Part shown: one piece after another, positions 1-64,000 of the stretch
How positions within the stretch are numbered: the first letter of the stretch is position 1
Layout of the letters: each line of letters begins with the position of its first letter
Origin: Promethearchaeota archaeon
GTDB lineage: Archaea > Asgardarchaeota > Lokiarchaeia > Sigyniarchaeales > SOKP01
Direction: 5' to 3'
Length of the DNA: 64,000 nucleotides
Assembly: GCA_030606485.1 (NCBI GenBank)
Contig: JAUWGH010000004.1
Location: 186,001 to 250,000 of the forward strand
Translations under genes and position numbers: made by a program
The notes under the pieces: generated by a model
What the model saw: the letters and a program-made list of their open reading frames with translations, nothing else
Told to the model about the DNA's origin: nothing
Database searches by the model: none

Positions 1-128
1 TTCGAGAAAGTTAAAGTCAGTTTATCAATATCTTCACTCATTTTTCCAACCTTATTTATTGTAACATCCAAACTATTAGTTATTTGATTTATTTTATTTA
101 ATATCTCATCTATTAAATTTTCAGTCAA
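1..128 (-). CDS. coiled-coil protein, N-terminal part (runs off the window)
   Basis: An open frame starts at a TTG (126-128) preceded by a purine-rich GGTGGAG ribosome-binding site and runs out of the left edge after about 42 codons. The visible peptide is a heptad-like amphipathic helix (LTENLIDEILNKINQITNSL and onward). It looks like the 133-aa coiled-coil protein just upstream on the same strand (159-560), with only 30 nt between them, so the two probably form one transcription unit of related helical proteins. No family was recognised. The TTG start is chosen because there is no in-frame ATG before residue 30 and the ribosome-binding site fits. Confidence 0.55.
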   Translation of the reverse strand, partial: MTENLIDEILNKINQITNSLDVTINKVGKMSEDIDKLTLTFS

Positions 129-158
129 TTTCTCCACCCTTCTTATTTTTAATTAAAT

Positions 159-560
159 TTATGATGGTAATACCTGCTCTTTAAATTTATTAATTGAATC
201 TAACGCTTCTTTAATTAAGAGGTCAACATTTTCTTGTTTTAATGTTTGTTCCGCGATACTAGAAAATGAATCTAAGTTTTGGATTAATTGCTCAATTGAA
301 TCAATGGCTAAATTTTTTTGAAGTTTTTCTAATTCAATCGTTACATTTTTACCAATACTTTCTAAAGTGGAAATATGAGCAGTACCTCCATCTTCTATCT
401 GAAATTTAAGATCACCAAATTGTTTAGAAAGATTGGATATTTTTTCTTCAATATTTTTATTTAAGCCATCTAATGATTCCTTTAAACCTTGAATTGCATT
501 GCCTAACTGAGCGATTCTTTTATAAATATTTTGTAATAAATCGGTAAGCATTTCCGCCAT
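159..560 (-). CDS. small coiled-coil protein
   Basis: A 133-aa protein, almost wholly helical, with repeated leucine/isoleucine heptads (residues 5-50 and 70-125) and no membrane segment, cysteine cluster or catalytic motif. It begins with ATG and is followed after 30 nt by another coiled-coil gene. Repeats such as LKESLDGLNKNIEEKISNLS suggest self-association or pairing with the neighbouring protein. Function unknown; a structural or adaptor role is only a guess from composition. Confidence 0.6.
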   Translation of the reverse strand: MAEMLTDLLQNIYKRIAQLGNAIQGLKESLDGLNKNIEEKISNLSKQFGDLKFQIEDGGTAHISTLESIGKNVTIELEKLQKNLAIDSIEQLIQNLDSFSSIAEQTLKQENVDLLIKEALDSINKFKEQVLPS

Positions 561-847
561 AAATCATCATCACATTATATTAAATATTGAACTTTTTTTG
601 TATAACCATCTAAGAGTTTTTAAGCTTATTATTTTTTTGTTAAAATTAAAAAGATTGTTATTAAATTTATTTTTATTGATTTTCCTAATTCATTGATAAA
701 TTCAATAAATCATTGTCTTATGTTAATAAAATTTTTATTAATTTAACAATTAAATTGATAATAGAACAATAAGAAAAGAATTATTACAAAAAATTTATTT
801 AAAAAACGCTCCCATGGCTAAGCTTGGTTTAAAGCGCTGGTCTTATA

Positions 848-900
848 AGACATATAGACATACAAAAAAAATAAGAATTCTGTCTATAAGCATTTAGGAG
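848..900 (+). other. tRNA-Ile intron 1 (canonical 37/38 position)
   Basis: A 53-nt intron between positions 37 (A847) and 38 (A901). Loop bases 842-845 pair with 895-898, giving a 4-bp central helix with one G-U pair, flanked by 3-nt bulges on both sides as the archaeal splicing endonuclease needs. Inside it an 8-bp hairpin stem, TATAGACA (853-860) with TGTCTATA (881-888), holds the intron. The exact cut points are inferred from the fold. Confidence 0.75.
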
Positions 901-922
901 AACCAGAGAACGGGGGATCGAA

Positions 923-952
923 AGAAAGAGCCATTTGGACTCATTCTGATAT
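923..952 (+). other. tRNA-Ile intron 2 (T-loop, about 59/60)
   Basis: A 30-nt insert in the T-loop. Without it the loop is 7 nt (917-922 plus 953). The central helix ATCG (917-920)/TGAT (947-950) has 3-nt bulges AAA and ATG, and an inner stem GAA-GAG (924-930) pairs with CTC-TTC (940-946) around one A-A mismatch. This is a complete bulge-helix-bulge in a non-canonical place. Confidence 0.7.
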
Positions 953-998
953 GCCCCCTGGGAGCACTAATTCTTTAATTCCGATAAAAAAGAAGATA

Positions 999-1544
999 TT
1001 ATTTTTTTTTGATAACGCGAGTTAGTGAAGCAGATATTGCCCAACCAATAGTAAAGAAAAGTAAAATCCATTTCATAAGTGCAACCCAAGAGTGAGATAC
1101 TGCCCAAATATCTGGAAAACCTAGTGGATCTGTAAGCATTGCTAATATAAATCCATTTTCAATAGCATCCAAACTCGCTGCAATAATTCCTAAAATAGCA
1201 ATTAAGAAACCTGACTTCCTCCATCTTGTGCTTTCGTTAAATTTTCTAGCAATAATTAAAGCAAGAGAGAAGATTAAAATCCCATAACTAACCATAAACC
1301 CGTAATCGAGTATTTCTGCGATTCTATAGTTATTTATATCCACTGTATTCATTGTATTAAAGTGGGACTTAATAATTTCACCACTAAATGATAGTTGACT
1401 TTCTATATAATTTACTGGATAATTTGATATAATGGAAAAATAAGTCATAATGGGATAAACAATAAACAGAAGAATTATACTAAAAATTAATAATACTCGA
1501 TTTTTTTTAGTAGATGGCCAATCAGATAATTTCTCTAAAAACAT
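999..1544 (-). CDS. four-helix membrane protein
   Basis: A 181-aa protein with about four hydrophobic segments (roughly residues 18-40, 82-102, 111-130 and 150-172). A polar stretch after the first helix probably faces outward. A DAIENGF motif lies at the end of the third helix, and the chain ends in a basic tail RVIKKK, which suggests a cytoplasmic C-terminus. No family recognised. It stands alone, convergent with the tRNA-Ile gene; the T-run at 1002-1010, inside its last codons on the other strand, could serve as the tRNA terminator. Confidence 0.6.
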   Translation of the reverse strand: MFLEKLSDWPSTKKNRVLLIFSIILLFIVYPIMTYFSIISNYPVNYIESQLSFSGEIIKSHFNTMNTVDINNYRIAEILDYGFMVSYGILIFSLALIIARKFNESTRWRKSGFLIAILGIIAASLDAIENGFILAMLTDPLGFPDIWAVSHSWVALMKWILLFFTIGWAISASLTRVIKKK

Positions 1545-1714
1545 TTTTCACAAATGATCTTAATTTTCTAAGTTTATTTTGATTAGAATAATTAATTAAA
1601 AAATTTATTTAATTCTTTTGAGTTTTTTAAATATTCTTAACTTATATCCCTAAACTTCGGATTTTTGACTTAAAAGAGACCTAAACAAAAAAGGAATGTA
1701 AAAATATGAAAAAT

Positions 1715-2401
1715 TTAACCCACTAATTTTACTTTAATTTGTCCAATGAGCCATTTTTTAATTTGGATAAAATTTTTTAACATACCTTTCCCTTGTTCAG
1801 TAGGAAACTCTTGCTCCTGTGGTAGGTTTTGAGTGTATGTCATCCATTTATTTAGAGCGAGCTGTACCAAATTATACCCTTCAGCTTTTTTTATGATCGG
1901 AATTACGGCGAAAGTTTCTCTTGTGTCACCTACAGAGAAGTATATCTTTCTTATAACATCTCCAATCATTACTCCGTTAATTACTTCATCTATTTTCCTT
2001 AGAACAATAATAGATTTTAATATTTGGTTTTTTACGTTATCATCAAGGGCACTAAACCCTTTCTTCCTATTTTCTATTATTTCTTTAATTTTTTCAGTTA
2101 AAGATTCTATCTCTTCTTCGGTATTAGCAAAATAAGTTATATTTACTCCGTCATCTGTTGCTTGAACTTTGCAGAAATATTTTTTAGTTGAATTAAACAT
2201 AATTATTGTGCTTCCTTTTTCTTCTGCAGAGAGTTTAATCCAAATAGCACGGAGTTGGACGTCATTACAGCAATGATATGAAATTTCAAATAATTCTTTT
2301 TTTGATAAAGAATCATAGGGTATAGTAATGATTTTATTTTTCCAGTTTTTCTCAACAATATTTTTATATTGTGATAAAATCTTGTTTTCGACCACGACCA
2401 T
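1715..2401 (-). CDS. hypothetical soluble protein
   Basis: A 228-aa protein starting at ATG, without membrane segments. The N-terminal half looks alpha/beta; a charged helix around residues 92-125 is followed by a second region with IDEVINGVMIGDVIRK, and a helical C-terminus ends in basic residues. I do not recognise a family. It is followed by SepSecS on the same strand, but the 92-nt gap to 2493-3869 actually places it downstream of that gene, so it may be co-transcribed behind SepSecS. A role in selenocysteine biology is possible only by position. Confidence 0.55.
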   Translation of the reverse strand: MVVVENKILSQYKNIVEKNWKNKIITIPYDSLSKKELFEISYHCCNDVQLRAIWIKLSAEEKGSTIIMFNSTKKYFCKVQATDDGVNITYFANTEEEIESLTEKIKEIIENRKKGFSALDDNVKNQILKSIIVLRKIDEVINGVMIGDVIRKIYFSVGDTRETFAVIPIIKKAEGYNLVQLALNKWMTYTQNLPQEQEFPTEQGKGMLKNFIQIKKWLIGQIKVKLVG

Positions 2402-2492
2402 ATAACACCCACAAAAAGATAAGAAATTTCTTATAATAATTTATCTTTTGCTAACATATAAATATTTATTGTAGTTTTTAATTTTAGTTGGT

Positions 2493-3869
2493 TTATTGGT
2501 TTAAGGATTTACTGAATTGATCATAAGATTTTTGAAATCTTTCAATACTTAAATCGATATCTTTTTTTGTTGCACCTATTGCAGAATTCATAACAATATA
2601 GGCATGTGGATAATGATTACAACACATCCCAAATGATTTTTCAGTTGGATCATATATTCTTGGGCCGGTAACTCGCAGAGTATATAATGCACCTCCTAAT
2701 GAAGATAAATTTTTTCCTTTAAGATTATCTAATGTTAATGCAACAGCCACAGGATTAAACACATTGAGTATTTTTTCTCCAATTTTATCAGCAATTTTGT
2801 TTAATTCAACTGCTAAATATTTTCGATTTTTCTTTTGTTCTTCTATAAGAGCTTGATAACCTTTAATACCTAATGAGAGTATAGAAATTAAAAACTGAAA
2901 AATGGGTGAGGCATTAGCTCGTCCGGCATATGTTCGGCTAATTTTTTCCATTGTATCTTTATGTGGTGTGCATATAATTGACCCACCAACTGGTGTTAGA
3001 AAGTTTTTATCAGTAGATTGAATTATTGCATCAACTCTTCCAGCGTCTATAGCTGATCTTATCATTTTCATCCATTCTTCACTTTGCACTCCATACGCAT
3101 TAACAACTATATGAGCAATATCTTTCTCTTGTGCTAATTTTGCAATTTCTTTAATATTATCTGCTTCACGAGGAGGAAAAAAGCTTGTAAATGATAAGAT
3201 TGAGAAGGTATCTTTATCAATTCCAGCAGATATCTTTTCTATTGGAACACGAACAGCATCTCCATATATTTCTCCTTCAACAATTTTGGGTTCAGCACCC
3301 ATATATTTAATCCCTTTTATTATCGAGGTATGATCTAACCTAGGCACAACTACTTTTCTTTTATAAAGAGTATCATTTTTCCATTCAGGTCTTAATCCAG
3401 CTAAACACAATGATAAGGACATTCCGGTCGCCATTGGAACAACTAGAGTATCTTTGATATTTGGTAGTCCAAACTTAGTCATTGCATATTTTGCTAATTT
3501 ATTAGTTAATTCATGCATGATGGACCCGCCCGGCGCTTTAGGTTGAGGAGCACTAATTTCTCCACTTCTACCAATTCCATGACAAAAACCAGCAGAGTAG
3601 AGATTTAATAATGGTGTTGAAATACGTGCTTCCCTTTCACCCACTCTAGCGGCATCTGAATCTTTATCTGTATCCATTTGAGATAATAATTTTAATAAAA
3701 ATTTTATTTGCTCATCTTCCCAAGGCTCTTCCGGAACTCGTTTTTGTTCTAATAAATTTTTAATTGGCTTTAACCAATTATCAAGAACAATTTGTCCCCT
3801 ATTAATCATATTTTGTGGAATTTTCGAGCCCTTAATTAAATCCTTTATTTTTTTTTCAAACATACTCAT
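2493..3869 (-). CDS. spcS: O-phosphoseryl-tRNA(Sec):selenocysteinyl-tRNA synthase (SepSecS)
   Basis: This PLP enzyme turns Sep-tRNA(Sec) into Sec-tRNA(Sec) with selenophosphate as donor, the last step of selenocysteine synthesis in archaea and eukaryotes. The 458-aa length fits the family. Diagnostic motifs are REARIST near residues 79-85, GFCHGIGRSG at 94-103, the QPKAPGGS substrate loop at 109-116, and QSTDKNFLTPVGGS near 284-297, in which K288 matches the PLP-binding lysine. The gene lies directly downstream of the tRNA-Sec gene, 33 nt from its encoded CCA end and on the same strand, so the enzyme and its tRNA substrate may share a transcript. PSTK, which makes Sep-tRNA, and SelD are not in the window. 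Confidence 0.93.
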   Translation of the reverse strand: MSMFEKKIKDLIKGSKIPQNMINRGQIVLDNWLKPIKNLLEQKRVPEEPWEDEQIKFLLKLLSQMDTDKDSDAARVGEREARISTPLLNLYSAGFCHGIGRSGEISAPQPKAPGGSIMHELTNKLAKYAMTKFGLPNIKDTLVVPMATGMSLSLCLAGLRPEWKNDTLYKRKVVVPRLDHTSIIKGIKYMGAEPKIVEGEIYGDAVRVPIEKISAGIDKDTFSILSFTSFFPPREADNIKEIAKLAQEKDIAHIVVNAYGVQSEEWMKMIRSAIDAGRVDAIIQSTDKNFLTPVGGSIICTPHKDTMEKISRTYAGRANASPIFQFLISILSLGIKGYQALIEEQKKNRKYLAVELNKIADKIGEKILNVFNPVAVALTLDNLKGKNLSSLGGALYTLRVTGPRIYDPTEKSFGMCCNHYPHAYIVMNSAIGATKKDIDLSIERFQKSYDQFSKSLNQ

Positions 3870-3901
3870 TCTTTCAATCTATATATGATAAATAAATAAT
3901 A

Positions 3902-4018
3902 TGGCGGCCTCTGAGGGGAATCGAACCCCTACTCCTTCGCAGAGTAAGTGGATTTCTTCAGATCTCTTTAAAGTCTCTTGAAGTCCATTGTCTGAGACCA
4001 CTCAAACCGTCAGAGGCC
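3902..4018 (-). tRNA. selC: tRNA-Sec(UCA) with an intron and encoded CCA
   Basis: Read on the minus strand, a 9-bp acceptor stem GGCCTCTGA (4018-4010) pairs with TCAGAGGCC (3914-3906). Then come a 7-bp D-stem GTTTGAG/CTCAGAC (one G-U) with a 4-nt loop TGGT, a 6-bp anticodon stem with one A-C mismatch, a long variable arm TACTC..GAGTA, and a 4-bp T-stem GGGG/CCCC. The 9/4 stem pattern, 7-bp D-stem and G73 are hallmarks of archaeal tRNA-Sec. A 24-nt intron follows A37, and removing it gives the normal loop CUUCAAA with anticodon UCA (3979-3981). GCCA ends the gene, so CCA is encoded. SepSecS lies just downstream and SelB is nearby. Confidence 0.9.
3954..3977 (-). other. tRNA-Sec intron (37/38)
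   Basis: A 24-nt insert in the anticodon loop. The central helix CTTCA (3983-3979) pairs perfectly with TGAAG (3960-3956), with 3-nt bulges AGA and AAA on either side: a bulge-helix-bulge substrate. The anticodon itself is buried in the helix. Boundaries are inferred from the fold and from the need for a 7-nt loop. Confidence 0.75.
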
Positions 4019-4124
4019 ATATGATATTGTTTTATTATTTTTTGTATTTATGTTATTAGAATTGATATTAAATAAAAAGAATTTTAAAATAAAAAATATG
4101 TTTTCGATATTTTTTATCATTATC

Positions 4125-4949
4125 TTATTTTCCAATAAATTTCGGTTCTCTTTTTTCTTTTAAAGCATTTAAGGATTCATTAAAATCTTTACTTACTAGT
4201 GTTTTTATCCATCCTTTATTTTCTAAATCTAACTGTTTTTCTATTATATCTTTAAAATAAGCATGCATCGTCTTTTTCATTAATTTAATTGATAAACTAG
4301 GACCCATTGGAGGAATTAATCGTAATGCTTGTTTCCTAACATAAGGTATTAACTCTTTTTTTGGTAAAACTTTATTAATTCCAATGTTTAAATCATAAGC
4401 CTGCCGAGCGGTAAGTTTCTCTCCAAAATAGAATAATTCTTTAGCTCTTTGAAATCCAATAATAAGTGGCAGGAGAAAGGTTGTAGCAAAATCTGGCATA
4501 ACCGCTCTTTTGATAAAAAAAAGTGCAATCCATGCATCTTCTGAAATATAAACTAAATCAGAGCAGACTAAAGGCAATGTAAAGCCACCACCAACAGCAA
4601 GACCATTAATTGCCGTAATTACTGGTTTTGAGAAATTCCAGAATTTTAAACATAATTTTTTAGAAGCCATATCTCTTAAATTAATTTCCTTAATATATTC
4701 AGAAGGAATTTCTTTAAACATATCCTTAGAAAAATAACCTCCTGAACAAAAAGCATTAGCTTCTTCGCAACCGGTTAAAATTATTACCTTAATTTCTTTA
4801 TCTTTCTCCGCAATATCAATTGCATACCATAATTCCAAAAGAGATAGTGCAGAGAGTGCATTTTTTCGTTCTGGCCTGTTTAATGTAATAGTGACTATTC
4901 CATTTGCTTCCTTTTCAAATAAAATATCCTTAAAATCTTTAATATCCAT
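4125..4949 (-). CDS. enoyl-CoA hydratase/isomerase (crotonase) family protein
   Basis: A 274-aa crotonase-fold protein. LNRPERKNALS (23-33), the oxyanion-hole segments CSGGYFSKDM (68-77) and INGLAVGGGFTLPLV (114-128), and a C-terminal helical region are all present. At the place of the usual catalytic Glu pair the sequence reads FFIKRAVMPDFATT. The first Glu appears absent and only an Asp remains, so isomerase activity, or another reaction on acyl-CoA, is as likely as hydration. It starts with ATG, stands 107 nt upstream of tRNA-Sec on the same strand, and has no acyl-CoA partner genes nearby. Confidence 0.85.
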   Translation of the reverse strand: MDIKDFKDILFEKEANGIVTITLNRPERKNALSALSLLELWYAIDIAEKDKEIKVIILTGCEEANAFCSGGYFSKDMFKEIPSEYIKEINLRDMASKKLCLKFWNFSKPVITAINGLAVGGGFTLPLVCSDLVYISEDAWIALFFIKRAVMPDFATTFLLPLIIGFQRAKELFYFGEKLTARQAYDLNIGINKVLPKKELIPYVRKQALRLIPPMGPSLSIKLMKKTMHAYFKDIIEKQLDLENKGWIKTLVSKDFNESLNALKEKREPKFIGK

Positions 4950-5042
4950 AATAAGTAGAATGGTAAAATAGAATAAAACTTTTCACAACGAAACCAGTTA
5001 AGCTGTTAGAGGATATTCCTTTATTTTTATAATCCATTTATA

Positions 5043-5690
5043 CTATTTAGGAAGTTCTATTGCAGCTAGTTGTTCGACATTAAGGCGTTTTAATCCAGAT
5101 TTGGATAAAGACACCCCATAAACTCTCTCTATAAATGATACTATTAAATGCGCAGTAGCGCCCCATACATTATATTTTGGATAACGGTAAATTGGAAATT
5201 TCTTGGAACCAATTTCAAAATAAGTTTCGGTGAAATTTTGTTGGTCTAAAAAGAAATCCATGGGAATTTGATAAATTTCTTCTACTTCAATATCTTGTTT
5301 TTTCAATTGAGCTCCACTTTGGATTAAACCTACGAAAGGAGTTATAATATATCTTGTAGTGGTTGGTAGATCATCCAAACACCCGAGTATTTTGATATAT
5401 TCTTTAGAAACACCAATTTCCTCTTCAGTTTCTCTAAGAGCTGTATCTAGAAGTGAATTATCGAGATTTGGATCAAATTTCCCTCCTGGAAATGACATTT
5501 CTTTCCGATGTCGTTTTCCTACGTTTGTCCTTTTAATAAGAATCACGTTAAAAGAATTATCAATCTCCATGAACGGGAATAATACAGCAGAGTTTCTAAA
5601 TAAATCGTGCTTAATTTTTAATCTATCAGGAGAATCAAAATTCATTAGCTTGCTTTTAATGATCTGTACATCAATGTGTCTTTTATTCAT
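5043..5690 (-). CDS. NUDIX hydrolase, probable CoA pyrophosphatase
   Basis: A 215-aa NUDIX protein. KRHRKEMSFPGGKFDP (59-74) carries the SFPGG sequence typical of CoA/acyl-CoA diphosphatases, followed by ALRETEEEIGV (84-94), the core of the NUDIX box with its metal-binding glutamates. The usual Glu five residues after the glycine pair is replaced within NLDNS. Family members cleave CoA to 4'-phosphopantetheine and 3',5'-ADP. The next gene on this strand is the crotonase, about 90 nt on, which also handles CoA esters. The C-terminus has an amphipathic helix with a WGATAHLIVSF motif common in the subfamily. Confidence 0.85.
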   Translation of the reverse strand: MNKRHIDVQIIKSKLMNFDSPDRLKIKHDLFRNSAVLFPFMEIDNSFNVILIKRTNVGKRHRKEMSFPGGKFDPNLDNSLLDTALRETEEEIGVSKEYIKILGCLDDLPTTTRYIITPFVGLIQSGAQLKKQDIEVEEIYQIPMDFFLDQQNFTETYFEIGSKKFPIYRYPKYNVWGATAHLIVSFIERVYGVSLSKSGLKRLNVEQLAAIELPK

Positions 5691-5766
5691 GAATAAATAG
5701 TAAAATTTTATTTTTCTTTTTAATTTTATAATATAATTTTAAAGAAATAATTAATGGTATATTTGA

Positions 5767-6090
5767 ATGGTAAAATTGCCTAAAGAATTGCAGCAGAATA
5801 AGAAAGGACCTGGACCAAGTAGGATAAACAAAAAATGTTCAGTTGAAGAGTGCGGAGAAATAGCTATCCGTTCCTTATCAAAACAAAAATGGGAGTCATA
5901 TGCTGAGAGAGCAAATTTAAAATTAAAGAAATCAAAAGATAGGAATTTTTATTTATGTAAAGTGCATTATAAAGCTGCTAATAAATATCGTAAGTCAGCA
6001 GAAAAGCTTACGAGGAAAAATATTTTTACTGAAAATACACGATATGGCATAGCAACTAAAAAGAAAGCAATTAGTCCCTGGGATAAATAA
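5767..6090 (+). CDS. small basic protein with a possible zinc site
   Basis: A 107-aa lysine-rich protein. Cysteines and a histidine in CSVEEC (24-29) and LCKVH (63-67) could form a C-x4-C...C-x2-H zinc site, after which a basic helical tail follows. Its charge suggests RNA, DNA or ribosome binding. No family recognised. It starts with ATG, is divergent from the NUDIX gene, and is followed by a small membrane-protein gene on the other strand. Confidence 0.55.
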   Translation: MVKLPKELQQNKKGPGPSRINKKCSVEECGEIAIRSLSKQKWESYAERANLKLKKSKDRNFYLCKVHYKAANKYRKSAEKLTRKNIFTENTRYGIATKKKAISPWDK

Positions 6091-6106
6091 GATAAAATAA
6101 AAATGA

Positions 6107-6241
6107 CTAAGGTATATTTGCGATTTGAGCCATTTTATCAAAATAAGAATATATTAAGTCTATTTGGTTTAAACTTAAACCTATAGTAATGAATGTTAAA
6201 GCAACAAGAAGGGCAATAACAGCAACTATTTTTGATCGCAT
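6107..6241 (-). CDS. short single-span membrane protein
   Basis: A 44-aa frame from ATG (6239-6241) to TAG (6107-6109). It begins MRSKIVAVIALLVALTF, a positively charged start and one hydrophobic helix of about 20 residues, followed by a polar tail ending KMAQIANIP. The composition is that of a real small membrane peptide rather than random AT-rich translation, and it fills the gap between two genes. Function unknown. Confidence 0.4.
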   Translation of the reverse strand: MRSKIVAVIALLVALTFITIGLSLNQIDLIYSYFDKMAQIANIP

Positions 6242-6310
6242 TATTAACTCATAACAAAATAATTTTTGATTTTAAATAAAACTTGTTAATTCGATAATTT
6301 AAATTTATTT

Positions 6311-7213
6311 TTATCTATTTTTAGTATATTTTTTTAGTGTTTCAATCATTAAGTCTTTTTTTCTTATCTTAACTTCTAAATCTTTCTCTTTAGGTTTGAA
6401 TTCATCTTCTTTTATTTCTTTTGAACTTAATCTACCTTTTAAGAATTTTAAATCTCTTTTTAAATCTAATTTCTCAGCTTCTATTCTTGCTGACCATAAT
6501 TTTATGCCTAGTTGTAAATTTTTGAGATTTTGTTTTGCTTCTTCCAATTCTTTCTTATATTCTAACTTTAGGCTTTCATAAATCTCTTTATCTACTTTCC
6601 TGAGTTTGAGATTAGTATGTAAGGTGTTCAACTGATCTTTTTTTTCGGCAATTATCTTTTCATAAGTTAAATATTCAAATTCACCACTTATCTGACCTTT
6701 AATCTCTTGCTCTTTTACTTCTAAATCCGATTTTATTTTTTTTAGCGCGTCAAGTTTAATCTTTACATCTGCCGTATATTCTGCTTCTATTTCATATTGA
6801 TCATCTTCAATTAATTTTTCCACATCATCAAACTTTGCGGCAAGTCTTTTTTTCTTATTTTTAATGTCTCGAAGATCAACCATTAATTCTAATCGCTTTT
6901 TAATCTCATCAGAGAGAGGTAGTATTTCTTTAAATTCTTCTTTATGCTTTTCTTTAACCTTCTTTGCTTTTTTATCCTTTTTTTGTTTCACTTCTTCTTT
7001 TTCTCCCACCTCAATTTGCTCTTTCTCTTCTATTGGCTCATCAATTGATGGAGTCTCCTTTTCATCCTCTTTAAATTCCTCTTCTACCTTAATTTCTTTT
7101 TTCGTTTCTTCTTTTGGTTTGTCAAGTCCAGAAAGCATTGGTTTTCCACAATAGATACAAAACTTATCTGTTGACCTTGCTTTTTTACCACAATAAGGAC
7201 AAAAATTCGTCAT
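6311..7213 (-). CDS. zinc-ribbon and coiled-coil protein
   Basis: A 300-aa protein with three parts: an N-terminal double-CxxC zinc ribbon (CPYCGKKARSTDKFCIYCGK, residues 5-24), an acidic/lysine-rich disordered linker (about 30-95), and a long coiled coil (about 105-295). There is no signal or membrane segment, so it is cytoplasmic. The architecture is common among Asgard proteins of unknown role, and a scaffold or adaptor function is inferred from shape only. It is divergent from selB, with 116 nt between the starts, so the two genes may share a control region. Confidence 0.65.
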   Translation of the reverse strand: MTNFCPYCGKKARSTDKFCIYCGKPMLSGLDKPKEETKKEIKVEEEFKEDEKETPSIDEPIEEKEQIEVGEKEEVKQKKDKKAKKVKEKHKEEFKEILPLSDEIKKRLELMVDLRDIKNKKKRLAAKFDDVEKLIEDDQYEIEAEYTADVKIKLDALKKIKSDLEVKEQEIKGQISGEFEYLTYEKIIAEKKDQLNTLHTNLKLRKVDKEIYESLKLEYKKELEEAKQNLKNLQLGIKLWSARIEAEKLDLKRDLKFLKGRLSSKEIKEDEFKPKEKDLEVKIRKKDLMIETLKKYTKNR

Positions 7214-7329
7214 TTTATTTCACCTAGTCTTCTATATTGATTTCTTTTATAATTCTCAATATTGCAGAATTATTAATATATATTATATATTATTATTTTG
7301 ATTAAAGAACTAATTTTTAAATATTTAGT

Positions 7330-8814
7330 ATGCCAATAGTTAATACTCTTGATATCAAAGATAAAAGCTCAGTTAATGTAGGGTTATTTGGACATATCGA
7401 TTGCGGTAAAACAGCAATCGCCGAAGTTTTGAGCGAATTTGTATCGACTGCTGGAATAGATGCACATCCTCAAAGTAAAGAGAGAGGTATTACCATTGAC
7501 ATGGGTTTTACTTCATTAATTTTAGAAAAATTTTTGGTAACACTAGTTGACTTACCAGGTCATGCAGATTTAATAAGAACTGTTGTAGCTTCAATTGATA
7601 TTATTGATTGTGCTATTGTCGTAATTGATGCAGTCCATGGAGCACAAATACAAACTGGAGAACATTTAATAATATTGGATTCACTTGGTATTAACCACAT
7701 AATTGTAGCACTTAATAAAATCGACCTTATTTCAAAAGAACAATTAAATCCAATGATAGAGAAAGTTTCATCCTTTTTTAAGAGTACCTCATTTGGCTCA
7801 GATGTTCCAATTTTTGCAGTTTCTGCAAAGAATAAAAATGGTTTTGAAAAGTTAAAGAAAGGTTTATTAGATTTATTAAACAAGATAAAAGTGAAAAGAG
7901 ATAAATCAAATGATTTAATAATCCCGATAGATCATCATTTTCCGATTAAAGGAATTGGAACCATAATTACTGGAACAATTCTTCAAGGAACAATTAGAGT
8001 AAATCAAAATCTGAATATTATTCCAATAAACAAATCTGGGCGAGTTAAATCACTCCAAATATTCAAACAAGATGTTGATAAAGCAGAAGCAGGTGATAGG
8101 GTTGGTATTGCAATTAAAGGACTTGATTATAAGGCAGTTTTTAGAGGTTGTTATGTTGTAAGTAATAAAGAAAATTTTATTTCGGGAAATTTGTTTAAAT
8201 CTAAAATTTATATAAATAAGTATTATAAGGCAAGTCTTAAATTTGGCATACAAACACATATTACTTTAGGAATGAATACAATTCCTGCTTATATCTTTCC
8301 ATTTAAAGAAATTAACAACAAATTCATTGCATTTAATCCAGACGAAAATGATGTTAATTTTGATGCAATAATATCTACAATTGAACCAGTTTTAACTAAA
8401 AATTTAGTATTCTTAAAAAATAAGCAAAGCAAAAATTATGAAAAATTCCTTATCAGCCGTTTAGACCTACCAGCAACTACACTCAGAATAGTAGGAATAG
8501 GAGAAATAATAGAAATATATGAACATCCTCCAACACTTCATAAATTTAAAATCAAATATGGTATAGTTAAAAATTCTAACCATCCTCAAGGAATTATCGT
8601 AAATAATTTAGCAAAAAGCCTTACTGGTGCTAAAAAAATTATAGGTAAAAAATTAGAACGACCTTTTGATAAAGTGATTGACACTTTTGGGACAAAAGGT
8701 GGTGTTGTCGTTAGCTTGAAAGAAAAAAAAAATAAAATTTCTAATGGAGATCAAGTAATATTAAAAGAACTGCGTAGTTTTAATATAAAACAAGGGCAGA
8801 CGTCAAATCTTTAA
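7330..8814 (+). CDS. selB: selenocysteine-specific elongation factor SelB/eEFSec
   Basis: A 494-aa translational GTPase that carries Sec-tRNA(Sec) to the ribosome at UGA. The G motifs are GHIDCGKT (21-28; Cys where EF-Tu has His), GITIDMGF (53-60), DLPGHADL (74-81), NKID (129-132) and SAK (about 165). QSKERGITIDMGF matches the eEFSec/archaeal SelB type rather than EF-1alpha or IF2-gamma. Domains 2 and 3 follow, and a fourth C-terminal domain (from about 370) ends with a beta-rich segment. There is no bacterial-type winged-helix extension, so SECIS recognition probably needs other determinants. It lies 3.3 kb from tRNA-Sec. Confidence 0.93.
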   Translation: MPIVNTLDIKDKSSVNVGLFGHIDCGKTAIAEVLSEFVSTAGIDAHPQSKERGITIDMGFTSLILEKFLVTLVDLPGHADLIRTVVASIDIIDCAIVVIDAVHGAQIQTGEHLIILDSLGINHIIVALNKIDLISKEQLNPMIEKVSSFFKSTSFGSDVPIFAVSAKNKNGFEKLKKGLLDLLNKIKVKRDKSNDLIIPIDHHFPIKGIGTIITGTILQGTIRVNQNLNIIPINKSGRVKSLQIFKQDVDKAEAGDRVGIAIKGLDYKAVFRGCYVVSNKENFISGNLFKSKIYINKYYKASLKFGIQTHITLGMNTIPAYIFPFKEINNKFIAFNPDENDVNFDAIISTIEPVLTKNLVFLKNKQSKNYEKFLISRLDLPATTLRIVGIGEIIEIYEHPPTLHKFKIKYGIVKNSNHPQGIIVNNLAKSLTGAKKIIGKKLERPFDKVIDTFGTKGGVVVSLKEKKNKISNGDQVILKELRSFNIKQGQTSNL

Positions 8815-8908
8815 GAGAGTTAATCAAAAATTAATCAAAATTATTAAATATGAAATTTATTATAATATTATACTAGACTGATATTTAAAAAAAAATAATA
8901 ATATTGGC

Positions 8909-9337
8909 ATGTCTATTGAAGAAGAGTTAGAAATTGCAAAAGAACTTCAAGTTGAATTAATGCGACAACTAGAAAATTTGGAAACTAAAACTGATCTTGA
9001 GGGGACTGCAATTATTTCTAAAACAGGAATTAGGATAGCTAGCTCAGATACGGCCTCTACTGTTGCAGATCTTTTCAGTGCAAGTCCAGCAACATTAGTT
9101 TCCTTAGGAATAAATATATCTAAAGGTTTAAACCAGGGAGAATTAAGAGATATTGTTATTCGTGGAATCGAAGGGTTCACAATTATTACAACAAGTTCTC
9201 AGGAAAGTAACTTCATGTTAATAACTCATTCCAAAAAGGAGGCGTCTCTTGGATATTACTTTAATAAGATTAATAAATCTTACAGAGAAATTGAAAAATT
9301 ATTAAAGGATGTAAAGCTTAAATCTGCTTTTTATTAA
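8909..9337 (+). CDS. Roadblock/LC7 domain protein
   Basis: A 142-aa protein with an N-terminal helix (1-27) and a Roadblock/LC7 fold: GTAIISKTGIRIAS (31-44), DLFSASPATLVSLG (54-67), the beta segment IVIRGIEGFTIIT (about 81-93) and LGYYFNKINKS. Family members act as dimeric platforms or activators for small Ras-like GTPases, and they are greatly expanded in Asgard archaea. No GTPase gene adjoins it here. It follows selB by about 95 nt on the same strand, which need not mean a functional link. Confidence 0.85.
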   Translation: MSIEEELEIAKELQVELMRQLENLETKTDLEGTAIISKTGIRIASSDTASTVADLFSASPATLVSLGINISKGLNQGELRDIVIRGIEGFTIITTSSQESNFMLITHSKKEASLGYYFNKINKSYREIEKLLKDVKLKSAFY

Positions 9338-9355
9338 ATTTATTTACATCTCCAA

Positions 9356-9970
9356 TTAAAACTCTGAAATTTTAAATAATTTTGAGCTAATTTGAATTAT
9401 TGCTGGAAGCACAAATATGTATAATAATGTATTTGAAACAATATGAATAACTGAAAATGGGATGCCTGCAATAAAAATTGGAATCCAAACTTCAAAACTT
9501 AACTCAACAAAGGGAAGATACCCCCCAATAGTAGCAATTATGTCATAAATGAATGTCCATGAAAAGCCGACCGCTCCAAATAAAATTAAAACTCTTAATA
9601 CGAAAAGATCTTCAGTAGGCCTAAAATACTCTTTATTTTTCAAATATTTAAATGAAAAAAACCCTAAAAGGCTCAAAATTGAGTAGAGTGATATTTGAGT
9701 AGCAAATAATAAAAGATGAGAGGGACCCATAGGATTCAAAAAACAAAAAATGGTGACACTAATAACACTTATGAATAACCCATTTTTTTTACCAAAAGAA
9801 AAACCACAAAAAAACAACATTAAACTAAAAAGTTCAAAATTTGGGATAGCATACAAGAGATATCCAACGAGGACGGTTAATGCAGAAAATACACTGATAA
9901 TTGCTACATTAAACGAATCTCGGTCTAATAGATTGAATTTAGTATCTGATTTTAATGATTCTTTTTCCAT
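9356..9970 (-). CDS. ECF transporter S-component-like membrane protein
   Basis: A six-span membrane protein; from the ATG at 9968-9970 (MEKESLKSD) it has about 204 residues. An upstream in-frame start at 10039 is possible but adds an unlikely tail. The segments AIISVFSALTVLVGYLL, LFFCGFSFGKKNGLF, FLNPMGPSH and the GAVGFSWTFIYDIIATI helix match the layout of vitamin-binding S components of energy-coupling factor transporters. The ligand cannot be read from the sequence. No EcfA/EcfT genes are in the window. The DUF4430-like protein at 10882-11337 makes a corrinoid ligand thinkable. Confidence 0.6.
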   Translation of the reverse strand: MEKESLKSDTKFNLLDRDSFNVAIISVFSALTVLVGYLLYAIPNFELFSLMLFFCGFSFGKKNGLFISVISVTIFCFLNPMGPSHLLLFATQISLYSILSLLGFFSFKYLKNKEYFRPTEDLFVLRVLILFGAVGFSWTFIYDIIATIGGYLPFVELSFEVWIPIFIAGIPFSVIHIVSNTLLYIFVLPAIIQISSKLFKISEF

Positions 9971-10108
9971 TTTCAAATTAATATAGGATAAGTTACCTAT
10001 AAAATTTATCTTTAATAAAATATTAAAATGCCAAATCAAGTTTAAAACTATGGAGAAACTTGATAATATTTATAATTTCGATTTTAAAAAATCAAATAGA
10101 GGATAAAA

Positions 10109-10846
10109 TTGGAAATATTTTTTGAAATTCATAAGGATTTACCGAGAGAGGGACCAGGTAATAATGAATCAACAAAAAAAGCATTTGAATTTTTAAAACA
10201 ATTACCTCCCAATCCCTACATTTTGGATATAGGGTGTGGTCCGGGTATGCAAACTATACAGCTAGCTAAAATGGCAGATTGTAAAATCATGGCTTTAGAT
10301 ACTCATCAGCCATTTTTGGACGAATTAAATTATCGTGCAAAAAGTGAAAGTGTTCAAGATAAAATTGAAACTGTTAATAGATCAATGTTTTCACTGGACT
10401 TTAAAGATGATTTCTTTGATATAATCTGGTCTGAAGGAGCAATTTATATATTTGGTTTTGGAAAGGGTCTTAAAGAATGGCGCCGATTTTTAAAGAAAGG
10501 GGGATATTTTGTTATATCTGAACTTTCTTGGCTAAAACAGAATCAACCCGAAGAAGTAAAAGGTTTCTGGAATGAATATTATCCAAGTATTAAATTGATT
10601 GAAAAAAATATACGGATTATAAAGAATTTAGGTTTTAATTTTCTACATAATTTCACAATTCCAGAATCAGGTTGGTGGGATGATTATTATATACCTCTAG
10701 AAAATCGTATCAATCTTTTACGAAAAAAGTATAAAGGTAATATTGAAGCTAATAAGGTTTTAGATCAGGAACTGGAAGAAATATTCTTGTATAAGAAATA
10801 TTCTGAGTATTACGGGTACGTTTTTTATATTATACAAAACAAATGA
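10109..10846 (+). CDS. class I SAM-dependent methyltransferase
   Basis: A 245-aa protein with a Rossmann methyltransferase core: ILDIGCGPGMQT (motif I, about 38-49), the acidic end of beta-2 in ALDTHQPF, and motif IV in FDIIWSEGAIYIFG, followed by LKKGGYFVISELSW. The substrate is unknown; the close relation is to small-molecule methyltransferases. The start is TTG (10109-10111) with GAGG about 7 nt upstream, because no suitable ATG exists. It is divergent from the ECF-like gene. Confidence 0.85.
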   Translation: MEIFFEIHKDLPREGPGNNESTKKAFEFLKQLPPNPYILDIGCGPGMQTIQLAKMADCKIMALDTHQPFLDELNYRAKSESVQDKIETVNRSMFSLDFKDDFFDIIWSEGAIYIFGFGKGLKEWRRFLKKGGYFVISELSWLKQNQPEEVKGFWNEYYPSIKLIEKNIRIIKNLGFNFLHNFTIPESGWWDDYYIPLENRINLLRKKYKGNIEANKVLDQELEEIFLYKKYSEYYGYVFYIIQNK

Positions 10847-10881
10847 ATAGATATAAGTCTTTAAGCTAAATTTTTTATAAA

Positions 10882-11337
10882 TTACATATTGGATGTATAA
10901 TTCCAATTTATTATTGAATCATTGTCTAAAGCATATTTATTACAGCCAATAGGACTTATCGCTCCATTAACCCAAAAATGCCAAGCATGAGTTGAATTCT
11001 GTGAAATTCCATTAATTGAAGTAATTAAATAATCGTCATATATTGCGTAATAATCATATTCTAAATCACAATGCTTATCTAATGCGTGAAAAACGGAAGT
11101 GTTATAGTTATAAAGCGAAAATCCAACCCATCTATCTACGGTTCCATTTCCATAATCCATATATAATGATATATTGCTTAAAGACTCTTTGTACACAATA
11201 GGTTGTCCATTGCTTCCATTACCATTATCATTTGGTGGGATAAAGACACCTATCTGGAATAAAATTAAAAATGTTAAAGAGATTGATGCGATGAGACCAA
11301 TTAATATAAATTTCAGAGTTTTTCCCAAAAAGATCAC
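10882..11337 (-). CDS. membrane-anchored DUF4430 (transcobalamin C-terminal-like) protein
   Basis: A 151-aa protein: a hydrophobic N-terminal anchor (about 8-32), a glycine/asparagine linker (PPNDNGNGSNG) and an extracellular domain. The pattern SLYMDYGNGTVDRW, then YDDYLITSINGIS, then HAWHFWVNGAISP, then YALDNDSIINWNY matches the DUF4430/transcobalamin C-terminal-like fold, which in vitamin B12 carriers is the beta-domain. Binding of cobalamin here is inference. It is just upstream of, and on the other strand from, the methyltransferase. Several N-x-S/T sites are present, in line with a surface protein. Confidence 0.65.
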   Translation of the reverse strand: MIFLGKTLKFILIGLIASISLTFLILFQIGVFIPPNDNGNGSNGQPIVYKESLSNISLYMDYGNGTVDRWVGFSLYNYNTSVFHALDKHCDLEYDYYAIYDDYLITSINGISQNSTHAWHFWVNGAISPIGCNKYALDNDSIINWNYTSNM

Positions 11338-11378
11338 TTATTAAAAAAAAAAAATGAAAAAATTAATGTTTAAATATT

Positions 11379-12161
11379 TTATTTTGTATTAAAGATATTC
11401 TTTTTTTTCACCAATACTATCGCTATCACAGCTATAATACTCAATAAACCAAAAATCTCAATAGAATATCCCGGAATATTACCTTCTTTAAGCTGAATTT
11501 CTAAACTATAGAGATTAAAAAAGAGAATTTCAGTTTTTGCATAAATTAGGACTCCAGTATCTTTATTATATATAAGCGTTGTGTTTTGATTCCCAAAAGC
11601 AGGATCTTGTTTAAATACCAACTTAATTTGTGCTTGGTTAGATTCATCGAAAGTTACTGTACCCGGTACCCATCCTGTGGGATCAACGGAATTAATAGCC
11701 AACAATTTTTCATACGTCCAATTAATTGATGTAATAAACCCTGGGTTATAATCATTATAACCTAAAACGAGCATACTACCAATTTCAGTTGTCGATTTAT
11801 TCACGAAAGTAACATTTTTCTTCAAAACACCACCCTCTAAATATTTTGAAGTAATATTACAAAATGGAACTGGATTTAAATTCGATGCCCAAAAAACTGC
11901 TGATTGATCTGCGAAACCTAATAATATTATTGAAATTTCACCATTTTGGTTCGTGTCTAAGTATTTTCCTTCAGTCCACCAATTTACTGGTCCATTAAAT
12001 TCAATCACTTGATAATTATATGTAGTACCAGCTGTTAATGAAGAGGAGTAATGATCAGGAGGTGTTGTTGTAAATGCCGATATTCCGTTGGTTGCTTGAA
12101 ATATAAAGCCAATTCCGAGTAAAATTGAAAAAATTATGCCTATTTTTTTTATTTGCTTCAT
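11379..12161 (-). CDS. secreted surface protein with C-terminal membrane anchor
   Basis: A 260-aa protein with a signal peptide (KKIGIIFSILLGIGFIFQAT, residues 5-24), a beta-rich extracellular domain with many N-x-S/T sites, and a C-terminal tripartite tail: GNIPGYSIEIFG, a hydrophobic helix and KKKN. This tail resembles the CTERM-type anchors found on Asgard and other archaeal surface proteins. It lies 41 nt upstream of the DUF4430 gene on the same strand, so the two surface proteins may be co-expressed. Ligand and function are unknown. Confidence 0.65.
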   Translation of the reverse strand: MKQIKKIGIIFSILLGIGFIFQATNGISAFTTTPPDHYSSSLTAGTTYNYQVIEFNGPVNWWTEGKYLDTNQNGEISIILLGFADQSAVFWASNLNPVPFCNITSKYLEGGVLKKNVTFVNKSTTEIGSMLVLGYNDYNPGFITSINWTYEKLLAINSVDPTGWVPGTVTFDESNQAQIKLVFKQDPAFGNQNTTLIYNKDTGVLIYAKTEILFFNLYSLEIQLKEGNIPGYSIEIFGLLSIIAVIAIVLVKKKNIFNTK

Positions 12162-12408
12162 TTTTTCATTAAGCCTTTTTTTATTGAAAAAATTTTATGA
12201 ATTATGTCTCTAGGAAAGTATGGCTATTAAAAAATCTTTCGCTAAACTATTTTTTATATAGAACATAGTAATAAAATTTCATAATGTTTTTTATAAAAAA
12301 TTCTAAAAATCTTTAAGAATATCCAAAAAAATTCTTAAAATTTGACACAAGTAGTTTTTCAATAATTTTAAAGAAAATGAGAATAATAAATATTTAAAAT
12401 TTTTTTTT

Positions 12409-12885
12409 TCATTTTTCTAATAAAACAACCTTTCCGCCAGCGGCTTCAATCTTTTTGACTGCTCTTTCACTTGCTTTATTAACAGATATATTAACTTTCT
12501 TACTTATTTCTCCTTTACCAATCAATTTTTGAACGTTCATTTTTGACAAATCAATTGAATATATTTCTCCAGATTTCTCTGCAATATTATTCTCAATAAA
12601 TTTATCCAATTTGAATTCTAAATCTTTAACATTAATGGCATTTACTTTTTCAATACGGTTAATCTTTTGAGGTCGTTTAAAGCCTTTTTTACCCATGCGC
12701 CAATCAGGATCTGGAAATCCTAACTTTTTTTGTTTGTAGTATAAAGATTTTTTACTTTTTTTCCATTGTGTTGTTTTTCCAGCACCAGCGCGTTGTCCTT
12801 TTTTTCTATGCTGACCGACCCTACCATATCCAACTGTTCGTGTTCCGCGCTTTTTTCTTATTTTCTTTTTAAATTTCCTTGTCAT
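12409..12885 (-). CDS. rpl15: 50S ribosomal protein L15 (uL15)
   Basis: A 158-aa basic protein of the large subunit. It has the typical lysine/arginine/glycine-rich N-terminus (TRTVGYGRVGQHRKKGQRAG, 15-34), which threads into rRNA, and a C-terminal globular part ending in ERAVKKIEAAGGKVVLLEK-like sequence. It is the last gene of the ribosomal operon, 20 nt after L30. In most archaea secY follows here; in this window a surface protein gene follows instead after about 250 nt. Confidence 0.95.
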   Translation of the reverse strand: MTRKFKKKIRKKRGTRTVGYGRVGQHRKKGQRAGAGKTTQWKKSKKSLYYKQKKLGFPDPDWRMGKKGFKRPQKINRIEKVNAINVKDLEFKLDKFIENNIAEKSGEIYSIDLSKMNVQKLIGKGEISKKVNISVNKASERAVKKIEAAGGKVVLLEK

Positions 12886-12904
12886 TTAATTCACCATATG
12901 GGAA

Positions 12905-13420
12905 TTATAGCATTTTAAATAGAAGTTTATTAATATAATCACCAACATAGCCAAGAGAACCACCAGCTTTATAACTACGTTTAATTGTTCCCCGATATCC
13001 ACCTCGGGGAGGATGCATTCTAAATATTGGTTTTATTTTATAAATATCTTTATACTGAATTTCCCCTTTTAATAAACCGGTTGCTAGAGCATTTAAAGTT
13101 TTATATTTAGTTTTAAATTTGATGTGAGATTCAGTTAAAGGTTCATTTCCTTCGATATAGGCTCTATTTCGTAATAATTTTAAGAGCATTTTTTTATTGA
13201 TCTCACCATAACATACATAATCCTTAACTTTTTGGAGCATTCCAGTATAACTTTTATTTGGAAACACTAATATAGAATGATTTACCTTATGGAGTCTAAA
13301 CATTTTAAGAGTATCTAAAAGCTTTTTTCGCATCCCGGGGGCTCCGCGGATTCTTACAATGAATAACAATTTGGGGGTTTCTTGTTCCACAATTGAATTT
13401 TTGATTTCGGACATGGTCAT
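12905..13420 (-). CDS. rpl30: 50S ribosomal protein L30 (uL30)
   Basis: A 171-aa archaeal/eukaryotic-length uL30 (the bacterial protein is about 60 aa). LLFIVRIRGAPGMRKK (19-34) with TLKMFRLHKVNHSIL is the uL30 signature, and the C-terminal extension FRMHPPRGGYRGTIKRSYKA is of the L7/L30 type. It sits between S5 and L15, 20 nt from each, in the normal spc-operon order. Confidence 0.95.
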   Translation of the reverse strand: MTMSEIKNSIVEQETPKLLFIVRIRGAPGMRKKLLDTLKMFRLHKVNHSILVFPNKSYTGMLQKVKDYVCYGEINKKMLLKLLRNRAYIEGNEPLTESHIKFKTKYKTLNALATGLLKGEIQYKDIYKIKPIFRMHPPRGGYRGTIKRSYKAGGSLGYVGDYINKLLFKML

Positions 13421-13439
13421 TTTTTACATCTATAATTTA

Positions 13440-14078
13440 TTATTTTGATTTCAATATCATTTTATGTGCATTTTTTAATGCATCAATTGTTGCTTTCACT
13501 AAATTCTCTGACGTGCGTGTATCTCCTCGAGTTTTAGACCAGATATCTTCAATACCGACTAATTTTAATACACTTTTCACATGATCAGCACATGCTAAAC
13601 CGATACCGGCAGGAGCAGGAATTAAAGTTATACGAATACTTCCACATTTTCCTGATACTTTAAAAGGAATTGAATGAAACCCACCACAATCACATTCCCA
13701 TGAACCACACCCTTTCATTACGGGAACTATATTCAATTTTGCCTTGGTTATTGCTTTTCTTATTGCAGGACCCACTTCAGGGCTTTTTGCAGAAGAAAAT
13801 CCAATATATCCTTCACATCCGACGATAACTACTGCTTTAAATCTAGACCTCTGACCTGACCTTGTCATTTGTTGTACCATTTTTATGGTAATTACATCCT
13901 CTTCAAGATTTGGCAAAAGCATCTCAAAAATTTCCTTTTCTCGAACAACTAAATTTTCATTAAAAATTTTATCAATTGTAATTTCACCTTTTTGAACTAT
14001 TTCACCTAACTCAGTTTGAGGTACCCATTCCTTTTCCACTTTTCTTGGTTGTCGTTTATCTCTCCTTGTATCTGACAT
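13440..14078 (-). CDS. rps5: 30S ribosomal protein S5 (uS5)
   Basis: A 212-aa small-subunit protein that helps decoding fidelity. The double-stranded-RNA-binding-like N domain contains QMTRSGQRSRFKAVVIVGC (about 69-87), and the C domain has ITLIPAPAGIGLACADHVK. The CGSWECDCGG segment (about 129-138) is the cysteine-containing loop of archaeal/eukaryotic S5/S2. Order L18-S5-L30 as in other archaea. Confidence 0.95.
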   Translation of the reverse strand: MSDTRRDKRQPRKVEKEWVPQTELGEIVQKGEITIDKIFNENLVVREKEIFEMLLPNLEEDVITIKMVQQMTRSGQRSRFKAVVIVGCEGYIGFSSAKSPEVGPAIRKAITKAKLNIVPVMKGCGSWECDCGGFHSIPFKVSGKCGSIRITLIPAPAGIGLACADHVKSVLKLVGIEDIWSKTRGDTRTSENLVKATIDALKNAHKMILKSK

Positions 14079-14111
14079 TATTTTAAAATTCCCATAATCT
14101 TTTTTTAATTT

Positions 14112-14696
14112 TTATACTGTTCTTTTAATTTCTTTTAAGGTTTTATCTATGATACTGGTTATTTTTAGTGGATCAATCATTTTTAGATAACTTGAAAATT
14201 TTAATTTATATTGCTCATCATCAACTGCCAGTAGTTTGGCATAATTTTGAATATGAGTACCATTTATTCTTTCTTCAAAACCTTGAGGAAAGAAAAATTC
14301 TTTATGGGGAATTTCTATTCCTGCATCTAAAATACCCTTAAAGGCAGCCAGTTGCCTATGAAAATGACTCATTAATCCTAAATCTAAAATTGAATCATTA
14401 ATCTTTTTCTTTTTAGCCCTTATACCGGCAATATACCCAGTTAAATAAGCGGCAGGTAAATTCCCTGTATTTAATTGCCACCCATAACCTTTTACAAGTT
14501 CTTTTGAAAATGCAGAGGTTAATACAAAATCTCCTCCAAGTTTTGATTGTATAAACTGAACAATAATATTTTTGTTCGAAGCTCGTATTATCAATCGATT
14601 TTTTCTAGACATTAATAATTTCTTTCTACTATGATAATTAGTTTTTCCTTCTCTTCTACGTCGAGGAGGTAATTTATAAGTAGGTCCTTTAGCCAT
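14112..14696 (-). CDS. rpl18: 50S ribosomal protein L18 (uL18)
   Basis: A 194-aa 5S-rRNA-binding protein of the archaeal/eukaryotic L5e type. N-terminal YKLPPRRRREGKTNYHSRKK and LMSRKNRLIIRASNKNIIVQ are diagnostic, and AAYLTGYIAGIRAKKK follows in the core. It starts immediately after the stop of L19e (ATG at 14694-14696 next to the stop at 14697), so translation is probably coupled. Confidence 0.95.
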   Translation of the reverse strand: MAKGPTYKLPPRRRREGKTNYHSRKKLLMSRKNRLIIRASNKNIIVQFIQSKLGGDFVLTSAFSKELVKGYGWQLNTGNLPAAYLTGYIAGIRAKKKKINDSILDLGLMSHFHRQLAAFKGILDAGIEIPHKEFFFPQGFEERINGTHIQNYAKLLAVDDEQYKLKFSSYLKMIDPLKITSIIDKTLKEIKRTV

Positions 14697-15152
14697 TTAT
14701 CTACCCCTCCTTGTTAAATTTTGTTCTTTAATGTGCCTCTCTAGATGTGCCACACTATGAAACATATTACCCTTTGCTTTTCGGTATAGTTTTCGATAAG
14801 TTGATGTTGTTATAATTTTTCTATCTCTTAAAGTTTTTAATTTCCTTCTAATTGGACGGATTTTTTTAATCCATCGTTGTTTTTTTGGTGTTCGTGCTCC
14901 TTTTTTACCTTTTCGAGATCCATAACCTCGTGCTCTTCCTTTCTTTTTCCTTTCATGAAGTTTTTTCTTTCGAAAGTTACTTATTCCAATTTTATATTTT
15001 TTCTTTATTATTCCTTCTTTAATTAGACTCCTTACATCTTCACGTGTAATTGCCATTTTGATATCTTCAATGAAATATTGATCAAGATAGACTCGGTTCT
15101 CACCGCATTTTAATATTTCAGATGCCATTCTTCTTTGTGCGTTTAGATTCAT
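14697..15152 (-). CDS. rpl19e: 50S ribosomal protein L19e (eL19)
   Basis: A 151-aa archaeal/eukaryotic-only protein. LNAQRRMASEILKCGENRVY at the N-terminus and the very basic region KKKGRARGYGSRKGKKGART, followed by RPIRRKLKTLRDRKII, define eL19. It contacts both subunits through its long C-terminal helix. It is placed between L32e and L18 as usual for archaea. Confidence 0.96.
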   Translation of the reverse strand: MNLNAQRRMASEILKCGENRVYLDQYFIEDIKMAITREDVRSLIKEGIIKKKYKIGISNFRKKKLHERKKKGRARGYGSRKGKKGARTPKKQRWIKKIRPIRRKLKTLRDRKIITTSTYRKLYRKAKGNMFHSVAHLERHIKEQNLTRRGR

Positions 15153-15169
15153 AATATAATCACCTTTTC

Positions 15170-15739
15170 CTATTTCTTCTTACCTCTTTTTTTCGTTTTT
15201 GAAGCTAATTCTCTTAATTCAGCTAGTTCCTCATCTTCTTCTTCCTCAACTTCTTCTTCCTCAACTTCTTCTTCTTCCTCCTCTAACTCTTCTTCTTCAA
15301 GGATTACACCCCTATCAGCAATTTCTTCTAATGCTTCAAGTTCTTTTTGAGCTGCACCTAGATTAAGTATTCTAAATCCTTTTTCTTCAATGAGTTCAAG
15401 AAGTTTTATTCTTTTCTTCGCACCAAGCCTACTGCTAATTCTTAATGCATGAATTTTTGGATTTAGTCCTTCGAGGTCTTTTGGAGTTATAATATAAGCT
15501 TCGGTAAACCCAGAAGGATGAAGATATCTTACTGCTTTCGGTGTCCTATAGCCAATATTGGGAGATTTTACTCCAGCTTTCCACTTTCTGCGAGTTTTTG
15601 AATCAATACCTCGTGATTTGCGCCAAGAATCTTTAACTCTGACATATCGCCAAGATTCAATTCTCCTAAAAGACGGTCGAACCTTCTGTAGATGTGTTCT
15701 ATAACTCATCAATCTTTTTTTATCTTTATGCATTTTCAT
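15170..15739 (-). CDS. rpl32e: 50S ribosomal protein L32e (eL32) with acidic tail
   Basis: A 189-aa eL32. The core has RRIESWRYVRVKDSWRKSRG, KSPNIGYRTPKAVRYLHPSG and the later IHALRISSRLGAKKR. After the normal end (about residue 145) comes a long glutamate-rich stretch (about 148-172, mostly E with V/L/D) and then a basic tail TKKRGKKK. The acidic tail is an unusual addition that parallels the acidic ends of S3 and S19 in this operon. Confidence 0.94.
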   Translation of the reverse strand: MKMHKDKKRLMSYRTHLQKVRPSFRRIESWRYVRVKDSWRKSRGIDSKTRRKWKAGVKSPNIGYRTPKAVRYLHPSGFTEAYIITPKDLEGLNPKIHALRISSRLGAKKRIKLLELIEEKGFRILNLGAAQKELEALEEIADRGVILEEEELEEEEEEVEEEEVEEEEDEELAELRELASKTKKRGKKK

Positions 15740-15751
15740 AGATACCTTTTT

Positions 15752-16330
15752 CTATTTTATTTGCCAGAGTATATGCTCTCCTAACCATTTTTGATATACA
15801 AAAATTCCATCTTGAAAGACTCGTTTATCTTTCTTTCTTAACCGACAAGCTCTTTGGATATTAGCTGCCATTTGTCCGACAACTTGGTTATCTATCCCTG
15901 TGATTATTACATCATCACCCTCAACTGATATATCTACGCCATCTATAATATTTTGAACCCTATCGGCTCGCTCTCCATTAAAATTTTTTATGTGAATTTT
16001 TTTACCTCGAATTTCGACAGTAATCGGAAAATGTGAATAACATATTTTAGATTTATAAGTATAACCTTCTTGAACTCCTAAAATTAAATTTTTTATTAAA
16101 TTTTTTACAGTTTTTGCTAGAGCAACTGTATTTCCTCTAGGGAAATTTGATGTAAATTTTAATTTAGATTTTCCTTCTAAGTCAATTTTGATTTTTCGTG
16201 CGTGAGAAAAATCTTTTACAATTGGTCCCCCTTTAGGTCCCTTTATCGTAATAATATTCGGATCTTTTAAAGATATCTCCACTTTTTCAGGAATGTCCAA
16301 TGATTCTTCCAAAAAGGCAATTTTCACCAT
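15752..16330 (-). CDS. rpl6: 50S ribosomal protein L6 (uL6)
   Basis: A 192-aa large-subunit protein with the two repeated uL6 domains. GPKGGPIVKDFSHARKIKID occurs in the first, and the second begins near GVQEGYTYKSKICYSHFPI and contains GIDNQVVGQMAANIQRACR. It lies 26 nt downstream of S8. Confidence 0.95.
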   Translation of the reverse strand: MVKIAFLEESLDIPEKVEISLKDPNIITIKGPKGGPIVKDFSHARKIKIDLEGKSKLKFTSNFPRGNTVALAKTVKNLIKNLILGVQEGYTYKSKICYSHFPITVEIRGKKIHIKNFNGERADRVQNIIDGVDISVEGDDVIITGIDNQVVGQMAANIQRACRLRKKDKRVFQDGIFVYQKWLGEHILWQIK

Positions 16331-16356
16331 CTTTTTTATTCACTCTCTTTTAATTA

Positions 16357-16743
16357 TCAATAAATATATGCTAATAAAATTCCTCCTAAATTCTTTGATT
16401 TTGCTTCATTATGAGTTAGAACCCCCTCATTGGTAGACATTATAATCAGTCCAAAATTTTTTGCTGGCAAGAATCTTTTTTCAAAATCTTCATATTGAGA
16501 AACCTTAATATTTAAGCGCGGAATTATTGCTTTACACTCATTTATTTTTCCAAGAAGATTAACTTTAAATTTATTTTGACGACCATCTTCATAGCGTTCA
16601 AATTCACCTATGTATGCGTGGGCTTGGAAGATCCTCAGGATTTTTTGAAGTAAATGTGGAGCTGGAGTTATAATTAAACTTTTCTTCCTTGCCATCTCGG
16701 CATTTTTAATTTGAATGCATGCGTCTCCTAATGTATTTGGCAT
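16357..16743 (-). CDS. rps8: 30S ribosomal protein S8 (uS8)
   Basis: A 128-aa 16S-rRNA-binding protein. It begins MPNTLGDACIQIKNAEMARK, has IGEFERYEDGRQNKFKVNLLG in the middle, and ends with the normal STNEGVLTHNEAK-like loop and LGGILLAYIY. It sits between S14 and L6. Confidence 0.96.
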   Translation of the reverse strand: MPNTLGDACIQIKNAEMARKKSLIITPAPHLLQKILRIFQAHAYIGEFERYEDGRQNKFKVNLLGKINECKAIIPRLNIKVSQYEDFEKRFLPAKNFGLIIMSTNEGVLTHNEAKSKNLGGILLAYIY

Positions 16744-16766
16744 TATTAATTACCTTTTTTTTTTCC

Positions 16767-16916
16767 TTATTCAAATCTTTTGAATCCAATATCCTTAGCA
16801 ATTTCTCGAAAACAACGACGACAGATAAATAATCCATAACGTCTTATGATTGCTCTATGTGTGCCACACCTACGACAAACCCGTTGTCCTTTTCCATATT
16901 TTTTGTTGCTAGGCAA
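16767..16916 (-). CDS. rps14: 30S ribosomal protein S14 (uS14), zinc-binding, TTG start
   Basis: A 49-aa protein with the C-x2-C...C-x2-C zinc knuckle: [16 protein letters not shown] and [20 protein letters not shown]. An in-frame TGA lies two codons before the TTG at 16914-16916, and there is no ATG or GTG, so TTG must be the start (read as Met: [10 protein letters not shown]). It lies in the normal archaeal place between L5 and S8. Confidence 0.93.
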
Positions 16917-16949
16917 TTTGATTCACTTTTAACTTTTTAATTCATATTA

Positions 16950-17561
16950 TTAATATTCTATTTCCAATCTTCTAACAATTCGAGCTTTGAAAAATTTTTT
17001 GAGAAAAAATTGTGTTTCCTCTCTCTTAACATAATGATCTTTTTTAATTTTAGTCCGTTTTTTACGTCTAGTTCTAACACGCATTCCTTTCCTCACTATA
17101 CGCCCTGAGGTATTCAATCCCCATATTCCTATTGTGCTATCATATTCTACACCAGGAATTGAAATATGCTCGTCAATACCAAAAGAAAAGTTTCCGTAGT
17201 CATCAAAACTCCTGCGTAAAATTCTGTTATTATATACAATTAATAATCTTTTCAATAATCTTATTGCGGCTTCACCTCTCACAGTTACCATCACCCCGAT
17301 TGGACCTCCTTGTCGTATTCCCCACTCTTTTACAGATTTTTTTGCAAGCCTTCTCACTGGTTTTTGTTTAGTAAGATCTTCCAAAACCTGACTAGCTCGT
17401 TCAAGCTCTTCTCCACCCGTACCAACACCGATATTTAACACAATCTTTTCTAAATAGGGGAATCTCATTGGATTTTTCCAATCTGCTTCAAAATTTTGTT
17501 CCGATTTTTTCAATTTTGCAGCTTTTGCTTTTTTCGAATCCGCAGACACTTCACTTTTCAC
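16950..17561 (-). CDS. rpl5: 50S ribosomal protein L5 (uL5)
   Basis: A 203-aa 5S-rRNA-binding protein. NPMRFPYLEKIVLNIGVG (about 30-47) opens the conserved core, and KPVRRLAKKSVKEWGIRQGG and FGIDEHISIPGVEYDS follow. The first 28 residues are a lysine-rich extension ahead of the conserved start; a later start is thinkable but no nearer ATG precedes NPMRF. The C-terminus holds a basic region typical of archaeal L5. Confidence 0.95.
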   Translation of the reverse strand: MKSEVSADSKKAKAAKLKKSEQNFEADWKNPMRFPYLEKIVLNIGVGTGGEELERASQVLEDLTKQKPVRRLAKKSVKEWGIRQGGPIGVMVTVRGEAAIRLLKRLLIVYNNRILRRSFDDYGNFSFGIDEHISIPGVEYDSTIGIWGLNTSGRIVRKGMRVRTRRKKRTKIKKDHYVKREETQFFLKKFFKARIVRRLEIEY

Positions 17562-17573
17562 ATCCTTTTATAT

Positions 17574-18326
17574 TTAATTTTTAGGTAATTTTATTTCAGA
17601 TTCCTTATCTCCCAGCAATAGAACGTAATCATATAGTGTTTCGACCGGAGTACCATCTTTTTGGATAATTTCAACGGTACTCGCATTAGGACCAAATCGT
17701 TTGATTATTTTATTTATTTTTCCAACTTTAGCAATATTTTTACCTGCCACAATAATTGCTAATGAATTTTCTTTAAACTTGATATGAGATAAAATTTCTT
17801 GAGTTGGGATTGATAATTTTAAAATGTCCATTCTTTTATATACATCTTCCACTGGTTTTGTAGGATCTTTTACATTAATTTTTATATTTCTCCCATCATG
17901 AAGATTAAGTTGAACATGTCCCCCTTTTAAGGTTGTTTTGCTATTAATCCTACATAATTTAATTTCAGATTCTTTTTTTGGAATTTTAAATAATTTTAAT
18001 TCATGATGTGAATCAGGTATAATTCGATAATATTCTTTTTTCTTTTCAATGGATAGAACATCCATGATCCCTAATGGAAATCCTAAATCTCTTATGATTC
18101 GACCATCAACTTTAAAATAACCTTGACCAATTAATTTTTTTGCATCCCTATAATATGGAACAATTTTTAATAAATCTCTCACAATATGAAGTAAAGGGAG
18201 GCAAAATCTTCTAGGATGTGGGCCCGGTGAAGGATTTACAAAAAACTCTCCATGTTTTCTTTTAATTTGTAGATGTCCTGGCGTTGCTAGCCTTTTTGTA
18301 TGTTTTTTACTACCATGTGAAGTTAT
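17574..18326 (-). CDS. rps4e: 30S ribosomal protein S4e (eS4), no standard start codon
   Basis: eS4 with an S4-like RNA-binding region (YFKVDGRIIRDLGFPLGIMD) and a KOW-type C-terminus. The conserved eS4 N-terminus (SHGSKKHTKRLATPGHLQIK, then VNPSPGPHPRR) is encoded upstream of the first in-frame GTG (18180-18182), so the real start is earlier. Between the in-frame TAA (18348-18350) and SHGSKKH there is no ATG, GTG or TTG in frame. The ATA at 18324-18326, about 10 nt behind an AAGGAG site, is used here as provisional start. A GTG at 18335-18337 would fit if the 9-A run contained 7 or 10 A. Length from ATA is 250 aa, near the family norm. Confidence 0.85.
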   Translation of the reverse strand: MTSHGSKKHTKRLATPGHLQIKRKHGEFFVNPSPGPHPRRFCLPLLHIVRDLLKIVPYYRDAKKLIGQGYFKVDGRIIRDLGFPLGIMDVLSIEKKKEYYRIIPDSHHELKLFKIPKKESEIKLCRINSKTTLKGGHVQLNLHDGRNIKINVKDPTKPVEDVYKRMDILKLSIPTQEILSHIKFKENSLAIIVAGKNIAKVGKINKIIKRFGPNASTVEIIQKDGTPVETLYDYVLLLGDKESEIKLPKN

Positions 18327-18340
18327 TTTTTTTTCACTCC

Positions 18341-18757
18341 TTATTTTTTAATTGGTGCTTTTAATTTTTCCTCAACAAATTCATACCCTAATTTCCGTTC
18401 AATTATTTGTCTTCTTAAAGGATCCATTTTTTTCCCCTCTCCCTTTAACTTAGTGATGACTACCTTAGAAATGTGAATTGGCACATAATAAGAAGTGCCA
18501 TCAGGTTTTTCCAGCTTACATTCTTTAATAATAAGTTTCAAATTTTTCTTAATTTCCATAATTTCACCTTCAATATCCACAAAATCTCCCTTTACAACTC
18601 TCACTGAATCACCCGTCCTTATCGGGAGGCGTTTTATTCCATATTCTTCTCGCAAGAAATCAGCTAATCTACAAGAGAGTAATTTAGACCTTTGATGGAG
18701 TTTATAGTGTGCTAATGCTTTTCTCTGTTTGCCTGGTTTCTTACTTTTTATTTTCAT
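18341..18757 (-). CDS. rpl24: 50S ribosomal protein L24 (uL24)
   Basis: A 138-aa KOW-domain protein that starts large-subunit assembly. KPGKQRKALAHYKLHQRSKL near the start and LPIRTGDSVRVVKGDFVDIE in the KOW motif are diagnostic; the length is of the archaeal L26e type. It is followed after about 14 nt by S4e and preceded by L14. Confidence 0.95.
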   Translation of the reverse strand: MKIKSKKPGKQRKALAHYKLHQRSKLLSCRLADFLREEYGIKRLPIRTGDSVRVVKGDFVDIEGEIMEIKKNLKLIIKECKLEKPDGTSYYVPIHISKVVITKLKGEGKKMDPLRRQIIERKLGYEFVEEKLKAPIKK

Positions 18758-18769
18758 GACTTTACTCCT

Positions 18770-19195
18770 TCAAACAATTAAACTTGCAATTGATGCTAAA
18801 CGCGGATATAATTCAGCGACTTCACGTGCGATCGGACCACGAATTTCCGTGCCTTTTGGGTCTCCTTCTCTAGAAATTAATACTGCTGCATTATCTTCAA
18901 AACATAACCTTGTTCCATCAACCCTTCTATAAATTTTTCTTTGTCGAACAATAACCGCCTTCATGATTTGTCCTCTTAGTTCAGGTTTTCCCTTCTTAAC
19001 GGTGCACGATACTACATTGCCAATTGCAGCTGATGGAATGCGATTGAGTCGAGTATGTAATCCGTCCACATTAATTATCTCGATAATTTTTGCTCCTGAA
19101 TTATCAGCTATTTTTACTCTTGAACCATTAAGCAAACCCCTTGAAATCTTATGTCTAGTAGCTATTTTTGTTCCGATTTTTCTTCGAGTACCCAT
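18770..19195 (-). CDS. rpl14: 50S ribosomal protein L14 (uL14)
   Basis: A 141-aa protein (from MGTRRKIG). LLNGSRVKIADNSGAKIIEI and TVKKGKPELRGQIMKAVIVR match uL14, and AVLISREGDPKGTEIRGPIA the C-terminal part. A longer frame would start 13 codons earlier inside S17, but the ATG at 19193-19195 overlaps the S17 stop as TAATG, a typical coupling arrangement, and gives the family's normal N-terminus. Confidence 0.95.
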   Translation of the reverse strand: MGTRRKIGTKIATRHKISRGLLNGSRVKIADNSGAKIIEIINVDGLHTRLNRIPSAAIGNVVSCTVKKGKPELRGQIMKAVIVRQRKIYRRVDGTRLCFEDNAAVLISREGDPKGTEIRGPIAREVAELYPRLASIASLIV

Positions 19196-19545
19196 TAACT
19201 TTCCACCTTCCTTTCTAGTTTTTGAACAACACAAAATGCCTTAGTTTTCGAAATCGGCCGAGTTTCTCCAATTTTCACAAGATCACCAACATTAATTTCA
19301 TTTTCTAAACATGGCGGTAAATGAGCAGCAATTCTAGAATTTCTGCGTTCATAACGCTGATATTTTCTAATAAATTGTACAAAATCTCTTCTAATTATAA
19401 CAGAATTCTTCATATTTTTTTTTGCTACGACTCCTTGTAGAATTCTACCTCTGATTCTTAAAGTCCCATGAAAAGGACAATTAACGTCATCACATATTTC
19501 CTTTGGGGCATCCACACCCGGTATTCCAATATTTCTAGCGCTCAT
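19195..19545 (-). CDS. rps17: 30S ribosomal protein S17 (uS17)
   Basis: A 116-aa archaeal-length uS17. CDDVNCPFHGTLRIRGR near the N-terminus is the archaeal/eukaryotic signature, and the OB-fold core has RRDFVQFIRKYQRYERRNSR followed by GDLVKIGETRPISKTKAFCV. Its start overlaps the end of rnp1 by 4 nt (ATGA) and its stop overlaps L14 by 1 nt. Confidence 0.95.
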   Translation of the reverse strand: MSARNIGIPGVDAPKEICDDVNCPFHGTLRIRGRILQGVVAKKNMKNSVIIRRDFVQFIRKYQRYERRNSRIAAHLPPCLENEINVGDLVKIGETRPISKTKAFCVVQKLERKVES

Positions 19546-19877
19546 TTTTTAAGCCATCTTCTTTTTTTTATATCTTTTATTCGATTTTCGGGGCGTCCTA
19601 CGATTTTATGCCCTTCTACTTCAAGAATAATTGGTTCTTCACCATCATTCTGTGGAAGCATGAACCGAAACTTATGATTTTTTTTTATATACATTTTTTT
19701 ATTATTATTATTGTTTAATGTAATTAGCATATTCTTTGTCTCATCAATTACTGTTCCAATATTTTTCCATTCCTTCCCTCGCTTTTCTTCATCATTCCTT
19801 AATGCTAATACATTTTCTAATCCAATTAAATCGTGATATATTAAATATTTAGGGTTCAATCTCATTTTTCTTTTCAT
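19542..19877 (-). CDS. rnp1: RNase P protein component 1 (Rnp1/Pop4)
   Basis: A 111-aa homologue of eukaryotic Pop4/Rpp29, a protein subunit of the RNase P ribozyme that trims tRNA 5' ends. NPKYLIYHDLIGLENVL opens the domain, and IGTVIDETKNMLITL and KNHKFRFMLP show the Sm-like beta barrel. It lies in its usual archaeal place between L29 and S17. It overlaps the L29 end by 17-29 nt, depending on which of two Met codons is used. Confidence 0.9.
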   Translation of the reverse strand: MKRKMRLNPKYLIYHDLIGLENVLALRNDEEKRGKEWKNIGTVIDETKNMLITLNNNNNKKMYIKKNHKFRFMLPQNDGEEPIILEVEGHKIVGRPENRIKDIKKRRWLKK

Positions 19878-20064
19878 TTATAACTGTTAAAATTCGTGCG
19901 ATTGCACGCCTAAGTTGTTTGGGTTTGGCAGGATTATCTCTTACTCCCCCACCTGTATGAATTGATCTTAACGTCAATAGTTCATGTCTGAGATCAATTA
20001 ATTTTTTCCTTCTCTCTGCATCTGACCAATTTCTTATTTCTTCGGTTTTTATTTGTTTAGGCAT
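19849..20064 (-). CDS. rpl29: 50S ribosomal protein L29 (uL29)
   Basis: A 71-aa two-helix protein at the tunnel exit. EEIRNWSDAERRKKLIDLRH and ELLTLRS with RAIARILTVINEKK match uL29. The SUI1/aIF1-like gene that many archaea carry behind L29 is absent, and rnp1 follows directly with an overlap. Confidence 0.94.
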   Translation of the reverse strand: MPKQIKTEEIRNWSDAERRKKLIDLRHELLTLRSIHTGGGVRDNPAKPKQLRRAIARILTVINEKKNEIEP

Positions 20065-20109
20065 ATTATTTCACTATAAATTAATTTGTCTTTTGAAAAT
20101 GTTTTATTC

Positions 20110-20946
20110 TTAATCTTTATCCTCTTTTTCTTCTTCCTTAGAAACTTCAACAGTTTCTTCTTTAATTTCAATTTCAGTTTTTTCATCAGGTGTAGTAAGT
20201 GAGATTTCTTTAGTTTCCTCCTCATCTATCTGATCAATTAATTCTAATTCTTCTGCAGTTGGCTCCCTTTCTATTTCTTCAACTTCAAGTTCTCCCACTT
20301 TAACAACTTTTAATTTTCTTATTTCTAATTCATTATTATCCTTCTCAATAAGCTCATGATTTAGATAAAAGCCGTCGCCTTTTTTATATTCAGCCGGCAT
20401 TATTTTAACTGTTATTCCCAACACACCCGACTTTTGAATACATTGAGTCAGTCCCTTATCAACAGCTTCCAAAGCTGGTTGACCACACTTAGCCATGGTA
20501 CCGGCTCGAAATATTTGAGTTCGAGATCTTTGAGATGTAACTTTCCCAGAAACTTTAATTTCTACTCCCTTCGCACCAGCTGCCATGATTTTTCTCAGGA
20601 TATAATATGATGCACGTCTATATTGACGCCCTCTATCAAGACTAAATGCCAGTCTCTCAGCCATTATCTGTGCATTCAATTCTGGATTCGGAATTTCCTC
20701 CACCTCGATTTGCGGAAGATTTAAGTCAAATCTTTGTTGCAGCTCATCAGTCAACTCTCTTATTCGCTTACCACTTTTTCCAATAACAAGGCCTGGTCTG
20801 CTTGTTTTTAATGTGATGCGAACACCTAACGGAGTTTTTTGAATATCAACTCCACTAAATCCAGATCTATTTAATTCTTTACGAAGATATTCATTAATTT
20901 GCATCTGCTTTATTCCACGTTCTATAAAATGTCTCTTTAAAGGCAA
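20110..20946 (-). CDS. rps3: 30S ribosomal protein S3 (uS3) with acidic C-terminus
   Basis: A 278-aa uS3. The KH domain contains TSRPGLVIGKSGKRIRELTD (about 48-67), and the C domain has GQPALEAVDKGLTQ and GVLGITVKIMPAEY. After about residue 215 there is a glutamate-rich, low-complexity tail (TAEELELIDQIDEEETKEI and onward) of some 60 residues. Such a tail is known, usually shorter, in some archaea; here it matches acidic ends on S19 and L32e. Confidence 0.95.
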   Translation of the reverse strand: MPLKRHFIERGIKQMQINEYLRKELNRSGFSGVDIQKTPLGVRITLKTSRPGLVIGKSGKRIRELTDELQQRFDLNLPQIEVEEIPNPELNAQIMAERLAFSLDRGRQYRRASYYILRKIMAAGAKGVEIKVSGKVTSQRSRTQIFRAGTMAKCGQPALEAVDKGLTQCIQKSGVLGITVKIMPAEYKKGDGFYLNHELIEKDNNELEIRKLKVVKVGELEVEEIEREPTAEELELIDQIDEEETKEISLTTPDEKTEIEIKEETVEVSKEEEKEDKD

Positions 20947-21012
20947 TCTCTTAACCTTGTTTATAATTTTTAATTTTGGTTATAGTTTTTAATTATATAT
21001 TTTATCCTCTAT

Positions 21013-21486
21013 TTATTCTTCAAACACAATAATTTCTATATGACTTAAATTTTTAAATCTCGGGGTAGAGCGTCCATGAGCACGTTCTATATATCGCTTT
21101 ATTTTGCGAGCACGATGAGTAACAGCATGCACAATTCTACACAACTCAACATCTAAACCTCTAAATTCCGCATTAGATTCCACGCTCGTAATAATATCAT
21201 AAATCATACTAGCTGCTTTTATAGGATATCTACCTGCATACCACTTCCACCGTTTAAGACTATTTCTATGAGCTTGCTTTTTTTTATGTCTTTTAAAAGG
21301 AACCGCTTGTTTTAATAGAATAACTTCTTCAAGGAATTTCTTTGCTTGTTCAATTCTCATACCCTTAATTGTATTACAGACTTCTCGACACATTTTGGGG
21401 GATACTCTGAGATCCCTTCCACTTGCTTTCGCAATACGGTCTTTATCTAGATTTAACGCTTCTGCAGAATATCCAAATACCGGCAT
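21013..21486 (-). CDS. rpl22: 50S ribosomal protein L22 (uL22)
   Basis: A 157-aa protein lining the exit tunnel. RVSPKMCREVCNTIKGMRIE (27-46) and the C-terminal loop IVHAVTHRARKIKRYIERAH with GRSTPRFKNLSHIEII are diagnostic. It lies between S19 and S3. Confidence 0.95.
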   Translation of the reverse strand: MPVFGYSAEALNLDKDRIAKASGRDLRVSPKMCREVCNTIKGMRIEQAKKFLEEVILLKQAVPFKRHKKKQAHRNSLKRWKWYAGRYPIKAASMIYDIITSVESNAEFRGLDVELCRIVHAVTHRARKIKRYIERAHGRSTPRFKNLSHIEIIVFEE

Positions 21487-21554
21487 TTATTTAACCCATT
21501 TTATTAATTTTATATATTTTTTTATATATTTTTTCGTTCAATCTCTCAGGAAAC

Positions 21555-22103
21555 TCATTTTAAGGGGACATACTTTGAAGACCTTGTCGCTCCTATGCCC
21601 GGGCTTCCATGCGATACGTGAATTGTAGGAATTGAGAATTCCCCCAGGAAGGCCCCAATCATTTCTGGATAAATCTTATATGTGACAAACTCATGTCCGT
21701 TATAAACCCCCACAGTAAGTCCCACCATCTCAGGAAAAATTATCATATCTCTGCAGTGGGTCCTAATAATCAATTCTTTTCCTTTCTTTTTTGCTCTATA
21801 TGATCTTCTCAATCGCTCGAGAAGTTTCTTGTGTCTATTTGGAAGACCTCTTTTAAGACTTCGACGCTGTCTTGCTGGTAAAAGTTGAATAAATTCATCC
21901 ATATTCATCCTTTTTAGCTCGTCAACTGTTTTACCTCTATAAAGAAATTGTCTTTTTGCCAATTCCTCTTCTTCATCTAGTTCTTCTTCTATCTCTAGCT
22001 TATCCTCTTTAATATTACTTTCCTCTTCTTCAATCTTTTCATTATTTTCTTTAGATTCCTCTTGATCATCAACAGTTTTCTCTTGGTTTTCCGGTGGAGG
22101 CAT
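21555..22103 (-). CDS. rps19: 30S ribosomal protein S19 (uS19) with acidic N-terminus
   Basis: A 182-aa uS19, first gene of the operon. The family core begins near [16 protein letters not shown] (about 51-66) and contains [20 protein letters not shown] and the C-terminal [20 protein letters not shown]. The first 50 residues are an extra, mostly glutamate/lysine/aspartate segment not seen in ordinary archaeal S19. It starts with ATG; about 220 nt of AT-rich DNA upstream separates it from the cupin gene and should carry the operon promoter. Confidence 0.94.
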
Positions 22104-22322
22104 TATATCTTCAAACCTTTTTATTTTTATTTCTTATTCCAATATTTTCCTTTTTTCAGATATTGAATTCAATAAAACATAATTTAAAATTTTTTTCAAA
22201 AGTAAGCAAAATTTGTAATCAAAATTTCCTTCATTCATTGTTTATTTAATTTTCATTTCGGGTATTTCCCTAAAAAGAAGAGATAATAATTTTTATCGGT
22301 GATGTTTTTCCATAAAGTTAAT

Positions 22323-23033
22323 TTAAAAATATTGATTTGGATTGAATATCCTCTCGATATCCATCTCATCAAAATCTCCATTCCAACTTTCTCTTATTAT
22401 TACCCACTCATCCCTATTTCTATTTGGATTAATTACAGAATGTATAGTACCTATTGGAATTTCAAATTTTTTATGATCCTTTACAAAATAATGGACTTTA
22501 TTTTTATTAATTATGATTGGATTACCTCCTAAAATCTCCCAAAATTCGTTTCTTTTTTCATGTCGTTGCCATGATATGCCCATATTAGGTTTTATAAAAA
22601 TTAAATTATATTTTTCATATGTAAACTTGAAGCTGTACCATTTTGGTAATGTATCGACATATCCATCTGGGATTTTAAAAAATTTTTTGAGTTCCTCAGG
22701 ATTAATATCAACTTTATCAGAATGTTCGTATTTATATGGATCATAAATTTCTTCATCAAGAGATGGATCATGGGAGTAAGTTACAACCAAATCTGAATTA
22801 GATATATTAAAAATCATGTAGTAAGTCTTAGGGTTAATTGTTATAGTAAAATATAAAACATCTTTTACTTCAAATTTTATTAGCTCTTCTCCATTTATTA
22901 CATAACAATTAACTCCTTTTTTTTGCAAAATGTCCATTTGGAGTGTTTCAGAACCATTCTTCTTTAAAATCGAACTACATCCTCTGGAAATAGTTTTACG
23001 AAAGTTCATTTTCATAAATTTAATCAATAACAA
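22323..23033 (-). CDS. cupin protein, mannose-6-phosphate isomerase type II-like
   Basis: A 236-aa protein. The C-terminal part (about 140-230) shows SWQRHEKRNEFWEILGG, then KKFEIPIGTIHSVINP and RESWNGDFDEMDIERIFN, the order of the cupin found at the C-terminus of type II phosphomannose isomerases and mannose-1-phosphate guanylyltransferases. There the His/Glu residues bind metal. The N-terminal part is beta-rich and unassigned. The nucleotidyltransferase partner is absent, so it could be a stand-alone sugar-phosphate isomerase or a sugar-binding protein. It is followed by no gene on its strand until S19, 220 nt away. Confidence 0.7.
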   Translation of the reverse strand: MLLIKFMKMNFRKTISRGCSSILKKNGSETLQMDILQKKGVNCYVINGEELIKFEVKDVLYFTITINPKTYYMIFNISNSDLVVTYSHDPSLDEEIYDPYKYEHSDKVDINPEELKKFFKIPDGYVDTLPKWYSFKFTYEKYNLIFIKPNMGISWQRHEKRNEFWEILGGNPIIINKNKVHYFVKDHKKFEIPIGTIHSVINPNRNRDEWVIIRESWNGDFDEMDIERIFNPNQYF

Positions 23034-23054
23034 TTTAATTTTTAATAGTTATTC

Positions 23055-24005
23055 TTAATTCTTTATCTTTTTAATTATTTCTTCATAATAAGGCATTGAT
23101 TTTTGGGCTCCCTTTCTTGTTACGGCAATTGAAGCGGCTGCTGTTGCAAACTTGGCTGCTTCTGATATGGTTTTTCCTTTAGAGAGAGCACTTGCTAAAC
23201 ATCCGTTGAAGCAATCGCCAGCTCCAACCGTATCGACTGCTTGCACTTTTAATGCTGGTATAATTTCAAATTTATCTTTATCCCCATAATAAATTAGAGC
23301 ACCTTTCTTTCCTAAGGTTGTAATAATTGTTTTAACACCTAATTTAGTTAAATTTTTGGACGCTTGTTTAATTTTTTCGTTATTAGAACCAGAAAGTTCT
23401 TTTTGAATTAAAAAGGAATGCAACCTTAATAATTCCCCTTCATTGGGGACGATAATATCAATTTTCTTCAGTGTATCCAATGGAATCGGCTTTAAAGGTG
23501 CTGGATTGAATATTTTAATTGATGTTCCCTGTGAAGCAATTCTGAATATTGTATCAATAGTTGCAATTGAAATTTCCATTTGAACAACAATTGCTCCAGC
23601 ATTTTTAATTATGTTAGATTTAATCCTTATCTCGTCAGGAGTTAATCTAAAGTTAGCTCCAGGAGCAACCCCAATCATATTTTGACCATTAGAATCTACC
23701 ATAATTAACGCAACTCCACTTGCTTCATTAGGATCTCTAAAAATATGACTGGTATCTATACCTTCCGCTTTTAAACGAGAGAGCATTTGGTCTCCAAACA
23801 TATCTTTCCCAATCTTTCCGATAAAGACTGTCTTTGCACCAGACCTAACTGACGCAACCGCTTGGTTTGCTCCCTTTCCACCTAAAAATTGCTTATAAAC
23901 ACCTCCAGTTACAGTTTCTCCTTGTTTAGGTAAGCGTTCTAAATAGATATTTAAATCCATATTGGAAGAGCCAATAATGAGAACGTAATTATTACTTTCA
24001 ACCAT
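23055..24005 (-). CDS. rbsK: ribokinase (PfkB family)
   Basis: A 316-aa PfkB carbohydrate kinase, ATP + D-ribose to ribose 5-phosphate. VIIGSSNMDLNIYLERLPKQ-like N-terminus, GGKGANQAVASVRSG (the ribose/monovalent-cation region, about 42-56) and AVDTVGAGDCFNGCLASAL (catalytic Asp in DTVGAGD, about 260-278) are all present. It lies 21 nt upstream of the cupin on the same strand, hinting at a shared role in sugar-phosphate metabolism. Other PfkB sugars cannot be excluded, but the spacing and motifs are those of RbsK. Confidence 0.85.
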   Translation of the reverse strand: MVESNNYVLIIGSSNMDLNIYLERLPKQGETVTGGVYKQFLGGKGANQAVASVRSGAKTVFIGKIGKDMFGDQMLSRLKAEGIDTSHIFRDPNEASGVALIMVDSNGQNMIGVAPGANFRLTPDEIRIKSNIIKNAGAIVVQMEISIATIDTIFRIASQGTSIKIFNPAPLKPIPLDTLKKIDIIVPNEGELLRLHSFLIQKELSGSNNEKIKQASKNLTKLGVKTIITTLGKKGALIYYGDKDKFEIIPALKVQAVDTVGAGDCFNGCLASALSKGKTISEAAKFATAAASIAVTRKGAQKSMPYYEEIIKKIKN

Positions 24006-24430
24006 AGATTTAACACATTTCTCTTATTTTCTATTCAAATAATATTTTTTCTGTATATTAAATGATAATCTTATTTTATTTCATTATTTATTCGAAATTT
24101 AGATATGGGGGTGTTTAAAATTAAAATATCTTTCAAAATTTTTGTATTATAAAAGCGACCCAAAATATTCAATAAAATACATTATTTCAAAAAGAATTAC
24201 TTAATGTTTTTTTTTAATTAATAGATATTTAAATAGATTTCATTTAAAAACATAATAAAAAGCAGTTCTAAGATTAAAATTTGACTTATAATAACATTTC
24301 CTTCTAATGTAGAAAAAATCATACCTAATACAAAATTAAATGGAAAATAGAATGGTTTTTATTTTAAAATTAAATTATCAATATTATTAACCATTAAAAA
24401 AATATAAAAACTCAAAAAAGTGATAAGAGA
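24006..24430. other. divergent intergenic region
   Basis: 425 nt of very AT-rich DNA between the ribokinase (leftward) and a membrane protein (rightward). Several A/T stretches could be archaeal TATA boxes for both directions, but none stands out. I see no tRNA, convincing small ORF or long inverted repeat. Confidence 0.5.
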
Positions 24431-24760
24431 ATGGCGAAAGATAAAATAATTGGCCTTATTATAATGGTTGTTGGTGTTCTATTAGCCATTGTTTATACTT
24501 TGGGTTCTGTAGTCGATCTATACTTACAATCCAGTATTGGTGGCAATAATCCCGATGGTTTCATCATTCCGATTCCAGGTTTGATTGATTTATTCGATTG
24601 GAGATTATTCGTTGTTCTACCGCTCTGGTTGATAATAATACTTGTATCTATCATTGCAATTTGGATTGGTTGGTCAATGTTAACCACACCTGCCCCCGTT
24701 CCGCTTGAGGAATTAGAGGAAGAGCTAGAAGCGGAAGAAGCTGAAGCGGAAGAAGAGTAA
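24431..24760 (+). CDS. two-span membrane protein with acidic tail
   Basis: A 109-aa protein with two hydrophobic helices (about 7-28 and 62-84), separated by a loop holding a GGNNPDGFIIPIPG sequence. The last 20 residues are almost all glutamate and alanine. ATG start; a T-rich terminator follows. No family recognised. The acidic C-terminus is probably cytoplasmic and could bind a basic partner. Confidence 0.6.
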   Translation: MAKDKIIGLIIMVVGVLLAIVYTLGSVVDLYLQSSIGGNNPDGFIIPIPGLIDLFDWRLFVVLPLWLIIILVSIIAIWIGWSMLTTPAPVPLEELEEELEAEEAEAEEE

Positions 24761-24784
24761 TAGAAACCAAAAGTATTATAAAAA

Positions 24785-24809
24785 TTTTTCTTTTTTTCTT
24801 TTTTTCTTG
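24785..24809 (+). terminator. T-rich terminator
   Basis: 25 nt with 22 T, in runs of 5, 7 and 7, begin about 25 nt after the stop codon of the upstream membrane protein. Archaeal transcription ends at such T-tracts without a hairpin. Confidence 0.6.
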
Positions 24810-24811
24810 TT

Positions 24812-25135
24812 TATCTTTCATTTATTTCATAACCTCATGATTTCGGAAGCAATTTTTTGAGAAATCTATATGGAAAATGAGTAAAATCGGTATCTTCTGG
24901 GTATCACCCAATGATAGCTTCTTTCCCCGTATTATTTCCCATGGACCTTAACTAACCGAGGTACGTTAATTCTATGTATGTGTGGAGTTATATTTCCACC
25001 CTTTATCAAGATTTTATTAGAAATAATTATATTATTCATTATTTTCAGTTCAATTTTAAAAATTCATTTTAAGTTCTATGGCAAGAAATTATGCAAATAA
25101 TAAGTTTAAAATACAATGATTTTAGTTATAAATTT
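24812..25135. other. non-coding stretch with a GC-richer block
   Basis: No gene of normal length is present. The segment from about 24830 to 25010 has clearly more G and C than the surrounding spacers and contains small stems, for example TGGGT-ATC-ACCCA near 24900 and GTGGA/TCCAC near 24990. Only short frames occur: 24 codons on the plus strand (MSKIGIFWVSPNDSFF...), and about 25 on the minus strand. It may be a small RNA, a regulatory leader or gene debris; I cannot decide. Confidence 0.35.
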
Positions 25136-25234
25136 ATGAAGATTATAGTTGTAGATATTGGAGTATTGGGAACTTTATGGGCTCAGAACATCCAAAATCT
25201 TAAAATGTATAAAAAAATAGGAGGTATTTGTTAA
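25136..25234 (+). CDS. 32-aa leader peptide or gene remnant
   Basis: ATG to TAA, 32 aa. It begins MKIIVVDIGVLGTLWAQNIQ, which resembles the first strand and glycine loop of Rossmann-fold (ketopantoate-reductase-like) proteins, but it then stops. Its last codons contain the GGAGG ribosome-binding site of the next gene, which starts 1 nt after its stop, so translation may be coupled. It could be the stump of a lost gene or a short leader. Confidence 0.35.
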   Translation: MKIIVVDIGVLGTLWAQNIQNLKMYKKIGGIC

Positions 25235-25235
25235 A

Positions 25236-26522
25236 ATGAATGATCTTCGAAGTAAATTGAAAATTTCTGAAGAGGCATTAAAAGCCCTAAATGATTTTCT
25301 TCTGGATAAGGATAATCTTATTATTAACGACCTTTTTAAAATTATAGACAAGTATGGTGGGGTTGAAGAGATTAACAAAAAGGCGGAAGAGGCGGGAAAG
25401 TTGGACAATTTAATTCAACAGTTAGAAAAGAAAAATCCATCATATGTAAAAAATATCGATTGGTTAATTGAGCAACGTGATAAACAAGCTTTTATTAGTA
25501 TTCGCGAGTATCGACGGAAGATTCTTGGTGATAAAGCTGAAAAGATGGACTTTGACGATACTTTTGCGGTAACTTTAGAGTTATCTGCATGTCAGTATTT
25601 TCCATTTTTAGTTGATATTATAAAACGAGCTATTGAGCATAAATTATTAGTACCTGGTCGAATAATTCGCGTTAGAAAAATGAAAGAGCAGGAAGAAGAT
25701 GGGGATCTTTTGGCTATGGCTGCTGCTATGCAAATTATTGGTGCATCATATGTAGAGACACTTGATACTAAGGGTACAGCTCCAGGTCCTGATGGACTTC
25801 CTGTAAATGTTCATCTTGGTGGTCCTGAAACCATTACCGGTTATTTCGGAGGCGTTGGTCAACCAAATGACTTTGCCTTGAAATGGGTTGATGAGTATCT
25901 CTACTATTATACAAATTATGGTATTAAACAAGTTCTCAACGTAAATCCCGGCACAGTTCTTCTTGGTTATTTTCTTTACAAACTGGGAATTAATAATGAA
26001 TTCAAAATTTCAGTCTATATGGGGAACGACAACCCTTATGCTTGTCTTTGGACCTTGATGACAGCAAAGTTATTTGCTCGAGAAGATGGTACAAGTCCAC
26101 TGATCGGTTTCAATCTTGCAAACTCCGTTAATAATGAGACAATCGAACTGTCAGCATATATTAGGAAATCATTTGGTTTTGAAGATATTGTTCGTTTAGA
26201 ACATCATATAGTTGAGACATGGAAAAGCATTGTAAGGCAGCCATATGATCGTCGGGATGAATTAATTGAACTTGCTAAAAAAGTAAAGAATGTGAGTGCT
26301 AAACATGAGGGGGGTAATATCGAAGTTGAACAGAAACGAGAGCATCCTTCGGATATTCTTGAATATTTCATGAGCAAAGAGGAGATTATGGAAGCAAATT
26401 TGTGGGAATCTATGCGAATTAACCATCTTGACCGTAATGATGCAGTAAATGCAACTGCCAGAGCTCTCACTGAGAATGGACTTACATTTCTCGCTGCAAG
26501 GAATCTTCATCAACTTAAATAA
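25236..26522 (+). CDS. unrecognised 428-aa protein upstream of the aldolase-Fae fusion
   Basis: A soluble protein: a charged helical N-terminus (1-110), then an alternating helix/strand region that could be a TIM-barrel-like fold (about 115-330), then a helical end. Conserved-looking patches are LDTKGTAPGPDGLP, VHLGGPETITGYFGGVG, YMGNDNPYACLW, NLANSVNNETIE and LEHHIVETW. I do not recognise the family. A strong GGAGG ribosome-binding site precedes the ATG. The DapA-Fae gene begins 18 nt downstream, so the two are surely co-transcribed and this protein may make or use the aldolase substrate. Lack of cysteine clusters argues against an Fe-S or radical enzyme. Confidence 0.7.
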   Translation: MNDLRSKLKISEEALKALNDFLLDKDNLIINDLFKIIDKYGGVEEINKKAEEAGKLDNLIQQLEKKNPSYVKNIDWLIEQRDKQAFISIREYRRKILGDKAEKMDFDDTFAVTLELSACQYFPFLVDIIKRAIEHKLLVPGRIIRVRKMKEQEEDGDLLAMAAAMQIIGASYVETLDTKGTAPGPDGLPVNVHLGGPETITGYFGGVGQPNDFALKWVDEYLYYYTNYGIKQVLNVNPGTVLLGYFLYKLGINNEFKISVYMGNDNPYACLWTLMTAKLFAREDGTSPLIGFNLANSVNNETIELSAYIRKSFGFEDIVRLEHHIVETWKSIVRQPYDRRDELIELAKKVKNVSAKHEGGNIEVEQKREHPSDILEYFMSKEEIMEANLWESMRINHLDRNDAVNATARALTENGLTFLAARNLHQLK

Positions 26523-26540
26523 AATTAAAGGTGAAAATAC

Positions 26541-28043
26541 ATGAGTAAAAATAAAGGAAAATTTGATTTCCGTCCTTCGGGGGTAATTCCTGCACTAGTT
26601 ACACCATTCAATAAGGAAGATGAATCTATTAATGAAGAGAATTTACGTAATCTAGTAAGTTTTCTAATTGAACAAGGAGTAACGGGTCTCGTTCCATGTG
26701 GTACAACTGGTGAATTTGTGAATATGACTTTTAAGGAGCGTCTGAAAGTAATCGAGATTGTAGTGGATGAGGCGAATGGGAGAGTCCCGGTAATTGCAGG
26801 AACTGGAGAATCGGGAACTAAACTCGTTATTGATGCTACTAGGGCTGCTACTGATATTGGTGCAGATGCAGCTATTATAGTAACACCTTATTATCTTAAA
26901 CCTAAAGCAAAAGGTTTATATGATCACTATTTTACGATAACTGAAAAGACAGATATACCTCTCGTTCTATATAATATTCCTCCTTGCACAGGGGTTAATT
27001 TGCCTTGGACTGTGGTAGAGGATCTTGTCGATATTGATAATATTGTAGCTATTAAGGATTCAAGTGGTGATTACAAATATTTTTCTGCATTATTGGAAAA
27101 AGTAAGTGATCGAATCTCAGTCCTTATTGGATGGGATGAAAATGTCTTGGCAGCGCTGGCTGGTGGAGCTGCAGGAATGATTCTTGCCTCAGCTAATGTG
27201 ATTCCAAAGATTTGGCTCGAACTATATAATCATGTGAAAAACAACCGTCTTGAGGAAGCTCAGGTTCTTCAGAAAAAGATTCAAAAATTTACTCGGATGA
27301 TGGTAAGTTCTGGTGCTTTAGGACCTAAAGAGTGTTTGAATATGATGAATATTCCTGTTGGTGTTACTCGACAGCCGATAATAATGGGTGATACACTTTC
27401 CTATGAGCTTTGGGATGAATTTAGAATTGAATTGGAGAAGTTAGGTTTGCTAAAAAAGAAGGAAATTAAATTTGAAGTTGCCGAGAAAGAACTTACGAGT
27501 CGTTTTTATTCTGTTGATATTACTCCTCAGAAAATTTCAGACTTTAGTTTAAGGGTTGGTGAATCACTCGTAGGAAATAGAGCCGAACTTGCTCATGTAG
27601 ACCTTCTTATTGGTGATAAGAAAGGTCCTGTTGGTGAAGCATATGCTCGTTCCCTAACACATCCTGCGAAAGGACGTGAAGGTCTTCAAGTAATTCTTGA
27701 ACCTAACATGCAAGTTAAACCGGCAACAGTAATGATTCCTACAGTTAAAGTCCATTCGCTACGTCAAGCAAGTCTCGTATATGGACCTGCACAAGCAGCA
27801 GTAGGGAAAGCGGTAATGAAATGTGTGGAAGATGGTATTCTTCCTAAAGATGCTTCAGAAGATTTAGTGATTATTGCAAATGTTTTTGTGCATCCCAGTG
27901 CAAGTAGTCGCAAACGAATTTTTATTAATAACTATAAAGCAACCCGGAATGCTATTCGAAAGGCGATGGAAGGATTACCAACAGCAGATGATGGCATAAA
28001 GAATAGTGAAAATGCTCGCCACCCATTTAGAAATGATCCTTAA
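26541..28043 (+). CDS. bifunctional DapA-family aldolase and formaldehyde-activating enzyme (Fae) fusion
   Basis: 500 aa with two complete domains. Residues 12-305 are a class I pyruvate-type aldolase of the DHDPS/NAL family: PCGTTGEF (52-59), [10 protein letters not shown] with Y144, and VAIKDSSG with the Schiff-base lysine K172. Residues about 335-490 are Fae: [20 protein letters not shown] with the catalytic His (H352), [33 protein letters not shown] and ANVFVHPSA. Fae condenses formaldehyde with tetrahydromethanopterin to methylene-H4MPT. An aldolase that releases formaldehyde (for example from 4-hydroxy-2-oxobutanoate, giving pyruvate) would feed the fused Fae; the substrate is inference. 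Fae is otherwise known fused to hexulose-phosphate synthase. Convergent with the glycine cleavage operon. Confidence 0.92.
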
Positions 28044-28091
28044 AAAAATAATAGGTATTATTATAATTAAAAAGAAGAGCATTTAGATATC

Positions 28092-29528
28092 TTAATCGTG
28101 TAATATTGGCTTTCGAGCAGCAAGAGCAGCATCAAGACGTTTTACTGGAGTGTTGAAGGGGGCATTTTTGAGAAGCTCTGGATTGGTTTTTGTTTCATTG
28201 TAGATTTTATTCATCACCTCAACAAAATTATCTAATGAAATTTTCGACTCAGTCTCGGTTGGTTCAATCATCATAGCACCTTTTACTATTAACGGAAAAT
28301 AAATTGTTGGGGCATATAATCCATAATCAAGAATACGTTTTGCAATATCTTCAGTAGTTATATTATTTTCAATTCCTCGATCTGAAAGCACAAATTCATG
28401 CTGACAGATTCGATCATATGGAAGGTGGTATTTTTCTTTTAAAAGAACTCGCAAATAATTTGCATTAAGAACAGCTATTTGACCCACGCGTTTTAGACCT
28501 TCGGCACCTAAGGCGAGAATATAGGCATATGCACGCACAATAACTCCAAAATTACCCCAAAAGCATTTAATCCGACCAATAGAATTGTTGGTTTTTTCTC
28601 GACATACAAATCCCTGTTCTGTAGCGATAATGGAGGGTTCAGGGAGATATGAAACGAGTTCTTTAATAACACCCACAGGTCCAGAACCAGGACCACCTCC
28701 ACCATGTGGAGTTGAGAAAGTTTTATGGAAATTCAGATGGATGATATCAAAACCCATATCCCCTGGGCGGCAAATCCCTAACATAGGATTCAAATTAGCG
28801 CCATCATAGTAGCATAAACCCCCATATTTGTGTATGATATTCGTGATATCCTTAATTTGACGGTCAAATATACCCAAAGTATTGGGATTAGTTAACATTA
28901 TACCCGCTACATCGCCCTGCTGCATTGCGAATTCAATGTGATCAAGTGGAATTTCTCCCGCATTATTTGATCGTACTTCGATTATTGAAAAACCTGCCAT
29001 TTTTGCAGATGATGGGTTAGTTCCATGGGCGGAATCTGGTATTAATATTTTATTTTTTTTGAGATTTTTATTCTCGAAATATTTTTTCATTATTAAAATC
29101 CCAGTTAATTCTCCATGAGCTCCCGCAGCAGGTTGAAAAGTAAATCCATCCATACCGGTAATTTCTATGAGCATCTCTGAGAGTTGGTGTATTAGTTCAA
29201 GAGCGCCTTGATTACCTTCTTGAAGAGGATGTATTTGGGAAAAAGCTGGAAGTCGAGTGATCACCTCATTAATTTTAGGATTATATTTCATAGTGCATGA
29301 ACCAAGCGGATAAATTCCTGAATCTATCCCATAATTTTTCCTACTCAACTCGGTATAATGGCGTACAATTTCTACCTCTGGAATATCGGGTAAGGGAAAA
29401 TCTTCTCGTTGAAAAGATGAGGGAATTATTTCGGCTAAATCAGCTCTATCTATATCCATTTCAGGAATGAAATTATGTTGAGAGCGTTTAGTACCTTTGT
29501 TAAAAATCAAAGTCAGGTTTGAAGTCAT
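28092..29528 (-). CDS. gcvPB: glycine dehydrogenase (decarboxylating) subunit 2
   Basis: The 478-aa PLP-carrying half of the split P protein of the glycine cleavage system. IIHLNFHKTFSTPHGGGGPG (about 264-283) contains the PLP lysine (HKTFSTPHGGGG); SCTMKYNPKINE and PAAGAHGELTGIL are further family motifs. With GcvPA it decarboxylates glycine and passes the aminomethyl group to lipoyl-GcvH. It starts 3 nt after the stop of gcvPA, and is the last gene of the gcvT-H-PA-PB operon. Confidence 0.95.
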   Translation of the reverse strand: MTSNLTLIFNKGTKRSQHNFIPEMDIDRADLAEIIPSSFQREDFPLPDIPEVEIVRHYTELSRKNYGIDSGIYPLGSCTMKYNPKINEVITRLPAFSQIHPLQEGNQGALELIHQLSEMLIEITGMDGFTFQPAAGAHGELTGILIMKKYFENKNLKKNKILIPDSAHGTNPSSAKMAGFSIIEVRSNNAGEIPLDHIEFAMQQGDVAGIMLTNPNTLGIFDRQIKDITNIIHKYGGLCYYDGANLNPMLGICRPGDMGFDIIHLNFHKTFSTPHGGGGPGSGPVGVIKELVSYLPEPSIIATEQGFVCREKTNNSIGRIKCFWGNFGVIVRAYAYILALGAEGLKRVGQIAVLNANYLRVLLKEKYHLPYDRICQHEFVLSDRGIENNITTEDIAKRILDYGLYAPTIYFPLIVKGAMMIEPTETESKISLDNFVEVMNKIYNETKTNPELLKNAPFNTPVKRLDAALAARKPILHD

Positions 29529-29531
29529 TGT

Positions 29532-30872
29532 TTAATTCCCTCCTATGTTTTTATTAGAAGCTTTTTGAGCTGCATGAATGAATTTTTCTATATCCTCCCG
29601 AGAATTACTCTCAGTAACACATACAAGTACAATATCTTTCATATCAGGAAAATATTTCGATATAATTAGAGGTGGAAGCAGATTTTCCTGTTTGCATTGT
29701 TCAATTAGTTTATTAACATTTGGACATTTAACCAAAAATTCATTATATGTTGGTTTCTTATTTAATATTTGATAACCTGGGATGGTTGCTAATTTTTGCT
29801 TAACATAATGAGATTTTTGAAAATTTTGAAGAGCAATCTCTTGAAGCCCTGTTTTTCCCAATGAAACGAGATAAATTAACGAGGCTAAAGCACACAGTGC
29901 TTGGTTCGTACAAATATTTGAAGTGGCTTTCTCACGACGTATATGTTGTTCGCGGGTTTGTAAAGTTAGGATAAATCCCTCTCGCTCTCCATCAATTTCG
30001 TTAGTTTTACCAATCAACCGACCTGGCATTTTACGCAAATATTTTTGCTTAGATGCAAAAATTCCTAATCCTGGACCCCCAAATGATGGTGAAATACCAA
30101 AAGATTGTCCTTCAGCAACAAAAATATCAATATCGGATTTTCCTGGAGGTTTTAACACGCCTAGGCAAGTAGGATCGGTCATTACTTGAACAACTAAACA
30201 TTTGGGAGCTTTATCTCTAATTTTTTGAACTAATTCTGATACATTTTCGATGTCTCCAAAAAAATTAGGACTCTGAAATAAAACAGCTGCAACACTATCA
30301 TCCAATTTTGAGATGAGTGTATCCTCCATAACAATTTCAAAATGGATGTCTTGCCCCCAGCAATAGGTCTTAACAACTTCTACATATTCCGGATGAATTC
30401 CTTCAAGTAAAATAAGTTTTTTTTTCTGCGTGGCTATAGTTGCCATAATTGCAGCTTCAGCAAGAGCAGTGGACCCATCATACACACTCGCATTGGCAAC
30501 ATCCATCTGGGTAAGCCGCGTAATTGCTGTTTGATACTCATAAATGGCTTGTAAATACCCTTGACTGGCTTCTGCTTGGTAGGGAGTATAGGCAGTATAA
30601 AATCCCGAAAGGCTAATTACAAAATCCACCAATGAAGGAATATAATGGTAATAACAACCAGCTCCTAGAAAAGAACTTGAATAAATTTTATTTTTATTTG
30701 AAAGTTCTTCTAATCGCCGTAAAAGATCTGGTTCAGACAAACCATGAGGTATGTTTAATTTTTCTAACAGCAAATCTGCTGGAATGTCTTGAAATAACTC
30801 CTCTAAGGAATTAACACCGATGGAAGTTAACATCTCGGCAATTGTTTCTTTATCATGAAGTATAAAATCCAT
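29532..30872 (-). CDS. gcvPA: glycine dehydrogenase (decarboxylating) subunit 1
   Basis: The 446-aa subunit that pairs with GcvPB. SSFLGAGCYYHYIPSLVDFV, YTPYQAEASQGYLQAIYEYQ and SVYDGSTALAEAAIMAT are family signatures, and FGGPGLGIFASKQKYLRKMP lies in the later half. It has no PLP lysine of its own, as expected. Sixty nt separate it from gcvH. Confidence 0.95.
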   Translation of the reverse strand: MDFILHDKETIAEMLTSIGVNSLEELFQDIPADLLLEKLNIPHGLSEPDLLRRLEELSNKNKIYSSSFLGAGCYYHYIPSLVDFVISLSGFYTAYTPYQAEASQGYLQAIYEYQTAITRLTQMDVANASVYDGSTALAEAAIMATIATQKKKLILLEGIHPEYVEVVKTYCWGQDIHFEIVMEDTLISKLDDSVAAVLFQSPNFFGDIENVSELVQKIRDKAPKCLVVQVMTDPTCLGVLKPPGKSDIDIFVAEGQSFGISPSFGGPGLGIFASKQKYLRKMPGRLIGKTNEIDGEREGFILTLQTREQHIRREKATSNICTNQALCALASLIYLVSLGKTGLQEIALQNFQKSHYVKQKLATIPGYQILNKKPTYNEFLVKCPNVNKLIEQCKQENLLPPLIISKYFPDMKDIVLVCVTESNSREDIEKFIHAAQKASNKNIGGN

Positions 30873-30932
30873 TCTATCTATCTCATTTAGATGGTAATAG
30901 TTGGATTAATCTATTAAATTAAAAAAAAACTA

Positions 30933-31328
30933 TTAATCTTCCTCTTTTTGGATCATTTCTTGATATTTTTCAACCGAGAGAAGATTTTTAATTTCATCTG
31001 GGTTAGATACTTTAATTTTCATTATCCAACCCTCCCCGTAAGGCGAAGAATTCAGAAATGCTGGATTATCAGCGATGTTTCCATTAGTTTCAACAATTTC
31101 TCCCGTTAAAGGCATGAAAAGTTCGCTAACAGCTTTGACTGATTCAATTTCGCATGCTGCATTTCCTTTTTCTAATACTGCTCCTATTACAGGGAGTTCA
31201 ACATATACAATATCGCCAAGTTTATGTTGTGCGTAGTCAGAGATTCCAACAGTTGCCATATCTCCATCCATTCTAACCCACTCGTGAGTTGGTGCATATT
31301 TTAAATCTGCAGGAAATTTTAGATCCAT
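30933..31328 (-). CDS. gcvH: glycine cleavage system H protein
   Basis: A 131-aa lipoyl carrier. YAPTHEWVRMDGDMATVGIS opens the domain, and CEIESVKAVSELFMPLTGEI holds the lipoylated K65. It shuttles the aminomethyl group from the P protein to GcvT. This is the operon copy; a second, more divergent copy lies at 36063-36491. No lipoate ligase or synthase is in the window. Confidence 0.95.
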   Translation of the reverse strand: MDLKFPADLKYAPTHEWVRMDGDMATVGISDYAQHKLGDIVYVELPVIGAVLEKGNAACEIESVKAVSELFMPLTGEIVETNGNIADNPAFLNSSPYGEGWIMKIKVSNPDEIKNLLSVEKYQEMIQKEED

Positions 31329-31366
31329 CCTTATTCACATTAATCTTGATTTTTATTCAAATTTTA

Positions 31367-32473
31367 CTATATATTACGATAAAATGGTGTGGGAACTACT
31401 TTGGCTTTAAGAAGTTTATTCCGAATTTCAATGTCAAATTCCGTCCCGATGGAGCTATATTGTGTTTCAACGAGAGCTAAGCCAATTGTGTTTTTAAGCG
31501 TTGGTGAGAATCCCCCAGAAGTTACATATCCAATTTCTACCCCGTTCTTAAATAATTTGTAGTTTTCTCTAATGATTCCCCTATTCAAGAGATTTAATCC
31601 AACAAGAATTCGTGATGTCCCCTCTTTTTTTTGGCGAATAAGAACTTCCTTACCTATAAAATCAATTCCTTCTTTTGGTTTTACAAGCCAGTTAAGCCCT
31701 GCTTCAATCGGGGTTATTGAATTAGTAAGTTCATGACCATACAAGCAGTAACAAGCTTCTAAACGTAAAGAATCCCGCGCCCCTAAACCTGCAGCACCAG
31801 CTCCTGTTTTCATAAAAGCATTCCAAATTGTTACAGCGTATTTATTTTCAAAAGAAATTTCAAAACCTCTCTCACCAGTGTAACCAGTTCGGGCTATGAA
31901 TGCAGGAACATCACACAAATTACAAAAAACAAAATAAAACCGATTCAAAGTAGATAAATCTGTATCAACGAGTGGCGCAATTAAGTCATCAGATTTCGGC
32001 CCTTGAAATGCTAATCGACATCTTTCTTTCGAGACATCCCTAACTTTTACTCGAAAGTTTCCAATTTGCTTATTAATCCATTGAAAATCTTTCTCTACAT
32101 TACTTGCGTTGACAATCATCCGAAATCGTTCCGGACTCTCCTCATAGTAAACTAAATCGTCTACTACAGTCCCATTTTCATAACACATGCAAGAATATTG
32201 TCCTTTTGACTTTTCTAATAATTTTAAATCATTCACCATCAAATATTGAAGGAATGGTATCACATCTGGACCTTCAAAAATAAATTCTCCCATATGAGAA
32301 ATATCGAACACACCTGCAAGCGTTCGAATGGTTTCATGTTCCTTTAAAATGCTTTCATATTGGACTGGCATCAACCATCCAGCAAAATTCACCATTCGCG
32401 CCCCCAATTTTACATGAGTCTCATATAAAGGGGTTTTTGTTCCATTTAGGTCTTCTTTAGTTATAAATTCCAC
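31367..32473 (-). CDS. gcvT: aminomethyltransferase (glycine cleavage T protein)
   Basis: A 368-aa folate/pterin-dependent enzyme. LGARMVNFAGWLMPVQYESI, GVFDISHMGEFIFEGPD, RTGYTGERGFEISFE and the GLGARDSLRLEACYCLYGHE motif are typical. It releases ammonia and makes methylene-tetrahydropterin. Since MptE and Fae are encoded close by, the natural acceptor may be H4MPT or a related pterin. First gene of the operon; the 250-nt spacer to the ferredoxin shows no recognisable glycine riboswitch. Confidence 0.94.
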   Translation of the reverse strand: MEFITKEDLNGTKTPLYETHVKLGARMVNFAGWLMPVQYESILKEHETIRTLAGVFDISHMGEFIFEGPDVIPFLQYLMVNDLKLLEKSKGQYSCMCYENGTVVDDLVYYEESPERFRMIVNASNVEKDFQWINKQIGNFRVKVRDVSKERCRLAFQGPKSDDLIAPLVDTDLSTLNRFYFVFCNLCDVPAFIARTGYTGERGFEISFENKYAVTIWNAFMKTGAGAAGLGARDSLRLEACYCLYGHELTNSITPIEAGLNWLVKPKEGIDFIGKEVLIRQKKEGTSRILVGLNLLNRGIIRENYKLFKNGVEIGYVTSGGFSPTLKNTIGLALVETQYSSIGTEFDIEIRNKLLKAKVVPTPFYRNI

Positions 32474-32722
32474 ACCTATTAACGTGTAATATTAATACTG
32501 GGTAATAGAATAGTTAGAATTATTTAAATTTTTAGGCAAAATACGAGGGTTATTTTCTTGCACTCTAAATAACTTAATTATACTCTTGGAACATTACTCT
32601 TGAAGTTTTATTATAATTAGATATTGATTAATTTTATTATAATTTTAAATTAAATGGTAAATTTAATTATTCAAATTATTTTCATATAATTTATTGATAA
32701 AATGGAAATGGTGTATTAAAAG

Positions 32723-32920
32723 ATGTCATTTTTAATAGATATTGATATGGATAAATGTGATGGATGTGGCACATGTTATGAGGTCTGCCCTTCTGGAAAT
32801 TTTAGTGAACCAGAAGGAGGGAAGGTCAAAGTGCTTGAAGACATGCGTGATGAGTGTGTGGGCTGTAGGGCGTGTGAGACGCAGTGCCCTAATGAAGCGA
32901 TTGTTATAACAGAAGAGTAA
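32723..32920 (+). CDS. 2[4Fe-4S] ferredoxin
   Basis: 65 aa with two cluster motifs: C12-C15-C18-C22P and C45-C48-C51-C55P. An acidic small electron carrier, typical of anaerobic archaea. It is divergent from gcvT with 250 nt between. It may serve C1 or amino acid oxidation, but that is only context. ATG start with GTGT..AAAAG upstream and no strong ribosome-binding site. Confidence 0.9.
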   Translation: MSFLIDIDMDKCDGCGTCYEVCPSGNFSEPEGGKVKVLEDMRDECVGCRACETQCPNEAIVITEE

Positions 32921-32992
32921 GTTATATTACTGAAGGTAATTTTAATTTACAATTTTTATTTATTTTTTTTATTGATATTTTCTTTTTCATTT

Positions 32993-34114
32993 TTACCATA
33001 ATAAGATTCTATTGCAGATCTTACATATACCTTCGTTAATTTGGATATTTAAACATTGTTCGTGATATGGTACGCCGCACTCTTTGCAAATATAAATCTT
33101 TCCCGTATAATTCTCAAAGTTCGAATCACATAAAGCACAATTTTGACTTGGGGGAAAATTATTTGGGACTTCTACAATTTTTGAGGTTCCCGTTAAATCC
33201 AATCCAGTCGTAGTAGTTGTTGTTGCAGAGGTTGGCATTGAGGTTGTAGGAATATTTGTATAAATAGTTCCACTTTGCATTTGAGAGGGTGTTTGATTTG
33301 TTTGAGCAAAGTCTTGATAATGAGCCCCAGCAGGAGTGCTTTTTTTTAATCCAACTTTGTAGGATACTTTTTCATCAAGGATATTAGTTAAAATCATTGC
33401 AGAAGCGAATTTTCCTTTTGCCTTACCTTTTTGTAAATGAGTATGGGAGATCAAATGAATTACCCGCCCGCCTGATTTACCATAATCAAAATAGACTAAA
33501 ACGGGCGCTTCACCCCATTTCTTTTGTAATACTAAAGAAGAAATCAATATTTTAACTGCAGTATAATTCAAAATGGTTATTGGGAAACTTTTAGCTTCTA
33601 ACCACCAACGGAAAGATTCCTCAGTTTTTTTTTTACCCCCCCACTTTGCTGTCTGGAGTTCAATTTCCAGACCCTCTAAAAATGGATGGTTTGGTTCTAG
33701 AATTTGACAAGGTACAACTGTATCGCCAGTTCTTGCGCCATTCCATTTTATAAATCCAGGAAATATAATTTCTACGATACTTCGAATTGCCCAATCTGTT
33801 GTTATTAACCAACCACCATTTTCAGCGACATATTTATAAATTCTTGTATGAGCAGCATTAGGGATCTCGTTGCCCGGACAACCTATCAAAACTACGTCAT
33901 AATGATTCAGGTCAATTTTCATCACATCTTTTGGTTTAATAACTTTCTTTTCTGATGCATACATATGTGGAATTATTTTTTCAGGTTTTTCATATCTACC
34001 GCTAACAGCAAGAATTTTTCCATGTTTTTCGACAGCTTCTACTACACCTTTCTTATTTAAAGCTTCTATCTTCCTTTTTTTTACCTCAGAATAGAGATTT
34101 TTCCAGTTACTCAT
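32993..34114 (-). CDS. GATase1-like domain protein with C-terminal PHD/RING-like zinc finger
   Basis: 373 aa. Residues about 45-245 look like a class I glutamine-amidotransferase-like (flavodoxin-type) fold: YDVVLIGCPGNEIPNAAHTR, then VAENGGWLITTDWAIRS and GGRVIHLISHTHLQKGK; a catalytic triad is not clear, though a Cys follows the first strand. A Thr/Ser-rich linker (about 260-310) leads to a finger with spacing C-x2-C-x13-C-x2-C-x4-H-x2-C-x9-C-x2-C (CALC, CKEC, YHEQC, CKIC). The C4HC3 order is that of PHD/treble-clef fingers of eukaryotes. Role unknown; protein-protein or ubiquitin-type interaction is conceivable. Confidence 0.7.
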   Translation of the reverse strand: MSNWKNLYSEVKKRKIEALNKKGVVEAVEKHGKILAVSGRYEKPEKIIPHMYASEKKVIKPKDVMKIDLNHYDVVLIGCPGNEIPNAAHTRIYKYVAENGGWLITTDWAIRSIVEIIFPGFIKWNGARTGDTVVPCQILEPNHPFLEGLEIELQTAKWGGKKKTEESFRWWLEAKSFPITILNYTAVKILISSLVLQKKWGEAPVLVYFDYGKSGGRVIHLISHTHLQKGKAKGKFASAMILTNILDEKVSYKVGLKKSTPAGAHYQDFAQTNQTPSQMQSGTIYTNIPTTSMPTSATTTTTTGLDLTGTSKIVEVPNNFPPSQNCALCDSNFENYTGKIYICKECGVPYHEQCLNIQINEGICKICNRILLW

Positions 34115-34257
34115 TCAACCACTTTAAAGTTTTAAAATAAGAGAATATTTTGAAATTGAATTTGATAATATTAATAAAGAAATAATTAAATTAAATAAAT
34201 TTATTGACAAGAAATGGTTTTTCTTCAAGTAAATAAAGAATTTACATTATAAGGATA

Positions 34258-35352
34258 TTAAAAACAGAATTTACCCTCATCCATAAATGTTATTTCTTCA
34301 ATTAGAATTGTGGGTTTATTTATAATGAAATCGAGATGAATATCGGACAGGATATTTCCTCCAAAAAATTTATTTGTTCCAATTGCAATATGGCAGGACC
34401 CTTTTATTTTTTCTCCTTCAAGTACTGACTCATAGTGTGTTGCTTTTGGGTTCATACCAATTCCTAATTCCGCAACATTTCTTCTTGTTTTAATCAAATT
34501 AGGATCTTTCTCTGATTTCTTTTTTGGATTTAAATCCACTAAATTTAATGTTTCATCATTAGCACTTGTTAAGGAGATTAATAAACCATCTTTAAATTCG
34601 AATATCATATCCTCTCCTTCTTTCGCTCTAACTGACCATCCTTTTTCAATCAACATGGTTCCATTTGTTGTTCCTTCCATAGGTGCCGTAAATATTTCTC
34701 CTGCGGGAAGGTTTCCAAATGACCCATGTTCAGTATAGAGTCCATTATCATCCTTTAACTCTCTTTCGCCCTCCATAATCGTGAAAGTTAAGTCCGTTCC
34801 TCGTTTGGAAGTGATGTGTACATTCTTACTTTTATTTGGATTTATTTCAGAGATAAAGGATATACCTTTTTTAATTTCTTTATCTATTTCATTATAATCT
34901 GCGGTCATCGAGCCATTTATATCAAACATAAAGGGCTCAAATTCCGGTAATGTTGCTCCACGTGCGCCAACATTTGTCGCTTGCACCCTTGTATTTGTAT
35001 GAGATAATGAATAACTTGTAGGTATTATAAAAATATCGCAAGTTTTCAACTCTTCAGTGACAAAATCTGGAGCGTCAAGTCCTGATTGTAAAACTGAGGG
35101 GAATTCACATAATTTTACAAATTTTTCACCATATAATTCTTTAGTAAGATTAAATAACTTTTTTGTATATTGATTTCTATCTTTTATTTGTTTAAATTTC
35201 GCTTGAGTAATGGTTTTAAGCATATATTCTTCGGTAAAATCTGATACAAAGAGTATAGATTCATCCAATTTTCGTTTAAAATTTATCTTAAACATTCGGT
35301 CTAAACTATTTTTCAGATGGGTTGAATTATTTGACGCCATTTTTTTCCACAA
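34258..35352 (-). CDS. M29-family aminopeptidase-like protein
   Basis: 364 aa. FGNLPAGEIFTAPMEGTTNG (about 216-235) and VAELGIGMNPKA, followed by GSCHIAIGTNKFFGG and ILSDIHLDFI, match the metal-binding half of thermophilic M29 aminopeptidases (aminopeptidase T), and the N-terminal part resembles their first domain. The glutamates in PAGEIF and PMEG and the His/Asp in SDIHLDF are probable metal ligands. Start may be the fifth residue (MASNNS). It is divergent from the OST-like gene with only 81 nt between the chosen starts. Confidence 0.8.
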   Translation of the reverse strand: MWKKMASNNSTHLKNSLDRMFKINFKRKLDESILFVSDFTEEYMLKTITQAKFKQIKDRNQYTKKLFNLTKELYGEKFVKLCEFPSVLQSGLDAPDFVTEELKTCDIFIIPTSYSLSHTNTRVQATNVGARGATLPEFEPFMFDINGSMTADYNEIDKEIKKGISFISEINPNKSKNVHITSKRGTDLTFTIMEGERELKDDNGLYTEHGSFGNLPAGEIFTAPMEGTTNGTMLIEKGWSVRAKEGEDMIFEFKDGLLISLTSANDETLNLVDLNPKKKSEKDPNLIKTRRNVAELGIGMNPKATHYESVLEGEKIKGSCHIAIGTNKFFGGNILSDIHLDFIINKPTILIEEITFMDEGKFCF

Positions 35353-35433
35353 ATAAGAATATTTTTTAAATTGGAAATATATTTATTTTTAGGATTTCTT
35401 ATTTATAAATCTATTAAGTTTGTTAAAATCAAT

Positions 35434-35949
35434 ATGTCAAAATCAATTCAATCGTCTGGCTCTGAGACAATTAAGGAAAAAATTGTTAAGAAAATTCCAT
35501 GGATATTTGGGAACAAACTGCGCAAACCTAGAATCCATTTTCCTAAAATACAAATATCCAAAAGATTTTCCCTTCCAACACCTTCAAGAAACTTAGGTCT
35601 ATTAACCATTTACATATTTCTTTTTGTTTTACAGATTGGAGTTATTTATATCATTTACAGAGAGCCTATAGCGTTGGGAGCTAACCCAAGTACTGGAGAA
35701 GCTATGTTTATTTATCCCGATATGCACGATGCTTTTATTATAGAATCGATTGTGGCTTCTATTTTAATATTCATAAGTTCCTCAGGATTTATAATAATAT
35801 ATCAAGCAACTAAGTATACTTATGATAGATCTTTTGCGTGGAGGTTGCTTTTAATTGGAGTAGTTTTAACATTGATAGGGTTTATAAGTTTGCAATATAT
35901 TATTGCTGTTAAGGAAGGAGTAATACTGCAAGGAACTAGAACTAATTAA
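35434..35949 (+). CDS. OSTC/OST3-OST6-like oligosaccharyltransferase subunit
   Basis: 171 aa from the ATG at 35434 (an upstream TTG at 35371 would add 21 residues). A basic N-terminal part KPRIHFPKIQISKRFSLPTP precedes three membrane helices (about 53-74, 101-123, 136-157). The loop YREPIALGA, the second helix FIIESIVASILIFISSSGFI and the third WRLLLIGVVLTLIGFISLQY follow the pattern I remember for human OSTC/DC2 (loop VEPPSVGS, then [20 protein letters not shown], then FLLLFIGFVCVLLSFFMAR). OSTC and OST3/OST6 are accessory parts of the oligosaccharyltransferase. No thioredoxin domain is present, as in OSTC. Confidence 0.72.
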   Translation: MSKSIQSSGSETIKEKIVKKIPWIFGNKLRKPRIHFPKIQISKRFSLPTPSRNLGLLTIYIFLFVLQIGVIYIIYREPIALGANPSTGEAMFIYPDMHDAFIIESIVASILIFISSSGFIIIYQATKYTYDRSFAWRLLLIGVVLTLIGFISLQYIIAVKEGVILQGTRTN

Positions 35950-36062
35950 AGAAAGTGTGAAAATTTAATTACTAGATTAAAACTCACATCTTAATCTAAT
36001 TATATTAAATGAAAATAAAAAGTAAAAAAAATATAATTTTTCGAGTTTATTAATTTGATTTA

Positions 36063-36491
36063 TTATTGAATAGATGCAACATAATCTGCGGTTGATATCA
36101 AGTTTCCTTTCTCTGCATCAAGATTTGAAGCTTCAACCTTAAATAACCAAGCTGCATAAGGATCTTCATTTACCTTTTCAGGTTCATCCATTAAGTCAGG
36201 ATTTACTTCAACTACCTTACCTGATATTGGACTAAATATATCTCCAACACCTTTCTGGCTTTCGACTGTACAATCTACAGGATCGCCTGATCCATCAACA
36301 TCTTGAGAAACCTCTGCTCCTTCAACACCTTCTACATCAACGAAAGTAATTTCTCCCAATTGGTCAGCAGCATAAGAAGTAATACCGACAGTTACAATAT
36401 TTCCGTCAATTTTTGCCCATTGGTGTGCTTTAGAGTACAATAAATCATCTGGAAAGTCTAGTTCTTTATCATTAATTGTGGCTTTTACCAT
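36063..36491 (-). CDS. second GcvH-like lipoyl protein
   Basis: 142 aa. HQWAKIDGNIVTVGITSYAA and TVESQKGVGDIFSPISGKVV keep the lipoyl lysine (K80), so the fold is that of GcvH. Between the two halves an acidic insert (EGAEVSQDVDGSGDPVDC, about 58-74) is not present in the operon copy, and a Cys stands six residues before the lysine. There is no other gcv gene next to it. It may be a dedicated lipoyl carrier for another enzyme (compare LbpA proteins of the sHdr system), but that is inference. Confidence 0.85.
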   Translation of the reverse strand: MVKATINDKELDFPDDLLYSKAHQWAKIDGNIVTVGITSYAADQLGEITFVDVEGVEGAEVSQDVDGSGDPVDCTVESQKGVGDIFSPISGKVVEVNPDLMDEPEKVNEDPYAAWLFKVEASNLDAEKGNLISTADYVASIQ

Positions 36492-36580
36492 TTTCTTTCA
36501 TCTCATTTTGCATTTTTTTTTTATTTTATTTTATTAGGATGTTTTAAAATAATTTGAGTATTAATTTATAATTTTTTTTT

Positions 36581-37387
36581 TTATATGAAGATTTCATCTA
36601 AGTTAATTTTTTCTAATCTTATTATTCTTAGAGTTAAATTTTTTATTTTATTAAAAAGTAATTCATATATGATTGTTAGTGGCATAAAATAACCGATTAA
36701 GGCGATTGGAAAGAAAAAGATTACTATTTGTAAGAGAGGATCTGCTTCGGTAAATATTTTCGCGAAAGTAAGGTAATAAAAAATTGGAGTTGTTATTCCA
36801 GCGTATCCTCTTAAGATATATTTATAAAATTGACCAACTGAATTTACTTCGGGAGAGAGTCTAAATTCTTTCCTTAACCTTTTTATTTCAATGATTCCAC
36901 AATCGTGAAAAAGCCAAATTGGGATAACTAGGATTGAGCAAAATGGTGCAGTCAATAATGCAGCAAACAGAATGGTTGTGGAATGATCAAATCCGATAAT
37001 TCTTACATTAAATATCCAATAATAATTCATTATGACTAAACCAATAGAGAGGGATAAAAAACTAGGTAATAATGTTCGAGTAAAAGTTGGGAAGCCTTTA
37101 ATTTTTTCACCTTTAAGTGTGATTATTTTAAAATCGTAGTTTCTTTTTATAATTTTAGAGATTAACAAATATACTCCAATAAATAAGATTCCAAAAGGAA
37201 TAGCGATTAAATTGAAAACAAATGGCATAAAGTTAAGAAGTATAGCATCGGATAACCCTAACCCAGGATAGATCTTAGTAAGATCTAAAGTCGGTGGGAT
37301 ATTTCGTGTAATATAGATAGCAAAAATTATAGTTACTAGCGTAAAAAATATGGGTAATATTAATTGTTTTTTTTCCATTATTCTCAA
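36581..37387 (-). CDS. polytopic membrane protein
   Basis: 268 aa, about six hydrophobic segments (roughly 10-25, 47-75, 104-123, 134-158, 189-207, 217-240) with a basic loop RKEFRLSPEVNS in the middle and a basic C-terminal region. No transporter motif recognised. It stands alone between the second GcvH and mptE, from which it is divergent. Confidence 0.6.
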   Translation of the reverse strand: MRIMEKKQLILPIFFTLVTIIFAIYITRNIPPTLDLTKIYPGLGLSDAILLNFMPFVFNLIAIPFGILFIGVYLLISKIIKRNYDFKIITLKGEKIKGFPTFTRTLLPSFLSLSIGLVIMNYYWIFNVRIIGFDHSTTILFAALLTAPFCSILVIPIWLFHDCGIIEIKRLRKEFRLSPEVNSVGQFYKYILRGYAGITTPIFYYLTFAKIFTEADPLLQIVIFFFPIALIGYFMPLTIIYELLFNKIKNLTLRIIRLEKINLDEIFI

Positions 37388-37485
37388 CTCAAAATTAAAA
37401 TATTATTTCTGAATAATTGCAAGATAGCTTTATTATTTTTTCGAATTAAATAAATTTTTATAGTTCTTATTATGGAAATATATTT

Positions 37486-38349
37486 ATGAGAGTGAGTTTT
37501 AAGCCAGATATTATTAAATCTATCAATTTTTTTTCTGAATTTAAAGAGTGGTATTATAAAATAATCAAAGATTTTAATTTTGATCAAGAGCAAGATAGGT
37601 TTGCTAGAGATTTATTTTTAGATATTTTAATTGATAGTAAAAATTATGAAAATTTTTATCAAAACTTGGAGAATTTAAAAGTTATAATCCAAAAAAATAA
37701 ATTTATAACCATATTTGGTTGCGGTCCTTCTTTAGAAAAAACTTTTAACAAAATTTCTCAAAATAATAAGAGTAAGTTTCCAATAAACCAATTGATTATT
37801 GCTATAGATGGAGCTGTCGTATTTCTTGATGAAAAAGGAATAAAATCAAACCTTATTTTTACTGATCTTGATGGATTTTTACCAGAAAAATTTTCTTATT
37901 TTAGAAAACTTTCAAATTATATAGTTTTACATGCACATGGAGATAATATAGATATTTTAAAAAAAATATCAAATGAGGTAAAAATTGCGAATAATATTAT
38001 TGGAACAACGCAAGTTGAGCCAAAATCTATTATTTTAAATCCAGGTGGTTTTACGGACGGAGATAGAGTTCTCTATTTTCTTAAAAATTTCATTCGGCCT
38101 AATCAAAAAATTTTTTTTATTGGTATGGATTTTGGAGAAGTTGTAGGTCGTTATTCTAAACCAGAGTACTCAGAAAATCAAAAAGCAAAACCAAATAAAT
38201 TAAAAAAACTTCAGTATGCTGAAAAATTATTAGAGTGGATCATTAAAAAATTAAAAAATGAGATTTATTTCATTAATTCAAAAATTTCTTCAAATTATGT
38301 TCAGATTATTTCAATTAAGCAATATTCAAACTTCTTAAATATTTTATAA
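37486..38349 (+). CDS. mptE: 6-hydroxymethyl-7,8-dihydropterin pyrophosphokinase (MptE-like)
   Basis: 287 aa of the archaeal DUF115/MptE family, which transfers pyrophosphate from ATP to 6-hydroxymethyl-dihydropterin in tetrahydromethanopterin (or folate) synthesis. FGCGPSLEKT (77-86), the NLIFTDLDGFLPEK segment, YIVLHAHGDNID, and GGFTDGDRVLYFL followed by FFIGMDFGEVVGRYSKP are family motifs. It supports H4MPT as the C1 carrier for the nearby Fae and glycine cleavage enzymes. It is convergent with a RecA-like gene, 2 nt apart. Confidence 0.88.
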   Translation: MRVSFKPDIIKSINFFSEFKEWYYKIIKDFNFDQEQDRFARDLFLDILIDSKNYENFYQNLENLKVIIQKNKFITIFGCGPSLEKTFNKISQNNKSKFPINQLIIAIDGAVVFLDEKGIKSNLIFTDLDGFLPEKFSYFRKLSNYIVLHAHGDNIDILKKISNEVKIANNIIGTTQVEPKSIILNPGGFTDGDRVLYFLKNFIRPNQKIFFIGMDFGEVVGRYSKPEYSENQKAKPNKLKKLQYAEKLLEWIIKKLKNEIYFINSKISSNYVQIISIKQYSNFLNIL

Positions 38350-38351
38350 TT

Positions 38352-39290
38352 TTAATTTTTTGATATAAGGTGATAATCTCTAATACCTTCCTCAGAGATC
38401 ATAAAAATCGTCTTTCTCTCGGGTAAAAATTCTGAATTAATAACATGTGCTGATCTTTTGTTTTCTCCAACATAACTGAATAAAATAAATTCTGAAAAAG
38501 AATGATTAAGCAATCGAACTGCGAAGGGTTTAACTGGGAAGAACGACTCTTTCGAGAAGTTTGGTGAAACTTGACCTATTAAAATTGATATCAAATTATA
38601 TTTTTTTGTTAATTCGTTTATTTTTTTAATGATTTTCAAAAATTTTTTTGTTTGAGTTATTTGATTCATACTTACATTATTTTGATCAGCTCGAAAATGA
38701 TTTGTTAGGGAATCGATAATAAACAACTTATAATCATAAGTTTTTATTAAGTCTTCTATCTTCTCGAAAGTAACATTTAAAGCAGTACTTCCAATAATAT
38801 TAAGAATATTTATGCTCTTCAAAACTCTTTTTGGTTCCAGATTTAAACTTGTTGATAATTGGTTAATTCTTTCTGGTTTGAAATTGTTTTCGGTATCCAA
38901 GAATAATGTTAAATATTGATTTTTCTTGATTAATTGTTCATTAAATTTTTGAGCTATATTTGTGGCCAATTGAAGGCATAATTGAGTTTTTCCAGTAGTA
39001 AATTCACCAAAAATAAAATAAACAACACCTGGAAAAAAACCTCCATTTAATATAGTATCTATATTGGTGCTTCCGGAACTTAATGGGTTTGATTTTTTTG
39101 AAATTTTTTCAATATCTTCTTTTAACCATAATAATTGATTTCCGGTCGATATTTCTTTTTTTAATTGCATTGTTGATTCGGGTGTTAAATATAAAAATTT
39201 TTGGATTTCTGCATTATTAAGATGATATAAAGTGTTAATATTACTTAGATTGGCGTTTTTTATTTTTTTTTTGAGGTTTTTATTTATCAT
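38352..39290 (-). CDS. RadA/Rad51-like recombinase paralogue
   Basis: 312 aa. The first 55 residues form a small helical domain like the HhH region of RadA, and then comes a RecA ATPase: GEFTTGKTQL (Walker A, 95-104), LFLDTENNFKPERINQ, and KLFIIDSLTNHFRAD (Walker B), with ILIGQVSPNF near the L2 region. The conserved L2 and C-terminal motifs are weaker than in true RadA, so a paralogue of the RadB/Rad51-paralogue kind is more likely than the main recombinase. Confidence 0.8.
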   Translation of the reverse strand: MINKNLKKKIKNANLSNINTLYHLNNAEIQKFLYLTPESTMQLKKEISTGNQLLWLKEDIEKISKKSNPLSSGSTNIDTILNGGFFPGVVYFIFGEFTTGKTQLCLQLATNIAQKFNEQLIKKNQYLTLFLDTENNFKPERINQLSTSLNLEPKRVLKSINILNIIGSTALNVTFEKIEDLIKTYDYKLFIIDSLTNHFRADQNNVSMNQITQTKKFLKIIKKINELTKKYNLISILIGQVSPNFSKESFFPVKPFAVRLLNHSFSEFILFSYVGENKRSAHVINSEFLPERKTIFMISEEGIRDYHLISKN

Positions 39291-39400
39291 TAATCCAAAA
39301 TAGTAAAGTTAAAATTTAATTTTTAATAATTTATAAAAAAATCAGTTTATTAATCTATTTTATTTTCATTTTCTAATAAAAATCTGGCTTATATAATTTA

Positions 39401-40045
39401 TTGAGTAAGAAGAACCTAATCGAGATGAGGAAAATAAGTAAAAAGAAGCGTGAGATTTGTGAATACTGCGGGGGTGAATTTATATACCTGTCCAGACATA
39501 AGTGTAAGGTTAAGCAGCGAATAGAGAGTGAGGATGAGGAAACGGAACAAGATCGAAGGCAAACAAGATTAGAATTTTTAAGAAAAGAATTAAGTAGAAA
39601 ATTAAAAAAAGATGAAACCGTAATTCTCGAAATAATTAGACAAGAAGGCGAGCTATTCTTAGAAGAATTAAAAGAGAAGGGAAATATTTCCAGTAATAAG
39701 ATTGAAAGAATTTTAGAAACTTTAGAATTAAAATCAAAAATAAAGGTTCAAAGAGAATTAGATACTGCGAATTGGACGAAGCGTATTTCATATATCGAAG
39801 ATTTAAGAGAAAAAACTGCTAAAGAGTCAAAAAAAATTGATACACGAAAGGATAATTTTGTTTGGGAAATGGTTTGGCGTGTACCCTGTTTTTTATGCCC
39901 TTTCATAGAAATATGTGATAACACTCAAGTAAGATTTAATCCTATGTTTTGTTCATGGTTAACTGATTGGATCTGGCACTGTCTCGGTAATAAAACGTAT
40001 CAAAATCCCTTTGAAGAAATGAAATTAAATATTAAAAAAAAATAG
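39401..40045 (+). CDS. RPC34/TFE-beta-like transcription factor
   Basis: 214 aa. An N-terminal zinc finger CEYCGGEFIYLSRHKC (20-35) precedes a charged helix, a winged-helix region (about 65-120: DETVILEIIRQEGELFLEEL), and a C-terminal motif VPCFLCPFIEIC...PMFCSWLTDWI. This last motif matches the Fe-S-binding end of eukaryotic Pol III subunit RPC6/RPC34 (there PCGLCPVFDDC and CIYMTEWL) and archaeal TFE-beta. It would help promoter opening with RNA polymerase. The start is TTG (39401) or the ATG at 39425. Its 3' end overlaps FtsJ by 14 nt tail to tail. Confidence 0.75.
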   Translation: MSKKNLIEMRKISKKKREICEYCGGEFIYLSRHKCKVKQRIESEDEETEQDRRQTRLEFLRKELSRKLKKDETVILEIIRQEGELFLEELKEKGNISSNKIERILETLELKSKIKVQRELDTANWTKRISYIEDLREKTAKESKKIDTRKDNFVWEMVWRVPCFLCPFIEICDNTQVRFNPMFCSWLTDWIWHCLGNKTYQNPFEEMKLNIKKK

Positions 40046-40673
40046 ATTGACAAACTAAAAAAATTTCATTACTTCTAGAACGAGTTGCTTCTGGTATAAA
40101 TTTTCTAACTTTATGAAATTTTTCTTTTACTGATTTTAAGAATTTAGGTACTTCAGATCCTTCAAAACATTTTAAAATAAGAAAACCATTCTTTTTAAGC
40201 AAATTAATCGCTATCTCTAATATTCTATCACAAATTTTGATTTGGCTTACTTGGTCAAGTGTTTTATTACCAGTTTTTTTTATTGAACAATCGGATATTA
40301 TAAGATCAATTTTTTTTTCTTGGAAGTATTCATTTAGCTTCTCTTCTAACATTTCATCATGAATATCCATTTTCAAAAAATCAATATCTTCAATTGATGT
40401 AATTTTTTTAAAATCTACTCCAAGTATTTTGGGTTTAATTTTTTTTTTAGAATTTTCTAAATTGATTTCAATAAATTCTTTTGATACTTGCAACCATGAG
40501 CCAGGAGCACAACCTAAATCTAATAAAGAAAACACATTTTTAAAAATATTAAATTTTTTATTTATTTGAATTAATTTATAGGCAGATCTTGCTCTATAAC
40601 CATGTCTTTTTGCATTTTTATAGTAATGTTCTTTTTTATGTTCTTTAATCCATTTTTTACCCATATAATTCAT
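40032..40673 (-). CDS. FtsJ/RrmJ-like 2'-O-methyltransferase
   Basis: 213 aa. YRARSAYKLIQINKKFNIF (about 25-43) with its catalytic Lys, LLDLGCAPGSWLQVS (SAM binding, 49-63), DLIISDCSIKKTGN (catalytic Asp), and LILKCFEGSEVPKF (second Lys) are the K-D-K-E pattern of FtsJ enzymes, which methylate ribose in rRNA. It lies 8 nt after the stop of trm1 on the same strand, a pair of RNA methyltransferases. Confidence 0.92.
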   Translation of the reverse strand: MNYMGKKWIKEHKKEHYYKNAKRHGYRARSAYKLIQINKKFNIFKNVFSLLDLGCAPGSWLQVSKEFIEINLENSKKKIKPKILGVDFKKITSIEDIDFLKMDIHDEMLEEKLNEYFQEKKIDLIISDCSIKKTGNKTLDQVSQIKICDRILEIAINLLKKNGFLILKCFEGSEVPKFLKSVKEKFHKVRKFIPEATRSRSNEIFLVCQSIFF

Positions 40674-40681
40674 CTAATATT

Positions 40682-41908
40682 TTAAAGTGTTGATAGCAAC
40701 CTTTTTAGTTCTTTAATTTCCATATTTGTTTTTATTGAAATGAAGTCAAAATGGGTTCTTGAAGCTAAATAACCTTTTTCTTTTATTTTTTTGATAATTA
40801 GATCCATTTTGGGCACAGATTGAAGTGTTAATTCTTCACAGAGTTTATGAATATTATAATAGGATATAGGCATATTGATTTCTTCTAAAGTAAAGCTTAG
40901 AATTTTTTCAATTTTATTCTTATTTTTAAAGTCAGAATATTTATTTAATTCAATTAAATAATGTAAAAAATCTTCTTTATGAATTTTTCCTAACCATAAT
41001 GGACCTGCCAGGTCTAAATTTTGATCTTTTTCACATGACATACAAATATGTGGGATTTGTAAGATGTTACCTTTAAAACTGGTTCTATATCCGCAATTAT
41101 TACAATGAAAGATATAACCATAATTATTAATATTTTCAAAAATTCTTTCTTTATTTTTAAAAACGAGAGCAATTATTCTAATAAAGTGGTTAGAGTAAAA
41201 GGTTAAAAGAGGGTGAATCCCTAAATTATTAATATTAGCGATTCTTGAGATAAAATATAATAAAATCCTTGCGCCAATTTCCTTACAATAATCTGTATGG
41301 AGTGGTTTTGACATATATTTTCTTAGACAAGCTTTTTTTCTAATTCCAAATAAAACAGCAGTATCTGTAGCTGTTATGCAGATTAAGCCATTTTTTTTCT
41401 TAATTGCTTTAAAAGCAGAATCAATGTATAAGTTTGGCGTTCCAAATGGGTCTATTGAAATTATATCAGGTTTTTCATCTTGTTTCATTAAAGCGAGTTC
41501 TGAAAATAATAAATTTGCACTCTTTTTTGAAATTTTAATTAGTGATTCTACGTCCTTTAAATTATTTATTTGAATATTTTTCTTAATTAAGTCGATAGCC
41601 ATTGGATTGATGTCATTAATATATATTTTTTTTACATTTTTACATTCTTTTAACATTCTAATTGAACCAATTCCAGAAGCCGCCATAGAATCTACAATAA
41701 CAAGTTTATTTTGATTGAATAATTTATTGTAAGCCATTATGGCTAAATTAGTAATGTCTCGATTGATTTCCATCTTTTTATTATAAAAAACAACCATAGA
41801 TTTCGAAGGAATATTATTCTTATCAACCGAATGTAAGAAAAAATTAGCCAACCCTTCTTTTTCTACAATAAATTTGTCATTTTTAAATTTTTGATTGTTT
41901 TCATTCAT
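40682..41908 (-). CDS. trm1: tRNA (guanine26-N2)-dimethyltransferase Trm1
   Basis: 408 aa. VDSMAASGIGSIRML (motif I), ISIDPFGTPNLYIDSA (motif IV), TATDTAVLFGIRKKACLRKY and EIGARILLYFISRIA are diagnostic of Trm1, which methylates G26 of tRNA. A zinc site CNNCGYRT and CMSCEKD (about 269-295) interrupts the C-terminal domain, as in archaeal Trm1. It is transcribed with ftsJ and follows the RadB-like gene by 26 nt. Confidence 0.93.
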   Translation of the reverse strand: MNENNQKFKNDKFIVEKEGLANFFLHSVDKNNIPSKSMVVFYNKKMEINRDITNLAIMAYNKLFNQNKLVIVDSMAASGIGSIRMLKECKNVKKIYINDINPMAIDLIKKNIQINNLKDVESLIKISKKSANLLFSELALMKQDEKPDIISIDPFGTPNLYIDSAFKAIKKKNGLICITATDTAVLFGIRKKACLRKYMSKPLHTDYCKEIGARILLYFISRIANINNLGIHPLLTFYSNHFIRIIALVFKNKERIFENINNYGYIFHCNNCGYRTSFKGNILQIPHICMSCEKDQNLDLAGPLWLGKIHKEDFLHYLIELNKYSDFKNKNKIEKILSFTLEEINMPISYYNIHKLCEELTLQSVPKMDLIIKKIKEKGYLASRTHFDFISIKTNMEIKELKRLLSTL

Positions 41909-41934
41909 CTTTAAAAAATAATCTCTAAAAAATT

Positions 41935-42666
41935 TTATTTAATCTCATTAAATCCAGAATCATTAAGTTTTACATTAATTTCATATATTATTGATTGTGG
42001 TCGATTTTTTAATAATAGAATTCTTTCTGACATATTCTCAGTTCTTAGAATTTGAATGGTATTAGGTACCCAATATTCTGTTACCTTTCCACCCTTTTCT
42101 TTTATGTAATAATTTTCATTTTCTTTAATTGTTGTTTCATAGTTAGTAATTATTACATTTATTCCAAATCTTTGATTTAAATGAGTTAAAGTTGCTAAAA
42201 TTTGATTTAATTTAAGATTTAATTCGACGTTTTTCTTCTTCTTTGTCTTATCTGTTTTTAACGAATAAAGATCAAATGGACTATCGATTATAATTAATTG
42301 AATTTGGGAGATATATTTATTTTCAACTCTCTTTAGATCTAATAATACAAATTCCAAATTAAGAACGTATTTTAATAAATCATCAAAATCCTCTATTTTA
42401 ATAAAAATTATATTATTTGATTTTTCCTTATCCATTTTACTCTTTAGGCTTTCAAATTTCAGGGAAGGAAATTCATCCTTTGTGTAGATAAAAATTACTT
42501 TTTCATTTTGTTGCGAAAAATTTAAAGCAATCTGAAGTGCTAATGTTGTTTTCCCTACCCCAATATCGCCCCAAATTGAGAGAATTCCTTCAGAAAAATC
42601 AATATTTTTAAATAATTGAGTTAAAAAAGAATTTTCATTCGATATTTGCATGTTTTTTTCAAACAA
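41935..42666 (-). CDS. RadB-like RecA-family ATPase
   Basis: 243 aa with Walker A GDIGVGKTTL (33-42) and a Walker B LIIIDSPFDLYSL (about 123-135). An ATPase core without N-terminal domain, the size of RadB. VITNYETTIKENENYYIKEK and YWVPNTIQILRTE correspond to the end of the RadB/RecA core. First in an operon with trm1 and ftsJ, divergent from the RuvC-like gene (45 nt between starts). Confidence 0.72.
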   Translation of the reverse strand: MFEKNMQISNENSFLTQLFKNIDFSEGILSIWGDIGVGKTTLALQIALNFSQQNEKVIFIYTKDEFPSLKFESLKSKMDKEKSNNIIFIKIEDFDDLLKYVLNLEFVLLDLKRVENKYISQIQLIIIDSPFDLYSLKTDKTKKKKNVELNLKLNQILATLTHLNQRFGINVIITNYETTIKENENYYIKEKGGKVTEYWVPNTIQILRTENMSERILLLKNRPQSIIYEINVKLNDSGFNEIK

Positions 42667-42711
42667 TAATTAGGAAAATTGATATATAAATTTATTATTT
42701 ATAAAATTAGA

Positions 42712-43515
42712 TTGAGAATAAAAATATATATTTACAGTAACAATTCTCGTTTTTTTTATAAAATAAATAATAGTTTAAATGAACTTAGAATCCCCTTTTA
42801 TGTTTTAAATTATGGTATAAAATTAAGAAATATTAAAGGAATTATTCTTACCACACAAAAAGAATTTGATGGAATTTCTTCTGAAAATCTTAAAAATCGA
42901 TTTTTAATTTATCAAGACACCCAAGATTTTGAAGAATATATTATGCATGTCCTTGCAGCTCATAAATTTAATTTTAAAAAGAGATATTTTGAATTAATAT
43001 TTTCAATTGATCCAGGTAAAAATAAAAGTGGGATTGCAATTTTCTTAGATGAGTATTTTTTGATTTCTAAAATCTTACACAATCAAAGGGAATTTGTTGA
43101 TTATATTGGAAAATTCATCTCTTATTTTAATTCTGATAAGTTAAAGCCAATTATAATAAAGATCTTCTTTGGAATAGGAGTTCCGAGTTTAGTTGAGTCT
43201 TTATTGGAAGTTTTATCTCGTAAATTTATAGAATTTATGCCAATTTTTTATCTTGTCGATGAAAGAAATACTTCTAAAATGAAATATGATAAACACATTT
43301 TTAAAATTTCAAAACATGAAATTTCGGCAATTTGGATAGCAATTCGTGGAATTAAGGCAATAAAATCTATGAATATATTAAATAGCAATAAAGAAGATTC
43401 TCAAAGTGAGTTTCCTAAAAAATTAAATAGTGAGATAAAATTTGATATCAATTTAGCCAAAAATGTTTATTTTGGAAATTCATCAATTACTGAAGCTTTA
43501 AATTTTAAACAATAG
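42712..43515 (+). CDS. RNase-H-fold protein with a RuvC-like motif
   Basis: About 267 aa from TTG 42712 (another TTG at 42679 is possible). The middle contains LIFSIDPGKNKSGIAIFLDE, which is the first strand pair of the RNase H/RuvC fold (D-P-G-x-x-x-S/T-G). FGIGVPSLVESLLEVL and, near the end, KHEISAIWIAIRGIKAI, with an acidic residue in SKHE, could give the rest of an active site. No specific family recognised; a role in nucleic acid cleavage is likely but not shown. Divergent from a RadB-like gene. Confidence 0.6.
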   Translation: MRIKIYIYSNNSRFFYKINNSLNELRIPFYVLNYGIKLRNIKGIILTTQKEFDGISSENLKNRFLIYQDTQDFEEYIMHVLAAHKFNFKKRYFELIFSIDPGKNKSGIAIFLDEYFLISKILHNQREFVDYIGKFISYFNSDKLKPIIIKIFFGIGVPSLVESLLEVLSRKFIEFMPIFYLVDERNTSKMKYDKHIFKISKHEISAIWIAIRGIKAIKSMNILNSNKEDSQSEFPKKLNSEIKFDINLAKNVYFGNSSITEALNFKQ

Positions 43516-43592
43516 AAATAAATTTTTTATTTATTATTTACTTCATTATTTAAATTTTTTTTAAAAATTAAGATAAGGGCTGAAAAGATATT

Positions 43593-44687
43593 ATGCGCCG
43601 TATAAAATCAATTGATGCTTTTAGAGGTTTGTGTATGTTATATATGATTTTTATGCACATTTTTGAATGGTGGATAAGACCCTCAGATATTTGGGTGCAT
43701 ACAGCTGGCAGAATGATGATAGAGTTTATAGGAGCATCTGGCTTTCTTTTTGTTTCGGGAATAAGTACTACATTATCGATAAGATTAAGAAAGGAAAAAG
43801 TAAAATCTGACCCGAATTATTCAAAGCGCGTATTTCTCAAAGAGTATTATTATAGAACATCATTCTTTTTGGCTATAGGTTTGATTTATAATGCTGTTAC
43901 AGTTATTTGGCTTTGGGGAATATGGGGACTTTGGAGTTGGTATATTCTACTAACCATACCTGTTTGTTTAGCGATTGGATACCCTTTAGTAAAATTACCT
44001 AAAGTTTACCGTATAATTTTAGCATTTCTTATAGTTTCTATTACTTATCCTTTATTTATTGCTCTAGAAAGTTTAAAAGAAATTGATGGAAGTTGGTGGA
44101 TAATTTATCATTTACTGTTTAATCCTCCATGGGAAGACCCAATTTTACCAATGTTTTCTTTTTTCTGTTTAGGTACAGTGGTCGGTGAAGTTTTCTATGA
44201 AGTTTATTCAATTAATGATGAAAATTTAAGAAGAACTTTAGTAAAAAAGAAAATTGTGAGTAATTTTTTGTTCTATGGCACAATTCTAATCTTACTTTCA
44301 ATAATAAGTTCGATATATATATTTAATGACCCAATCTCATTTTTAATTAGAGGTTCATTTACTTGGATAATATATGCAATTGGCTGGGATTTAATTATAA
44401 TGGGGCTTCTTACATATTTACATGAATTTAAATTATCACCAAAATGGAAAAATCGCTTTTTATTTTATTTCTCGTTCTATTCATTAACAATTTATTTAGG
44501 CCATGGTATCGTAGCTTTAATTTTTTGGGATGTTTTTAATATGTATAACTTCTGGATACCAACTAGTCTCACTGTAATTCTATTCTGGCTGATATTAAAG
44601 ATTATGTATAAGAAAACTGGATCAAAATTTTCGTTAAAAACTGTTATATCAAAAGCTGCAGTTTATTTATCAAAGGATAAAGATTAA
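43593..44687 (+). CDS. DUF1624/HGSNAT-like membrane acyltransferase, copy 1
   Basis: A 364-aa integral membrane protein with about ten helices. IDAFRGLCMLYMIFMHIFEW at the N-terminus and GFLFVSGISTTLSIRLR match the heparan-alpha-glucosaminide acetyltransferase-like (DUF1624) group, whose members move acyl groups from CoA across the membrane to sugars. A second copy, of the same length class and close sequence, follows 147 nt later, showing a tandem duplication. The acceptor is unknown. Confidence 0.75.
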   Translation: MRRIKSIDAFRGLCMLYMIFMHIFEWWIRPSDIWVHTAGRMMIEFIGASGFLFVSGISTTLSIRLRKEKVKSDPNYSKRVFLKEYYYRTSFFLAIGLIYNAVTVIWLWGIWGLWSWYILLTIPVCLAIGYPLVKLPKVYRIILAFLIVSITYPLFIALESLKEIDGSWWIIYHLLFNPPWEDPILPMFSFFCLGTVVGEVFYEVYSINDENLRRTLVKKKIVSNFLFYGTILILLSIISSIYIFNDPISFLIRGSFTWIIYAIGWDLIIMGLLTYLHEFKLSPKWKNRFLFYFSFYSLTIYLGHGIVALIFWDVFNMYNFWIPTSLTVILFWLILKIMYKKTGSKFSLKTVISKAAVYLSKDKD

Positions 44688-44834
44688 GAATAGATTATGC
44701 CACTAAGACGATTTTTTTGTTTATTCAAAAAGGTAAAATAATTGTAAAGGTTAAAAATATCTATATTATTAGTTTTTTTATATAATGGATTAATTCAATT
44801 TAAAATTTTAAAGGAAAATTTGTAGAAAGAAATC

Positions 44835-45965
44835 ATGCGTCGTATTAAAAGTGTTGATGCTTTTCGAGGTTATTGTATTTTCGCTATGATTGTTTGGCAT
44901 ACATCCTATTGGTGGGCATCGCCTTTACATTCTTGGGCGTTAATACTTTTAAGATTGACTACGGAAGTTATTGGTGCAGCTGGTTTTCTTTTTGTTTCAG
45001 GAATTAGTTCGGTTTTATCAATAAGAAGAAGGATGGAAAAGGTAAAATCGGACCCTAACTATTCGAAGCAAAATTTTATTAGGGAATATTATTATCGATC
45101 TTTTTTTTTTTTTTTATTGGCTGTAATTTATAACGCAATTACGGTTATTTACATTGCGGGTTTATTGGCGCTTTGGAGTTGGTATATTCTTTTTATAATT
45201 GGCTTTTGCTTATTAATTGCCTATCCTCTCATAAAGCTGCCAAAAGTAGTCCGTTTAATTTTAGCAATATTTATACTTATAATTTCTTATCCAGTATTTG
45301 ATTTGCTAGAAAATCTAAGATATACTAATCTTTTTTGGGAGTTAATATATCATTTCATTTTTTTTCCTGCTCATGAATATCCAATATTACCGTTTTTTAC
45401 AAATTTTTGTTTAGGCACGATAGTTGGTGATATTTTCTACGAGATTTATTCAATTGAAGAAGGAGACTTAAGAAAAACTCAAATAAAAAAGAAAATTGTT
45501 AGAAATTTTGCACTTTTTGGTACAATAATAATCATTGCTTCAATTCTGAGTAATATTTTTATATTTCATCACGATATTACCACTTGGAGAACAACCGAAA
45601 CAATGGGAACAATTTTAGGTGTAGATAGGAGCGTGCTTACCTTAATGTTATGGGTAATTGGTTGGGATTTAGTCCTTTTTAGTTTGCTAACATATTTTCA
45701 CGAATTTAAATTTACACCAGAATGGAGACATCGATTTTTATTTTATTTTTCATATTACTCGCTAACGTTGTATTTTTTACATGATATAACAGCTCCAATT
45801 TTTTGGAATAGGCTTGACATATACAGCATCTGGATACCAGTAACTATCACCGTAATGGTATTTTGGTATATATCAAAAATTATGTATGAGAAACTTGGAC
45901 CAAAATTGTCTATAAAATGGCATATCTCGAGGTTTGCAGTATATCTATCGAAAGATAAATCTTGA
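44835..45965 (+). CDS. DUF1624/HGSNAT-like membrane acyltransferase, copy 2
   Basis: A 376-aa paralogue of the preceding gene. VDAFRGYCIFAMIVWHTSYW, GFLFVSGISSVLSIRRRMEK and VKSDPNYSK are shared almost letter for letter, as are LWSWYIL, FCLGTIVGDIFYEIYSI and SIKWHISRFAVYLSKDK. The loop between the last helices (about 245-265) is longer than in copy 1. The two probably differ in acceptor or acyl donor. Confidence 0.75.
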   Translation: MRRIKSVDAFRGYCIFAMIVWHTSYWWASPLHSWALILLRLTTEVIGAAGFLFVSGISSVLSIRRRMEKVKSDPNYSKQNFIREYYYRSFFFFLLAVIYNAITVIYIAGLLALWSWYILFIIGFCLLIAYPLIKLPKVVRLILAIFILIISYPVFDLLENLRYTNLFWELIYHFIFFPAHEYPILPFFTNFCLGTIVGDIFYEIYSIEEGDLRKTQIKKKIVRNFALFGTIIIIASILSNIFIFHHDITTWRTTETMGTILGVDRSVLTLMLWVIGWDLVLFSLLTYFHEFKFTPEWRHRFLFYFSYYSLTLYFLHDITAPIFWNRLDIYSIWIPVTITVMVFWYISKIMYEKLGPKLSIKWHISRFAVYLSKDKS

Positions 45966-46063
45966 AAAAAAATTATAAAATGGTTTATAAAATAGTTTTA
46001 TGCATAAGACAACTTATTTACAATTACAATAAAATAAAAATATTAAGCCTTTTTTTATAAAAT

Positions 46064-47227
46064 ATGCGTGAAAAATCTAAAGTTTTTGTAATTAAGACTT
46101 CTCCAGATTCAGTACTTAAAGATTATGCTCAACTAATGCATATGGCAGAATATCAGAGATATTATACTAAAGAAGAGAAGATCATCCTTAAATTAAATTT
46201 AAGCTGGTCAAAATTCTTTCCCGCGTGTAGTACCCCTCCTTGGCAAGTGGAAGGAGTCCTCAAAACCATGATTGAGGATGGTTATAATCCAAGAAAATTA
46301 TTCCCTTGTGAGAATAAAACTGTAGTGACAAACATACAACGTGGTTTAATAGCAAATCGTTGGAAAAAAATAATAGAGAGATATAATACATGGTTTGTTC
46401 CATTAACGAGAGTAAAATTTGTTCCCTATGAATCTCTAAGACCTAAATTTATTAATTTAAAAAATAAAAAATTACATGTATTAGATTCAAAAATTTTTCC
46501 AGAAGGTTTTAGAATCCCGAAATTTTATGTTGGCAAGTCAATTATTCATTTACCTACTATGAAAACTCACGGACACACTGGACAAAGAGGAGGGTCTTTA
46601 AAGCACACTATGGGTACTTCAAAGCATGGAGGAATAACTTGCGCCATGAAAAATGCCTTTGGAGGCTTACTTACAAAAAGAAGGCATTTTAGTCATCAAT
46701 ATTTATCTGAAGTTCTTGTAGATCTATTAATAATTCAAAAACAAATTCATCCTAACATACTTGCTGTTGTAGATGGAGCAGTATGCGGTGATGGAGCTGG
46801 ACCGAGAATAATGATACCTCGAATAAAGAATTATTTACTTGCAGGATATGATCAAGTAGCCGTCGATGCCGTAGTATCTCATATGTTAGGATTTGAACCA
46901 CTTTCCTTGCCAACAATAAAAATAGCTCATGATGAAGGGTTAGGTTGTGGTGATTTCGATCAGATTGATATTGTAGGAGAAGATGTTTCTAAAATTAACT
47001 GGAATTTTCGTGTAAAAAGAAGCTTGGTCATATGGGGTGATCAAATGACCCGAAAGGGTTTCTTAAGATTCTTGGAGCCCCTTCTTCACAATGAATTATT
47101 TTTTATGGGACCGATAATGGCTTCTAAACTTTTTCACGACTTATTTTGGTATAATTGGACAGGGAGGAAAAGAATTAATAAATTTTTAAAGTCAGATTGG
47201 GGAAAATTATTCCAATCATACCAATAA
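46064..47227 (+). CDS. DUF362 domain protein
   Basis: 387 aa. IILKLNLSWSKFFPACSTPP at the N-terminus, IIHLPTMKTHGHTG, GITCAMKNAFGGLLTKRRHF and DVDAVVSHMLG-like AVDAVVSHMLGFEPLSLPTI are the DUF362 pattern. No ferredoxin-type Cys motif is present, unlike many DUF362 proteins. The function of the family is not established; members often sit with redox or cofactor genes. Between acyltransferases and an aminotransferase here. Confidence 0.8.
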   Translation: MREKSKVFVIKTSPDSVLKDYAQLMHMAEYQRYYTKEEKIILKLNLSWSKFFPACSTPPWQVEGVLKTMIEDGYNPRKLFPCENKTVVTNIQRGLIANRWKKIIERYNTWFVPLTRVKFVPYESLRPKFINLKNKKLHVLDSKIFPEGFRIPKFYVGKSIIHLPTMKTHGHTGQRGGSLKHTMGTSKHGGITCAMKNAFGGLLTKRRHFSHQYLSEVLVDLLIIQKQIHPNILAVVDGAVCGDGAGPRIMIPRIKNYLLAGYDQVAVDAVVSHMLGFEPLSLPTIKIAHDEGLGCGDFDQIDIVGEDVSKINWNFRVKRSLVIWGDQMTRKGFLRFLEPLLHNELFFMGPIMASKLFHDLFWYNWTGRKRINKFLKSDWGKLFQSYQ

Positions 47228-47324
47228 AACTAAATATTATTAAATTCAAGAATCTAATAAAAAAATTTAATATATTAAGAAAATAAAAATAGAATTATCT
47301 AAATTCAAGAAGAGTGTGAATTTA

Positions 47325-48638
47325 ATGTCTCAAAAAAGAAAGATTATTGGCTCAGAAAGTCAAAAAAATATAGTAAAAATGTATTCCACTTATGTAAACA
47401 AATATAAAGCATCTTTTTTTAAAAAATTGGGTTTTGGAATCGTTCAAGGTGAGCGAGATCGCTTTCACGTGAAGATGTTAGAAGGAACAAGGAAAGGACA
47501 ACCCCCACTAGATTTAATCGATTGCAGAACGACTGGAGGAGTTTTTAACTTAGGGCATAGACATCCGGAAATAATAAAGGCATTAAAAGAGGGTATTGAT
47601 GCAGGTCTAGATATCGGAGATCACCATTTAATAAGTGAGCAAAGATCTTTACTCGCAAAACAAATGGCGGAACTTCTTCCCGGAGATATTTCTAAAACTC
47701 AATACTGTGTTGGAGGTGGAGAAGCAATAGATTTAGCCTTAAAATTAGCTAGAGCAATTACGCAAAGGAAAAAAATTATTTCAGCAAATAGAGCGTATCA
47801 TGGGGTAACAGGGTTTGCTTTAGGGGCTTGTGCTTCAAATTTTAAAGACATTTTTCTTTGGGGGCCATCTGATTTTGTACAAGTTCCTTTTGGGGATATT
47901 AATGCAATATCTAAAGTAATAGATGAAGATACTGCAGCAGTGATTTTTGAAACCATTCCGGCTACTGGAGGTATTTTAATTGCTCCGGAGGGATATTTTG
48001 CTACAGTAAGAGAGTTATGTGATGATAAGGGAGTCATAATGATTTCTGACGAAGTTCAAACAGGTTTAGGTCGAACAGGAGAACTCTGGGCAATTTTTGG
48101 GGGATTATATGAACATGAAAAAGTTGTTCCAGATATAATTGTACTTGCTAAAGGAATGAGCGCTGGTTATTATCCCATAGCCACTTGTAGTTATAAACCT
48201 TTTATTGAAGAAGTATTTAAAGATGATCCTTTCCTACATATAAGCTCTACTGGGGGTTCTGAGCTTGGTTGTTATGTTTGCAGGAGGATGCTCGATATAA
48301 TTTCTCAACCTAAATTTTTAGAACATGTTAGAAAGATGGGAAGGGAATTTAGAGATGGTTTGAACGAACTTAAAAAAAAATATTCAAATATCATTGTAGA
48401 TGTACGAGGAAGGGGGCTGATGTGGGGGATTGAGTTTAATAATGAGGTTTATGGGCAAGTATTTACAGTTTATATGATTAAGAATGGTATATTTGCGGAT
48501 TACTGTGGGAATAATAAGTCAACAAATAAATTAATGCCCCCTTTAATTATTGAATCTGAGGATATTGATGAAATTTTAAAACGTTTAGATATTGCGTTAA
48601 GTGAATATCCTAAAAAAAAAAAAGAGGTGCAAATGTAA
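47325..48638 (+). CDS. class III PLP-dependent aminotransferase
   Basis: About 437 aa from ATG 47325 (an in-frame GTG at 47316 is possible). LIDCRTTGGVFNLGHRHPEI, SEQRSLLAKQMAELLPG, GGGEAIDLALKLARAIT, ISDEVQTGLGRTGELWAIFG and the PLP lysine in LAKGMSAGYYPIA mark a class III enzyme (ornithine/GABA type). The exact substrate cannot be told. Its stop is directly joined to the ATG of the next gene (48639), so the two are translationally coupled. Confidence 0.9.
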   Translation: MSQKRKIIGSESQKNIVKMYSTYVNKYKASFFKKLGFGIVQGERDRFHVKMLEGTRKGQPPLDLIDCRTTGGVFNLGHRHPEIIKALKEGIDAGLDIGDHHLISEQRSLLAKQMAELLPGDISKTQYCVGGGEAIDLALKLARAITQRKKIISANRAYHGVTGFALGACASNFKDIFLWGPSDFVQVPFGDINAISKVIDEDTAAVIFETIPATGGILIAPEGYFATVRELCDDKGVIMISDEVQTGLGRTGELWAIFGGLYEHEKVVPDIIVLAKGMSAGYYPIATCSYKPFIEEVFKDDPFLHISSTGGSELGCYVCRRMLDIISQPKFLEHVRKMGREFRDGLNELKKKYSNIIVDVRGRGLMWGIEFNNEVYGQVFTVYMIKNGIFADYCGNNKSTNKLMPPLIIESEDIDEILKRLDIALSEYPKKKKEVQM

Positions 48639-49601
48639 ATGAAAATAAATACAGACATTATAAATGAACTAGAGAATACAATTGATACTATACATCCAGA
48701 GCGTGGTAAAATCCCAATAAAAATTCTTGGTTTTGGTGAAATAAGTTTAGTATTTGAACTCGTAGATGATCCTGAAAAAATAGCTTATAAAAGGCTTCCT
48801 ATCTTTGATACTGAGAAACAAGTAAAAAAGCATATAAAAGCTTACAAAGAATATAATAGAATCTTAAAGGAGGACATAAGATTAAATATTCCAGATTGTG
48901 ATGCTGTGTGGGTAAAAGATCCAAAAGGTAATATTGTATTGTATTGTGCTCAAGAAAAAGTTCCTCCTGAAACGATCGGAAATAAAATTATTCACGAACT
49001 TAGTAATCATGATGTGAGCAAGTTAGTCTTATTTATCATGAGAGAATTAAAAAAAGTTTGGGACTTTAATAAGAAAAATGAGAATATAAAGGTCGGTATA
49101 GATGGACAAATCTCGAATTTTTCTCTAGAGGGCTACAACCCGAATAATCCAAAAGTTCCTGAAGATATAACATTAATTTATTTAGATACAAGTACACCAA
49201 TGTATAAAATTAATGGAATCGAAGCTATGGAACCTGAACTATTTTTAAAAAGTGCCCCATCTTTTTTGAGATGGCTTCTTAAAGCCTTATTTATTCAAGA
49301 AGTAATGGATCGTTACCATGATTGGCGCTTAGTTACTATTGATTTAATTGCTAACTTCTTTAAGGAACAGAAACGTGAACTAATTCCGGGATTAATAAAA
49401 ATAATTAATGATTTTTTTATTCAAGAAGCTGGAGAGTTCAACATAGAATCTATTACATTAAAGGAGGTTCAATCATATTATGATAATGATAAAATGATTT
49501 GGGACATTTTTCAAAGGGTTCGAAAATTCGATCGTTTCATAAAGACAAAACTATTTCGAAAGAAATATGATTTTTACCTTCCAGGAAAAATCGAGAGATA
49601 A
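48639..49601 (+). CDS. unknown protein, possibly kinase-like
   Basis: 320 aa, ATG start exactly after the aminotransferase stop. ILGFGEISLVFELVDDPEKI with AYKRLPIF (about 28-60) resembles the glycine-rich loop and ATP-lysine strand of the protein-kinase/aminoglycoside-phosphotransferase fold; later GIDGQISNFSLEG and YLDTSTPMYKI could stand for the catalytic D/N and metal-binding D. That is a pattern guess, not a family assignment. Coupled with the aminotransferase, it may act on the same small molecule. Confidence 0.55.
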   Translation: MKINTDIINELENTIDTIHPERGKIPIKILGFGEISLVFELVDDPEKIAYKRLPIFDTEKQVKKHIKAYKEYNRILKEDIRLNIPDCDAVWVKDPKGNIVLYCAQEKVPPETIGNKIIHELSNHDVSKLVLFIMRELKKVWDFNKKNENIKVGIDGQISNFSLEGYNPNNPKVPEDITLIYLDTSTPMYKINGIEAMEPELFLKSAPSFLRWLLKALFIQEVMDRYHDWRLVTIDLIANFFKEQKRELIPGLIKIINDFFIQEAGEFNIESITLKEVQSYYDNDKMIWDIFQRVRKFDRFIKTKLFRKKYDFYLPGKIER

Positions 49602-49607
49602 TTTTAA

Positions 49608-50345
49608 TTATTTTAAATATTTTTTAATCATTTCAATTTCTAATAATTGTTGGATATTCTCCAAGATAATTGAAGGATTTTCTCTTTCTAAATCTTTTTT
49701 TAATCCATGTCCCGATAGAATGGCAATACTATTTATCCCCGCATTTTTGGCACATTTAATATCTGTGGGTAAATCACCAATAAAATAAACTCTACTTTTT
49801 TCAATTTTGGAAAATCCATATGTATTTTTAATTGTTTTCAAAGCAAGTAAAATAGGTAAAGGATTTGGCTTCCGGGAGGGAGCATCACTCCGTGACGTTA
49901 TCACAGCGAAATATTGGCTTAGATTAAACTTTTCAGTAAAAAAAGCTAATCGTTTCTTTTGTGTATTTGAGACGATTCCCGTGGGAATATTATTTTCTTT
50001 TAAGATTTTTAAAATATTTTCTAGATTTGGTTTAAGAGTTTCATAGATTTTCTCCAATTTGGGATATTGAAGTCTAAAACGAATAAAGAAGATAATAATT
50101 TTTAAAGGGTTTGGTATAATTTTTCTGTAATTCTTAAATAAGTTTTTATAAGCCTTAAATTTGTTTTCAGAATCAGATTGTTCTAAAATTCTGGCAAAAT
50201 CAATAAGTCTCATCTTTTCAATATTTTGCCATTTATACCATTTATTTTTAAGTTGCTTTAAGGCAGCAAGTTCTAGGCTTGTGTGTGTTATAACCACACC
50301 ATCAAAATCAAATAATACAATTGGTGGATGGGGCATATATATCAT
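49608..50345 (-). CDS. HAD-family phosphatase
   Basis: 245 aa. VLFDFDGVVITHTSLEL (motif I with both Asp), PTGIVSNTQKK (motif II), SRKPNPLP (motif III Lys) and VYFIGDLPTDIKCAKNAG (motif IV) form the complete HAD active site. The helical cap between motifs I and II fits phosphoglycolate-phosphatase-like enzymes. It starts directly behind the stop of the UbiA-family gene, so it may remove a phosphate from that enzyme's product. Confidence 0.88.
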   Translation of the reverse strand: MIYMPHPPIVLFDFDGVVITHTSLELAALKQLKNKWYKWQNIEKMRLIDFARILEQSDSENKFKAYKNLFKNYRKIIPNPLKIIIFFIRFRLQYPKLEKIYETLKPNLENILKILKENNIPTGIVSNTQKKRLAFFTEKFNLSQYFAVITSRSDAPSRKPNPLPILLALKTIKNTYGFSKIEKSRVYFIGDLPTDIKCAKNAGINSIAILSGHGLKKDLERENPSIILENIQQLLEIEMIKKYLK

Positions 50346-51293
50346 TTAAATTAGTCCAAAAATTTCTAATACGGAATCCCAATAAAAAGCAATAAACATT
50401 AGAATCAAAATAATTATTCCAGAAATTATTATACCTTTATCAAAAAAAGCTTTTACTGGGTTTCTAGCGATTTTTGGATTTGCTTTTAATAAATACATAT
50501 ATTTCAATATTAAATATAATGCAACTGGAATAGTAAGAACTGAAGAATATTGATGTAATTTAATATTTTCTACATCAAGCAAATTAAATGGTCCTAAAAT
50601 TATATACAACGAGTAGGTCATAAATAATGAACTAGCAACCAAAATATGAAACTCTTCCAATAGTTTTTTTGAGTATTGATCATATACATTTTTATGTTTA
50701 GAGGCATTCTTTTCTCCCATTAATATTAAGTCGGCATCTCTTTTGCAAATAACTAAAAACAATGCAATTAAAAAAATTGCTAAGAATAGCCACGGGGATA
50801 TAAAAACTTCAATTAAAAAACATCCTGCAATAGCTCGAATAATATAAATAATGGATAGGGAAATAATATCAACGAAAGCATATTTTTTGAAGATAAAATT
50901 ATATAATTGCCCTATGACGATAATTAATAATAACATTAACCCAAATAATAAATTTGGAATTATAAAAATAAGACATAAAACAATGAAAAATATCAAAATG
51001 GTTAATAGAAAGAATGCAAAACCTTTTGATAAATCACCTGATGCAAGAGGGCGTTTCTTAGATTTTTCTGGATGCGATTTATCTTTTTCAATATCAATAA
51101 TGTCGTTTACGATATAATTTATTGATGACGCGCAACATGCCAGAATAAATCCTAATATTAAAATGGGCCATAAAGAAATATTTAAAATCATTTCTCCAAA
51201 AAAAGCCGCTACAAATATTAATGAATTTTTATAGTATTGTTTTACGCGCAATAGCCTTAAAATAGAAATTAACTTTCTTGTCATTAATATCAT
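50346..51293 (-). CDS. UbiA-family prenyltransferase, DPPR synthase-like
   Basis: A 315-aa membrane protein with about eight to nine helices. RLLRVKQYYKNSLIFVAAFF opens it, and NDIIDIEKDKSHPEKSKKRP (about 66-85) is the first Asp-rich motif in the form N-D-x-x-D-x-x-x-D-x-x-H-P seen in decaprenyl-phosphate phosphoribosyltransferases (DPPR synthase, Rv3806c type). The second Asp motif lies at KRDADLILMGEK. The product would be a polyprenyl-phosphate pentose-5-phosphate, which needs a phosphatase, and a HAD gene follows without gap. Substrate is inferred from this motif and neighbour. Confidence 0.75.
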   Translation of the reverse strand: MILMTRKLISILRLLRVKQYYKNSLIFVAAFFGEMILNISLWPILILGFILACCASSINYIVNDIIDIEKDKSHPEKSKKRPLASGDLSKGFAFFLLTILIFFIVLCLIFIIPNLLFGLMLLLIIVIGQLYNFIFKKYAFVDIISLSIIYIIRAIAGCFLIEVFISPWLFLAIFLIALFLVICKRDADLILMGEKNASKHKNVYDQYSKKLLEEFHILVASSLFMTYSLYIILGPFNLLDVENIKLHQYSSVLTIPVALYLILKYMYLLKANPKIARNPVKAFFDKGIIISGIIILILMFIAFYWDSVLEIFGLI

Positions 51294-51521
51294 TTTTTTT
51301 TAGAACAAAATATTGGTGATATAATAAACGCTTCTTTTTTTGTTTTTCTGTTTTTAATTTCGAATTTTGTTTTTAAACGAACCAAAAATTGTAGATATTA
51401 ATATTTTGTAAATATCAAACGCATATTCTTGAATATTTATTAGATTTTAATGCGAAAATGATTAGTTATAATTCAATAAATTATTAAAAATAGAAGTGTA
51501 TAACAAGACACTAATTAATTA

Positions 51522-52172
51522 TTATTTTATCTCAATACGTTCGCCAGTAATCATATAATGAATTTTTTCTGCCATCTTACATGCATGATCTCCACATCTC
51601 TCAAGATAACGAGCAATCATTATGTAAGCTATGCATATAGAAATATTTGCAGGAGATTCCATCATATACGTAAGACATTCGCGAAAAATTGATAATCTTA
51701 ATTCATCTACTTCATCGTCTCGTTCTTCAAAATCTTTTAGAAATGATATATCGGATTTATCAAAAGCAACTAACGCGTTCTTTATCATTCCATTTACAAT
51801 TGACATCATGTGAGGAATACTGACAATTTTTTTAATGTGAATCTTTCCTTCTAATTCCTTAGTGGTTATATTTGTAATATCTTTCCCATAGCGCCCAATA
51901 CGGGTTAAATAAGTAATCATTTTGAGGATACAGGCAATTGTTCGTAAATCCCGCGCCATAGGTTGATAGAGAGCAATTAATTGTAATGCTTTTTCTTCAT
52001 TGCGATTATCATATTCCAACAATTTATCCTTCCTTGAGTAGATTTCTTCTGAATGATATATATTCAAATTTTTAAATGCTTCTATTGAACTATTGAGCAT
52101 ATCTAATGCATGAAAACCCATATCAAGGACTTGTTTTTTTAAATCTTCCAATTCATTATGAAATTTTTCCAT
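51522..52172 (-). CDS. phoU: phosphate transport system regulator PhoU
   Basis: 216 aa, two PhoU helical bundles. EDLKKQVLDMGFHALDMLNS at the start, DLRTIACILKMITYLTRIGR (about 95-114) and YIMIARYLERCGDHACKMAE are the family repeats with their metal-binding E/D residues. It follows pstB on the same strand (12 nt between). PhoU links the Pst transporter state to its regulators. Confidence 0.92.
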   Translation of the reverse strand: MEKFHNELEDLKKQVLDMGFHALDMLNSSIEAFKNLNIYHSEEIYSRKDKLLEYDNRNEEKALQLIALYQPMARDLRTIACILKMITYLTRIGRYGKDITNITTKELEGKIHIKKIVSIPHMMSIVNGMIKNALVAFDKSDISFLKDFEERDDEVDELRLSIFRECLTYMMESPANISICIAYIMIARYLERCGDHACKMAEKIHYMITGERIEIK

Positions 52173-52184
52173 ATTTATTACCTC

Positions 52185-53030
52185 TTAACCGAATCTTCCA
52201 GTAATATAGTTTTCCGTTAATCTTTTTTTTGGTCTTTCAAAAATTTGTTTTGTTTCACCAAATTCAATTAGCTCTCCAATATACATAAAACATGTATAAT
52301 CACTTATCCTTGCTGCTTGCTGCATATTATGCGTAACTATAATAACGGTATATTTTTTTTTTAATTGATTGATTAAATCTTCAATTTTCCCCGAAGATAT
52401 AGGATCAAGAGAAGAAGTCGGTTCATCCATTAAAATTACTTCAGGTTCAACAGCTAAAGCTCTTGCGATACATAATCTTTGTTGTTGTCCTCCAGATAAA
52501 CCCATAGCAGAATCCTTTAATCGATTACATACTTCATCCCAAAGTACTGCTCTTTTAAGACTTGTTTCAACAATTTCTTCTAATTTATTAGTATCATTTA
52601 CTTTGTGAATTCTTGGACCGTATGCTACATTATCAAAGACTGACATCGGAAACGGATTTGGTTTTTGAAAAATCATACCTATTCTTTTCCGATATTGCAT
52701 AACATTATTGTTTGATGCATATATGTTTTTACCATGAAATCTAATTTCACCATTGATTTTGCAATTCTCAATAACATCATTCATTCGGTTAAAAGATCTG
52801 ATTAATGTACTCTTTCCACAACCAGAGGGACCGATAATCGCAGTGACTTTGTTCTTTTTGATCTTCAAATTAATATTTTTTAATGCATGATTATCATCAT
52901 ACCAGAGGTTCAGATCCTTACATTCAATTATATTATTGTTCTCATTTAAATTTCTAGCTGAATCTAAATCGCTATAATTTTCTTTTTTGTTATTTCTTAT
53001 TGAAACTTTTATATTCATTCGAATCACCAA
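52185..53030 (-). CDS. pstB: phosphate ABC transporter ATPase PstB
   Basis: 281 aa. [19 protein letters not shown] (Walker A), [20 protein letters not shown] (signature) and [16 protein letters not shown] (Walker B and D-loop), with the [20 protein letters not shown] end, are diagnostic of PstB. The start codon overlaps the last bases of pstCA by 7 nt; a second Met (53018) is equally possible. It drives phosphate import with PstCA and PstS. Confidence 0.95.
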
Positions 53031-55033
53031 GTTTTTTTTCTTTTATAATGATTTCTCACAATAAATGCTATGCCATATAATATCAAAACTAAAAATAATA
53101 ATACAAGAGCCGTGCCAGCAGCTTGCAAATCAGCATATGGTACGTCTGTGGAGAGTATAAATAAATGAAATGTTAACGCCATGACTGGTTCTAAAGGAGA
53201 ATTTGGTAATTTTCTTTGCGAAAAAATTACAGCAGTAAATAAAATAGGAGCTGTTTCTCCAGCGGCTCTGCCCATACAAAGAACGATTCCTGTCACAATT
53301 CCTGGGATAGCTGCAGGTAAAATAATCTTACTTATACATTGCCATTTGGTTGAGCCTAAAGCTAAACTACCTTCTCTAAAAGATTGAGGAATGCTTTTTA
53401 CGGCTTCTTCCGTGGTTTTTATTATTGTTGGAAGAATCATTAATCCTAAACTTAATCCACCAGCAAGCATTGAGATACCAAAATCACAAAAAACAACAAA
53501 AAAAGCAAATCCAAACAAACCAAATACAATTGATGGTATTCCATTTAAATTATCTACCCCTGCTCGAATAAGATTTGAAATTTTACTATTTTTAGAAGAA
53601 TATTCTGAAAGGTAAATACCTGCTGCTACACCTATAGGAACTGCGAATAAAACAGAAATTCCTACAAGAGAAAGAGTTCCGATAATCGCGGGTAAAATCC
53701 CCCCTTCTCTTCCTAGATTACTTGGGAATTCCGTGAGAAATTCTAATGTAATAGCTGGAAGCCCTTTTATTACAATATAATAAATAATAATACCTACAAA
53801 AAATAATACTACAATAGAGGCAAATATAACTACACCATACCAAATTTTTTGCTTATTTTTGGCGGAAATAAATCTCATTACAAAAATTATACTACAAAAA
53901 ATTAAGGTAACCAAAAGAGCGTTTAACCAACCGATCCATGTGCTAATAATTAAAATAATTATTATTGAAACTATTGAATATGTTATGATGTGTTTATATT
54001 TTTTTAAAATATGTTTCAATCTCAAATAAAAATTATTTTCCTTTAATTTTTGAGTAAATATTAAATTTTTAAACCTTTTTTTATGTGATATTCCTTGAAA
54101 TCTTTTATTTAATCTTGATAAAATTTGGTTCGAAATAGTATTAACGGCTAGAGTAATAAGAAATAATATAATTCCTAAAGCAAATAAGGCCTCACGATGA
54201 ATGCTACCAGCAGGAGTTTCTCCCATTTCAAGTCCTATACTGGCAGTTATGGTCATTATACCAGAGAAAATATTTGTTATGGGATCAGGAATAATTGCGC
54301 AATTACCAGTTACCATTAAGATTGTCATAGTTTCCCCTAATGCTCTACCAATTCCCAAAATAATTGCCGTCATAATTCCAGAAAGAGATATTGGTAGAAC
54401 AACTTTAATTATCGTTTGCCATTTTGTCGCACCTATGGCAAGTGATGCCTCTCTGTAATGATTGGGCACGGCGCTAATTGCATCTTCAGATACACTCACT
54501 ATTGTTGGTAAGCACATTATTGCAAGTATTATTGACCCTGATAGCCAAGTATTCCCCGAAGGAATATTAAAAAAAATCCTTATAAATTGATTCAAAACAA
54601 TTATTCCAAAAAATCCATAAACCACAGAGGGTATTCCTGAGAGAATCTCTACAGCTCCTTTAAGAAATCTACTAATTCTTGGTGGAGCAATTTCAGCTAT
54701 AAAAATTGCGGTGCCAAGACCTAAGGGAATAGCAATCACCATTGCTCCAATTGTGACCAATAAAGTTCCCATTATTAATGGAGCAGCACCAAAATAATTC
54801 CTGCTAGGCAACCATTTCTCTCCAAATATAAAATCAAAAAAAGAAACTTTTTGAAAGAAACCCCCTCCTAAGGCAAACAAAAATATAATTATAAAAAATA
54901 TAAAAATTGTTGCTATAGAAGCAAATATAAAAAGAGATGATTTAATTAAACTTTCTTTAGAAAATGCTTTTTTTGAAAATTTTTCTTGAACTGTTTTTGA
55001 TACTTCTTCTTGATCATATAATTGTATTGACAT
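53024..55033 (-). CDS. pstCA: fused phosphate permease PstC-PstA
   Basis: A single 669-aa chain with two complete permease units. Residues about 25-315 are PstC ([56 protein letters not shown]), and about 395-665 are PstA ([57 protein letters not shown]). A linker of about 80 residues with one or two extra helices joins them. The EAA loops in both halves meet PstB. In other organisms the two are separate proteins; a frameshift error is unlikely because the frame is open through the linker. Confidence 0.93.
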
Positions 55034-55369
55034 TTTAAATTAGTGTTTCTTTTATTACTAATAGTTTTATAACTCCATTGCTTAAAGAATCAAAATCATA
55101 TGCGATATTATTTTTTATTTTTGCATCTTTTTACCTTTTCAAGAAAGAAAAATTAAGATTAAATAAAATCTATATCATCATATTCTCCATATATGAATAT
55201 ATTTTATAGAGAAATTTTGTGATATTAGAGGAATAATGGTTAGGATGATTTTTAATCAAATATAATTAAATAAATTATTGTTTTAAATAAAAAATATAGA
55301 GTTAGAATTTAAAAATTGAAAAAAAAGATATTAATTAAATTTTAAAATAACTCGAATTTTTTATTTGAA
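55034..55369. other. spacer between pstCA and pstS
   Basis: 336 nt of AT-rich DNA that separates pstS from the rest of the minus-strand pst genes. I see no ORF, tRNA or strong hairpin. Its length suggests that pstCA-pstB-phoU have a promoter of their own, or that part of the pstS transcript ends here. Confidence 0.45.
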
Positions 55370-56242
55370 TTAACCCCATAAACGAACAAAACCTTCATCA
55401 TCGACGATTTGTTGTCCACATGGGCCAAAAATAAAGCTTAGAAAAGCTTTTGATGCGGCATTTGGTTCTCCGTTAGTTATTAAATGTAGATATCGTGATA
55501 TTTTATAAGATCCATTCTTTACATTAGCAATGGTTGGTGCTATACCATCTATTTCTACACCAATTACACTATTATCAAGATAACCCAAGCCAACAAATCC
55601 AATTGCATTTGGATTATTGGAGATTTCAGTTCTCATTACTCCATTAGATTGAGCTTTTAAGTGGTTAGCAACATCATTTTCATAATCTAAATCTTCTTCT
55701 AATCCTGTGAGGTCTTCAAAACTTGCTCTTGTTCCCGAACCTTCAACTCTATTCCAAACAACAATTATTGTTGTTGAAGTTGTGCTACCAACATCATCCC
55801 AACTATCGTATATTCCATTGTAAATTCCTACTAACTGTTCCATTGTAAGACTAGTTAAACCATGAGTATTATCAGCATCAAAAATAATAGCTATTCCGTC
55901 TAAGGCAAATGAAAAATCTTTCAAATTGCCAGTTACATTTTCATTTGGCGGTGATTTCACAGGACGTGAAGCCATACCAATATCTGTAATTCCATCAGTT
56001 ACATGAGCTATTCCTGTACCTGAACCACCAGCACCAACTGTAATAACATAGTCAGGATAAAGTCCCATAAATTCCTCTGCCGCTTTGTCTATTATTGGAA
56101 AACAAGTCGTTGAGCCGTCAATATTAATTGTGTATGTTTGTGTTCCATATGGATTATAATAGAGAGCTGTGATTCCCCATGTCGCAAAAAAAGTAATAAT
56201 TATTGCAATTATAGCTAAAAATGCTATTCCTTTTTTTTCCAT
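55370..56242 (-). CDS. pstS: phosphate-binding protein PstS
   Basis: 290 aa with an N-terminal anchor/signal (KKGIAFLAIIAIIITFFATW, 3-22) and a type II periplasmic-binding fold. INIDGSTTCFPIIDKAAEEF, GAGGSGTGIAHVTDGITDIG, MASRPVK and VVWNRVEGSGTRASFEDLTG carry the phosphate-binding Ser/Thr/Arg residues. Without a lipobox, it is probably held by the N-terminal helix. It is first in the minus-strand pst set and divergent from the AbrB-PhoU regulator. Confidence 0.93.
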   Translation of the reverse strand: MEKKGIAFLAIIAIIITFFATWGITALYYNPYGTQTYTINIDGSTTCFPIIDKAAEEFMGLYPDYVITVGAGGSGTGIAHVTDGITDIGMASRPVKSPPNENVTGNLKDFSFALDGIAIIFDADNTHGLTSLTMEQLVGIYNGIYDSWDDVGSTTSTTIIVVWNRVEGSGTRASFEDLTGLEEDLDYENDVANHLKAQSNGVMRTEISNNPNAIGFVGLGYLDNSVIGVEIDGIAPTIANVKNGSYKISRYLHLITNGEPNAASKAFLSFIFGPCGQQIVDDEGFVRLWG

Positions 56243-56587
56243 TTTTGTATTCCTTATTTTTTTTAAAAATTTTTTTATAAAATTTCAAAAGAAAGGAATT
56301 ATTTACGATATTTATTCATTATCGACGTAAAATATGGATTTTAAAAGAGAATATTGATGGCAATATATAATATATATTTGAAATTAATAATGGATACCAA
56401 ATCCTATTATTTTATTTTTTTGATGGAAAATCTTAATTTTTAATTTCTTACATAAATATATAATTTTTTGTTTTTATATATAGAATATATAATCTATATA
56501 TAGAAATATATAAATGATATTTTTAATTTATATATATATAAATTATATTGAAAAAGCATAGACTAATTCTAAATCAAAGTAATTATA
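56243..56587. promoter_or_regulatory. divergent control region of the phosphate genes
   Basis: 345 nt between pstS and the AbrB-PhoU gene. An imperfect inverted repeat TTTACGATA (56302-56310) and TATCGACGTAAA (56320-56331) lies 60-90 nt before the pstS start. From about 56450 to 56550 there is a dense set of alternating ATATAT and CTATATATAG-like palindromes that could hold several overlapping TATA boxes and an operator. The adjacent AbrB-type regulator is the natural candidate to bind here. Sites are read by eye only. Confidence 0.45.
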
Positions 56588-57589
56588 ATGGAAATACGAA
56601 AAGTTCAAATCACAGGAGGGTCATCCTTTACGATAACTCTTCCAAAAGAGTGGATTACACAAATGAAAATCAATAAAAATGATACTTTAGGTTTAACTCC
56701 TCAATCAGATGGAACTCTTTTAATTACTCCAAATCCCTCTGAAGAAAAGCTAAAACGTGTTAAAGAATTTCATATAGATGAAATTCAAGATGTAAATTAT
56801 TTATTCCGATTATTAATAGGAGCTTATATAATGGGGTATAATTATATCAAGATTGTCGCTAATAGTAAAATTAGCCCACAATTTAGAGATTGTGCCATAA
56901 ATTTTACACAGACGGCAATTGGACCAGAAATAGTTGAAGAAACCTTAAATACAATTACAATTAAAGACTTAGTAAACCCAATAGAAATGCCATTCAATAA
57001 GAGTATAAAGCGAATTAATATTCTTGTGAGGACAATGCATGAAGATGCAATAATAGCTTTAAAAAATAAAGATAAAAATTTGGCTGAGGATGTTATATCT
57101 AGAGATAGGGAGATTAATCGACGACACTGGCTTATTGCGCGTCAATCTAATATGGTTTTACAAGATATTATCTTAGCTCGAAAAATGGATGTTTCCCTTG
57201 AAGAAGCAAATCATTATTTTCTTATTAGTAGGCATCTTGAAAGAATAGGAGACCATGCAGTGCGAATTGCAAAAAATATTTATTATCTCATTAAAAAAAA
57301 AATAGATATAGAGATTATTAATCAGATATCTGACGCAAGTAATTTTTCTTTAGATATACTCACCAAAAGTCTAGAGGCATTAGAAAGGCGAAATATAAAA
57401 ATGGCTAATGAGGGTATAGAGCATATTTCAGATTTGCTAGTATTGTGTGAAAATATAAGTAAATATCCTATTGATTCTAAAGACATATTATTAAGATTAA
57501 ATTATATCTCAGAAAGCATTAGAAGAACAGGAGAATATGCCAGAAATATTGCTGAAATAGTGATTAATACTTTAATAAAAGATAATTAA
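56588..57589 (+). CDS. AbrB-PhoU phosphate uptake regulator
   Basis: 333 aa. An N-terminal AbrB/SpoVT swapped-hairpin DNA-binding domain (MEIRKVQITGGSSFTITLPK, then WITQMKINKNDTLGL, 1-50) is followed by two PhoU helical bundles (about 115-330; YFLISRHLERIGDHAVRIAK and LNYISESIRRTGEYARNIAE). This archaeal architecture joins a DNA reader to a phosphate-state sensor. Divergent from pstS, it probably represses or activates the pst genes and perhaps itself. Confidence 0.9.
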   Translation: MEIRKVQITGGSSFTITLPKEWITQMKINKNDTLGLTPQSDGTLLITPNPSEEKLKRVKEFHIDEIQDVNYLFRLLIGAYIMGYNYIKIVANSKISPQFRDCAINFTQTAIGPEIVEETLNTITIKDLVNPIEMPFNKSIKRINILVRTMHEDAIIALKNKDKNLAEDVISRDREINRRHWLIARQSNMVLQDIILARKMDVSLEEANHYFLISRHLERIGDHAVRIAKNIYYLIKKKIDIEIINQISDASNFSLDILTKSLEALERRNIKMANEGIEHISDLLVLCENISKYPIDSKDILLRLNYISESIRRTGEYARNIAEIVINTLIKDN

Positions 57590-57600
57590 CCTGCCAAAAA

Positions 57601-60078
57601 TCATGTAAAAATCTTATGTGGTGCGAATTTTTTTAGTATTTTATAGCCTAATTTACTAAAAATACTCGTTTTATTTTTATGCAGAATGACAACGGAATCA
57701 TAATTAAAGAGGATTAGTTCAATTTTTTTATAAGGTATCTCAATTTCCTCTCCAAAGATATTTTTAATTATTACCTTGCTTTTTTCAACCTCATTTTGAT
57801 TTTTAAAATTAACATTTATATTTTGGATATAGCCGATTTCCTCATTATTGACTGGTTTTTTTAAAAAGATTGAAGTCCTAATCTGTTTATCTTTTAGCCA
57901 TTCTAGAATTTTTAATTCATATGGTTTAGTGTTCAAATCTCTATAAAAAATTATACAAATACCATTTTCAGAAGTTTTAACAATTAAATCTTTTAAATCA
58001 TATACTACTGGGTTTAAATTCTCGTCAGAATTACCATATTCTAGAAGTGAAATCTTATAATCACCATATATTTCAGAGGGCGTTATATCAGTACATTCCC
58101 TTATTGATAATGTGCCTTTCGTAGTAAAGAAGACTTCTTTTCCTTTAAGATTTTCAATTATTTCTATAGATTTTGGAAGTTTGGTTTTATTTATATTCTT
58201 ATTAATTGTATCATTGGATTTTGACTTAAATACATAATTTCCCTTTGTATGGTCTTCTAATAAATCAACTTTAGTTAGAGTTATTGGATTTTCCTTTTCA
58301 AAAAAATATTTTCCATCTATTTGAAATTCTACTAAACTATAGAAAGAAGGGTTAATTTTTTCTTTTATATTTCCCTCTAAATTTTCAATAATGAATACAA
58401 CAGGATTTGTTATTTCATTAGTAAAAGAAATATCAATTAATTTACCCAAAATTATAGCTTTGGTGATTTTATTCTCGAATAAATATGTTTTATTAAAATA
58501 TTTTTGATATATTTCTTTTTTATTTTGGTGTTCCATCATTTCTGGAATATTAGAAATCTCAAATTTTTCTTTAAATTTAGTAGTTGCTACTTTTGTAAAT
58601 AATTCTCTCGCTTGAGAAAATTTTACCGCATATTTTCTCTGTTTAGATTTTTTCATTAATATAAACGTTAGAAAAGCCTCCTTTAAGGGATTTAAATTAT
58701 CCCCTAGAATTGCTGCAATTCTAAAATAAGTTGGCGGATGAGAGTTAATAAAATTGCTGAGTAAAGATAATCTTGAGGGTTGTATCATAGAATTATTAAT
58801 ATATTCCGCAGTACTCATATAATCTAATAAGATATTATATGGTTTTTGCTTCTCCTCTGTGAGTAATAAAGTATTAAGCCCCACCTCGTGTCCATGTGCG
58901 TAGAAACTTTCTAGATTATACAGAGCTTTGGCAAGATTGAGACCAAGTCCTATTTTTTTTGTTTTTAAGTCAGCTCGACCCTCTAAAATTCTCACAAATA
59001 TAAATAATATTACAAAAATTCCCAAATTTAGAAATATAAAAACTATTAGTGGAATGGAGGGATTTCCAAATACATAGTCATAATATGTGGCAGGAATATT
59101 AAGTATCATTCTGAAGATTAAATCAATAGATGTTATAAATGTTAAAATTAAAGTATGATTTCCTTTTAAATGTGCAAGTTCGTGTGCAATTATCCCATCT
59201 ATTTCATCCTCTGCTATTTCAGAAATATCTTCAGCAATGATTGCTACCCTTTTATCTAAAAAGGAACCATAAGCCATCGCGTTGAGTATTGGATATTTAC
59301 CAAATCCTACTTTAACTTTTCCATGTATCCCCACTTTTTCCTTTAACTTATTAACTAAGTTGAGAAGTTTCTCATCTTGGACTCTTTTTATTCCCAACAT
59401 TTTATCTAAAATGGGACCTGAAATGAAATAAATGACCCAATTTGTAAATAGTAAAACAACATAGATATAATCAATGAAGTTTAAAGGAGTATATTGATTT
59501 ATGAAGATAACCACTAACCATGCGAGAACATACAGGAGTAATGTGAGATATTCGGGACTCAAAAATCTAAATACAACAATGTATTTTCTTCCAAAGTATG
59601 CAAAACCCAAGCCTAAAATTAACCAAATAGAAAAAGAAAAAGCAGTATTTATAATAATATCATTATTTATTATTTTTGAAATAATCCCTGAGAAAAAGAT
59701 TACTGCATAAGTAATTAGTGATATATCAAGTAATTTGCTTAATACTTCATATTCTTTTACTTCAGATCTTCCTAATAGCAGATAAATAAAGAAAGCCCCC
59801 ATAAATGAAGTCATTAAATCTTTAAACAGAAAAAATATAAAAAAAAACAAAAAAGCAATAAAAACAATATCAGCTAATTCACTTCTTTTTCCTTCTTTTA
59901 CCCAATGATATATTTCATTGACTAAAAAAAAATATAAAAGAAGTGTAATCCAAAATGCAATATCTAATATTATTGTTATCCAGTCAGGAGTAAAAAATAC
60001 AAATCCAAAAAGGTATATAGATAAACCAGACAGAAATAAAGTAAGAATTAAGACTAGAATCCGTTTATTTTTCTCCAT
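57601..60078 (-). CDS. M48-family membrane metalloprotease with large C-terminal extension
   Basis: 825 aa. About eight hydrophobic helices occupy residues 5-250; the metalloprotease motif GIIAHELAHLKGNHTLI (HExxH, about 293-309) and a later EGRADLKTKKIG (third metal ligand Glu, about 368-379) resemble HtpX/Ste24-type peptidases. MAYGSFLDKRVAIIAEDISE is also typical. After about residue 480 comes a roughly 340-aa beta-rich extension with repeated elements that is not part of ordinary HtpX and ends in the cytoplasm. It may regulate access or bind substrate. Alone in its unit. Confidence 0.82.
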   Translation of the reverse strand: MEKNKRILVLILTLFLSGLSIYLFGFVFFTPDWITIILDIAFWITLLLYFFLVNEIYHWVKEGKRSELADIVFIAFLFFFIFFLFKDLMTSFMGAFFIYLLLGRSEVKEYEVLSKLLDISLITYAVIFFSGIISKIINNDIIINTAFSFSIWLILGLGFAYFGRKYIVVFRFLSPEYLTLLLYVLAWLVVIFINQYTPLNFIDYIYVVLLFTNWVIYFISGPILDKMLGIKRVQDEKLLNLVNKLKEKVGIHGKVKVGFGKYPILNAMAYGSFLDKRVAIIAEDISEIAEDEIDGIIAHELAHLKGNHTLILTFITSIDLIFRMILNIPATYYDYVFGNPSIPLIVFIFLNLGIFVILFIFVRILEGRADLKTKKIGLGLNLAKALYNLESFYAHGHEVGLNTLLLTEEKQKPYNILLDYMSTAEYINNSMIQPSRLSLLSNFINSHPPTYFRIAAILGDNLNPLKEAFLTFILMKKSKQRKYAVKFSQARELFTKVATTKFKEKFEISNIPEMMEHQNKKEIYQKYFNKTYLFENKITKAIILGKLIDISFTNEITNPVVFIIENLEGNIKEKINPSFYSLVEFQIDGKYFFEKENPITLTKVDLLEDHTKGNYVFKSKSNDTINKNINKTKLPKSIEIIENLKGKEVFFTTKGTLSIRECTDITPSEIYGDYKISLLEYGNSDENLNPVVYDLKDLIVKTSENGICIIFYRDLNTKPYELKILEWLKDKQIRTSIFLKKPVNNEEIGYIQNINVNFKNQNEVEKSKVIIKNIFGEEIEIPYKKIELILFNYDSVVILHKNKTSIFSKLGYKILKKFAPHKIFT

Positions 60079-60137
60079 TATAAATTATTATAAGAAATAG
60101 ACTAAAAAAGTTATTACTTTTTTAGAAAGTCAAATTT

Positions 60138-61226
60138 TTAGGTTATTTTCTGTAATTTATCTTCTGGAATTAAATACTGAGAACAATCAATATGTCTAAT
60201 CCAGTATAAATTCGCTGGTAGAATGTTATAATTTTTGCCTTCAGGAATTTTTTCTCCAAAAGCAAGCTTGACAAGTATATATGGCATATTAGCTTTTGGA
60301 ACATTATATTCTTTTCCAGCATAAGAAAAATAAAAGCTTGTTGTGAAAAATCTACCTGCATTTATTTCAGTTGGAACGATATTCCCTGCATTATCTTCTT
60401 TTAGATCAACGGAAAACACACCAGTTGCATCCGAATCAATACTTAATACTGCTTTTGTAGCCATTTTATTTATTTTATCATTATGTATAGTCTTTGCTAC
60501 AACAGGAGTGCCTGTTATTCCTGATGGCGCAAGGTAAGGATAGATATATTCTATTCTCTCTCTTGCTTGTGATGTTATAATCTCCCCATTATTGAATACA
60601 CTTTGAAAGGCAATATTCTTTCCAGGAAGAAATTCTTGTGCAATAAATTCCCAATTTTTATCTCTCGAATACCAATAGCGAATCCAACTTGAAGCAGTTT
60701 CTATATTATCAGCAGGAGTACTTCCAGTTCCTCCCGCCCCTTTCTTTGCTCTAATCCAGAGTTTATCTCCCAAAACAGAGAAAGCGTTATTTAAATCCTT
60801 TTCCAGATGATCTTTTCTAAGTTCAATAGCTTTCGCTGTTGGAAATCCTTTATTTTTCCAGATATCAGCACTTTTAAATTTATCTTGGCAAATACTTATT
60901 GTTTCTTTTTTGGGTAAAAATGTATTCGTATCTAATTTTTCACGATTTTCTGATATCACCGCAACTTCTACATCAGGTTGAGGAATTACTAACTCTATTT
61001 TATATTTTTCAATTATATTATTAATTTTAGGAATAAATTCAGGTGAATTACATCTTGGAACTAAAAACACTTTCCTTGTCCATGGTCGGGAAAATTCTAA
61101 ATGATAAATATTGATATCTGTACCATATAGATTCATTTTTTCAGAAGTAATATTCAGAGATTTAAGTGTATTGACTCCAGCAGGACCTCCAGAACCTGTG
61201 ATTAAAATTCTTTTCAAATAAATCAA
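60138..61226 (-). CDS. ATP-grasp protein (carbamoyl-phosphate-synthase-like)
   Basis: 362 aa. ILITGSGGPAGVNTLKSLNI (about 7-26) is the N-terminal Rossmann part; KLWIRAKKGAGGTGSTPADN (about 155-174) the ATP-binding loop, and FSVDLKEDNAGNIVPTEINA the metal-binding E/N motif of the ATP-grasp fold. Such enzymes ligate carboxylates to amines. The substrate is unknown; relatives act in cell-surface, amino acid and polysaccharide modification. It is divergent from the glycosyltransferase, with 84 nt between starts. Confidence 0.82.
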   Translation of the reverse strand: MIYLKRILITGSGGPAGVNTLKSLNITSEKMNLYGTDINIYHLEFSRPWTRKVFLVPRCNSPEFIPKINNIIEKYKIELVIPQPDVEVAVISENREKLDTNTFLPKKETISICQDKFKSADIWKNKGFPTAKAIELRKDHLEKDLNNAFSVLGDKLWIRAKKGAGGTGSTPADNIETASSWIRYWYSRDKNWEFIAQEFLPGKNIAFQSVFNNGEIITSQARERIEYIYPYLAPSGITGTPVVAKTIHNDKINKMATKAVLSIDSDATGVFSVDLKEDNAGNIVPTEINAGRFFTTSFYFSYAGKEYNVPKANMPYILVKLAFGEKIPEGKNYNILPANLYWIRHIDCSQYLIPEDKLQKIT

Positions 61227-61310
61227 CTTTAAAAAAATATATTATATGAATTAGAGTATTCTATTAAAGTAAATATTTTTGAAAATATAAGACTCTATTT
61301 TAATTGTAAT

Positions 61311-62474
61311 ATGAAAATTTGTTTTTTTGGAGCATTTGATGAAAATAGAAATGTGAATAGAGTTTTTCTAGATGGTTTGAAAAAAATCAAAAATATAGAG
61401 ATCATTACAGTAAATATTTCGACCCCTAATCTAGTAAGAGATTTTTTAACTAATCAAAAACATATGTTTACTTTATCATTTTTTAGGAATTTTATAAATC
61501 GTAACATTAATTTAATTAAAAAATATTTTAAATCAAATTATTATGATATAGATTATATTTATATCGGTTATCCGGGTCATGAATCAATATATTTTGCATA
61601 TTTTTTAAGAATTTTATCATGGAAATTATTTAATAGAAAAATCCCTATTATTTTTAATCCATACACTTCATTAATTGATTCTGTTACAATGGATTATCGA
61701 AAATTGAAAAAGAAATCGTTTTTAGCAAAACTCTATTACTTAATTGAATGGATTGCTTTTCATTTATCAGATTTAATAATTTCACAATCGAATATGGAAA
61801 AATATCGATTTTGTGAGCTTTTTCACTTAAATCCAAAAAAAATTTTTAGGATATTTTTAGGAGTTAATGAGGTGTTGTTTTATCCTCAGAAATATGAAGG
61901 ATTTAAAGATAAGTTTGTTATTGGATTTAATGGTAATTACATTCCATTGCATGGGATTGAATATATTATAAAATCAGCTAAAAGAATAGAACAATATACT
62001 AAAGACATAATATTTGAAATTGTCGGTGGAACAAAATCAGAGATATTTGAAAAGAAAAAAATTGTTAAAAAACTTGGTATTTCAAATATTAGTTTTTTTC
62101 CTCAAATTCCAATTAATCTAATACCACAAACAATTGCAAGGTCTGATATTCAATTGGGAGTATTTGGTTCTACGTTGAAAGCGAGAAGAGTTATTCCGAA
62201 TAAAGTTTATACTGCATTAGCAATGAGAAAACCAATAATTACCGCAAATACAAAAGCAATAAATGAACTATTAACGCATCAAAAGAATTGTTACTTATGT
62301 AAGAGAGCAGATCCAGATAGCTTAGCGAATGCTATTATCACATTATATGAAAATGAAAAATTGAGAAATGAAATTGCATTGAATGGATATGAATTGTTTC
62401 AAAAAAAACTCAATTCTGCAAAATTATCTAAAAAGTTAATTAATATGATTAAAAATTATAAAAATCTTAAATAA
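61311..62474 (+). CDS. glycosyltransferase family 4-like
   Basis: 387 aa, GT-B fold. The N-terminal half has KICFFGAFDENRNVNRVFLD and YIYIGYPGHESIYFAYFLRI. The C-terminal half shows VIGFNGNYIPLHGIEYIIKS (start of the donor domain), FEIVGGTKSEIFEKKKI and a region VIPNKVYTALAMRKPIITAN that takes the place of the E-x7-E motif of GT4 enzymes. No membrane anchor. Convergent with the GlcNAc-1-P transferase gene, 21 nt apart, and probably a partner in glycan assembly. Confidence 0.85.
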   Translation: MKICFFGAFDENRNVNRVFLDGLKKIKNIEIITVNISTPNLVRDFLTNQKHMFTLSFFRNFINRNINLIKKYFKSNYYDIDYIYIGYPGHESIYFAYFLRILSWKLFNRKIPIIFNPYTSLIDSVTMDYRKLKKKSFLAKLYYLIEWIAFHLSDLIISQSNMEKYRFCELFHLNPKKIFRIFLGVNEVLFYPQKYEGFKDKFVIGFNGNYIPLHGIEYIIKSAKRIEQYTKDIIFEIVGGTKSEIFEKKKIVKKLGISNISFFPQIPINLIPQTIARSDIQLGVFGSTLKARRVIPNKVYTALAMRKPIITANTKAINELLTHQKNCYLCKRADPDSLANAIITLYENEKLRNEIALNGYELFQKKLNSAKLSKKLINMIKNYKNLK

Positions 62475-62495
62475 CTTGGTTTGAATTAAGCTGGC

Positions 62496-63851
62496 TTAAA
62501 TATTTTCTTTATCTTCTCTTTTCTTCATTTTATCAATTTGCTTCCAAAAATAACGTAAACAGCCTACATAATACCAAAGACCCAATCCAACAGCTGTGAG
62601 AAGCCCACTCCAGAGCCAATTAAATGGAGTTTGTACTATAAACCAATCAATAAACCATACAAAAACAATTCCACTAACTAATAATATCACCATTATTATT
62701 GAAATACCTCTAATTCTCGGAAATTTCCAATAAATAATTAATGAAAACCCACCACATATCAGAATAAAAATTATTCCTGAAATGATCAAAAATGCAATAT
62801 TATCATAGTATAGAGTCCATTGCATTGATAAAGCAGCAATAATGGCAAATTGACCACAAATAAGAGATAAAGCAAAAAAATTATTAACCAATTCAGGTTC
62901 CGTTAACTCTCCTTTTGCAAGGATCAATCTTGGCAAAGTCATTGCCGCATCATCCTCCCTTGAAGCTTTTATTTTACCGTTTTCCAAAAAGATTATATCA
63001 TTTTGTTTTTGTTGAATCTGACTACTTTCGAGTAATCGTCTAAGTGAAGATAATACATAAAAGCTGTTAAAAACATGACATAATAAAGTACAAAACGTTG
63101 GTACTTCGATTGAACCAAATATTGCAATACAACCAATCATCGCTCCAATAGTTAAAGTTCCTACATCACCTGGAAAAGTTTTTGCAGGATATTTGTTGTA
63201 TAAGAAAAAAGCTAATAATATTGCAATAAAGGGAACTGAATATATAACTGCTTGAGCTGAATTCCAAATTAAACCCGCAAGAAACATAAAAATTACTGCA
63301 ATGAGACATGTTCCTGAACCTTCACCATTATAGCCTTCAAGCATATTGACTGTATTTGTTGTAACTGCAATAATTACAGGTAATACAAGCGGATAAATAA
63401 AATTAAGACGTAACATTCCTAAAATAGGGATAGTGGGGCTGTCAACATTAATAAAATTAGAAAAATTAAGAATGAAAATTGGTCCACCAATTATGATAGT
63501 TAATATAATTTTTTTTATTGAGGATAATTTTTTGCGATCATCAATAAGTCCAATTATTGCAGCACAAACAATTGTTAAAAGAATAACCAAAATCTCATTA
63601 ATAATTTTAGGAAACATAACAAGCATAATAATTAAAGAGATACACAACCCTATTACTATACTTATTCCTCCGGATTCAGCAACTTCAGGCTTATCTATTT
63701 TATGAATATCAATGCCAACCCATCCTTTTGACCTTGTGAATTTAATTACGAATGGAATAATGAAATATGTGATTAAGAAAGAAATTACGAATAAAATAAT
63801 TAAATAAATTATTTCCATTAGACCAAATTCATATTCAGAAAAGTTTAGCAC
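62496..63851 (-). CDS. GlcNAc-1-phosphate transferase-like (GPT/MraY family)
   Basis: A 451-aa membrane protein with about eleven helices. IIGLIDDRKKLSSIKKI (the DDRKKL Asp pair, about 99-115), TTNTVNMLEGYNGEGSGTCL (about 160-179) and AKTFPGDVGTLTIGAMIGCI (about 219-238) are the three conserved loops of polyprenyl-phosphate HexNAc-1-phosphate transferases. The eukaryote-like form Alg7/DPAGT1 starts N-glycan lipid synthesis, and this protein fits that role. A long loop about 290-312 (SQIQQKQNDIIFLENGK) is cytoplasmic. It may build the lipid-linked glycan that the OST complex transfers. Confidence 0.85.
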   Translation of the reverse strand: MLNFSEYEFGLMEIIYLIILFVISFLITYFIIPFVIKFTRSKGWVGIDIHKIDKPEVAESGGISIVIGLCISLIIMLVMFPKIINEILVILLTIVCAAIIGLIDDRKKLSSIKKIILTIIIGGPIFILNFSNFINVDSPTIPILGMLRLNFIYPLVLPVIIAVTTNTVNMLEGYNGEGSGTCLIAVIFMFLAGLIWNSAQAVIYSVPFIAILLAFFLYNKYPAKTFPGDVGTLTIGAMIGCIAIFGSIEVPTFCTLLCHVFNSFYVLSSLRRLLESSQIQQKQNDIIFLENGKIKASREDDAAMTLPRLILAKGELTEPELVNNFFALSLICGQFAIIAALSMQWTLYYDNIAFLIISGIIFILICGGFSLIIYWKFPRIRGISIIMVILLVSGIVFVWFIDWFIVQTPFNWLWSGLLTAVGLGLWYYVGCLRYFWKQIDKMKKREDKENI

Positions 63852-63915
63852 TTAGAATTATCACCCAGTATATTTTAAACTTTAAAGGTTTGGCATGAAA
63901 ACCCAACCTTAATAA

Positions 63916-64000
63916 TAGCTCTGGCAGGATTCGAACCTGCGTTTCGGGGTTCAAGGCCCCGAATCCTTAGCCATTATCTTTTTTAATTTGGCCGCTAGAC
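63916..64000 (-). tRNA. tRNA-Gln(UUG), partial, with D-loop intron
   Basis: On the minus strand the window starts at tRNA position 10 (GTCT, D-stem). The anticodon stem CGGGG/CCCCG encloses the loop CCTTGAA, so the anticodon is UUG. The T-stem is GCAGG/CCTGC with TTCGAAT, followed by CAGAGCT and discriminator A; the 5' acceptor AGCUCUG would lie beyond the edge. The D-loop is too long by about 19 nt: GCCA (63992-63989) pairs with TGGC (63973-63970), flanked by 3-nt bulges, a bulge-helix-bulge in the D-loop with the intron at about 63986-63968. Position 33 is C, not the normal U. No CCA is encoded. Confidence 0.72.
63968..63986 (-). other. tRNA-Gln intron in the D-loop
   Basis: About 19 nt between position 20/21 of the partial tRNA-Gln. 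The 4-bp central helix GCCA/TGGC has 3-nt bulges on each side; removal leaves a 10-nt D-loop with G18G19 and a D-stem of 4 bp (two G-U). Boundaries are inferred from folding. Confidence 0.55.

Follow-up and report, generated by a model that had tools for sequence, protein, structure and literature searches.

What might be the task of a protein whose gene directly precedes a fusion of an aldolase to formaldehyde-activating enzyme (Fae)? We pursued this question in a 64,000-nucleotide window of DNA from a Promethearchaeota archaeon, in which such a protein of 428 amino acids, here called P1, is followed on the same strand by a DapA-Fae fusion (Table 1). Drawing on its co-localisation with changing partner enzymes, we favour a reading in which P1 is a TIM-barrel enzyme working at the 4-hydroxy-2-oxobutanoate (HOB) node between the C1 pool and pyruvate/homoserine, and give it a probability of roughly 45%. 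That P1 acts in the same pathway as DapA-Fae is very probable, and any one specific chemistry for P1 itself would be an unlikely guess at best.

The P1 gene and its family

The open reading frame lies where a first-pass annotation of this DNA had put it, behind a GGAGG and 18 nt ahead of the fusion gene; the 11 nt between GGAGG and ATG are rather long for Shine-Dalgarno spacing. Same-strand pairs of P1 and DapA-Fae in relatives are mostly separated by 2-28 nt, with values of -41 to -4 in a few pairs whose starts are uncertain. An Rfam search returned no element. An apparent glycine cleavage operon (window 28092-32473, minus strand; GcvPB, GcvPA, GcvH and GcvT, named from reading the sequences) is convergent with the DapA-Fae gene. 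About 4 kb away lies a second gene resembling GcvH (36063-36491, minus strand). Glycine cleavage is known to supply methylene-pterin and formaldehyde (PMC7227101).

Table 1 Features of P1 and the DapA-Fae fusion, in window coordinates.
Feature	Position	Strand	Evidence or remark
P1, 428-aa protein	25236-26522 (stop included)	+	ATG at 25236, stop 26520-26522
GGAGG, Shine-Dalgarno-like, for P1	25220-25224	+	sequence; 11 nt before ATG
Gap between P1 and fusion gene, 18 nt	26523-26540	+	sequence; gap lengths in relatives
All-helical N-terminal region of P1 (predicted), about aa 1-104	25236-25547	+	AlphaFold2 model
TIM-barrel domain of P1 (predicted), about aa 105-428	25548-26519	+	models; fold searches
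Glycine-rich loop of P1, aa 180-211 (GT..PGPDG.PVNVHLGGP.TITGYFGGVGQPN)	25773-25868	+	conservation; AlphaFold2 model
DapA-Fae fusion, 500 aa	26541-28043	+	
DHDPS-family class I pyruvate aldolase domain (by sequence), aa 12-281	26574-27383	+	E 1.4e-74
Fae (formaldehyde-activating enzyme) domain, aa 339-496	27555-28028	+	E 8.8e-57

Homologues of P1 occur in 126 of the 227 genomes of its phylum at 63-95% identity and in single copy, apart from rare split matches. Scanning genome contigs met at least 534 relatives, the taxa being Lokiarchaeota, Heimdallarchaeota, Thorarchaeota, Hodarchaeota, Borrarchaeota, Bathyarchaeota, Thermoplasmata, Anaerolineae (Chloroflexota) and Bacillota; viral contigs held none. 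Because conserved single-copy homologues span the phylum and relatives extend beyond it, P1 is a true gene and not a chance open reading frame. Most genomes surveyed are MAGs, so gene absences may be gaps, and the neighbourhood open reading frames come from mechanical calling. A Polaromonas plasmid carries a more divergent copy (53%), annotated as a hypothetical protein. Its neighbours include a sigma-54-type regulator, an open reading frame resembling short-chain dehydrogenases, a TRAP transporter gene and a member of the DHDPS family (L183, 7627-13936), a catabolic-looking setting unlike other P1 loci.

The first-pass annotation had described patches of conserved-looking glycine, histidine and asparagine in a protein of no nameable family, and both descriptions held. 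Eight residues (G205, G206, H193, H323, H324, H357, N293 and N296) do not vary between archaeal and bacterial members, and four more (N235, N237, N264 and N266) hardly vary. Pfam gave no usable match to P1 (best E 0.09), and a Pfam search with all 52 A2 members of the family stayed at chance level (best E 0.0065). NCBIfam gave zero matches; PDB sequences gave none by phmmer and one spurious match (E 0.33) in a profile search. Judged by these searches, P1 is a member of no catalogued family tested (Pfam-A and NCBIfam, at curated cut-offs).

Partner genes of P1

Among the 80 named loci, DapA-Fae lies within a few genes of P1 in 36; an aminotransferase (AAT), a homoserine dehydrogenase (HSD) and/or an aldehyde:ferredoxin oxidoreductase (AOR) accompanies P1 in 24, and PanB in four. 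Most remaining loci are from Thorarchaeota. The three sets follow lineages: P1 with DapA-Fae in Lokiarchaeota, one group of Heimdallarchaeota and Bathyarchaeota; P1 with AAT (class I/II), HSD (NF004912, 425 bits; cut-off 373) and AOR in other Heimdallarchaeota, Hodarchaeota and Thermoplasmata, Fae-less where tested; and P1 with a divergent PanB in bacteria. Fae had no match in 36 P1-bearing genomes (all P1-positive genomes of families f11, f12, f15 and the f3 genera g12 and g13); in most of these, as in Thermoplasmata, the neighbours of P1 are AAT/HSD/AOR. Thorarchaeota carry P1 and a DapA-Fae pair, unlinked, and neither their P1 nor that of Borrarchaeum has DapA-Fae, AAT/HSD/AOR or PanB as a neighbour. 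On a well-supported P1 tree of 86 rows, the partner label requires at least eight changes; taken alone, the DapA-Fae label requires four and the AAT/HSD/AOR label five, four of these forced by well-supported branches. Recurrent changes of this kind indicate that one single-copy P1 repeatedly swapped partners among three sets. Other conserved neighbours, named from reading their sequences (for example, a nitroreductase, a peroxiredoxin and a methyltransferase), pointed to no pathway.

These patterns bear on the strict two-gene system that the first-pass annotation had envisaged. Coupling to DapA-Fae stands for Lokiarchaeota, one Heimdallarchaeota group and Bathyarchaeota and does not extend as a strict system beyond some lineages. 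A constant association is contradicted by the 36 Fae-less genomes, the other partners, the unlinked genes of Thorarchaeota and the replacement of P1 by a U32-like protein (below). The outcome named beforehand as speaking against the coupling was that most homologues would have no aldolase or Fae gene close by; with DapA-Fae near P1 in 36 of 80 loci, this has come about in part.

The Fae domain of the fusion scores above the cut-offs of PF08714 and TIGR03126 (192 and 193 bits). In the aldolase domain, the Schiff-base Lys172, Tyr144 and T56 are each present in 81 of 81 fusions and T55 is Thr or Ser, residues by which the domain is a class I pyruvate aldolase of the DHDPS family. The position that in DHDPS holds the Arg binding the semialdehyde carboxylate (Arg138 in E. 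coli) is Cys149 in the window, and across the 81 fusions it is Cys in 67, Leu in ten and Val in four. The domain thereby lacks a defining feature of a strict dihydrodipicolinate synthase, although its score exceeds the dapA equivalog cut-off (231 versus 206). Since the Arg that holds the large DHDPS co-substrate is gone, a small aldehyde would suit the domain, and since Fae is fused to it, that aldehyde may be formaldehyde. A second Fae protein is encoded elsewhere in the genome (G000:C2:171370-171843).

A counterpart is Fae-Hps (NF009833), which likewise joins a formaldehyde-handling aldolase to Fae; the window's fusion matches it over the Fae part. The two differ in the aldolase, which in Fae-Hps is a C-terminal hexulose-phosphate synthase and in DapA-Fae an N-terminal member of the DapA family. 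The literature searched held no report of a DapA-Fae fusion, absence there not being proof. Thorarchaeota have two such fusions in tandem, overlapping or nearly touching (L211, 3608-6519; L213, 6501-9383), of which the first has an incomplete Fae part (71 bits); close to them is a gene whose product contains an AIR carboxylase domain. A divergent DHDPS-family protein with no Fae domain (E 3.8e-15) directly precedes P1 in one Fae-less genome (G087; L039, 6778-7824).

PanB, ketopantoate hydroxymethyltransferase, uses methylene-tetrahydrofolate to extend a 2-oxo acid by a methylene unit. It directly precedes P1 in 11 of the 13 Chloroflexota contexts fetched, with a short open reading frame between them in two, and in two loci (L178 and L179) the PanB and P1 stop and start codons overlap. 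Examples lie at L146 2043-2897, L147 7089-7967 and L168 8205-9074, among others. The P1-linked partner fits PanB models, exceeding the NCBIfam cut-off (TIGR00222; 294.8 versus 207.55 bits), yet forms a clade of its own, 45% identical to canonical PanB and 75% within itself. A stretch conserved in PanB (IPTIGIGAG..CDGQ) is altered in 13 of 14 P1-linked copies, and six Chloroflexota have a second PanB elsewhere. The separate clade, changed signature stretch and second copy make a different 2-oxo acid likely as substrate, and on sequence the P1-linked genes are probably misannotated as PanB. In one Bacillota genome (G229), the linked copy is the sole PanB; being sole and above the cut-off, it could be an ordinary PanB there.

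The adjacency of PanB and P1 in bacteria could also mean that pantothenate/CoA biosynthesis is where P1 acts and that DapA-Fae takes the place of the ketopantoate synthase, and six genomes do have DapA-Fae and lack PanB. Canonical PanB is kept, however, in three type A genomes and three Thorarchaeota; in the six Chloroflexota the PanB linked to P1 is a second copy and divergent; and HSD and AOR would have no role. We consider this highly improbable.

Fold and distant relatives

An AlphaFold2 model of P1 built with 52 relatives (mean pLDDT 89, pTM 0.89) has a helical N-terminus followed by an eight-stranded TIM barrel, in keeping with the enzyme-like character proposed in the first pass. In the model, residues 194-208 fall below pLDDT 50 despite the high conservation of the surrounding loop (180-211), a mismatch which suggests that the loop is probably ordered by a ligand, cofactor or partner. 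Fold searches with the whole model and with the barrel alone returned TIM barrels, with no single family standing out; matches to aldolases, MTHFR, ThiC and others fell at Z 10.5-12.4.

Foldseek's best PDB matches were class II aldolases, and the P1 barrel has an invariant Lys and Glu. P1 might then itself be a C1-pyruvate ligase or lyase (HOB synthase or aldolase), redundant with DapA-Fae and PanB or backing them up; the Fae-less AAT/HSD/AOR loci have no adjacent gene for another HOB-forming enzyme. We hold this to be quite unlikely, as P1 and its most conserved partners would share one reaction and TIM-barrel matches at these Z values are unspecific.

The many MTHFR entries among the barrel matches raise another idea, that P1 is a pterin or flavin C1 enzyme (MTHFR-like, for example) giving or using the methylene-pterin common to DapA-Fae and PanB. 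Both of these partners rely on a C1 unit carried by a pterin, Thorarchaeota encode a riboflavin-family ECF S component just upstream of P1, and the glycine cleavage operon flanks the window's pair. But the MTHFR Z values are within 1-2 of those of unrelated barrels, P1 has no MTHFR sequence match in Pfam or NCBIfam, and the AAT/HSD/AOR loci contain no C1 enzyme, which makes such an identity very unlikely. A glutamate mutase E or B12-dependent mutase identity, prompted by a structural Z of 11.8 that is not distinctive, gained no support from profile comparison: glutamate mutase E proteins (PF06368) gave an hhalign E of 0.18 over 15 columns, much like a reversed profile. Kinship of P1 to the partner barrels PanB and DapA left zero profile signal.

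Profile comparison linked P1 to a family of U32-like proteins (labelled 'U32 family peptidase' and related to PF01136; for example, Thermomicrobium roseum WP_012642555.1) with E 3.2e-5, score 44 and 73% probability over 259 columns, colinear along the barrel. A repeat with 163 P1 rows gave E 4.3e-5, and control profiles (PanB, DapA, glutamate mutase and reversed) gave E 0.09-0.7 with scores of 14-21. The probability was 9% in a first comparison, with 4 and 52 sequences, and 70-73% with broader profiles. By profile, though not by Pfam, P1 is a distant relative of the U32-like barrels: none of the A2 members matches PF01136, and the U32-like relatives match it only weakly themselves. The profile and structure comparison suggested in the first pass thus yielded a distant U32-like barrel and no distinctive fold family. 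Like P1, the U32-like proteins have a K-x-S strand (FKISV/FKVSV); they differ in length (about 312 aa), share ~22% identity and have neither the P1-type helical N-terminus nor the glycine-rich loop. Alignments read by eye give common barrel residues that include E115, R142, K257, S259 and K356 (P1 numbering). Placing the chemistry at the charged ones, Glu115, Arg142, Lys257 and Lys356, would be the most speculative part of our reading.

In four Asgard genomes (G001, G165, G064 and G065), in which P1 was not found, a U32-like protein of 312-322 aa adjoins DapA-Fae (L051 5088-6026, L053 9201-10139, L052 5870-6817 and L067 2226-3194). As a distant P1 relative occupies the same slot, the slot beside DapA-Fae may represent one function. 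On a T. roseum plasmid (L184, 1253-8939), the gene of the U32-like protein shares an operon with those for a sugar ABC transporter and an enzyme of the mandelate racemase/muconate lactonizing family, which suggests 2-oxo sugar acid metabolism for the U32-like family.

A proposed node between C1 units and homoserine

HOB, its handling by P1 and the directions of flow are what we infer, HOB because it is the sole metabolite found that plausibly touches all three partner sets. The analysis itself shows the P1 family, its fold class, the recurring partner sets with their repeated swaps on the P1 tree, the distinct PanB clade and the missing DHDPS arginine. The first-pass proposal that P1 supplies or consumes a metabolite of the aldolase likewise stays the leading reading because the other partners fit the same metabolite. 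In the fusion, the DapA domain would interconvert HOB with pyruvate and formaldehyde, Lys172 forming the Schiff base. The Fae domain would connect formaldehyde, in either direction, with methylene-tetrahydromethanopterin, much as in Fae-Hps with its different aldolase. P1 would make HOB from a further acid or turn it into one. In the bacterial set, the divergent PanB would act on pyruvate and methylene-tetrahydrofolate and exchange HOB with P1. In the third set, the aminotransferase would take HOB to homoserine, HSD would carry this on to aspartate semialdehyde and AOR to aspartate, or the steps would run in reverse. None of the six AAT/HSD/AOR genomes tested has ASADH, and their P1 operon carries their sole HSD, so this HSD would not be fed by the usual route. 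Breakdown would yield reduced ferredoxin through AOR, with Fae catching the freed formaldehyde; synthesis would fit the many P1 genomes without the usual HSD and the glycine cleavage operon flanking the window's pair.

The reactions proposed for the partners of P1 are those of the synthetic homoserine cycle engineered in E. coli, which runs from pyruvate and formaldehyde through HOB to homoserine (PMC8879981); that cycle was built from promiscuous enzymes and has nothing P1-like in it. That P1 accompanies three different means of combining pyruvate with a C1 unit, or of separating the two, suggests that C1 metabolism and homoserine are linked in nature, a connection known in the literature searched only as an engineered pathway. 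That literature described no naturally occurring HOB pathway built from genes of this kind, absence there not being proof, and offered nothing relevant on HSD with AOR in Heimdallarchaeota or on U32 proteins with aldolases. A wider proposal, that the P1 family is at the heart of a natural modular C1/HOB pathway in archaea and bacteria, with DapA-Fae, the PanB paralogue and AAT/HSD/AOR as exchangeable entry and exit enzymes, is tentative. It would offer a function open to experiment for proteins that Pfam does not cover, and would re-label genes automatically called DHDPS and PanB.

Several observations count against the HOB reading. No gene of a P1 locus is a biochemically proven HOB enzyme, the argument resting on co-localisation; and if DapA-Fae or PanB makes HOB and any aminotransferase finishes homoserine, the contribution of P1 goes unexplained. 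We also counted against it the dapA and PanB cut-offs that the partners pass, the partnerless P1 of Thorarchaeota and Borrarchaeum and the Polaromonas setting.

A related possibility is that P1 with DapA-Fae or PanB forms an alternative route from pyruvate and a C1 unit to homoserine (and so to threonine and methionine), replacing aspartate kinase, ASADH and HSD, with P1 as an obligatory step. HSD is missing from 14 P1-positive genomes and present in seven of nine tested P1-minus Asgard genomes, a small and phylogenetically dependent sample not corrected for phylogeny. One of the 14 (G330) has no ASADH or HSD match and a strong threonine synthase match, and a threonine synthase gene adjoins P1 in several Thorarchaeota. 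Five genomes nevertheless have P1 together with an HSD outside the P1 locus, some archaea may be auxotrophs (G231 is without a threonine synthase match), and no step obviously needs P1; we regard an obligatory route of this kind as unlikely. The Thorarchaeota threonine-synthase-like protein is about 492 aa long, is encoded two genes from P1 (L045, 5215-6693, minus strand, and similar loci) and carries a C-terminal extension that reads as a winged helix.

Follow-up and report, generated by a model that had tools for sequence, protein, structure and literature searches.

An archaeal fusion of a DHDPS-family aldolase with formaldehyde-activating enzyme, and a possible one-carbon route to homoserine in place of homoserine dehydrogenase

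A protein that joins an aldolase of the dihydrodipicolinate synthase (DHDPS) family to formaldehyde-activating enzyme (Fae) is encoded in a Promethearchaeota archaeon, recurs across several archaeal lineages and, in the genomes tested, occurs mostly where homoserine dehydrogenase was not found. In the reading we favor, which falls only a little short of an even call, the fusion interconverts methylene-tetrahydromethanopterin (methylene-H4MPT) plus pyruvate and 4-hydroxy-2-oxobutanoate (HOB), mainly for the synthesis of homoserine. The wider proposal is more tentative: in archaea including Lokiarchaeia and Bathyarchaeia, homoserine dehydrogenase would have been replaced by a naturally occurring pathway that makes homoserine from pyruvate and a C1 unit through the action of the fusion on methylene-H4MPT. 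Two undescribed partner families of 428 and 312 aa, able to stand in for each other and perhaps remotely related, would belong to it.

In the window (the whole 64,000-nt stretch of contig JAUWGH010000004.1 that was analysed), the fusion is a single 500-aa open reading frame with an ATG start on the forward strand (26541..28043, +), as called from the ORF, Pfam, NCBIfam and AlphaFold2 results; a ribosome-binding-site-like ggtgaaa, read directly and assigned by consensus resemblance only, lies 5′ of its start codon (26530..26536, +). The aldolase domain (PF00701, residues 12-281, 26574..27383, +; Pfam, Foldseek and residue alignment) scores 250.9 bits against a Pfam cut-off of 22.1, and the Fae domain (PF08714, residues 339-496, 27555..28028, +; Pfam and sequence alignment) scores 192 bits against a cut-off of 27; the NCBIfam models TIGR00674 (231 bits, cut-off 206) and TIGR03126 (193.4 bits, cut-off 118) also match. 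In particular, T55, T56, Y144 (codon 26970-26972, +) and the Schiff-base K172 (27054-27056, +) align with the Thr pair (Thr44-Thr45), Tyr133 and Lys161 of DHDPS, while H352 (27594-27596, +) aligns with the catalytic histidine of Methylobacterium extorquens Fae 1y5y, presumably His17 in M. extorquens numbering; the sequence match to 1y5y has an E-value of 5e-32. The initial annotation had described both domains as complete with intact catalytic residues, and these scores and alignments bear out that description. Structure prediction, which it had also proposed, yielded an AlphaFold2 model (mean pLDDT 80.6) with two folded domains and a loose, low-confidence linker (residues 309-336, 27465..27548, +), where the DHDPS part resembles M. 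jannaschii DHDPS 2yxg with a TM score of 0.95 on the target (Foldseek). A scan for sigma-70 promoters and terminators, using a sigma-70 model unsuited to archaea, found nothing above chance.

The fusion is widespread. In a PF08714 search of 228 Asgard genomes, many turned out to carry, beside Fae-HPS, a second Fae whose open frame spans roughly 490-520 aa; 19 full-length Asgard fusions can be aligned over their whole length, and Y144, K172, T56 and H352 are invariant among them. Among GTDB species genomes, 80 loci were kept of 181 relatives, and the hosts are Lokiarchaeota, Bathyarchaeota (complete chromosomes among them), Njordarchaeum and one Theionarchaea MAG; nearly all of the genomes surveyed are MAGs. 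In total, 122 distinct fusion proteins were collected, which keep Y144 without exception, K172 and T56 in 121 cases each, and H352 in 114. Because the same frame is open in other genomes at 47-97% identity, the fusion is neither a chance product nor a frame error, and its recurrence in the same domain order across many genomes, for which a search of other Asgard genomes had been suggested from the sequence, rules out an artefact of one assembly. Moreover, in a tree of Fae domains, 56 from fusions lie on one side of a branch and 34 from Fae-HPS on another (support 100/99), so that one origin of the aldolase-Fae fusion is the simplest reading.

The direction of the proposed reaction is suggested by the distribution of homoserine dehydrogenase (PF00742), which was searched for in 28 genomes, 21 with the fusion and 7 without. 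It was not found in 18 of the 21 fusion genomes (six Lokiarchaeota, one of which is the window's own 100%-complete genome; G001; two genomes of family f28; and nine Bathyarchaeota), and it is present in six of the seven fusion-less genomes, the seventh being G088, which has a standalone DHDPS-like gene. The exclusion has a Fisher p of 0.0014 with shared descent ignored, where absence was called with one family model and the counts are not phylogeny-corrected. Within the window's own family (f1), the enzyme is absent in the fusion genera g1, g7 and g8 and present in the fusion-less genera g3 and g6. Three genomes have both: G177 and G178, whose fusions are divergent, and G002, whose fusion has lost the Fae histidine. 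The initial annotation had placed the main role in formaldehyde release and trapping by Fae, with fixation of formaldehyde into a C4 keto acid as an aside; since homoserine dehydrogenase is missing from most fusion genomes, that order is reversed, and synthesis becomes the direction that we infer. G002, by keeping homoserine dehydrogenase where the Fae histidine is lost, counts for the synthesis reading. G177 and G178 count against it, as does the neighborhood in Lokiarchaeota, where neither a HOB aminotransferase nor a homoserine kinase was seen adjoining the fusion.

Part of this pattern may instead reflect loss of the entire pathway, because threonine synthase is weak or missing in G132, G230, G232, G233 and G236, which carry the fusion and lack homoserine dehydrogenase. 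The threonine synthase of the window genome scores 172.6 bits against a cut-off of 167.1, several other fusion genomes without homoserine dehydrogenase are also above the cut-off, and in G096, from the window's genus, a second threonine synthase adjoins ThrH, a homoserine phosphotransferase. Separately, genes for a threonine-synthase-like protein and for the S component of an ECF transporter are repeatedly found as neighbors in Lokiarchaeota, Bathyarchaeota, G001 and f28 (L147 5215-7366, L261 6374-9161, L268 6143-8378 and L275 1028-3422).

A 428-aa partner gene (25236..26522, +) ends 18 bases before the fusion. At each of the 38 loci scored in named Lokiarchaeota genomes, it immediately precedes the fusion on the same strand, with gaps from -41 to 28 bases; in lineages outside Lokiarchaeota it is usually either a divergent neighbor of the fusion (18 adjacent) or located close by, and 24 Bathyarchaeota-type loci have it next to the fusion or a short distance away. 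Searches of Pfam, NCBIfam and PDB sequences returned no match to the partner, even at an E-value of 10 with a profile; a deep alignment of the family holds 64 non-redundant sequences. Its AlphaFold2 model has a pLDDT of 65.8 and its top Foldseek matches are methylenetetrahydrofolate reductases (E 3e-4), a fold that is not claimed here because the TM scores are only about 0.3-0.4. In some Bathyarchaeota, the partner stands apart from the fusion and beside electron-transfer-flavoprotein genes (L106 2736-6031, L185 and L190), joined in L106 and L185 by an aldehyde:ferredoxin oxidoreductase (AOR).

The partner is found in 126 of the 228 Asgard genomes, including genomes without Fae, and its surroundings there are linked to homoserine. 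In the Fae-less families f12 and f15, its neighbors are genes for an aminotransferase, for homoserine dehydrogenase and for AOR; in f11 (L152) it occurs with an aminotransferase alone; and in G088 it lies beside the standalone DHDPS-like protein, which reads YQLPQIT and has no Arg. In the fusion-bearing family f28, it neighbors threonine synthase and an ECF S component. No PF00701 gene was found in the three f12 and two f15 genomes tested, and the partner is therefore independent of the aldolase. This context gives new support to HOB chemistry: HOB had been put forward from the window alone as a candidate substrate, and it would remain the best candidate.

Where the 428-aa partner is absent, a 312-aa family often replaces it beside the fusion, and none of the Asgard genomes listed has both families. 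For example, within genus g47, G177 has the 428-aa gene (L150 7556-8869, -) and G178 the 312-aa gene (L217 1468-2427, +) at the same site, which in both genomes lies between shared ABC transporter and class III aminotransferase genes; this looks like an in-place swap of two undescribed families. A comparison of the two family profiles gave a probability of 64.5% (E 6e-5) over 225 columns, whereas 22 control comparisons reached 2.2% at most, and the families may be remotely related. The 312-aa family also has a weak Peptidase_U32 match (E 0.0065), and in family f18 its gene adjoins a D-threonine aldolase/BhcC-like gene (L213 2672-3808).

In the proposed mechanism, the Fae domain would exchange formaldehyde with methylene-H4MPT, and the class I aldolase domain, holding pyruvate as a Schiff base on K172, would exchange the same formaldehyde with HOB; placing both domains on one chain would keep free formaldehyde low. 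The main direction in the cell would be from methylene-H4MPT and pyruvate to HOB, which an ordinary aminotransferase could convert to homoserine, making homoserine dehydrogenase unneeded, and the 428-aa partner or its 312-aa counterpart would act next to the HOB step, on homoserine or on HOB. The Asgard family f28 offers a hint that the two activities work together. It carries two tandem fusions (L180 499-1902 and 1939-3387 in G192; L166/L176, L169/L181 and L170/L175), where copy 1 has lost the Fae histidine in 7 of 7 examined and kept the aldolase residues, and copy 2 has retained the Fae histidine but, in G192, no longer has the aldolase lysine (K to S) or one of the threonines. These complementary losses would fit a mixed complex in which each of the two sites must be present at least once.

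Four other readings were weighed. HOB from the breakdown of homoserine or threonine might be cleaved to pyruvate and formaldehyde, with Fae saving the formaldehyde as methylene-H4MPT; the reaction is reversible and so allows a formaldehyde trap, AOR genes near the partner fit amino acid fermentation, and Fae-HPS is thought to run this way in archaea (PMC5241800). However, cleavage leaves the missing homoserine dehydrogenase in fusion genomes unexplained, because homoserine would then be without an internal source, and we consider this direction unlikely as the main one. Far less probable is a ketopantoate synthase, which would add formaldehyde from methylene-H4MPT to 2-oxoisovalerate and replace PanB in coenzyme A synthesis. 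PanB (PF02548) was not found in the window's genus g1 (G000 and G094-G097), although most Lokiarchaeota have it, and some fusions have nearby a CitG-like gene, whose family acts on dephospho-CoA; PanB replacement is nevertheless disfavored, as the majority of the other fusion genomes do encode PanB (G118, G132, G140, G112, G181 and G186 are examples). The CitG-like gene adjoins the fusion in family f18 (L043 3330-4313).

The two remaining readings turn on residues of the aldolase domain. DHDPS uses Arg138 to hold the carboxylate group of its substrate, aspartate semialdehyde. At this position, which is C149 in the window's protein (26985-26987, +), the 122 fusions have Cys (94), Val (10), Ala (7), Leu (7), Thr (2) or Met (1) and never Arg, a pattern that suits a small uncharged aldehyde as judged from the residues. 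Public annotation pipelines would probably label the fusion dapA, since its TIGR00674 score passes the cut-off, and this score is what speaks for an ordinary DHDPS of the lysine pathway that incidentally carries Fae. The residue pattern contradicts the label and, moreover, the window genome has a second PF00701 gene with the motif YNVPGRT, where the Arg is present, followed directly by dapB (contig C10). The initial annotation had raised DHDPS as a possible identity; with Arg138 in none of the 122 fusions and a dapA-dapB pair elsewhere in the genome, the lysine-pathway identity is all but excluded by the sequence evidence, and we give it almost no weight. A sugar-acid aldolase, acting on a larger 2-oxo-3-deoxy acid in the manner of KDG aldolase or N-acetylneuraminate lyase (NAL) and using Fae as a scavenging, sensing or assembly domain, is improbable too, slightly more so than cleavage of HOB. 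In its favor, and as the main point against formaldehyde as the sole acceptor, stands the conserved pair D199 (122 of 122 fusions) and E200 (121 of 122), which we take to resemble the NAL pair contacting sugar hydroxyls; formaldehyde would have no use for such a pair. The NAL and KDG aldolase models also match, far under their cut-offs (TIGR00683, 151.8 bits against 382; NF040954, 100.9 bits against 390), and glycerate 2-kinase and phosphoglycerate mutase genes adjoin the fusion in L032, L033, L112 and L127; in Njordarchaeum-type genomes, these are glycerate 2-kinase-like (DUF4147/MOFRL) and phosphoglycerate mutase genes (L033 8861-10318 and L032 4700-7483). Against a sugar acid, the Fae active site is kept in most fusions, while a pure assembly domain would not need its histidine, and the homoserine-linked context is left unexplained.

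If homoserine synthesis through HOB is confirmed, the pathway would be new to nature, and a reaction otherwise known from engineered E. coli alone would have a natural counterpart. Archaea near the origin of eukaryotes would then build threonine-family amino acids on C1 units that come from CO2, the missing homoserine dehydrogenase of the fusion genomes would be accounted for, and the undescribed protein family of the partner would gain its first functional frame. Further, synthetic C1 assimilation would gain a HOB aldolase that is natural and formaldehyde-safe, and the joining of Fae to an aldolase would have arisen at least twice. In the open-access literature, no paper was found that names Fae together with dihydrodipicolinate, and no description of the aldolase-Fae fusion was found in a search that covered open-access papers and few preprints or subscription journals; the Asgard and Bathyarchaeota Fae literature found describes Fae or Fae-HPS only. 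Beside the fusion in the window, a glycine cleavage operon (gcvPB, gcvPA, gcvH and gcvT; 28092-32473, -) converges on it, an arrangement seen in the window's genus and not in the other Lokiarchaeota loci compared.

Fae joined to an aldolase is already known from Fae-HPS (PRK13307/NF009833), and the fusion is a new variant in its aldolase family and its domain order. Both are archaeal and both attach Fae to an aldolase, a formaldehyde-using one in Fae-HPS, whose authors suggested that the formaldehyde set free by the aldolase is caught by Fae (PMC5241800); by analogy with this precedent, the attached Fae implies formaldehyde as a substrate of the fusion. In contrast, the fusion's aldolase belongs to the class I Schiff-base DHDPS family, while that of Fae-HPS has another superfamily and mechanism; Fae is C-terminal in the fusion, while HPS is C-terminal to Fae in Fae-HPS; and the Fae domains form distinct clades. 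The window genome encodes a Fae-HPS as well (C2:171370). Compared with the DHDPS/NAL superfamily (DapA, TIGR00674 and PF00701), the fusion shares the fold, the Schiff-base lysine, the tyrosine and the threonine pair, and it differs from DapA by lacking Arg138, carrying Fae, lying away from dapB and coexisting with a separate dapA. The closest parallel to the proposed chemistry is the engineered homoserine cycle of E. coli, which likewise leads from pyruvate and formaldehyde through HOB to homoserine by HOB aldolase and HOB aminotransferase steps, and in which HOB was called a non-native metabolite (PMC8879981). The aldolase of that cycle is RhmA, an unrelated and promiscuous enzyme, whereas the one proposed here would be a dedicated, conserved natural protein with a built-in Fae.
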